From positions 1-35,036 of the forward strand of contig JANQEX010000038.1 in NCBI GenBank assembly GCA_028278105.1: a stretch of DNA of 35,036 bases. The letters are read 5' to 3'. Numbering within the stretch: position 1 is the first letter of the stretch; every line of letters begins with the position of its first letter. This stretch comes from Alphaproteobacteria bacterium (GTDB lineage: Bacteria > Pseudomonadota > Alphaproteobacteria > UBA9219 > RGZA01). Shown here piece by piece: positions 1 through 35,036 of the stretch. The position numbers and the translations under genes were made by a program. The notes under the pieces were generated by a model, which searched no databases, was not told the DNA's origin, and saw nothing but the letters and a program-made list of their open reading frames with translations.

Positions 1-20
1 AAGAAAGGCCCGGCGTCTTC

Positions 21-62
21 AAAAAGCTTGTCCGTAGTCCCCGCTACGGACGGCGCTTTTTT
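21..62. terminator. Terminator-like hairpin (GTCCGTAG-tccccg-CTACGGAC flanked by AAAAAGC/GCTTTTTT)
   Basis: 8-bp perfect stem 30-37/44-51, outer A-run/T-run pairing; T6 run at 57-62; symmetric so could work on either strand. Confidence 0.55.
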
Positions 63-125
63 CATAGCCGGTTCCTTTTTTTCGCCTCCGCAAAACCCAT
101 GTTATTTATGAGTCCAGACCCTAGG

Positions 126-234
126 GCGCGTCATCCCGGAAAAGCGCGAAGCGCTTTATCCGGGATCTCTGTCCATTTTCGGCAAAAAAATCCCGGACAA
201 TCACCCGCCGCCGCTCACAATTTCCGGAGTGACG
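126..234. repeat. Dispersed palindromic repeat, CGTCATCCCGGAAA family, copy 1
   Basis: GCGCGTCATCCCGGAAAAGCGCGAAGCGCTTTATCCGGGATCTCT ... TTTCCGGAGTGACG; second copy at 17084-17185. Confidence 0.7.
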
Positions 235-248
235 TAACTTGTGCATTG

Positions 249-1184
249 CTACGCTGGCCGGTTTTCCACGCTTTCCGTTCCGGCGGCGCTTTCCTCCAGC
301 GAAAGCTGTTCCAGCGTTTCGGCGACTTCCTTCGCGCGCGAGCGCGGCGGGACCGGGGCGGTGGCGCGCGCCGCTTCCTCCATCAACAGTTCCAGCAATC
401 CGCTGGCCGCGCTGAAAAACAGCAAGGCTTCCTGAACCGAAAAATTCTGCCCGGCGCGGGAAAGCGGCGCGCGGTAACGCGCGTCCATATCGTGCAGCAT
501 GGCGGCAAGACGGCCCTCCGGCATGGCGGCGTTGATCTTTCCCGAAGGGGCCAGCAGGCCGGAAGCCTCTTGCCACAGCGCGTCACCGCCGGCCGCGCCG
601 CCGCGTCCCTTGCGGGAAAGATAATATGACAACGCCGTTTCCACCGCTCGCAAAAGGTGGAAGCAGGCCGCGTTGCCGAGCCCGAAGGCCAGGGCGCACC
701 CCGCGGCGCGGATTTCGGCGCGCACCCCCTCCGGTATGGCGGCGAGCGTGGTTTCGGAAAATTGCAGATCAGCCTGCTCGGCAAGGTCGCGCGCGTCGAA
801 CAGGCCGCGGCGCGGCACGGCATAAATGGCGCGGCGGCTGAGTTCGGCCGCAAGGGCCGTTTCGAATTTTTCAGTCAGCGAGCGCAGCAGGACAATCTCG
901 TGCGGATCGATTGTTTCTTCGCGCGCGGGAAAGCGGAACTGGCGCGAGGCGCCGTCGATGAAGTGACGGTTAAATACGGCTCCCATCCTGTTCAGCAGTG
1001 CGGTGGCTTCGCTTTTTGCGAAATCAAGCGGAATGGGGTCGCCCTTGATCAACGTGTCCAACGCCGCCTGCGCTTCCATCAGCGGCACGAACATCTCGGC
1101 CGCGGGCGTGGCGCCGGTGCGCGCGATCACCTGGTAGAGCTTCGCGCCCAGTTCGTAAAATTTATACTGGTTGACCGGGTTCAT
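249..1184 (-). CDS. Hypothetical protein (311 aa)
   Basis: Long ORF; no family recognised with certainty; opposite-strand ORFs judged spurious. Confidence 0.6.
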   Translation of the reverse strand: MNPVNQYKFYELGAKLYQVIARTGATPAAEMFVPLMEAQAALDTLIKGDPIPLDFAKSEATALLNRMGAVFNRHFIDGASRQFRFPAREETIDPHEIVLLRSLTEKFETALAAELSRRAIYAVPRRGLFDARDLAEQADLQFSETTLAAIPEGVRAEIRAAGCALAFGLGNAACFHLLRAVETALSYYLSRKGRGGAAGGDALWQEASGLLAPSGKINAAMPEGRLAAMLHDMDARYRAPLSRAGQNFSVQEALLFFSAASGLLELLMEEAARATAPVPPRSRAKEVAETLEQLSLEESAAGTESVENRPA

Positions 1185-1209
1185 CTGTTGTCCACAACAA
1201 GATCAGGCA

Positions 1210-1296
1210 TCACCCCCACGGCGGCGGACGTCCACGCTTGAATCCAAAAAAATCAAACAGATTTTAAGCGTGGACCCCCGCCTTCGCGGGGGTGAC
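1210..1296. repeat. MITE-like repeat with internal TCCACGCTT/AAGCGTGGA inverted pair and GC hairpin, copy 1
   Basis: TCCACGCTT-gaatccaaaaaaatcaaacagatttt-AAGCGTGGA-CCCCCGCcttcGCGGGGG-TGAC; its AT-rich core matches the reverse complement of the core at 5761-5848. Confidence 0.7.
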
Positions 1297-1406
1297 AATT
1301 GTTTTTAAGCCATGCTTAAAAGCGGTCGCTGGCATAATGCCATGCAGCAAGATAAATGTTACGAATAAGAAAGGAAATAGATTGGTAGAGATTCGTTCTG
1401 TTTCCG

Positions 1407-4274
1407 TCAGCCGGTGGCTTTTTTGCGCTGCGGAAAACCGGGCAGATGGCTCTTAAGATACTGCCCGGTATGGCTTTCGGGACAGGCGGCCAGTTCTTCG
1501 GGCGTGCCGGCCGCCACGATTTCGCCTCCCTTGTCGCCGCCTTCGGGGCCGAGGTCGATGATCCAGTCGGCGGTCTTGATGACGTCCAGATTATGCTCGA
1601 TCACCAGCACCGTATTGCCCGGACCGGTAAGGGCGTGAAGGACTTCCAGCAGCTTGCGCACATCTTCAAAGTGCAGGCCGGTGGTGGGCTCGTCGAGAAT
1701 GTAAAGGGTTTTGCCGGTGCCGCGCCTGGAAAGTTCCTTGGCCAGCTTCACACGCTGCGCCTCGCCGCCCGAAAGGGTGGTGGCGTTCTGGCCGATGGCC
1801 ATGTAGCCAAGGCCGACCCGGTTCAGCATCGCCAGCTTGTCACGAATTGAAGGAACGGCCTCGAACAGGGCCAGGCCCTCCTCGACCGTCATGTTCAGGA
1901 CATCGCTGATGCTTTTGCCCTTCCAGGTCACTTCCAGCGTTTCGCGGTTATAGCGCTTGCCGCCGCAGGCATCGCAGGTCACATACACATCGGGAAGGAA
2001 ATGCATCTCGATGCGCAGCACCCCGCCGCCCTCGCAGGCCTCGCAACGCCCGCCCTTCACGTTGAACGAAAAACGCCCCGGCCCATAGCCGCGCGCCTTC
2101 GCTTCGGGCAAATTCGCAAACCAGTCGCGGATGGGGGTGAAGGCGCCGGTATAGGTGGCGGGGTTGGAGCGCGGCGTGCGTCCGATGGGCGACTGGTCGA
2201 TGTCGATCACCTTGTCGATGAATTGCAGTCCGCGAAGTTCCTTGTGCGGATCGGGAATATCGCGCGCGTCATGCAGCTTGCGGGCGAGGGCGCGATACAG
2301 CGTTTCCAGGACAAGGGTTGATTTGCCGCTGCCCGAAACGCCCGTGACGCAGGTCAGCGTGCCCAGCGGCACTTTCAGGTGGACGTTCTTCAGGTTGTTG
2401 CCGGTGGCGCCGGTCACCTCCACGCACGCGCCCTTGCGGCCCCCGCGGCGGACAACCGGCACGGCGATCCGCCTTTTGCCGGCCAGATAGGCGGCGGTGA
2501 GACTGTGGGGATTGCCCTCAACCTCTTCCGGCGGGCCCTGCGCCACGACATGCCCGCCATGAAGCCCCGCGCCGGGGCCCATGTCGATCAGATGATCGGC
2601 GGAGCGGATGGCGTCCTCGTCATGCTCCACCACCAGCACGCTGTTGCCGAGGTCGCGCAGCCGGGTCAGGGTTTGCAACAGGCGGTGATTGTCGCGCTGA
2701 TGCAGGCCGATGGAGGGCTCGTCCAGCACATACAGCACGCCCGTCAGGCCCGATCCGATTTGCGAGGCCAGGCGGATGCGCTGGCCTTCTCCGCCCGACA
2801 GCGTGCCGGAATGGCGCGCGAGCGTCAGGTAATCCAGCCCCACATCCATCAGAAAGCCGAGCCGTTCCTGAATTTCCTTCAGCACGCGGGCGGCGATCTC
2901 GCGTTGCTTTTTGCTCAAGTCTTTGGGCAGATCCGCAAACCAGGCCTGCGCCCTGGCAATGGAAAGCCCGCAAATCCCGGCGATGGGCTTGCCGGCGATC
3001 TTGACGGTGAGGGCTTCGGGCTTCAGCCGCGCGCCGTGGCAGGCCTCGCACGGCCGGGTGGTTTGGTAGCGCGCCATGTCCTCGCGCCGCCAGTTGCTTT
3101 CGGTCTGGCGGAACAGCCGGTCGAGATTGGGGATCACGCCCTCGAACGGCTTTTCCGATTTCCAGCGGCGCTTGCCGTCGGTGTAGGCGATGGCGACGGC
3201 CTCATCGCCCGTGCCATGCAAAATGACGTGCTTCAGTTTCGGGCTCAACGCGCGCCAGGGCGTGGTGACGCTGCCGCCGAAATGTCTCACAAGGCCTTCC
3301 AGAGCCTGAAGCTGGAAAGTCATGTAGGCCGAATGCCAGGGCGCGATGGCGCCGTCGCGGATGCTGAGCCTGTCATCCGGCACCACAAGCTGCGGGTCGA
3401 ACAGCAGCTTCTCGCCAAGCCCGTCGCATTCCGGGCAGGCGCCATGCGGGCTGTTGAAGGAGAAGAGCCGCGGCTCCACCTCGTCCAGCGTAAAGCCGGA
3501 GACCGGGCAGGCGAATTTGGAGGAGAAGACATGCCGCTTGCCCGACGGCGTTTCCTCGGCATACAGCAGGCCGTCGGCGAGTTTCAGCGCGGTTTCGATT
3601 GAATCGGGCAGGCGGTTGCCCATGTCGGGGCGGACCACAAGACGGTCCACCACCACCTCGATATCATGCCTTGTTTTTTTGTTGAGGGTGGGCAGGGCGT
3701 CCATCTCGTGAAGCGCGCCGTCGATCTTCACGCGCGCGAAGCCCTTGCGCTGAAGCTCCTGCAGCTCCTTTTTGTATTCGCCCTTGCGCCCGCGCACGAC
3801 GGGAGCCAGAAGCAGAATCCTCGTTCCCTCCGGCAGGGCCGAAATGCGGTCCACCATCTGGCTGACGGTCTGGCTTTCAATGGGCAGGCCCGTGGCGGGC
3901 GAGGTGGGAACGCCGATGCGTGCCCAGAGCAGGCGCATATAGTCGTAAATCTCCGTCACCGTGCCCACGGTGGAGCGCGGGTTGCGCGAGGTGGTTTTCT
4001 GCTCGATGGAGATGGCGGGCGACAACCCGTCGATGTGGTCCACATCGGGCTTTTGCATCATCTCAAGGAACTGGCGGGCGTAGGCGGACAGGCTTTCCAC
4101 ATAGCGCCGCTGCCCTTCGGCATAGATGGTGTCGAACGCCAGCGACGACTTGCCCGATCCCGAAAGCCCGGTGATCACCACCAGCCGGTTCTTGGGAATG
4201 GCGACGTCGAGATTTTTCAGGTTGTGCTCGCGCGCGCCGCGAACATGAAGGACGCTGTCGGCTGGTTTTGGCAT
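1407..4274 (-). CDS. uvrA: Excinuclease ABC subunit A
   Basis: [35 protein letters not shown], two ABC signature motifs (LSGGE), zinc-finger CxxC motifs. Confidence 0.98.
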
Positions 4275-4416
4275 GAAATGTCGCTATCCACGGCGTCCCG
4301 GCCCCATCGCCGGCCCGCCGCGCGTCTAACTTAAGGTTCGGGCGGAAAAGTTCAATCGGCATGAAAAACAACAGAATTCCCCTCCCTCCGGGAGGGATTA
4401 GGGGAGGGTCTGCGAA

Positions 4417-4480
4417 AAGGGTCGAAGGGGTCACAAGGGTCAGGAGGGTCAAGGACCCTTTTGACCCTTACGACCCTTTA
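4417..4480. repeat. AGGGTCANN 9-nt repeats followed by inverted TGACCCTTNN copies, locus 1
   Basis: AAGGGTCGAAGGGGTCACAAGGGTCAGGAGGGTCAAGGACCCTTTTGACCCTTACGACCCTTT; related array at 25863-25937. Confidence 0.75.
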
Positions 4481-4703
4481 TGCCCCTCCATGATCCCTCC
4501 CCCTTGCCCCTCTCCGCCTTCGCTCTTCGAGCTTCGGCGGACGAGCTATCCTCAAGGACCCGCCGTAGCTTTAGCGAAGGCGGGCCAAAGGGAGGGGCTT
4601 TTTGGTTTTGCTCATGGCCGCCTTTTTGACTGATGGCAGGCTACTAGCCAAACCTTTCGGCCTTCCCTATACTCGCATATCCCATTCAACAGCAGGTGCA
4701 ACC

Positions 4704-5177
4704 ATGGCAGGAAGCGTAAACAAGGTTATTCTGGTGGGCAATCTGGGCCGCGATCCCGAAGTCCGGTCGTTCCAGAACGGCGGGCGCGTGGCGCGCCTGT
4801 CGCTGGCCACCTCGGAAAGCTGGAAGGACAGGAATTCCGGCGAGCGCAAGGAAAAAACCGAATGGCACCGCGTGGAGATCTATAACGACAAGCTGGTGGA
4901 CGTGGCCGAGCGTTACCTGAAGAAAGGAACCAAGGTCTTTGTGGAAGGCCAGTTGGAAACCCAGAAATACACCGACAAGGAAGGCAACGACCGTTACTCC
5001 ACCGTGGTGGCGCTACGCCCCTTCCGCGGCGATTTCACCATTCTGGACAGCAAGGGCGGCGGCGGCAACGATAACGCGCCGGGCGATTACGCGGGCGCCG
5101 GCTCCGGCGGATCGTCCCCTGGCGGCGGCGCGCCCGCGCGCGGCGGCGGCGATCTTGATGACGAAATTCCGTTCTAG
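4704..5177 (+). CDS. ssb: Single-stranded DNA-binding protein
   Basis: MAGSVNKVILVGNLGRDPEVR...WHRVEIYNDKL..., Gly-rich linker and acidic tail DLDDEIPF; start chosen at 4704 inside the longer 4602 ORF. Confidence 0.97.
   Translation: MAGSVNKVILVGNLGRDPEVRSFQNGGRVARLSLATSESWKDRNSGERKEKTEWHRVEIYNDKLVDVAERYLKKGTKVFVEGQLETQKYTDKEGNDRYSTVVALRPFRGDFTILDSKGGGGNDNAPGDYAGAGSGGSSPGGGAPARGGGDLDDEIPF
5107..5140 (+). repeat. 34-bp block of the ssb linker-coding region, original copy
   Basis: gcggatcgtcccctggcggcggcgcgcccgcgcg, identical to 5498-5531. Confidence 0.9.
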
Positions 5178-5456
5178 GGTCTGGTCTGAATTAAACAGGT
5201 ATTTCATTCAAAAAACTGCTTCTCACCCCGGCCCCCGCTTTCGCGGGGGTAAACTCCAGCCGGGGTCCAGCATGTTGCCTTCGGCAACATGCAACCGCCG
5301 AAGGCGGTTGCTGGATTCCGGCTTCTCCGCCTCCGCAAAGCTACGGCGCGACGGGTGCGCCAAGACCTCGGCGTAGCCGCCAGGCGAAGCCGGGCGCCGG
5401 AATGAGCAGTGATCTGTTTGATTTGATCCATTTCTAATTGAGTTCAGACCCTAGTC
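5174..5456. repeat. MITE-like palindromic element abutting the ssb stop codon
   Basis: Approximate terminal inverted repeats TCTAGGGTCTGGTCTGAATTAA / AATTGAGTTCAGACCCTAGT; inner multi-hairpin structure at 5260-5321. Confidence 0.5.
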
Positions 5457-5497
5457 CTGACTAACCGTGGACGGCTTGCAATTCCCGCGGTTTCGCT

Positions 5498-5531
5498 GCG
5501 GATCGTCCCCTGGCGGCGGCGCGCCCGCGCG
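5498..5531 (+). repeat. Exact 34-bp copy of ssb 5107-5140 in intergenic DNA
   Basis: Direct string identity. Confidence 0.9.
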
Positions 5532-5760
5532 AAATTGAGTCCAGACTCTAATAAACTAGGCCCCCGCTTTCGCGGGGGCGCTTGGGTTTGGAACCCCCGC
5601 TTCTCCGCCTCCGCAAGCTTCGACGCGACGGGTGCGCCAAGACCTCGGCGTAGCCGCAGGCGAAGCCGGGCGCGGGAATGTACATATGGGAAATTCCCAT
5701 ACGAGAATTATTTGGTTTTGCTGGGGTCCCATGAAATGACTCACCCCGAAAACATGGGCC

Positions 5761-5848
5761 GTCACCCCCGCGAAGGCGGGGGTTCACGCTTATAATCTTT
5801 TGATTTGTTTGGATTTCAAGCGTGGATGCCCGCCTTCGCGGGCATGAC
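5761..5848. repeat. MITE-like repeat, TCCACGCTT/AAGCGTGGA family, copy 2
   Basis: GTCACCCCCGCgaaGGCGGGGGTTCACGCTT-AT-rich core-CAAGCGTGGATGCCCGCcttcGCGGGCATGAC. Confidence 0.7.
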
Positions 5849-5923
5849 GGGTTACTTTTTGGCGTGTGTCAGTTCATAAGTTCGTTGGTTTTACTACAGT
5901 CCCTGAACCTTGAGCCCCCACGC

Positions 5924-5953
5924 CGGCCTTGCCGGATTTTTCCGGCAAGGCCG
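5924..5953. other. 13-bp perfect hairpin with TTTT loop, 3' of the minus-strand secreted protein gene
   Basis: CGGCCTTGCCGGA-tttt-TCCGGCAAGGCCG; no obvious minus-strand T-run, so not called a canonical terminator. Confidence 0.7.
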
Positions 5954-5976
5954 CGTATTATGCCCTTTGAAAATGC

Positions 5977-6831
5977 TTATCGGTCAGGAGTCAGGGCGGG
6001 TTTTGCAGGACGGGGGAGCGAAGGGCGGGGCTTTGGCTTACATGACTTTTTAGGGTTTACCTCCACATCCGTCTCTATGCTGGACAACTCGTAATCAGGC
6101 TGAGTGTTTTTAGAACAATAGTTGTGAACTTTCACTACGGCTGATAGCCGTTGTGTATTATTATAGGGAATGTCGGACAAGGGTGCGGAGGCTTGTCTTT
6201 CGAAGCTTTCGGTTGTCATGGATTCTGGAAAGCCAGCTAGACGGACTGTGGTTGTGTCTTTTACCGTGGCCCTAAGAAAAGCTCCCTGACCATTGCAAAC
6301 CATTTTCTTGGCCACTTTCACGCTGCCGCGAAAAGAAGCGTCGGAATTTTTCTTTGCTTTACGTTTTAACTTCTTACAAAAATCTTCTTGTTCTTTACCA
6401 GCATACTTCGCCACCATTTCTTTTATCACGGGAGTTTCCAAAAGCCGTTCCGCGGCTGCTTTTGCTTCCTCTTCTTCCCGTTTTTGAGCTTCTTTCTCTC
6501 TGCGCTCAAACTCTTTTTCAACTGCGGCGGCGGCAGCCTGATCCGCTATCTTCTCCACGTCATCTTGCGTCAGGGCAGGAGGAGCGCTTTCGCCTACGAC
6601 CTCTGAGCTTGCTTCAACGACAGAGAGCATGCCACCGCGCATATCCGGGCTGGCCTTGAAGGATTCAATAAGGCTTTTCAGGGTAGGAACTTTAGGTTTC
6701 CGTACTTGGGTTTCAGCGGTAGAGGTAGTTGTTGCCGTGGCCTTGGGCTCCGTTGCACTGGCGGGCAGGACGTTGGCAGCCGTTATGGCGGCAGCGAGAG
6801 CAAGGCTTGATGGGCGTGAAATGATGGCCAT
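5977..6831 (-). CDS. Hypothetical secreted protein with signal peptide and charged coiled-coil segment
   Basis: N-terminus MAIISRPSSLALAAAITAANVLPASA; E/K/R/A-rich middle; AAGGAGAT ribosome-binding site upstream. Confidence 0.75.
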   Translation of the reverse strand: MAIISRPSSLALAAAITAANVLPASATEPKATATTTSTAETQVRKPKVPTLKSLIESFKASPDMRGGMLSVVEASSEVVGESAPPALTQDDVEKIADQAAAAAVEKEFERREKEAQKREEEEAKAAAERLLETPVIKEMVAKYAGKEQEDFCKKLKRKAKKNSDASFRGSVKVAKKMVCNGQGAFLRATVKDTTTVRLAGFPESMTTESFERQASAPLSDIPYNNTQRLSAVVKVHNYCSKNTQPDYELSSIETDVEVNPKKSCKPKPRPSLPRPAKPALTPDR

Positions 6832-7002
6832 TTTAATATCTCCTTAGAAAGGATGGGCAAACATGGATAAAAGATAAAAAAACGGATTGGTTAAAATCAA
6901 TGCCGTATTTACTTGCGCGAATGGGATTGGCCGGATTTTTGAATGGACATCCTTCACGCCTGATATTTAATGGAAGGATCCTCCCCCCTTTTTGTTGCCT
7001 GA

Positions 7003-10000
7003 ATGTTCATCCATCTCCGCGCGCACAGCTCCTATTCGCTGCTGGAAGGGGCGATTGGGACCAAAAACCTGGTTCGCCTCGCCAGGGAGGCGGGGATGCC
7101 CGCCATCGCGCTGACCGACACGGGCAATATGTTCGGCGCCCTCGAATTTGCGATGGAGGCGGTGGAGGCGGGCATTCAGCCCATCATCGGCAGCCTGATC
7201 GCATTGCGCGATGTGGCCCCTCGCAAAAACGGCAATGAGCCGCAAAAATTCCTGCCCCTTCTGGCCCGCGACAAGAAGGGCTATCGCAACCTTATGGCGC
7301 TTTCCAGCGCCTCCTGGCTGGAGGCGGCGGGCGAGGGGGAGGCGTTCATCACCCTTCCCATGCTTCAGAAAAGAACCGACGGCCTCATCGCGCTCACCGG
7401 CGGGCCCACGGGACCCGTCGGCCGGTTCCTGCTGGATGGGCAGGATGAAGCGGCCGAGGCATTGCTGCTCACGTTGAAAGAGCTTTTTCCCGAACGTCTG
7501 TATGTGGAAATCCAGCGCCACGGCGAAGGCGAGTTCGCCGAGCGCGAGGACCGCACCGAAAGCGCGTTCGTCGATCTTGCCTACAAGCACGGCCTGCCGC
7601 TTCTGGCCACCAACGACATCCTGTTCGCCGGCGAGAGCATGTTCGAGGCGCATGACGCGCTGATCTGCATCGCCGCCAAGGGCCATTATGTGAACGAAAC
7701 CGGCCGCCCGCGCGTCACCCGCCATCACCGCTTCAAAACAGCGGCGGAGATGGAGGCGCTGTTCGCCGATCTGCCCGAAGCGGTTGCGAATACGCGGGTG
7801 GTGGCGCAACGCTGTAGCTGGTGGCCGAAAAAGACCACGCCCATTCTGCCGCCCTTCGAAACCGCGTCGGACCGCAACAAGGAGGACGAGCTTCGCGCGC
7901 AGGCGGTGGAGGGGCTGTCCGCCCGCCTTTCCGCCGTCCCGTCCATCACCGACCATGAAGGCTACCGCAAGCGGCTGGATTACGAGCTGGACGTGATTAG
8001 CGCCATGGGCTTCGCGGGGTATTTCCTGATCGTGGCCGACTTCATCAAATGGGCCAAGGCGCGCGATATTCCGGTGGGACCGGGGCGCGGTTCGGGCGTG
8101 GGATCGCTGGTGGCCTGGGCGTTGACGATCACCGACCTTGATCCCATTCCGCTGAACCTGCTGTTCGAGCGTTTCCTGAATCCCGAACGAGTCTCGATGC
8201 CCGATTTCGATATCGACTTCTGCCAGGAGCGGCGCGACGAGGTCATCGCCTATGTGCAGCAGCGCTATGGGGCCGAGCGCGTCGCGCAGATCATCACCTT
8301 CGGCAAGCTCCAGGCCCGCGCCGTGCTGCGCAATGTGGGCCGCGTGCTGGGCATGCCGCTGGGCTATGTCGACAAAATCTGCAAGCTGGTGCCGTTCAAC
8401 CCCGCCAATCCCGTCTTGCTGAAAGACGCGGTGGAAGGCGAGCCGGCTCTCGCCGCCCTGCGCGACAGCGACCCGGCGGTGGCCCGCCTGATCGATATAT
8501 CGCTCAAGCTGGAGGGGCTTTATGCCCATGCCTCCACCCATGCCGCGGGCCTCGTGATCGGCGACCGGCCGCTGCCGCAACTCGTGCCGCTTTACCGCGA
8601 TCCGCGCGCGCCCCTGCCCGTCACCCAGTTCAGCATGAAAACGGTGGAGCTTGCGGGCCTTGTGAAATTCGACTTCCTCGGACTCAAGACGCTCTCGGTT
8701 TTGCAGCAGGCCTGCGACATCGTGAAAAAGGTGGAAGGGGTGGAGATTGATCTCTCGCATCTGCCGCTGGAAGATGCGCCGGCCTATGCCATGCTCGCGC
8801 GCGGCGAAACGCTGGGGGTGTTCCAGCTTGAAGGTTCCGGCATGCGCGACACGCTGCGCCGCCTGAAGCCCACGCGGTTCGAGGATATCATCGCCCTTGT
8901 CGCCCTCTACCGTCCGGGGCCGATGGACAATATTCCCAAATACATCAAGGTGAAGAACGGCGCGGAACGGCCCGATTACCTTCACCCCCTGCTGGAGCCG
9001 GTGCTGAAAGAAACCTACGGCATCGCCATTTATCAGGAACAGGTCATGCAGATCGCGCAGGTGCTCTCCGGCTACACGCTCGGCGCCGCCGATCTGCTGC
9101 GCCGCGCCATGGGCAAGAAGAACAAGAGGGAAATGGCCGCGCAGCGCAAGAATTTCATCCGCGGCGCGGGCGAGAAGGGCGTGCCCGCCAATCAGGCCGA
9201 AATGATTTTCGAGCAGGTGGACAAGTTCGCGGGCTACGGCTTCAACAAATCGCACGCCGCGGCTTACGCGATGATCGCCTGGCGCACGGCCTGGCTGAAG
9301 GCGCATCATCCGGTGGCGTTCTATGCCGCCTCCATGACCTTCGACATGGGCTCGACCGACAAGCTGAACATTTTCCGGCAGGAACTGCTGCGGCTTGGCA
9401 TTCCGCTTCTGCCGCCCGACGTCAACCGCTCGACCGGCGTCTTTTCGGTGGAAAAGACGGACGGAAAAATGTGTATCCGCTACGCGCTGGCGGCGGTGAA
9501 GGGCGTGGGGCTGGAAGCGATGAAGGCTCTGGTGGCCGAGCGCGAGGCGAACGGCCCCTACACGGACCTGTTCGATTTCGCCGGCCGCCTGGACGGCAAG
9601 GTCATCAACAAAAGGCAGATGGAAAGCCTGATTTGCGCGGGCGCGTTCGACAGCCTTGATTCCAGCCGCGCGCGGGTGATGGAAAATGTGGAGCTTCTGG
9701 TGCGCCTGGCCGGCCATGCGGCGCATGAGCGCGAGGTGGGGCAGGCCAGCCTCTTCGCCGCCGCGCCGCAGCCGGCGGCCCGGCCCGCCTTGCGCGAGGT
9801 CAGGCCATGGGCGGACCTTGAGCGGCTGCAAAAGGAATTCGGCGCGCTTGGCTTTTATCTGTCGGCGCACCCGCTGGATGCCTTCCGGCCCCTGCTGGAG
9901 CGTTTGGGCGCCGTGCGCGCCGCGCAGCTTGGCGAGGCGGCGGGGGCGAGCGGATCACAACGCCGCAAGATCGCGGGCATTCTGGTTTCAAGGCAGGAGC

Positions 10001-10440
10001 GCACCGCCAAATCCGGCAACCGCTTTGCCTTCGCGCAGTTCTCCGACATGACCGGGCTGTTCGAGGTGACGGTTTTCTCGGAAATCCTGAACGCCAGCCG
10101 CGAGATGCTGACCACCGGCGCGCCGCTTCTTCTCACGGTGGATGTTCAGGGCGCGCCGCAGGAATACCGCCTCACCCTGCAACAGGTGGAGCGGCTTGAC
10201 GACGTCGCGGCGCGCGAAAGCCAGGGGCTGATGCTGGTGCTTGGCAACGGGGAAGGATTGGCGGCGGCCTCGAATCTCATCGGCAAAACGCCGCGCGGCA
10301 AAAGCCGCGTTCACCTGCTGGTGGATCTGGACGGCGAGGAAGAGGCCGAAATCGCCCTCCCCGGCGGCTTTGCCCTCTCGGCCGAATTGCGCCATTCCCT
10401 CAAGGCCCTGCCGGGCGTTCTTGACGTGCAGGATTTGTAA
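7003..10440 (+). CDS. dnaE: DNA polymerase III subunit alpha
   Basis: [19 protein letters not shown] N-terminus, [57 protein letters not shown]. Confidence 0.98.
   Translation: [1145 protein letters not shown]
10410..10440 (+). repeat. dnaE 3'-end 31-bp repeat, copy 1 (inside dnaE)
   Basis: gccgggcgttcttgacgtgcaggatttgtaa. Confidence 0.95.
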
Positions 10441-10470
10441 GCGAAACAGTTTTGTGCTATACATAATTTC

Positions 10471-10797
10471 ATGAAATTCGAAGTTCCCAATTCGCTGGAA
10501 GCGAAGATTGTCGATCACGCCAGGGCCGCCGGTCTTTCGGTGGAAGATTTTCTGCGGAAAGCCATTATTGAGAAAATCGAAAGTGTCGAAGAAAACATTG
10601 CGGCGGTCGAAGCGATAACCTCCGCGTCCCGCTCGCTCAGCCGGGAAGAAATCCTGAAAATCGTCATGAAAGGCGATTATCCAAATGACGAGGAAATAGC
10701 GCGGGCCGTTGCCGAAGACCCCGACGCGCCGCCCCTGCTTGATTACGAAACCATGAAGCAGAATTACAAGCCTATGCCGCCGCTCAAGCGGGTGTAG
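10471..10797 (+). CDS. Putative antitoxin of BrnT-type TA cassette 1
   Basis: Short protein immediately upstream of a BrnT-like ORF; C-terminus AEDPDAPPLLDYETMKQNYKPMPPL shared with the cassette 2 antitoxin. Confidence 0.7.
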   Translation: MKFEVPNSLEAKIVDHARAAGLSVEDFLRKAIIEKIESVEENIAAVEAITSASRSLSREEILKIVMKGDYPNDEEIARAVAEDPDAPPLLDYETMKQNYKPMPPLKRV

Positions 10798-10807
10798 GAA
10801 GGCGTCC

Positions 10808-11088
10808 ATGTTCGAATGGAACAAGGAGAAGGCGCGGCTTAACGAGAAAAAGCATGGAGTCGGTTTCAGCGAAGCGGCACAGATATTTTTTACCCCCTAT
10901 TTTGCCATGGAAGACAAGCGCAGGGAGTATGGGGAAATCCGCTTCAACGCGCCCTTGGGTGTTCCTCCCAAAACATGCTGCGCGTGACTTATACCTTTCG
11001 TGAAGGCGCCATTCGCATTATTTCCGCGCGAAAAGCCAATTCCGCTGAAAAGAAAATCTATCTGGAAAGTCTCAAGGAAAACGAATAG
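10808..11088 (+). pseudogene. BrnT-like toxin of cassette 1, apparently frameshifted
   Basis: MFEWNKEKARLNEKKHGVGFSEAAQIFFTP...RREYGEIRFNA in frame 1, then MLRVTYTFREGAIRIISARKANSAEKKIYLESLKENE* in another frame; the shift lies near the A-run at 10970-10973. Confidence 0.7.
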
Positions 11089-11105
11089 GCGCATGGAAAA
11101 GCCCG

Positions 11106-11136
11106 GCCGGGCGTTCCTGACGTGCAGGATTTGTAA
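11106..11136 (+). repeat. dnaE 3'-end repeat, copy 2
   Basis: gccgggcgttcctgacgtgcaggatttgtaa; one mismatch to copy 1. Confidence 0.95.
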
Positions 11137-11188
11137 AATCTTTTTGAATGCGCTATTCTTTATCATGAAGAATCGGAGAGCTACGGCC

Positions 11189-11437
11189 ATGAACATCGAA
11201 CTTTCAAAGGAAGTCGAAAAGAAAATCCGCAGCATGGCGGAGAAGCTCGGCCTCAAGCCCGAAGAACTCGCCTTGGGATTTGTTGAGGAAAAAGTAAAAG
11301 GGCTTGAAGGCATTTACCCGTCTGACGCCGTTCTCGCCGCGCAGATTGCGCAAGACCCGGACTCCCCTCCACTTCTTGATTACGAGACGCTCAAAAAGAC
11401 CTTCAAGCCCATGCCACCCCTTGATCAACTGGATTAG
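11189..11437 (+). CDS. Putative antitoxin of BrnT-type TA cassette 2
   Basis: MNIELSKEVEKKIRSMAEKLGLKPEELALGF...AQDPDSPPLLDYETLKKTFKPMPPLDQLD; 2 nt upstream of a BrnT ORF. Confidence 0.7.
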   Translation: MNIELSKEVEKKIRSMAEKLGLKPEELALGFVEEKVKGLEGIYPSDAVLAAQIAQDPDSPPLLDYETLKKTFKPMPPLDQLD

Positions 11438-11439
11438 GC

Positions 11440-11715
11440 ATGGAGTTTGAATGGGACCCCGAAAAGAATCTCAAGAACATCTACCGGCACGGCATCCCTT
11501 TTGACCGTGCCGCGGAAATTTTTTCGTCTCCCTGCCTGTATTTCGTCGATACGCGCCGGGACTATGGAGAGAAAAGATATAATGCTCTTGGCGTCAGTCA
11601 GAAAGTCGTGATGAACGTTACGTTTGTGCGCAGAGGCGCAAAAACACGGATTATTTCAGCAAGACTGGCGGGACAGCATGAGCGGCGCGCTTACCGCGAG
11701 TGGGCTGGTGAATAA
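11440..11715 (+). CDS. BrnT-like toxin, cassette 2
   Basis: MEFEWDPEKNLKNIYRHGIPFDRAAEIF...DYGEKRYNALGV...RIISARLAGQHERRAY: BrnT (DUF497) signature. Confidence 0.88.
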   Translation: MEFEWDPEKNLKNIYRHGIPFDRAAEIFSSPCLYFVDTRRDYGEKRYNALGVSQKVVMNVTFVRRGAKTRIISARLAGQHERRAYREWAGE

Positions 11716-11725
11716 ATCCATGTCC

Positions 11726-11756
11726 GCCGGGCGTTCCTGACGTGCAGGATTTGTAG
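11726..11756 (+). repeat. dnaE 3'-end repeat, copy 3
   Basis: gccgggcgttcctgacgtgcaggatttgtag; differs from copy 2 only at the last base. Confidence 0.95.
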
Positions 11757-11818
11757 TTTTGCCGCTTATCAAGGCGAAAAATCTCACGCCCGGCAAAGCC
11801 GCCGGTTGCGAGGTGGGT

Positions 11819-12433
11819 TCAAGACGGAAAAGCGCCTTCCGGCGGGCGTTTCCAGTGGATCGGTTGAGGCTTCCGTGTCTCAAGAAAATTCACCAGATTC
11901 TGGAGGTCAGGACCAACAGGCTTCGGCGCTTTAACGACAAACCTCTTGATGGATGACCAGGCCTGTTTCCACAACCCGCTTCTTTTGAGATCTTTCTGCC
12001 TGATATCGTGAGCGGAGTTGGTGACCTGCGTCCTGTCCGTGCGCAAGATCCCGCTGACATAGGCACGCATTTTTTCTTCGGCCTGCCACCACTGTTCACT
12101 TCCTGGGAGCAAGTCCTTCATGACCTTATAAACAAAATTAACGCCCCACGCCTTGTCCGTCTCCGCGCTCTCGTCGGCGTAGGCCCACATGTTTCGTTCG
12201 GCATCATTCTCCAGGTTGCTTCCTTTGGGTGCAGCGTTCCTGGCTCTCAAGGCAAACTCGGCAGCCTCAATTTTATTCTCCAAAAAGCCGGCCAGTCCGA
12301 AAAAGACTTTCGGGAAACGTGGATCGGCGAAGTGCTCCTCACTATTGAGAAGGGCTTTAAGACAGGCATAAATCCCTGTTTGGTCCCTGGAAGTCACAGC
12401 CTCCTGGGCAAATCCGAAAAAGCCGTTACCCAT
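11819..12433 (-). CDS. Hypothetical protein (204 aa)
   Basis: ORF with plausible composition; no family recognised. Confidence 0.6.
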   Translation of the reverse strand: MGNGFFGFAQEAVTSRDQTGIYACLKALLNSEEHFADPRFPKVFFGLAGFLENKIEAAEFALRARNAAPKGSNLENDAERNMWAYADESAETDKAWGVNFVYKVMKDLLPGSEQWWQAEEKMRAYVSGILRTDRTQVTNSAHDIRQKDLKRSGLWKQAWSSIKRFVVKAPKPVGPDLQNLVNFLETRKPQPIHWKRPPEGAFPS

Positions 12434-12660
12434 GTAAAGCTCCTTCGTCTGAATAAAAAATCACCGGCGGCAATATGCCAAAATCCTTCCCGGCATCGCG
12501 CGTTCGCATGCATCGTATAGTAGCCTTGAGACTGACAAGGAAGGTTTTTTTTACTTTCAACTAATGGGAGCAGGAGTTCTTGAGGCGCGGGGTTTGTGGT
12601 TAATATTAAGGGCCCCTTGCTTTCACCCGGCGAACTCCCTAAAACAGCGCCAACTCACAT

Positions 12661-12783
12661 CCTGCCGTGAACGACAGGGACCGGGCGGAAAAACCGGTCC
12701 TCGCGTTTCCGGTGTCCCGCCACTTGACTTGCCGGAACCACCTTATCAACAAGGCCGGGTCCGAAGGCAAGTTAAGTGGCGGG
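12661..12783 (+). promoter_or_regulatory. Structured 5' leader of rpsB (three consecutive hairpins)
   Basis: CCTG/CAGG hairpin; GGACCGG-gcggaaaaa-CCGGTCC (12678-12700); 18-bp stem CCCGCCACTTGACTTGCC (12716-12733) / GGCAAGTTAAGTGGCGGG (12766-12783) with one G-U pair. Confidence 0.65.
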
Positions 12784-12827
12784 ATGCAATTGCGGCAGGA
12801 GACGCTTAACCGGAGAAAGGACACAAC

Positions 12828-13649
12828 ATGGCCGAGTTGCCATCATTCACCATGCGTCAGCTCATGGAAGCGGGCGTGCATTTTGGTCACCACACCCGCC
12901 GCTGGAATCCGAAAATGGCTTCCTACCTTTTCGGTGTGCGGAACAATGTTCACATCATTGATCTTGAGCAGACGGTGCCGCTGCTTTACCGCGCGCTGAA
13001 TGCCGTTCAAAGCGTGGTGTCACAAGGCGGGCGCGTGCTGTTTGTCGGCACCAAGCACCAGGCGCAGGATATCGTCGCCAGGGCCGCGAAGCATTGCGGC
13101 CAGTATTACGTGAACAGCCGCTGGCTGGGCGGCACGCTCACCAACTGGAAGACCATTTCCAATTCCATCAAGCGCCTGCGCGACATTGAAACACAGATCA
13201 CCGAGCAGGCCGAAAAGCTCACCAAGAAGGAACTGCTTCAGCTTACCCGCGAGCAGGCGAAGCTTGAGCAGTCCCTTGGCGGCATCAAGGACATGGGCGG
13301 CCTTCCCGACATTTTGTTCATCATCGACACCAACAAGGAAGACATCGCCGTGAAGGAGGCGCAGAAGCTGGGCATCCCTGTCGTGGCGGTTCTGGACAGC
13401 AATTCCGATCCTTCGGGCATCGCCTATCCCATTCCGGGCAACGACGACGCCATCCGCGCCATTCAGTCCTACTGCGATCTGGTGTCGGCCGCGGTGCTGG
13501 CGGGCCTTCAGGTCGAGGCCATCGCCAGCGGCGCCGATCTGGGGGCCGTCGCCGGGCCTGAGGCGGAAGCGCCTCCGGCCAACGGCAACGATGTGCCGCC
13601 GCCTCCGGCGGCGGAGGCTCCCGCGGAAACGCAGGTGGCGCAGGCGTAA
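12828..13649 (+). CDS. rpsB: 30S ribosomal protein S2
   Basis: [30 protein letters not shown]...; [24 protein letters not shown]. Confidence 0.98.
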
Positions 13650-13660
13650 TTATGTACTCG

Positions 13661-13768
13661 CGTCATTGCGAGGAGGCGCGCCGTAGTGAAACGAAGGCGG
13701 GCGACGAAGCAATCCAGGAATCTGCATTTCTGGATTGCTTCACCCGCTAAAGCGGGCTCGCAATGACG
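13661..13768. repeat. Palindromic CGTCATTGCGAG/CTCGCAATGACG repeat with inner GAAGCAATCCAG/CTGGATTGCTTC
   Basis: Perfect 12-bp terminal inverted repeats and perfect 12-bp inner inverted repeats. Confidence 0.85.
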
Positions 13769-13801
13769 GTTTTGTCAATATGAGCCTATCAGGAGACATT
13801 C

Positions 13802-14728
13802 ATGGCCGACATTTCCGCCACCGCCGTCAAGGAGCTTCGGGAAAAGACCGGCGCGGGCATGATGGATTGCAAAAAGGCGCTCACCGAAGCGGGGGGCGAC
13901 ATGGAAGCCGCCATCGACTGGCTGCGCAAGAAAGGCCTGTCGGCGGCGGCCCGGAAGGCCGGGCGCGTCGCGGCCGAGGGGTTGGTGGCGGTCTCCGCCT
14001 CCGGCAACAGGGGCACGGCGGTGGAGGTGAATGCCGAGACCGATTTCGTGGGCCGCAACGAGCAGTTTCAGGGCTTCGTGCGCAATGTGGGCGAGGCGGC
14101 GCAGGACGCCGGCGGCGATCTTGAAAGGCTGAAGGCCGCGGCCTATCCCGGCACGGGCCGCACCGTGCAGGAGGAGTTGGCGCATCTCATCGCCACCATC
14201 GGCGAGAACATGAACATCCGCCGCGCGCGGCAGATCACGGCGGGCGAGGGCGTGGTGGCCGCCTATACCCATAACGCGGTCGCGCCCAATCTGGGCAAGA
14301 TCGGCGTGCTGGTGGCGCTTGAGTCAAAGGCCGGGCCGGAAAAATTGCAGGATCTTGGCCGCAAGCTGGCCATGCATGTGGCGGCGGCGCGTCCCGAATT
14401 TCTTTCCATCGAAAGCGTCGATACGGGCGCGCTGGAGCGCGAGCGCGCGGTGGCCACCGAGCAGGCCCGGCAGTCCGGCAAGCCCGAAGCGGTGATCCCC
14501 AGAATCGTCGAAGGCCGCATCAGGAAATATTACGAGGAAACCGTGCTGCTGGAGCAGGCCTTCGTGATGGATCCCGGCAGCCGCGTCAGGCAGGTGCTTG
14601 AAAAAGCGGGCGCGGAGCTTGGCGCGCCGGTCGTGCTTTCCGGCTTCGTCCGCTTCCAGCTTGGCGAGGGCATCGAGAAGGACAATGGCGACGACTTTGC
14701 CGCCGAGGTGGCGAAACTGGCGGGGTAG
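13802..14728 (+). CDS. tsf: Elongation factor Ts
   Basis: [60 protein letters not shown]. Confidence 0.98.
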
Positions 14729-14917
14729 GTGAAGAGTTTCGAGGTCCGTGCTTTTCAAAAAGGACGGCATCACCCCCGCGCCCGGCTTCGCAAGCTTTGG
14801 CGCGACGGGGGGCGATGTCGGCCAAACCGGGACACGGCCTCTCTTTTCGCCCGCTTCCAAAACCCGCGCTTGGCTGGTAGGCTTGCGTCCCGCGAATAAA
14901 TCCGAAGGCTTCCGCGC

Positions 14918-15655
14918 ATGGCGTCTCCGTCGAAAAACCCCTCCGCCCGTTACAGCCGCGTCCTGCTCAAGCTGTCCGGCGAGGCCCTGATGGGCGAGCG
15001 CGACTACGGCCTTGATTCCGATGTCGTCGCCCGCGTGGCGGAAGAGATAAGGGAAGTCGTGCGGGCGGGCGTGCAGGTGTGCATCGTGATCGGCGGGGGG
15101 AACATCTTCCGCGGCATCTCGGCCGCTTCGACGGGCATGGAGCGCGCCACGGCCGATTATATGGGCATGCTGGCCACCACCATCAACGCGCTTGCCATGC
15201 AGAACGCGCTGGAGAAAGTCGGGGTCCCGACGCGGGTGCTTTCGGCCATTCCCATGGCCTCCATCTGCGAGCCATATATTCGCCGCCGCGCCATCCGCCA
15301 CATGGAAAAGGGGCGGGTGGTGATTTTCGCGGCGGGCACCGGCAATCCCTTCTTCACCACCGACACGGCGGCGGCGCTGCGCGCCTCGGAAATGGGCGCG
15401 GACGCGCTGTTGAAGGCCACCAAGGTGGACGGCGTTTATTCCGGCGATCCGCGCAAGGTGAAGGACGCGCAACGCTTCGACAGGCTCACCTATCTGGATG
15501 TCCTGTCGAAAGACCTGGAAGTGATGGATGCCTCCGCCGTGACGCTGGCGCGGCAAAGCCGCATTCCCATCGTGGTTTTTTCGATCTTCACGCATGGCGG
15601 CCTGGCCGAGGTGGTTCAGGGCCGGGGCCGCTTTACCATTGTGACCGGGGAGTAA
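14918..15655 (+). CDS. pyrH: UMP kinase
   Basis: [53 protein letters not shown]. Confidence 0.97.
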
Positions 15656-15659
15656 GGCC

Positions 15660-16214
15660 ATGACCGAAATGCTTGATGACCTGAAGCGCCGAATGGAGCA
15701 GGGGCTGGAAAGCTTCAGGAAGGAACTGGCGGGCCTGCGCACCGGCCGGGCCACCCTCAACATGCTGGATCCCGTGCAGGTCGAGGCCTATGGCGGCCGC
15801 ATGCCGCTGAATCAGGTTGGCACCGTCAACGTGCCGGAGCCGCGCCTGTTGACCGTGCAGGTGTGGGACAAGGGACTGGTGAAGGCTGTCGAAAAGGCGA
15901 TTGCCGAAGCCGGGCTTGGCCTCAACCCGCAAGCGGAGGGACAGTTGATCCGCATTCCCATTCCCGCGCTCACGCAGGAGCGCCGGACCGAGCTTGCCAA
16001 GGTGGCCGGCAAATATGCCGAGTCCGCGCGCGTGGCGCTGCGCAACGTGCGCCGCGACGGCATGGAGCAGGTCAAGAAGCAGTTCAAGGAAAAATCCATC
16101 GGCGAGGACGAGCATAAGGGTCTTGAGCACAAGATCCAGCAGTTGACCGACAACGAAATCAAGAAAATCGACGAGTTGCTGGCCGCCAAGGAAAAGGAAA
16201 TCACTCAGGTTTAA
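15660..16214 (+). CDS. frr: Ribosome recycling factor
   Basis: [45 protein letters not shown]. Confidence 0.97.
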
Positions 16215-16347
16215 TCCCATTCCCTCCTTTCGGGATGGAATATAGGGAAGGGACCCACTGCCATTCTATAAACGTATTGGTATGATTTTATTCCTCCCCC
16301 TGCCCCTCCCGGAAGGAGGGGGGGAGTCAGGATTGTCTGCTTAAGCC

Positions 16348-17067
16348 ATGTCCGACGACGCCTATAAAACTCCACAGCACATCGCCATCATCATGGATGG
16401 CAACGGGCGCTGGGCCGAGGCAAGGGGCCTGCCGCGCATCGCGGGGCATCGCGCCGGGATCGAGGCGGTGCGCCGCGCGCTGGAGGCGGCGGTGGATTTG
16501 GGCGTTCCTTACCTGACCCTTTACGGCTTCTCATCCGAAAACTGGCGCCGCCCCGAAAAGGAGGTCAGCGACCTGATGGGCCTGCTGCGCGTCTACCTGC
16601 AAGGCGAAATCGCCCATTTGCACAAGGAGGGCGTGCGCCTGCGCGTCATCGGCGAGCGCGAGCGGTTCGAGCCCGACCTGATCCGCCTGATCGAGGAGAG
16701 CGAAAAGCTCACCTCCGGCAACACCCGCATCAACCTGACGATTGCCCTCAGCTATGGCGGGCGGCAGGAGCTGGTGCGCGCCGTGCGCGTCCTTGCCGGG
16801 AAGCTTGATCCCGGCCAGCCGCTTGCCGCGCAGATCACGGAAGAAAGGGTGGCGGAAGCGCTTTACACCGCAGGCATGCCCGATCCCGATCTTGTCATCC
16901 GCACCAGCGGCGAGAAGCGTCTGAGCAATTTCCTGCTGTGGCAGTCGGCCTATGCCGAATTCGTTTTTCCCGGCGTGCTCTGGCCCGAATTCGGCAAGGA
17001 AGACCTTGCCCGCGCCATCGCCGAGTTCAACCGGCGCGAACGCCGCTACGGGACGCGGGCGGGGTAA
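16348..17067 (+). CDS. uppS: Isoprenyl transferase (undecaprenyl diphosphate synthase)
   Basis: HIAIIMDGNGRWAEARGLPRIAGHRAG; YGFSSENWRRP; DLVIRTSGEKRLSNFLLWQSAYAEF. Confidence 0.97.
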   Translation: MSDDAYKTPQHIAIIMDGNGRWAEARGLPRIAGHRAGIEAVRRALEAAVDLGVPYLTLYGFSSENWRRPEKEVSDLMGLLRVYLQGEIAHLHKEGVRLRVIGERERFEPDLIRLIEESEKLTSGNTRINLTIALSYGGRQELVRAVRVLAGKLDPGQPLAAQITEERVAEALYTAGMPDPDLVIRTSGEKRLSNFLLWQSAYAEFVFPGVLWPEFGKEDLARAIAEFNRRERRYGTRAG

Positions 17068-17083
17068 AAGGGTCTCCGGCATC

Positions 17084-17185
17084 GCGCGTCATCCCGGAAA
17101 GGCGCGAAGCGCCTTATCCGGGATCTCTTGTGTGTCTGGAGATTCCGGATAAGCCTCACGTTGTTCGGCTTTCCGGAATGACGCG
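17084..17185. repeat. Dispersed palindromic repeat, CGTCATCCCGGAAA family, copy 2
   Basis: CGCGTCATCCCGGAAA ... TTTCCGGAATGACGCG; interior shares GGCGCGAAGCGCCTTATCCGGGATCTCT with copy 1. Confidence 0.75.
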
Positions 17186-17223
17186 GGACCATCCGGGTCT
17201 TTCTCAATGCCAGGGTGATACGA

Positions 17224-18054
17224 ATGATGTCCAGCGTAACTTTCCTCCGCTCCAATCTTCTCATGCGCGCGATCAGCGCCGCCGTTCTCGCGCCCGCCTT
17301 TCTGGCGCTGGTCTGGGAGGGCGGCATCGCCTATGGCAGCGTGATCCTGCTTTGCATGCTGTGGGCCGGGTACGAATGGCTGTTGATGACCAATCCCGCG
17401 GGCCAGAAAGGCGTGTGGGTGACCGTGCTGTTCGCGCTGGCGCTGAGCTGGGGCCTCGCCCTGCAAGTCGGCGTCACGCTGGCCCTGATCGCCTGCCTTG
17501 CGGTCACTCTCGTGCTTATGGGAGCCTTTCGCCTGTTCCGGGTGCGCAAGCCGGTGCTGGTCTCCTTGAGCGTGGCGTATCTGGGCGCGGCGGGGCTGGG
17601 GATGATCGCGCTCCGCCAGATCGAGGGGCCGGGCTTTGGCCTGTCCCTGTTCCTTTGCGCCACGGTCTGGCTGACCGATACCGGAGCCTACGCGCTGGGC
17701 AAGCTGGTGCGGGGCGCGCGCCTCGCTCCCGGCATCAGCCCCGGCAAGACCTGGGCGGGATTCGCGGGCGGCCTGCTCGCGGCCCTTCTGGCGGGCCTCC
17801 TTGCCGATGCCATATTTAAGCCCGCGGATACGGTCCGGGTGATGTTAACGGCGGCGTTCTTGTCACTGGCCGCGCAATGTGGTGATTTATTTGAATCCTG
17901 GGTCAAGCGGCAGGCGGGCGTCAAGCATTCGGGCGAGTTGATCCCCGGCCATGGCGGGCTGCTTGACCGCATCGACGGGCTGCTGATGGCGGTCTTGCTT
18001 TTCTGGACGGCGCTGTGGGTGGATGGCTTTAATCTGGCGTGGTGGATTGAATGA
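17224..18054 (+). CDS. cdsA: Phosphatidate cytidylyltransferase
   Basis: C-terminal signature KRQAGVKHSGELIPGHGGLLDRIDGLL; hydrophobic TM segments; position between uppS and dxr. Confidence 0.94.
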   Translation: MMSSVTFLRSNLLMRAISAAVLAPAFLALVWEGGIAYGSVILLCMLWAGYEWLLMTNPAGQKGVWVTVLFALALSWGLALQVGVTLALIACLAVTLVLMGAFRLFRVRKPVLVSLSVAYLGAAGLGMIALRQIEGPGFGLSLFLCATVWLTDTGAYALGKLVRGARLAPGISPGKTWAGFAGGLLAALLAGLLADAIFKPADTVRVMLTAAFLSLAAQCGDLFESWVKRQAGVKHSGELIPGHGGLLDRIDGLLMAVLLFWTALWVDGFNLAWWIE

Positions 18055-19253
18055 AGGCTGTTTTGCAGGTTCATCCCGCGTCCGCGGCGGCGCGGCGCAA
18101 GGTGACGGTTCTTGGCTCCACCGGCTCGGTGGGGCGGCAGACGGTTGGGTTGCTGGCCGCCAACAAGGGGCGGTTCGGGGTTGCCGCGATGACCGCGCGG
18201 AAAAACGTTTCCCTGCTCATTGAACAGGCGAGGGAATTGCGTCCCGGACTCGCCGTGATCGGCGACGCGGCGCAGTTCGCCGCCTTGCGCGAAGGACTTT
18301 CCGGCACGGGCATCGAGGTTGCGGCGGGGGCCGACGCCATCATCGAGGCCGCGCGGCGCGACAGCGACCTGGTGGTGGCCGCCATCGTGGGCGCGGCGGG
18401 CCTTCCCGCCACCCTTGCAGCCATAACGCGGGGCGCGACGGTCGCCTTTGCCAACAAGGAATGCCTGGTCAGCGCCGGGCCCTTGATGATGCAGCAGGTG
18501 GCCCGTCATGGCGCGCGGCTTTTGCCGGTGGACAGCGAGCATAACGCCATTTTCCAGGTGTTCGAGGATGAAAGGCGGGAAGGCATTGCCCGCCTTGTTC
18601 TTACCGCGTCGGGCGGCCCGTTCCGCGACGCCGGCCTTAAGGAGATGGAGAAGGTCACGCCGGAAGCGGCGGTCCGGCACCCGGTCTGGGCGATGGGCGC
18701 GAAAATCTCAATCGACAGCGCCACCATGATGAACAAGGGGCTGGAAATTATCGAAGCGCGCTGGCTGTTCGACATGCCGGGCGGCCGGATCGACGTTCTG
18801 GTGCATCCGCAATCGGTGGTCCACAGCATGGTGGAATACAAGGACGGGTCGGTGCTGGCCCAGCTTGGCTCGCCCGACATGCGCACGCCGATTGCCTACG
18901 CGCTGGCCTGGCCCGAACGCATGGAAGCCCCGGTGCAAAGGCTGGACCTTGTCAAGCAGGGCCGCCTGACCTTCGAGGCGCCGGACGAGGCCCGCTTTCC
19001 GGCGCTGCGTCTGGCGCGGCAGGCCCTTGACCGGGGCGACAGCGCGCCCGCTGTTTTGAATGCCGCCAATGAGGCGGCGGTCGCGGCGTTTTTGTCCGGA
19101 AAAACCGGTTTTCTTGATATCGCCCGCGTGGTCGAGGAGGTTCTGGCGGCCTCGAACATTTCCGCCCTGCCCGATATCGAAAGCATCCATGCGGCGGATG
19201 CCGCCGCGCGCCGGCTGGCGGAAGAGAAGATCAGCGTGATCGCGGGGAAGTGA
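18051..19253 (+). CDS. dxr: 1-deoxy-D-xylulose 5-phosphate reductoisomerase
   Basis: VTVLGSTGSVGRQTV; ANKECLVSAG; PVDSEHNAIFQ; KMSIDSATMMNKGLE-like KISIDSATMMNKGLE. Confidence 0.97.
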   Translation: MKAVLQVHPASAAARRKVTVLGSTGSVGRQTVGLLAANKGRFGVAAMTARKNVSLLIEQARELRPGLAVIGDAAQFAALREGLSGTGIEVAAGADAIIEAARRDSDLVVAAIVGAAGLPATLAAITRGATVAFANKECLVSAGPLMMQQVARHGARLLPVDSEHNAIFQVFEDERREGIARLVLTASGGPFRDAGLKEMEKVTPEAAVRHPVWAMGAKISIDSATMMNKGLEIIEARWLFDMPGGRIDVLVHPQSVVHSMVEYKDGSVLAQLGSPDMRTPIAYALAWPERMEAPVQRLDLVKQGRLTFEAPDEARFPALRLARQALDRGDSAPAVLNAANEAAVAAFLSGKTGFLDIARVVEEVLAASNISALPDIESIHAADAAARRLAEEKISVIAGK

Positions 19254-19282
19254 GCATGTATGCAATAACCCATCACTGTGAA

Positions 19283-19424
19283 CGGCCGGAGGGGGCGAAG
19301 CAATCCAGAGCATAAATATACCAGGCGTCCCCGCGGAAGCGGGGCCCCAGTTTGTTTATAATTAAACTGGATTCCCGCTTTCGCGGGAATGCCTCGTGGT
19401 GGATTGCTTCGCTCTCTCCGGCCG
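19283..19424. repeat. Nested palindromic repeats (REP-like element inside another)
   Basis: Outer CGGCCGGAGGGGGCGAAGCAATCCA / TGGATTGCTTCGCTCTCTCCGGCCG; inner CCCCGCGGAAGCGGGG, CAGTTT/AAACTG, TTCCCGCTTTCGCGGGAA. Confidence 0.8.
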
Positions 19425-19459
19425 CTCGCAACGCTGGCACGTACCCAATCAGGTGAGCC

Positions 19460-20596
19460 ATGAAAGAAGTTCTTTTTCACTATCTGCCGTATTTCATCGT
19501 CGTGCTGGGCATCGTGGTGTTCGTGCATGAATGGGGGCATTACATCGTGGCCCGGTGGTGCGGGGTGAAGGTGGAGTCCTTCTCCATCGGCTTCGGGCCG
19601 GAGATTTTCGGTTTCCACGACCGCAGCCGCACCCGCTGGAAAATCAGCCTGCTGCCCCTGGGCGGCTATGTGAAAATGTTCGGCGACGTCGATCCCTCCA
19701 GCATGCCCAACGCCGGAGCGCAGCAGGCCTTGACTCCCGCCGAGCGCAAGGTGGCCTTTTTCGCCCAGCCGGTGGCCCGGCGCGCGGCGATTGTCGCGGC
19801 GGGCCCCGGCATCAATTTCCTTTTCACCTTCGTGGTGTTCGTGGCCCTGTTCATTCTGCAGGGCCAGCCGGTCACGCCGCCGGTGGTCGGCGGCCTGACC
19901 GAAGGCGGCCCGGCCGCGGCGGCGGGCCTCAAACCGGGTGACCTGATCCTGGAAATCAACAATGATCCGGTGGACCGTTTTGAGGATCTGCGGCGCATCA
20001 TTTCGGGTGGCGGCGGCAAGACCGTCGCGCTTCTGGTTTTACGCGAGGGGCGGGAGCGGGCCATCGACGTCACCCCGCGCCGGGTCGAGGTGAAGGACCG
20101 CTTTGGCATAACGCACCGCGTCACCCAGATCGGCATCAAGTCCCAGCCGGGCAGAATGCAATACCGCAAGCTGCCGCCGGAAATGGCCGTGGGCGCCTCG
20201 CTCCGCGAGATGGGCCATATGGTCGACATGACGCTGAAGGCCATCGGCCAGATCATAATCGGCACGCGCGGCACCGAAGAGCTGGGCGGGCCCTTGCGCA
20301 TCGCCCAGATGTCGGGCGAGGTGGGGAAGGCTGGCGTGGTGCCCCTCATCTGGTTCATGGCGGTGCTTTCGCTGAGCCTTGGACTGTTCAACCTGTTTCC
20401 CATACCGCTGCTGGATGGCGGGCATTTGCTGTTTTACCTGCTTGAGGCGGTGAAAGGCCGTCCCATTAACGAAAACATCATGGAATTCTCGTCCCGCGCG
20501 GGTTTTGTGTTCATCATCAGCCTGATGCTTTTCTTCACATGGAACGATATTGTCCAGCTTCAGGTTTTTGATGCGATCCGCGGTTTTTTGAGCTAG
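19460..20596 (+). CDS. rseP: RIP metalloprotease RseP
   Basis: HEWGHYIVARWCGVKVESFSIGFGPEIF; PDZ GLKPGDLILEIN; NLFPIPLLDGGHL. Confidence 0.97.
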   Translation: MKEVLFHYLPYFIVVLGIVVFVHEWGHYIVARWCGVKVESFSIGFGPEIFGFHDRSRTRWKISLLPLGGYVKMFGDVDPSSMPNAGAQQALTPAERKVAFFAQPVARRAAIVAAGPGINFLFTFVVFVALFILQGQPVTPPVVGGLTEGGPAAAAGLKPGDLILEINNDPVDRFEDLRRIISGGGGKTVALLVLREGRERAIDVTPRRVEVKDRFGITHRVTQIGIKSQPGRMQYRKLPPEMAVGASLREMGHMVDMTLKAIGQIIIGTRGTEELGGPLRIAQMSGEVGKAGVVPLIWFMAVLSLSLGLFNLFPIPLLDGGHLLFYLLEAVKGRPINENIMEFSSRAGFVFIISLMLFFTWNDIVQLQVFDAIRGFLS

Positions 20597-20711
20597 AGGC
20601 TGGAGGCGAGAGACGAGGGACTGGCCGGCAATAAGGCAGGTCTGTTGCCTGACGAGCTCCTAGCCTCTAGCCTCCAGCCCCTCGCTTCTTTCTCGTTTTC
20701 ACATACGGTCC

Positions 20712-23015
20712 ATGAAATTTCTTTCCTTCTGCCTGTGCCTGCTTGCGGTCCTGCTGGGGCTTACGGGTCCCGCCTGCGCCCGGCAGTCCCCTGCCGCGGG
20801 CGCGGCGCCGGTCATCGCGCGCATCGTGGTGCAGGGCACCCAGCGCATCGAGGTGAATACGGTTCTTTCTTACCTGACCCTTGGCGTGGGCGAGCCGGCG
20901 TCGCCGGAAAAGCTGAACGAATCCCTGAAGAATGTTTTTGCCACCGGCTTTTTCGCCGATATCCGCCTGGACATGCAGCCCGGCGGCACGCTGATGGTCG
21001 CCGTCAGGGAAAACCCCGTTATCAACCGCGTGGTGTTCGAGGGCAACAACGCCATCGACGATGCGGACCTTGAAAAAGAGGTCCAGATCCGGCCGCGGCA
21101 GGTCTACACCAAAAGCCGCGTTAAAAGCGATGTGCAGCGCATCCTGGATGTCTACCGGCGCAGCGGGCGCTTTTCGGCGATTGTCGAGCCGAAAATCATC
21201 ACGCTCGCCCAGAACCGCGTTGACCTTGTCTTTGAAATCACCGAGGGCGACCGCACCGGCATCCGCCGCGTGCGTTTTGTCGGCAATCACATGTTCGACG
21301 ATGCCGCGTTGCGCGACGCCGTCAGCACCCGCGAAACCGCCTGGTGGCGCTTTTTCTCCAGTTCCGACTTCTACGACCCCGACCGCCTGAATTACGACAA
21401 GGAATTGCTGCGCCGCTTCTACCTCAATCATGGCTATGCCGACTTCCGGGTCTTGTCGGCGCAGGCCGAGCTGGCGCAGAACCGCAAGGACTTCATCATT
21501 ACCTTCACCGTGGAAGAAGGGGGGCGCTACCGCTTCGGCACGGTGGACATCACCACCCGGCTGAAGAACCTGGATAGGGAAGCGCTTCGGCAAAAACTGT
21601 CCATCGCGTCCGGCGGCTGGTATAGCGCGGAAAGCGTTGAGAAAAGCGTGGCGCGGATCACCGCCGCGCTGGGCGACAAGCAATATGCCTTCGTGCAGGT
21701 GCAGCCCAAGCTGAATGTGCGCCGGGAGCAGCACAGGGTGGACGTGAATCTCGCCGTCGATCAGGGACCGCGCGTTTTCGTGCAGAACATCAACATCACC
21801 GGCAACACCCGCACGCTGGACCGCGTGATCCGCCGGCAGATGACCCTGGCCGAGGGCGACCCGCTGATCCTCTCGCGCCTCAAGAAATCCGAGCGGAAAA
21901 TCCGCGATCTTGGATTTTTCGAAGACGTCAAGGTCACCCAGACCGAGGGCGCGCAGCCCGACCAGTCGGTGATCGACGTGGCGGTGAAGGAGAAGCCGAC
22001 CGGCGAAATCTCGCTGGGCGCCGGCTTTTCGTCCACCGACGGCCCGCTCGGCGATTTCAGCATCCGCGAGCGGAACCTGCTGGGCAAGGGACAGGACCTG
22101 CGCTTTTCGGTGCAGGCCTCGTCCCGTACGCAGCAGTACGATGTCAGCTTCACCGAGCCCTATTTCATGGAGCGCGACCTCGCGGCGGGCGCCGATGTCT
22201 TCCGCGTCGTGCGCGACAACCAGGACTCCAGCTCGTTCGACGAGGCGCGCAACGGCGTGAACCTCCGCCTGGGGTATCCTTTGGGCGAGTTCCTGCGCCA
22301 GAAGCTCAATTACAGCCTTACGCAAACCAAAATCACCAATGTGCCGTCCACCGCCTCGCGCTATGTGCGCGAGCAGGAAGGGACGGTCATTTCCTCCTGG
22401 ATCGGGCAGGAGTTGATGTATGACCGCCGCGACAGCAAGCTGAAACCCACCGAGGGTTACTTTATCCGCCTGGACAACGACGTGGCGGGGCTTGGCGGAG
22501 ATGTGCGCTATCTGCGCTCGCGCCTGGGCGGCGCCTATTTTCACCCGGTGGCGGATAAATGGATCCTCAGCCTGTTCGGCGAAGGCGGCTATATCGTCGG
22601 TTTTGGGCAGGATGTGCGCATCAACGACCGTTTCTATCTGGGCGGCGACACGCTGCGCGGCTTCGAATACGCCGGCATCGGCCCGCGCGATCTCACCGGC
22701 ACGGCCGACGACGCGCTGGGCGGCAACCGCTTCGCCCGCGCGAAAATCGAGTTGAGCTTTCCCTCCGGCCTTCCGGAGGATTTCGGCGTGCGGGGCCGCG
22801 TGTTCAGCGATGCCGGCATTCTGGACGGGCTGGATATCACCCCCGCGCCCGGCGAGAACCTGAAGCTGGATTCCTCCATCCGCGTCAGCGTCGGCGTGGG
22901 CCTGAGTTGGGCCTCGCCGTTCGGTCCCATCGGCATCGATCTTGCCAAGGCGGTCAAAAAGGAATCTTATGACAAGACGGAATTTTTCCGCTTCAGCTTC
23001 GGCACGCAATTCTGA
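20712..23015 (+). CDS. bamA: Outer membrane protein assembly factor BamA
   Basis: POTRA repeats, GDTLRGFEYAGIGPRD, C-terminal SYDKTEFFRFSFGTQF. Confidence 0.97.
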   Translation: MKFLSFCLCLLAVLLGLTGPACARQSPAAGAAPVIARIVVQGTQRIEVNTVLSYLTLGVGEPASPEKLNESLKNVFATGFFADIRLDMQPGGTLMVAVRENPVINRVVFEGNNAIDDADLEKEVQIRPRQVYTKSRVKSDVQRILDVYRRSGRFSAIVEPKIITLAQNRVDLVFEITEGDRTGIRRVRFVGNHMFDDAALRDAVSTRETAWWRFFSSSDFYDPDRLNYDKELLRRFYLNHGYADFRVLSAQAELAQNRKDFIITFTVEEGGRYRFGTVDITTRLKNLDREALRQKLSIASGGWYSAESVEKSVARITAALGDKQYAFVQVQPKLNVRREQHRVDVNLAVDQGPRVFVQNINITGNTRTLDRVIRRQMTLAEGDPLILSRLKKSERKIRDLGFFEDVKVTQTEGAQPDQSVIDVAVKEKPTGEISLGAGFSSTDGPLGDFSIRERNLLGKGQDLRFSVQASSRTQQYDVSFTEPYFMERDLAAGADVFRVVRDNQDSSSFDEARNGVNLRLGYPLGEFLRQKLNYSLTQTKITNVPSTASRYVREQEGTVISSWIGQELMYDRRDSKLKPTEGYFIRLDNDVAGLGGDVRYLRSRLGGAYFHPVADKWILSLFGEGGYIVGFGQDVRINDRFYLGGDTLRGFEYAGIGPRDLTGTADDALGGNRFARAKIELSFPSGLPEDFGVRGRVFSDAGILDGLDITPAPGENLKLDSSIRVSVGVGLSWASPFGPIGIDLAKAVKKESYDKTEFFRFSFGTQF

Positions 23016-23629
23016 TGAAACGTCTTGCCACTCTCCTGCCGATGATTTTGTTTGCCGTCCTGCCCGCTGTGGCGGGGGCGGCCGAGGCGCGGACTCCTTC
23101 GCCTGCGCCGGAACATGCGCCCGTGCTGATCGTGGACGTGAAGCGCATCCTGGATGAATCAAGGGCTTCGGTGGGCGCGCAGCGGAAGATTGAGGCGCAA
23201 CGCAGCGCCTTTCAAAGCGAGATCGCCGCGCGTGAGCAGGAAATCCGAAAGGCCGAACAGGAGCTTTTGGCCGCGCGCGGCAGGTTGAAGCCGGACGCCT
23301 ACGCCGAAAAGGAAAACCAGCTTCGCAAAAAATTCCGCGAGGTCGAGCAATATGTGCAGGAGCGCCGCCGCCTGCTGGAGCAGGCCACGGCATTGGCCAT
23401 GGGCAAGGTGCGGGCGGTGCTGGTCGGTATTGTGGCCGACGTGGCGCGCCGGCGCGGCGCGCAGGCGGTGCTGGTGCGTCAGCAGATGCTGTGGTCGGAA
23501 GGATCGCTGGACATCACCAATCAGGTTTTGGAACGGCTGAACGCGGAATTGCCGGAACTTCCCTTGCGGATCGGAAATCCGCCGCCGCCCCCGCCGGGCG
23601 GCGCGAAAGACGGAAAAAAACCGGAATAA
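23015..23629 (+). CDS. OmpH/Skp family periplasmic chaperone
   Basis: Signal peptide, VLIVDVKRILDESRASVGAQRKIEAQRSAFQSEIAAREQEIRKAEQEL coiled coil; adjacent to bamA. Confidence 0.85.
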   Translation: MKRLATLLPMILFAVLPAVAGAAEARTPSPAPEHAPVLIVDVKRILDESRASVGAQRKIEAQRSAFQSEIAAREQEIRKAEQELLAARGRLKPDAYAEKENQLRKKFREVEQYVQERRRLLEQATALAMGKVRAVLVGIVADVARRRGAQAVLVRQQMLWSEGSLDITNQVLERLNAELPELPLRIGNPPPPPPGGAKDGKKPE

Positions 23630-23717
23630 TAGCCGCGGGGGACGCATTGATTTGCCCGCGAAAATAAGGCAAGAATAGGCGCTTTGGCGGCCGGACCCGG
23701 CCGCCCGGACAACGCCC

Positions 23718-24203
23718 ATGGACCCTTCGCTTTCGCCCGCCGCCGCCAAATCCGTGATCGACGTGAACGGGATCATGGACCGCATTCCCCACCGCTTTCC
23801 CATGCTGATGATCGACCGCATCACCGAGCTTGCGCCCGGCGAGTCGGCGACGTCGGTCAAGAACGTCACCGCCAACGAGCCGTTCTTTGCCGGCCACTTT
23901 CCCGGCCATCCCATCATGCCGGGCGTGCTGATCGTGGAAGCCATGGCGCAGACATCCGCCGTGCTGGTGGTGGACAGCCTGGGGGACGTCAATCCCGGAC
24001 GGCATGTGGTCTATTTCATGACGATTGACGAGGCGCGCTTCCGCCGCCCGGTGGTCCCCGGCGACGCGCTGACCATCATCGTGAAGAAGGAACGCCAGCG
24101 CGGCAATGTCTGGAAGTTCCGCGGCGAGGCCTTTGTCGACGGCGAGAAGGCCGCCGAAGCCCTTTATAGCGCCATGCTGGTCGATACCTGGGCCCAGAAG
24201 TAG
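23718..24203 (+). CDS. fabZ: 3-hydroxyacyl-ACP dehydratase FabZ
   Basis: IMDRIPHRFPMLMIDRI; NEPFFAGHFPGHPIMPGVLIVEAMAQ. Confidence 0.97.
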   Translation: MDPSLSPAAAKSVIDVNGIMDRIPHRFPMLMIDRITELAPGESATSVKNVTANEPFFAGHFPGHPIMPGVLIVEAMAQTSAVLVVDSLGDVNPGRHVVYFMTIDEARFRRPVVPGDALTIIVKKERQRGNVWKFRGEAFVDGEKAAEALYSAMLVDTWAQK

Positions 24204-24207
24204 ACGG

Positions 24208-25017
24208 ATGGCCGTGGCAAGCTCCATTCACCCCACCGCTCTTGTCGATCCGGCGGCAACACTCGGCGAAGGAGTCGCCATCGGCCCTTATTGCGTGGTC
24301 GGCGCCGGGGTTGCGCTTGGCGCGCGCGTCCGGCTGCGCGGCCATGTGGTGGTGGACGGCCTGACCCGCGTCGGCGACGACTGCGAAATCTATCCCTTCG
24401 CCGCCATCGGCCTGCCGCCGCAGGATTTGAAGTATAAGGGCGAGGCGTCGGAATTGCGCATCGGCGCGCGTTGCTGCATCCGCGAGCATGTCACCATCAA
24501 TCCCGGCACCGGGGGCGGCGGCATGCTGACCGAACTGGGCGAGGATTGCCTGATCATGGTGGGCGCGCATGTGGCGCATGATTGCAGGCTTGGCCATCAT
24601 GTGATCCTCGTGAACAACGCCACGCTGGCCGGCCATGTGCATGTCGGCGACCACGCCATTGTCGGCGGCAATTCGGCGGTGCATCAGTTCGTGCGCATCG
24701 GCGCGCATGCGATGATCGGCGGCATGTCGGGCGTTGAGAACGATGTGATCCCCTTCGGCACGGTGATGGGCGAGCGCGCGCGGCTCGCCGGGCTGAACCT
24801 GGTGGGGATGGAGCGCCGCGGCTTCTCGCGTGACGACATGCGCGATCTGCGCGCCGCCTACCGCATGCTGTTCGCGCCCGAAGGGACCTTCGCGGAACGC
24901 CTGGAAAGCGTGGCCGGCAGCTACGGCGGGACGGAGGTTGTCGCGGGGCTGCTGGAGTTCATTCGCGCCAAATCCGCGCGCGCCCTGTGCCAGCCGCGCG
25001 CGGGCGAGCCGGAATAG
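24208..25017 (+). CDS. lpxA: UDP-N-acetylglucosamine acyltransferase
   Basis: SSIHPTALVDPAATLGEGVAIGPYCVVG; hexapeptide repeats; REHVTINPGT. Start re-assigned to 24208. Confidence 0.97.
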   Translation: MAVASSIHPTALVDPAATLGEGVAIGPYCVVGAGVALGARVRLRGHVVVDGLTRVGDDCEIYPFAAIGLPPQDLKYKGEASELRIGARCCIREHVTINPGTGGGGMLTELGEDCLIMVGAHVAHDCRLGHHVILVNNATLAGHVHVGDHAIVGGNSAVHQFVRIGAHAMIGGMSGVENDVIPFGTVMGERARLAGLNLVGMERRGFSRDDMRDLRAAYRMLFAPEGTFAERLESVAGSYGGTEVVAGLLEFIRAKSARALCQPRAGEPE

Positions 25018-25024
25018 GCCTGTC

Positions 25025-25873
25025 ATGGAAACGCTTGGCATCATCGCGGGCGGCGGCGAAGCCCCGAAACGCCTTGTCGCCGCCTGCAAGCGGACGGGCC
25101 GGCCGTATCATGTGCTGGCCTTCATCGGCCAGGCCGCCGGCGACGTGGAGGCCGATGCCACGCGGATTGATTATATTCACCTTGGCGCCGCCGAGGAAGC
25201 CCGCCGCATCTGCCGCGAGAGAAACCTGCGCGAGATCGTGATGATCGGCTGCGTCCGCCGTCCCTCGCTGGCGGAACTCAGGCCCGATGCGCTGATGATG
25301 GGCAAGCTTGCCAAAATCGGGTTTCATCTTCTGGGCGATGACGGGCTTTTGAAAGCCGTGGTGCGCGAGATCGAGGCCGAGGGCTTCCGCGTCATCGCCG
25401 CGCAGGACGTGTTTGCCGGTTTGCTGACGCCCGAAGGACAGCTCGGCGCAATCGCCTTGCCGGAGGAGCGCAAGGCCGATCTTGCCCGCGGCATCGACGT
25501 GGCGCGCCGTCTGGGCGAGCTGGATGTGGGCCAGGCCGTGGTGGTGCAGCAGGGCATCGTCCTGGCCGTGGAAGGCGCGGAGGGCACCGAGGCGCTCCTC
25601 CGCCGCGCGGGCGATCTGCGGCGCGAAGGGCCGGGCGGCGTGCTGGTGAAGCTGAAAAAACCGCGGCAGGACCCGCGTTTTGATCTGCCCGCGCTTGGGC
25701 CGGATACGGTCAGGCAGGCGGCGGCGGCCGGGCTTGCGGGCATTGCGGCCGAGGCGGGCGCGTCGCTCTTCATCGACCGCGAGGAAGCCCTGCGCCTTGC
25801 CGACGCGGCCGGGTTGTTTGTTCTGGGTATCACGGATTCCCCTTTCCCTGAGGGACTTGTGAAAGGGTCATGA
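25025..25873 (+). CDS. lpxI: UDP-2,3-diacylglucosamine diphosphatase LpxI
   Basis: METLGIIAGGGEAPKRLVAACKRTGRPYHVLAFIG..., VMIGCVRRPSLAELRPD; located between lpxA and lpxB. Confidence 0.92.
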   Translation: METLGIIAGGGEAPKRLVAACKRTGRPYHVLAFIGQAAGDVEADATRIDYIHLGAAEEARRICRERNLREIVMIGCVRRPSLAELRPDALMMGKLAKIGFHLLGDDGLLKAVVREIEAEGFRVIAAQDVFAGLLTPEGQLGAIALPEERKADLARGIDVARRLGELDVGQAVVVQQGIVLAVEGAEGTEALLRRAGDLRREGPGGVLVKLKKPRQDPRFDLPALGPDTVRQAAAAGLAGIAAEAGASLFIDREEALRLADAAGLFVLGITDSPFPEGLVKGS

Positions 25874-25937
25874 GGGTCAACAGGGGTCAACAGGGTCAAA
25901 AAAGACCCATGCGGCCCTTTTGACCCTTTTCGACCCT
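25863..25937. repeat. AGGGTCANN repeats followed by inverted copies, locus 2
   Basis: AAGGGTCATGAGGGTCAACAGGGGTCAACAGGGTCAAAAAAGACCCATGCGGCCCTTTTGACCCTTTTCGACCCT. Confidence 0.75.
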
Positions 25938-25978
25938 AAAAGGAAAGGGGCAGGGTTTTCCTGTTTGCTGGTTTTGTC

Positions 25979-27136
25979 ATGCCTCCCGATCCCCTTTTCT
26001 TCCTTGTGGCCTGCGAGCCGTCGGGCGATGCGCTGGGCGCCGGCGTGATGGCGGCGTTGAAAGCGCGGCTGGATGGCCGGGTGCGCTTTGCGGGGGTAGG
26101 CGGACCGCGCATGGCGGCGGAGGGGCTGGATTCCCTTTTTCCGCAATCCGATCTGGCGCTGTTCGGCGTGTTCGAGGTGCTGCCGAAAATTCCGCGGGTG
26201 CTGCGCCGCCTGCGGGAAACGGCGCAAGCGGCGCAGGCCGCCAGGCCCGTTCTTGTCCTGACCATCGACGGGCCGGATTTTTCCTTCCGCCTCGCCAAGA
26301 GGCTGAGGGGCAAGGGCATTCCCCTTGTTCATTATGTGGCGCCCAGCGTCTGGGCCTGGCGGGCGGGGCGGGCGCGCAAGATCGCCCGCCTTTACGATCA
26401 TTTGCTGGCGCTCTTGCCGTTCGAGCCGCCTTTTTTTACCCGTGAAGGATTGCCTTGCGCCTTCACCGGCCATCCGGCCGCGGCAAATCCGGGCGCGGAG
26501 GATGCCTCATGCGCGGCGTTGCGGCGAAAACTGGGCATCCCGGCGGACAGGAAAATTCTTTGCGTTCTTCCGGGAAGCCGCCGGGGCGAGATTGGCCGCC
26601 TTGCGCCGGTTTTCGGCAAGACGCTTGGCTTGCTGGGCGATATTGCGAAAGACTCCTGCGTGGTCCTGCCCACGCTGCCGCATGTGGCGGACATGCTGAA
26701 ACCCCATCTGGCGCGCTGGCCGGTGAAACCGGTTTTGCTGGTGAGCGAGGAGGAGAAATACGCCGCCTTTCGCGCCTGTCACGCGGCGCTGGCGGCTTCG
26801 GGCACCGTGTCGCTGGAACTGGCCATGGCGGGAGCGCCGCATGTCATCGCCTATAAGCTGAACGGGCTGACGGCGATTTTGTTTGCGCTTTTCGTGCGGT
26901 TGAAATTCGTCAATCTCGTTAATATCCTGCTGCAACGCATGGTTATTCCTGAATATCTTCAGCTTCGCTGTACGCCCGCCTTGCTGGCCGAGGGCCTGCG
27001 CGCCCTGTGGATCCGCGAAGAGGCGCGGGCCCGGCAGAAACAGGCGTTCGGGACGGCGCGGGCCCGGCTATTGACGGAAGGAAAAACCCCTTCCGAAAAA
27101 GCCGCCGAAGTTTTGCGCGAGGTTGCCGGTGTCTGA
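25979..27136 (+). CDS. lpxB: Lipid-A-disaccharide synthase
   Basis: FFLVACEPSGDALGAGVMAALK; HYVAPSVWAWRAGRARKI; LPGSRRGEI. Confidence 0.96.
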   Translation: MPPDPLFFLVACEPSGDALGAGVMAALKARLDGRVRFAGVGGPRMAAEGLDSLFPQSDLALFGVFEVLPKIPRVLRRLRETAQAAQAARPVLVLTIDGPDFSFRLAKRLRGKGIPLVHYVAPSVWAWRAGRARKIARLYDHLLALLPFEPPFFTREGLPCAFTGHPAAANPGAEDASCAALRRKLGIPADRKILCVLPGSRRGEIGRLAPVFGKTLGLLGDIAKDSCVVLPTLPHVADMLKPHLARWPVKPVLLVSEEEKYAAFRACHAALAASGTVSLELAMAGAPHVIAYKLNGLTAILFALFVRLKFVNLVNILLQRMVIPEYLQLRCTPALLAEGLRALWIREEARARQKQAFGTARARLLTEGKTPSEKAAEVLREVAGV

Positions 27137-28277
27137 GACCCGAAGCCTTACGGTCTTGCAGATCATTCCTTCGCTGGAGGCGGGTGGGGCCGAGCGGGCG
27201 GTTATCGATATCGCCGAGGCGTTGAAAAAAGCGGGACACCGGGCGCTGGTGATCAGTTCGGGCGGGCGCATGGTGCGCGAGCTGGAAGAAAAAGGCGGCG
27301 TTCATTTCCGCTGGCCGGCCGCCAGCAAGAATCCCGTCACCATTCTTGCCAATGCCGCGCGGCTGGAAGGCTTTATGAGCGGGCAGGGTGTTGACATTGT
27401 TCACGCGCGCTCGCGGGCGCCGGCCTGGAGCGCCTGGCTTGCCAGCCGCGTCACGCGCACGCCGTTCGTCACCACGTTTCACGCCGCCTACAAGGGGCGG
27501 TCGCGCCTGAAAAAGCTCTATAATTCGGTGATGGTCAAAGGTGACCGGGTGATTGCCATCTCGGAATTTATCGCCCGGCATATCCGCCAGCATTTTCCCA
27601 TTGATGAGAAACGCCTGGCCGTCATCCCGCGGGGCATCGATTTTTCGGTTTTTGATCCTGCCGCCGTCACGCCCGAACGCCGCGAAGCCTTTCGTCTCTC
27701 CGCCAGGATAACGGACGATGCGCCGGTGGTGCTGATCCCCGGCCGTCTTGCTCCCATCAAGGGGCAGGAGCTGGCGCTGCGCGCCCTGGCCCGCCTTTCC
27801 CGGCCTTTTGTGGCGGTCATCATGGGCCCCGACCAGGGGCGCAAGGACTACAGCGAGGGCCTGCGCCTTCTGGCCCGCGAGCTTGGCCTTGCCGGCAAGA
27901 CGCGGTTTCTGCCGGGGGGCGACATGCCCGCCGCCCTTTCCACGGCCGATGTGGTGCTGAGCGCAAGCCTGGTCGCGGAAGGATTTGGCCGCATTCCGGT
28001 CGAGGCGCAGGCGATGGGCGCGCCGGTGATCGCAACGGCTCTCGGCGCCACCAACGAAACCATACGCAACGGCGAAACCGGCTGGCTGGTTCCGCCGCGC
28101 GACGCCGCCGCGCTGGCCGGGGCGCTGGAAGAAGCGCTTTCGCTGGACGCGGCGGCAAGACAGGTCTGGGCGAAGCGGTCGCGCGCATGGGCGATGAGCC
28201 TTTCCGATATCCGGCAGATGTGCGCGGCCACGCTCAACGTCTATCAGGATTTGTGCCGGGAAAAGACCAGCCCATGA
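27123..28277 (+). CDS. Glycosyltransferase family 4 (GT-B)
   Basis: LQIIPSLEAGGAERAVIDIAEALKKAGH; VIPRGIDFSVFDP; EGFGRIPVEAQAMGAPVIAT. Exact start uncertain. Confidence 0.9.
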   Translation: MPVSETRSLTVLQIIPSLEAGGAERAVIDIAEALKKAGHRALVISSGGRMVRELEEKGGVHFRWPAASKNPVTILANAARLEGFMSGQGVDIVHARSRAPAWSAWLASRVTRTPFVTTFHAAYKGRSRLKKLYNSVMVKGDRVIAISEFIARHIRQHFPIDEKRLAVIPRGIDFSVFDPAAVTPERREAFRLSARITDDAPVVLIPGRLAPIKGQELALRALARLSRPFVAVIMGPDQGRKDYSEGLRLLARELGLAGKTRFLPGGDMPAALSTADVVLSASLVAEGFGRIPVEAQAMGAPVIATALGATNETIRNGETGWLVPPRDAAALAGALEEALSLDAAARQVWAKRSRAWAMSLSDIRQMCAATLNVYQDLCREKTSP

Positions 28278-29191
28278 ATATTCTCGTCATACGTCTGGGC
28301 GCGCTGGGCGATTTGCTGCTGTGCATGAAGCCGTTTCAGGATATTCGCGCGGCGTTTCCACGGGATTCCGTGAGTTTGCTGACCGGCTCGGCCTTCGCCG
28401 GATTCGCCCGCACCCTGCCGTGGTTCGACGCCGTGATCGCGGATCCGCGCCGGCCGCTTTGGCGGGTGGACGCAGCCTGGCGCGTGGGCATGGATCTGCG
28501 CGCCGGAAATTTCGGCCTTGTCTTCGATTTGCAGAACAAGCCGCGCACCGCGCTTTACCGCCGCCTGTTCGTCGGCGGACATGTCGACTGGTCGGGAACC
28601 TTGAAGGGCTGTTCGCATTTCTACACCCCAAGCCCCGAAAAAATCCACCGTCAGGAAGACGTGCTGGGCCAGCTTCGCGCCGCCGGGGTGGGGGATAGCG
28701 GCCCGCTGAATCTTGACTGGCTGTCGGCCCCGGTGGACGATCTGCGTCTGCCCGAACGCTATGCCGTGCTGGTGCCGGGCTCGTCGCCGGGGCATCCCTA
28801 TAAACGCTGGCCACCCGGCCATTACGCGGCGCTGGCCCATAGGCTCAAGGAAAAAGGGCTGGACGTTCTGCTGGCGGGCGCCAAAGACGATGCCGGGGCC
28901 ATTGCCGCCATCCGCGCCGAAGCGGGCTTTGCCCGCGACCTTTCGGGACAAACCAGCCTTGCCCTTCTGGCCAGCGTTTTTCGCGGCTGCGCGCTGGCCG
29001 TGGGCAATGATACCGGTCCCATGTTTCTGCCGGCCATGCTGGGGCGGCCGTCGCTCACGCTTTTTTCGGGCGCGACCGATCCCGCGCGCTGCGGCCCGCT
29101 TGGCCCCCGCTGCGGCTGGCTGAAGCGCGGCAATCTGGCCGATCTTCCGGTAGAGGAAGTGCTCAGGAAAATTTCCACGCTTCCTACTTGA
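28274..29191 (+). CDS. Glycosyltransferase family 9 (heptosyltransferase-like)
   Basis: MNILVIRLGALGDLLLCMKPFQDIR; VGNDTGPMFLPAMLGRPSLTLFSGATDP; ATG overlaps upstream stop. Confidence 0.88.
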   Translation: MNILVIRLGALGDLLLCMKPFQDIRAAFPRDSVSLLTGSAFAGFARTLPWFDAVIADPRRPLWRVDAAWRVGMDLRAGNFGLVFDLQNKPRTALYRRLFVGGHVDWSGTLKGCSHFYTPSPEKIHRQEDVLGQLRAAGVGDSGPLNLDWLSAPVDDLRLPERYAVLVPGSSPGHPYKRWPPGHYAALAHRLKEKGLDVLLAGAKDDAGAIAAIRAEAGFARDLSGQTSLALLASVFRGCALAVGNDTGPMFLPAMLGRPSLTLFSGATDPARCGPLGPRCGWLKRGNLADLPVEEVLRKISTLPT

Positions 29192-30575
29192 CCAGTAACA
29201 GCGTGGCAAGGCCGAGAAAGGTGGCAAAGCCGCAACAGTCGGTCACCGTGGTGACCAGCGCGCTGGACGATATGGCCGGGTCTACCTTGAAGCGGTGCAG
29301 GATCAGCGGGACCAGCGTTCCCGCCAGGGCGGCGGCGATCAGGTTGATAATCATGGCAAGGGCGATCACCACCGCGATCATGCCGTTATGATACCAGACC
29401 GCGGCAAAGGCCCCCACGATCAGGGCAAAAAACAGGCCGTTCAGCGCGCCGACCGAGGCTTCCTTCACCAGAAAGCGCCAGGCGTTGATCCAGCTAAGCT
29501 CGCGCAAGGCCAGCCCGCGCACGGCCACGGCCAGGGTTTGCGTGCCCGCGTTGCCGCCTTGCGAGGCGACAATCGGCATCAGCACCGCCAGCGCCACATA
29601 GGCTTTCAGCGCCGGCTCGAACAGCGAAATGACCCACGAGGCCAGGAGGGCGGTGCACAGGTTCACGAACAGCCAGGTAAAGCGCGACTGGGTGGTTTCC
29701 ATCACGTCGCGGTAAAAGTCGGGCTCGCTCACGCCGCTCAAATGCACCAGTTCCTGGGTGGCCTGCTCTTCGATGATGTCGATCACGTCGTCGATGGTAA
29801 TCATGCCCACCAGGCGCCGCCGCTCGTCCTCCACCGGGGCGGACACGAGCCCGTGGCGCTGGAAAATATAGGCGACCTCTTTCTGCGGCATCAGCACGGG
29901 AATGCGCTGGCTCTGCTCGTCCATGAGCGCCCGGAGCGCCGTTTCGGGCGGCGCGCGCAACAGGCGGTGCAGCGGCACACTGCCCCGCGCATGGCCTTCG
30001 TTGTCCACCACGAAAATATCATAGAAAGCGTCGGGCAGTTCGGCGCGGCTGCGCACGTATTCGGTGGCGCGCTGCACGGTCCAGTCGTCGGGCGCGGCGA
30101 TCAACTCGCGCTGCATCAGGCGGCCCGCGCTTTCGTCGGGGTAGGAAAGCACGGTGCGCAGCGCGTCGCGCTCTTCCATGGGCAGCGCGGAAAGCACCTG
30201 CCGTTGCACGTCGCGGGCCAGGGTTTCCATCACCTCGACGGCGTCGTCGGTCTCCAGGCTGGTGACGGCGCGGGCAAGGTCCTTGGTGTCGAGCTGCTCG
30301 ACGATGTCCTCGCGCACGGAGTCGTCCAGCAGCGGCAGCACCTCAGGATCAAGATGCGGCTTGACGACGTTTAGGATCGCCTCGCGGTTTTCAGGCGTAC
30401 AGACATGCAGAAGATCGGCCAGATCCTCGGCGGGCAGGTTGAGGATGATGCGCTCCAGGCGCGCGGCATCCCGCGCCTCAAGCGCATCCAGCACGCTGGC
30501 CAGCAGATCCTGGCTCATGCCGCGTTCCGGCGGCGCAAGCGGCTTGGTTTCTTCATGCGCTTCGATTTCCGTCAT
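29184..30575 (-). CDS. mgtE: Magnesium transporter MgtE
   Basis: MgtE N domain, CBS pair, membrane domain MPIVASQGGNAGTQTLAVAVRGLAL; start placed at MTEIEAHEE. Confidence 0.95.
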   Translation of the reverse strand: MTEIEAHEETKPLAPPERGMSQDLLASVLDALEARDAARLERIILNLPAEDLADLLHVCTPENREAILNVVKPHLDPEVLPLLDDSVREDIVEQLDTKDLARAVTSLETDDAVEVMETLARDVQRQVLSALPMEERDALRTVLSYPDESAGRLMQRELIAAPDDWTVQRATEYVRSRAELPDAFYDIFVVDNEGHARGSVPLHRLLRAPPETALRALMDEQSQRIPVLMPQKEVAYIFQRHGLVSAPVEDERRRLVGMITIDDVIDIIEEQATQELVHLSGVSEPDFYRDVMETTQSRFTWLFVNLCTALLASWVISLFEPALKAYVALAVLMPIVASQGGNAGTQTLAVAVRGLALRELSWINAWRFLVKEASVGALNGLFFALIVGAFAAVWYHNGMIAVVIALAMIINLIAAALAGTLVPLILHRFKVDPAISSSALVTTVTDCCGFATFLGLATLLLVK

Positions 30576-30739
30576 GGCGCATTCCGGCGGTTTGAAGAAA
30601 TGGGAACGTTCGTATAACGAAGCCCGCAGGCCAGCCTTAACAGCTTGATAAATCGGCATGCAAGGCTTTTCGCGCCTTTTGTTTCGAAAGCCGTCTTATG
30701 TGCCCGAAAGGCTTCGCTTTGCGCGGATATAAAGCGGAT

Positions 30740-30767
30740 ATAAAAACGCCCGCCTGAAGCGGGCGTT
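30740..30767 (-). terminator. Rho-independent terminator for minus-strand transcript
   Basis: Minus strand AACGCCCGC-ttcag-GCGGGCGTT followed by TTTATATCC; stem 30745-30753/30759-30767. Confidence 0.75.
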
Positions 30768-30789
30768 CTGGAGAAACCGTTAAAAGGCT

Positions 30790-30945
30790 TTAGGCCGATC
30801 TGTCGACCGTCTGCCCGCGATTGCTCGGCGGAGGAGTAGGCTCTTCGCGGGGTTTTTCCGGCGCCTCGACTTTTGGCGGCGGCGGGGCGGGACGTTCGGT
30901 GCGCTCAACCTGTGAAGTGGGCTGCGTGGCAGGGATGCTGGTCAT
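30790..30945 (-). CDS. Small proline-rich protein (51 aa), not in the supplied ORF track
   Basis: MTSIPATQPTSQVERTERPAPPPPKVEAPEKPREEPTPPPSNRGQTVDRSA*; AAGGTG ribosome-binding site upstream; terminator downstream. Confidence 0.55.
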   Translation of the reverse strand: MTSIPATQPTSQVERTERPAPPPPKVEAPEKPREEPTPPPSNRGQTVDRSA

Positions 30946-31211
30946 GAATCACCTTGTTTCTGAAAAGGGCATGTTGAAAAAACAGGACACAGTTTAATCG
31001 CTTAAGGTTAAATCCCGTTTAACATAAGGAATCATCAATGATTCAACAATAACAACGACCTGTCTGGCAAAGCCTGACAATTCGCCGCTGATGTGCCGAA
31101 GGGCGCGCCGCATGTCGGACATGTTGGGCCGGATTTTTCCGGCCAGATGCCGGAAGCAAGGCATGACGGCGAAAACGAGAAATGCTCTTGGTGGAGAGCC
31201 TGCGCAGATGC

Positions 31212-31241
31212 TTGACAGATTGTATCCTATAAGATACAATC
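31212..31241 (+). promoter_or_regulatory. Consensus promoter with perfect operator palindrome for the TA pair
   Basis: TTGACA (31212-31217) - 17 bp - TACAAT (31235-31240); GATTGTATC-ctataa-GATACAATC (31218-31241). Confidence 0.8.
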
Positions 31242-31248
31242 TTTCAGG

Positions 31249-31542
31249 ATGGAAGTTCGCGCGACGGATATTTTTTCAAACTGGCTGGCTGGACTTCGTG
31301 ATGCGCGTGCCAGGGCAAAAATAGCCGCAAGAATTGACAGGCTGTCTTTGGGAAATTTTGGCGATGCCAAATCTGTTGGGGCCGGCGTCAGCGAGCTTCG
31401 AATTCACCATGGTTCAGGCTACCGGGTTTATTTTGTGCGACGCGGACAGAATATCGTCATTCTGTTATGCGGTGGCGACAAAGACTCGCAAGCCAGAGAT
31501 ATCAGGCTGGCAAAATCCCTGGCTGGAAATCTGGAGGAATAA
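31249..31542 (+). CDS. RelE/ParE-superfamily (HigB, HI1419-type) toxin
   Basis: MEVRATDIFSNWLAGLRDARARAKIAARIDRLSLGNFGDAKSVGAGVSELRIHHGSGYRVYFVRRG...LLCGGDKDSQARDI. Confidence 0.92.
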   Translation: MEVRATDIFSNWLAGLRDARARAKIAARIDRLSLGNFGDAKSVGAGVSELRIHHGSGYRVYFVRRGQNIVILLCGGDKDSQARDIRLAKSLAGNLEE

Positions 31543-31543
31543 A

Positions 31544-31852
31544 ATGGCAAGAAAGAAAAAAACCAAAACCCGTCCTTTCGATGCGGCGAAATATCTGAAC
31601 AGCCGCGAGGCTGTCGAAGCATACATGGAAGAAGCGCTTGCAAGCGGTGATCCGGCTTTTGTCGCGCAGGCGCTTGGCACGGTTGCGCGCGCGCGCGGCA
31701 TGACAGGAATTGCCAAGAAAGCCGGCCTGTCCCGCGAAAGCCTCTATAAAACCTTGAGCAAGGAAGGAAATCCTGAGTTCGGCTCCGTGATGCGCGTTAT
31801 CGCTGCCCTGGGCTTGAAATTATCGGTGACAGCCGCGCAAACGCGGCATTAA
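31544..31852 (+). CDS. HTH antitoxin (HigA/HI1420-type)
   Basis: YLNSREAVEAYMEEAL...ALGTVARARGMTGIAKKAGLSRESLYKTLSKEGNPEFGSVMRVIAALGLKLSV; 1 nt after the toxin. Confidence 0.92.
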   Translation: MARKKKTKTRPFDAAKYLNSREAVEAYMEEALASGDPAFVAQALGTVARARGMTGIAKKAGLSRESLYKTLSKEGNPEFGSVMRVIAALGLKLSVTAAQTRH

Positions 31853-31858
31853 ACCCGG

Positions 31859-32296
31859 CTAGCGGGACGGCGCGTCAAGCGCGCGATCAAGAATCTCGTC
31901 AAGCGCTTCGACTTCTTTTTGGCCCTTGACCAGATAGGCATGCGCGCCATAGCGCAGGGCGCGGTCGCGCAGGCGCGCATCGTCGACCCCGCTATAGACG
32001 ATAATCGGCATGTGCGGCGCCTCGGCCCGGAGCGCCGGAATCGACACCAGCCCGCCAATGTCGAACAAATTAAGGTCAAGCAGGATGATATCGAAACATT
32101 CCCGTTTCACCAGCCGCAGCGCGCCCATCAGGCTGGAAATGTCGACGACTTCGTAATAATTCCTGCCACGGGATAATGTTCGTTTGACGTAAACCACATC
32201 GCTGGCGGAATCCTCCACCATTAAAATACGCACCGCGCGCGGCGGCGGCAGGGGCGGGCCAATCTCCATGGCCTCTTTAAAACCGGGACGGGACAT
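31859..32296 (-). CDS. Single-domain response regulator (receiver)
   Basis: VRILMVEDSASDVVYVKRTL...FDIILLDLNLFDIGGL...PIIVYSGVDD...GAHAYLVKG; start approximate. Confidence 0.88.
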   Translation of the reverse strand: MSRPGFKEAMEIGPPLPPPRAVRILMVEDSASDVVYVKRTLSRGRNYYEVVDISSLMGALRLVKRECFDIILLDLNLFDIGGLVSIPALRAEAPHMPIIVYSGVDDARLRDRALRYGAHAYLVKGQKEVEALDEILDRALDAPSR

Positions 32297-32446
32297 GACG
32301 GACACTATTACCGCAGGGTGATTAATAAAGCGAAAAAGCATCAACCTGTATGCCGGAATCCGGGTGTCCGGGATGTTTCGCTTAATAGAATACTAACAAA
32401 TGTCTCATACACGGTAAGGTTGTTTGTCGCTTCTTGGAGGAATCGG

Positions 32447-32850
32447 GTGTCGACCGTCAAGTGGGAAGAGTGGATGAGCGTCGGCCTTGACCGGATCGAT
32501 GCCGATCATAAGCAAGTGCTGGCCCTGCTGGGCGATCTGGAGCATCAGGTGAAGGAAGGAGCCGGCCGGGAAAAAATTCTGGCGTCGTTCGACGGCTTCA
32601 TCCGGCACATAAGAAATCACTTTTCCCTCGAAGAGAGTCTTTTCCGGCAGACGGGCTTTTCCGGCGCCGCCGAGCATGCGCGGGAACACAAGAAGCTCCT
32701 GACGCAGATAGTGGATATGCAGAAGAAAATTCAATCCGAGGCCGAGCCGCTTAACCGCGAAAGACTTAATTTCATCACGAACTGGCTGGTCAATCATATC
32801 CTGATCTCCGACAAAAAATACGCCACCGACCCGAACGTGCGAGCCCGCGT

Positions 32851-32854
<4 letters not shown>
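32447..32854 (+). CDS. Bacteriohemerythrin
   Basis: DHKQVLALL, HIRNHFSLEESLF, HAREHKKLL, NHILISDKKY diiron ligand pattern; GTG start with TTGGAGG upstream. Confidence 0.93.
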
Positions 32855-34382
<1,528 letters not shown>

Positions 34383-34386
<4 letters not shown>

Positions 34387-34841
34387 TGACGGAATTGCTT
34401 TCTCAGCGTAGTCGTCCGGCGGAAATTCTGCTGGTCGAGGACAACCCCGGCGATGTGCTGCTGGTTAAAAAAGGCTTTACGTCGTCGAAGATCAGCAATC
34501 ACATTCGCGTGGCGCAGGACGGGGAGGAGGCGCTTGAAATGCTCCGCCGCAGCGGTCCGCATACCGATGTGCCGCTGCCCGACCTGATCCTGCTTGACCT
34601 CAACATGCCCCGGAAAGACGGAAAAGAGGTTCTGGCCGAAATCAAGCAGGACCCAAACCTGCGCCGCATTCCGGTGATCGTGCTGACGGGATCGGATGCC
34701 GAAACCGATGTGGTGAAAAGTTACAACCTTCATGCCAACGGCTATATCGTCAAGCCGGTGGCCATCGAGATGTTCGAGGAAATTATACGCGCCATTGAAA
34801 ATTTCTGGTTCACGGTGGTGGTGCTGCCTGAAGAAAGCTAG
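34383..34841 (+). CDS. Single-domain response regulator (Rcp1-like)
   Basis: EILLVEDNPGDVLLVKKGF...LPDLILLDLNMPRKDGKEVLAEIK...VIVLTGSDAETDV...ANGYIVKPVAIEMFEEII; ATGA overlap with kinase. Confidence 0.95.
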
Positions 34842-34885
34842 GACCAATGGACAATCAAGGTGGGAAGGAAACATCAGTAAAATCA

Positions 34886-35036
34886 ATCATGCCCGCCCCC
34901 GCCTCCGCGAGGGCAGGCTCCGGCGGGCATCCCATTCGGTTCTGTTATAAAAAAATGGGACTCCCGCCTCCCTGCTTCGCCTGCGGCTTCGCAGGGCTTT
35001 TGAGCAAGCTCGCCCGGCGTAGCTTTAGCGTAGCCG
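34886..35036. repeat. Palindromic GC-rich intergenic repeats at the window edge (truncated)
   Basis: cccgcccccgcctccgcgagggcaggctccggcgggc; cggcgtagctttagcgtagccg, sharing gcyg tagctttagcg with 4562-4585. Confidence 0.5.

Follow-up and report, generated by a model that had tools for sequence, protein, structure and literature searches.

Toxin-antitoxin pairs between repeated copies of the dnaE 3' end suggest serial insertion of small cassettes at gene ends in Proteobacteria

In the alphaproteobacterial window analysed here, meaning the whole stretch of 35,036 nucleotides, dnaE is followed by an array of small genes separated by further copies of the end of dnaE itself. Small cassettes, including two toxin-antitoxin (TA) pairs, appear to have been inserted one after another at the 3' end of dnaE to form this array; a Campbell-like mechanism for these insertions is assigned a probability of roughly 0.55, while serial insertion accompanied by duplication of the gene end is, as a description, considerably firmer. 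Repeat-flanked TA pairs are found behind many different genes, they represent a derived state relative to empty sites in related genomes, and the right edges of the repeats coincide with stop codons. Chromosomal TA pairs are gained and lost between strains with no visible transposases, by a route that is largely unknown, and the recurrence of the same arrangement at other genes and in other Proteobacteria suggests an undescribed route by which selfish TA genes may establish themselves in chromosomes. A search of the openly available literature found no description of this gene-end arrangement for TA pairs.

The features of the locus are as follows.

7003..10440, + strand: dnaE, an intact ORF with a C-terminus conserved in relatives G002-G004; its last codons are the target
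10410..10440, + strand: repeat 1, the dnaE 3' end including the stop codon, 0 mismatches; likeness to repeat 2 reaches left to about 10402-10405
10471..10797, + strand: antitoxin 1, 108 aa, with a ribbon-helix-helix-like N-terminus and a weak RelB-like match
10808..11088, + strand: toxin 1, BrnT-type; a frameshift near 10945-10981 splits the gene
11106..11136, + strand: repeat 2, dnaE end, 1 mismatch; likeness reaches left to about 11098-11101
11165..11437, + strand: antitoxin 2, with an alternative start at the in-frame ATG 11189-11191
11440..11715, + strand: toxin 2, BrnT-type, intact, 91 aa; Pfam BrnT_toxin match at 3.2e-22
11726..11756, + strand: repeat 3, dnaE end, 2 mismatches
11819..12433, - strand: ORF3, 204 aa, without a confident family assignment; carried by an older, third unit
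12569..12599, + strand: repeat 4, a decayed dnaE end (21/31), 228 bp before rpsB
12828..13649, + strand: rpsB, the ancestral right-hand neighbour of dnaE

The order of units is thus dnaE, TA1, repeat, TA2, repeat, ORF3, repeat, rpsB. The three 31 bp copies reported by the initial annotation, with zero, one and two mismatches, were recovered exactly, as were their spacings of 696 and 620 bp. Within the 2.05 Mb genome the 31-mer has three copies, all at dnaE, where none would be expected from 100 dinucleotide shuffles, and allowing up to three mismatches in its core 25-mer revealed no further copies anywhere in that genome; with its three copies confined to a single locus, it was rejected as a repeat or att site used across the genome. 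The fourth copy is more decayed, but its score of 21/31 was reached in none of 1000 mononucleotide shuffles and in only one of 500 dinucleotide shuffles, and in the dnaE frame it reads GVLEARGLW. In G002 and other Alphaproteobacteria in which dnaE and rpsB are close neighbours, 167-267 bp separate the dnaE stop codon from rpsB. As the 228 bp between repeat 4 and rpsB is similar to this ancestral distance, repeat 4 is probably the end that dnaE had before three insertions in succession displaced it; the last repeat of the array is located where serial insertion would leave that end.

The proposal that each interval holds a single antitoxin-toxin pair is borne out, with both pairs being BrnT-type according to Pfam, and so is the contrast between diverged pairs and near-identical repeats: TA1 and TA2 share 38% identity in their antitoxins and 44-50% in their toxins, against about 97% among the repeats. 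Each half of toxin 1 has a match to Pfam BrnT_toxin (PF04365), at 3e-10 and 5e-7, and because the gene is split by the frameshift, TA1 looks inactivated. Neither antitoxin in the window matched the BrnA antitoxin domain (PF14384) in Pfam. As TA systems the pairs are ordinary, resembling the BrnT/BrnA type II systems in their toxins and differing from them in the frameshift of toxin 1 and in antitoxins that Pfam does not recognise as BrnA. ORF3 had no plasmid match and no confident family; together with a DUF7796-like gene in another genome, described below, it answers the question of whether cargo other than TA pairs occurs between such repeats. Both TA cassettes also contain a promoter-like sequence (TTGTAA-17 nt-TATACA/TATTCT, window 10434-10470 and 11130-11166), of which the candidate -35 hexamer TTGTAA falls in the final codons of the dnaE end and the predicted -10 hexamer is very close to the start codon, such that the cassette mRNA would be nearly leaderless.

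The gap between dnaE and rpsB was compared with that in related genomes. It is empty, at 267 bp, in G002, a member of the same family. In G001, from the same genus, it contains a non-homologous ParE-type pair directly followed by a copy of the dnaE end, ATGTTGGAAGTGCAGGATTTGTGA, which reads MLEVQDL*, like the DnaE terminus of the family; this copy scores 19/24 against the dnaE ends of the family, and one of 500 shuffles was as good. In G032, representing another family of the same order, a gene with a DUF7796 match slightly under the Pfam cut-off is flanked by 243 bp of that genome's own dnaE end, the copies of which are identical at 234 of 243 positions, with all eight differences over the 76 codons compared being synonymous. 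To judge from these sequences, empty, one-pair and multi-unit states exist, the cargo is unrelated, and the dnaE end is in each case the genome's own. Mobility is read from genomes compared at the level of species, among which the empty, one-pair and two-pair states lend support to the earlier suggestion of repeated insertion that regenerates the dnaE terminus.

A survey of TA loci across the order, centred on the BrnT and ParE families, compared the last 60 nt of each ORF with the following 2.2 kb; reversed queries, used as the control, gave a top score of 17. The host genome of the window, G000, was found to carry the same arrangement behind ettA, hemN, rpoN and dotB, each followed by a TA pair and then by a 35-88 bp copy of its own 3' end, and approximately ten more sites were found outside G000, both among further Alphaproteobacteria and in a second class of the phylum. 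The gene names at these sites are a reading of the translated sequences rather than annotation.

ettA, G000: BrnT-BrnA pair; end copy 34/35 bp
hemN, G000: ParE-type pair, antisense; end copy 34/35
rpoN, G000: ParE-type pair; end copy 56/68
dotB, G000: MntA-HepT; end copy 83/88; from a TA-blind scan
dinB, G026: gene-end copy 25/25
gatA, G009: gene-end duplication, the copy decayed
lpxA, G021: gene-end copy 38/38
adhC, G158: BrnTA; gene-end copy 43/46
TPP-binding enzyme gene, G043: gene-end duplication
a gene in G119: gene-end duplication, the copy without a stop codon
G051: gene-end duplication, short
FemAB-like gene, G391 (locus L371) and G415 (locus L369): BrnTA insertion with duplicated gene end

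The last two genomes represent separate species of a non-alphaproteobacterial genus in the same phylum, and each is assembled in 1-2 contigs. Across all sites the cargo consists of TA pairs of the BrnT, ParE, YafQ and MntA-HepT types, with few exceptions, namely those at pyrC in G042, at dnaE in G032 and in ORF3 of the window. At the first of these (L318, contig C30 of G042, reverse strand 4256-5085), the duplicated pyrC end surrounds a 153-codon ORF to which no family was assigned. The candidate ung site of G004 (L132) is ambiguous. In G026, a tRNA counterpart of the arrangement was also noted (L103, contig C145, about 560-1450 on the reverse strand), in which a 22 bp stretch from the 3' end of a tRNA is repeated approximately 830 bp downstream, enclosing a pseudouridine-synthase-like gene, with a BrnT pair adjoining.

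The association with TA pairs was also studied through a scan blind to their presence, covering about 390 kb of G000, or around one fifth of the genome. The convincing gene-end duplications that it detected outside the window, at ettA, rpoN and dotB, all enclose TA pairs, while the remaining high scores resembled dispersed or paralogous repeats. Seven loci with high repeat scores (L295, L302, L322, L198, L202, L207 and L192) were discarded as resembling paralogous, tandem or dispersed repeats. None of eight regions of the E. coli K-12 genome with known TA pairs was found to have a TA pair enclosed by a duplicated gene end; the single high score there (L383) comes from repetitive sequence between yafL and rayT.

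Several of the occupied sites have empty counterparts. ettA and htpG lie within about 10 bp of each other in G002 and G003; in G000, ettA is followed by BrnT, BrnA and then the 35 bp ettA-end copy, which lies 31 bp before htpG. Similarly, dotB is directly followed by icmT in several relatives, between which G000 has MntA-HepT and the copy of the dotB end. In G158, adhC is followed by BrnTA, the copy of the adhC end, and then an esterase gene read as fghA. The empty sites in relatives indicate that the insertion is the derived state, and that it is the downstream copy which sits at the native place of the gene end.

The edges of the direct repeats, which range from 15 to 243 bp in length, differ in their behaviour. 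The left edge is variable, lying 15 to 242 nt upstream, while the right edge of identity is found at the stop codon, at 0, -1, -2, -4, -1, -2, +1, +1, +4, -7, -9, -4, -2, 0, 0, 0 and -22 nt from its end, and so never past +4 nt. The stop codon is retained in both copies in nearly all cases, even where its bases differ, the exception being the copy in G119. The inserts are mostly 0.5-1.2 kb in size and occur in both orientations, and the gene-end copy often begins no more than about 15 nt after the end of the TA pair. Among the least diverged pairs of gene ends, the ratio of synonymous to nonsynonymous differences is 1:0 for ettA, 2:0 for hemN, 4:1 for dotB, 8:0 for dnaE in G032 and 3:0 for adhC, as if two functional alleles had met. 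Pooling all pairs reveals no synonymous excess (38:41, p = 0.44; gatA left out of the sum), because older copies, such as those of rpoN and gatA, have decayed; the synonymous argument thus depends on pairs selected for their low divergence.

No core sequence common to the repeats of different genes could be found. The mean pair score of 6.95, against 6.61 ± 0.13 for shuffled sequences, exceeds the controls by what is a small composition effect, and the maximum is within the shuffled range; the repeats are gene-specific, with no shared site. This argues against the initial annotation's suggestion that cassettes recombine at the 31-mer as a dedicated site, as other genes with unrelated 3' ends show the same arrangement. 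Within the 31-mer is a small dyad, which reads TCCTGACGTGCAGGA in repeats 2 and 3. Relative to 534 control gene ends, the target gene ends differ in folding energy (p = 0.009), but the hairpin enrichment is weak and their stems are not significantly longer (p = 0.17); structure-guided recombination was rejected on the basis of these stem lengths.

A search of the host genome for recombinases of the tyrosine type identified only XerC- and XerD-like proteins. As these are the only tyrosine recombinases, and as the repeats share no core, recombination through the shared gene end is the preferred model. The mobile unit would consist of a TA pair together with a copy of the end of its target gene, and would be joined to the chromosome by a Campbell-like crossover within the shared gene end during general recombination of DNA from a relative. 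At each such event an intact gene end would stay in front of the cassette, leaving the gene whole, while the resident end would be pushed behind the cassette as a short 3' end copy; loss of the cassette would then be countered by post-segregational killing. Gene conversion from dnaE, which had also been suggested, is not needed under this model, and is not favoured by repeat edges at the stop codon. Several points count against the crossover: many of the repeats, at 15-38 bp, are short for RecA; the model starts from a unit that already carries a gene end; some inserts (at dnaE in G032, at pyrC in G042, and ORF3 in the window) have no TA pair; and the mechanism is read from static genomes.

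The strongest alternative, although judged about half as probable as the crossover, is insertion in one step with a long and variable target duplication, as proposed for restriction-modification (RM) genes, in which the TA pair would enter at a staggered or template-switched break and the gene end would be duplicated. This requires no gene end to be carried on the cassette, and direct repeats of variable length around small selfish modules are what it predicts. Target duplications of RM units of around 100 bp are reported in PMC3874152 and PMC1643837, and insertion with such long, variable duplications is attributed to Nobusato et al. 2000 and Furuta et al. 2010 (see PMC1643837, PMC3031569 and PMC3874152). 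These insertions are the closest precedent for the present arrangement. The two share small addiction-type modules, the lack of a transposase and long variable direct target repeats, and both are recognised by comparing occupied with empty genomes, here at dnaE-rpsB (G002) and ettA-htpG (G002 and G003). They differ in that the cargo here is mostly TA pairs and includes no RM system, that recent copies differ at synonymous sites, and that the units stack in arrays. Furthermore, the RM target may be any sequence, whereas the repeat here is a gene 3' end; a target duplication should pass the stop codon at random, and this is not observed. Synonymous-only differences in recent pairs would also be unexpected for a fresh copy without function.

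Integration at specific att sites within gene 3' ends, by a recombinase of the tyrosine or serine type that acts in trans or has since been lost, is less probable again. Integrative elements at gene 3' ends include tRNA islands and e14 in icd. As with these, the incoming element would restore the gene end, leave the displaced end at its far side and introduce silent differences; restoration up to the stop codon with synonymous replacement is the signature of such elements, and the 22 bp tRNA repeat at L103 is also consistent with them. However, none of the cassettes inspected contains an integrase, the inserts holding TA pairs or single small genes, the host has no tyrosine recombinases beyond XerC and XerD, a different gene is used each time, and no core common to the repeats at different genes stands out from the shuffled controls beyond the composition effect. 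Integron gene cassettes, including the TA cassettes of superintegrons (PMC2654758), are similar in being single-operon units, each followed by a repeat, stacked in arrays and with TA cargo, but the integron integrase is absent from the host genome and the repeats are host gene ends that vary by locus, rather than attC.

Tandem duplication of a single TA pair with the dnaE end, followed by divergence of the TA genes while gene conversion with dnaE preserved the repeats, would account for TA1 and TA2 both being BrnT-type and distantly homologous, but it is very improbable given toxins at 44-50% identity beside repeats at 97%. The initial annotation's view that a simple tandem duplication is inadequate is upheld by the different cargo found behind dnaE in G001 (a ParE-type pair) and G032 (a DUF7796-like gene, not TA), and the pattern recurs with single cassettes at other genes. 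Although most of the genomes are metagenome-assembled and repeat lengths are close to assembler word sizes, an artefact of metagenome bins has a negligible probability, since the copies differ by substitutions and decay, the flanks match the empty sites of relatives, and the pattern is also present in genomes of 1-2 contigs (G391 and G415) and in several unrelated genomes.

A more general and decidedly tentative proposal is that Proteobacteria harbour mobile TA cassettes free of recombinases, which carry or acquire the 3' end of a target gene and enter exactly at its stop codon, with the gene end serving later cassettes in turn and killing upon loss taking the place of an integrase. Restoration of the gene end would explain how such cassettes land harmlessly behind essential genes such as dnaE. 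The footprint of a gene end, a TA pair and a gene-end copy with its edge at the stop codon is a searchable signature of recent TA insertion, which polarises occupied against empty sites and allows TA pairs to be tested as self-maintaining selfish DNA.

Two other repeats were observed in the window. Searching it against Rfam gave no match to a conserved RNA. A near-perfect inverted repeat (TCCCGCCACTTGACTTGCC / GGCAAGTTAAGTGGCGGGA, 12715-12784) is present immediately upstream of rpsB, with an equivalent in G001 (GTCCCGCCACTCAAA .. TTTGAGTGGCGGGA), while G002 and G003 differ; it is possibly an rpsB leader structure. A dispersed 39 bp repeat (AAGCTACGGCGCGACGGGTGCGCCAAGACCTCGGCGTAG) is found at 5338-5376 and 5614-5653, inside a longer repeat block of a type that is common in the genome.
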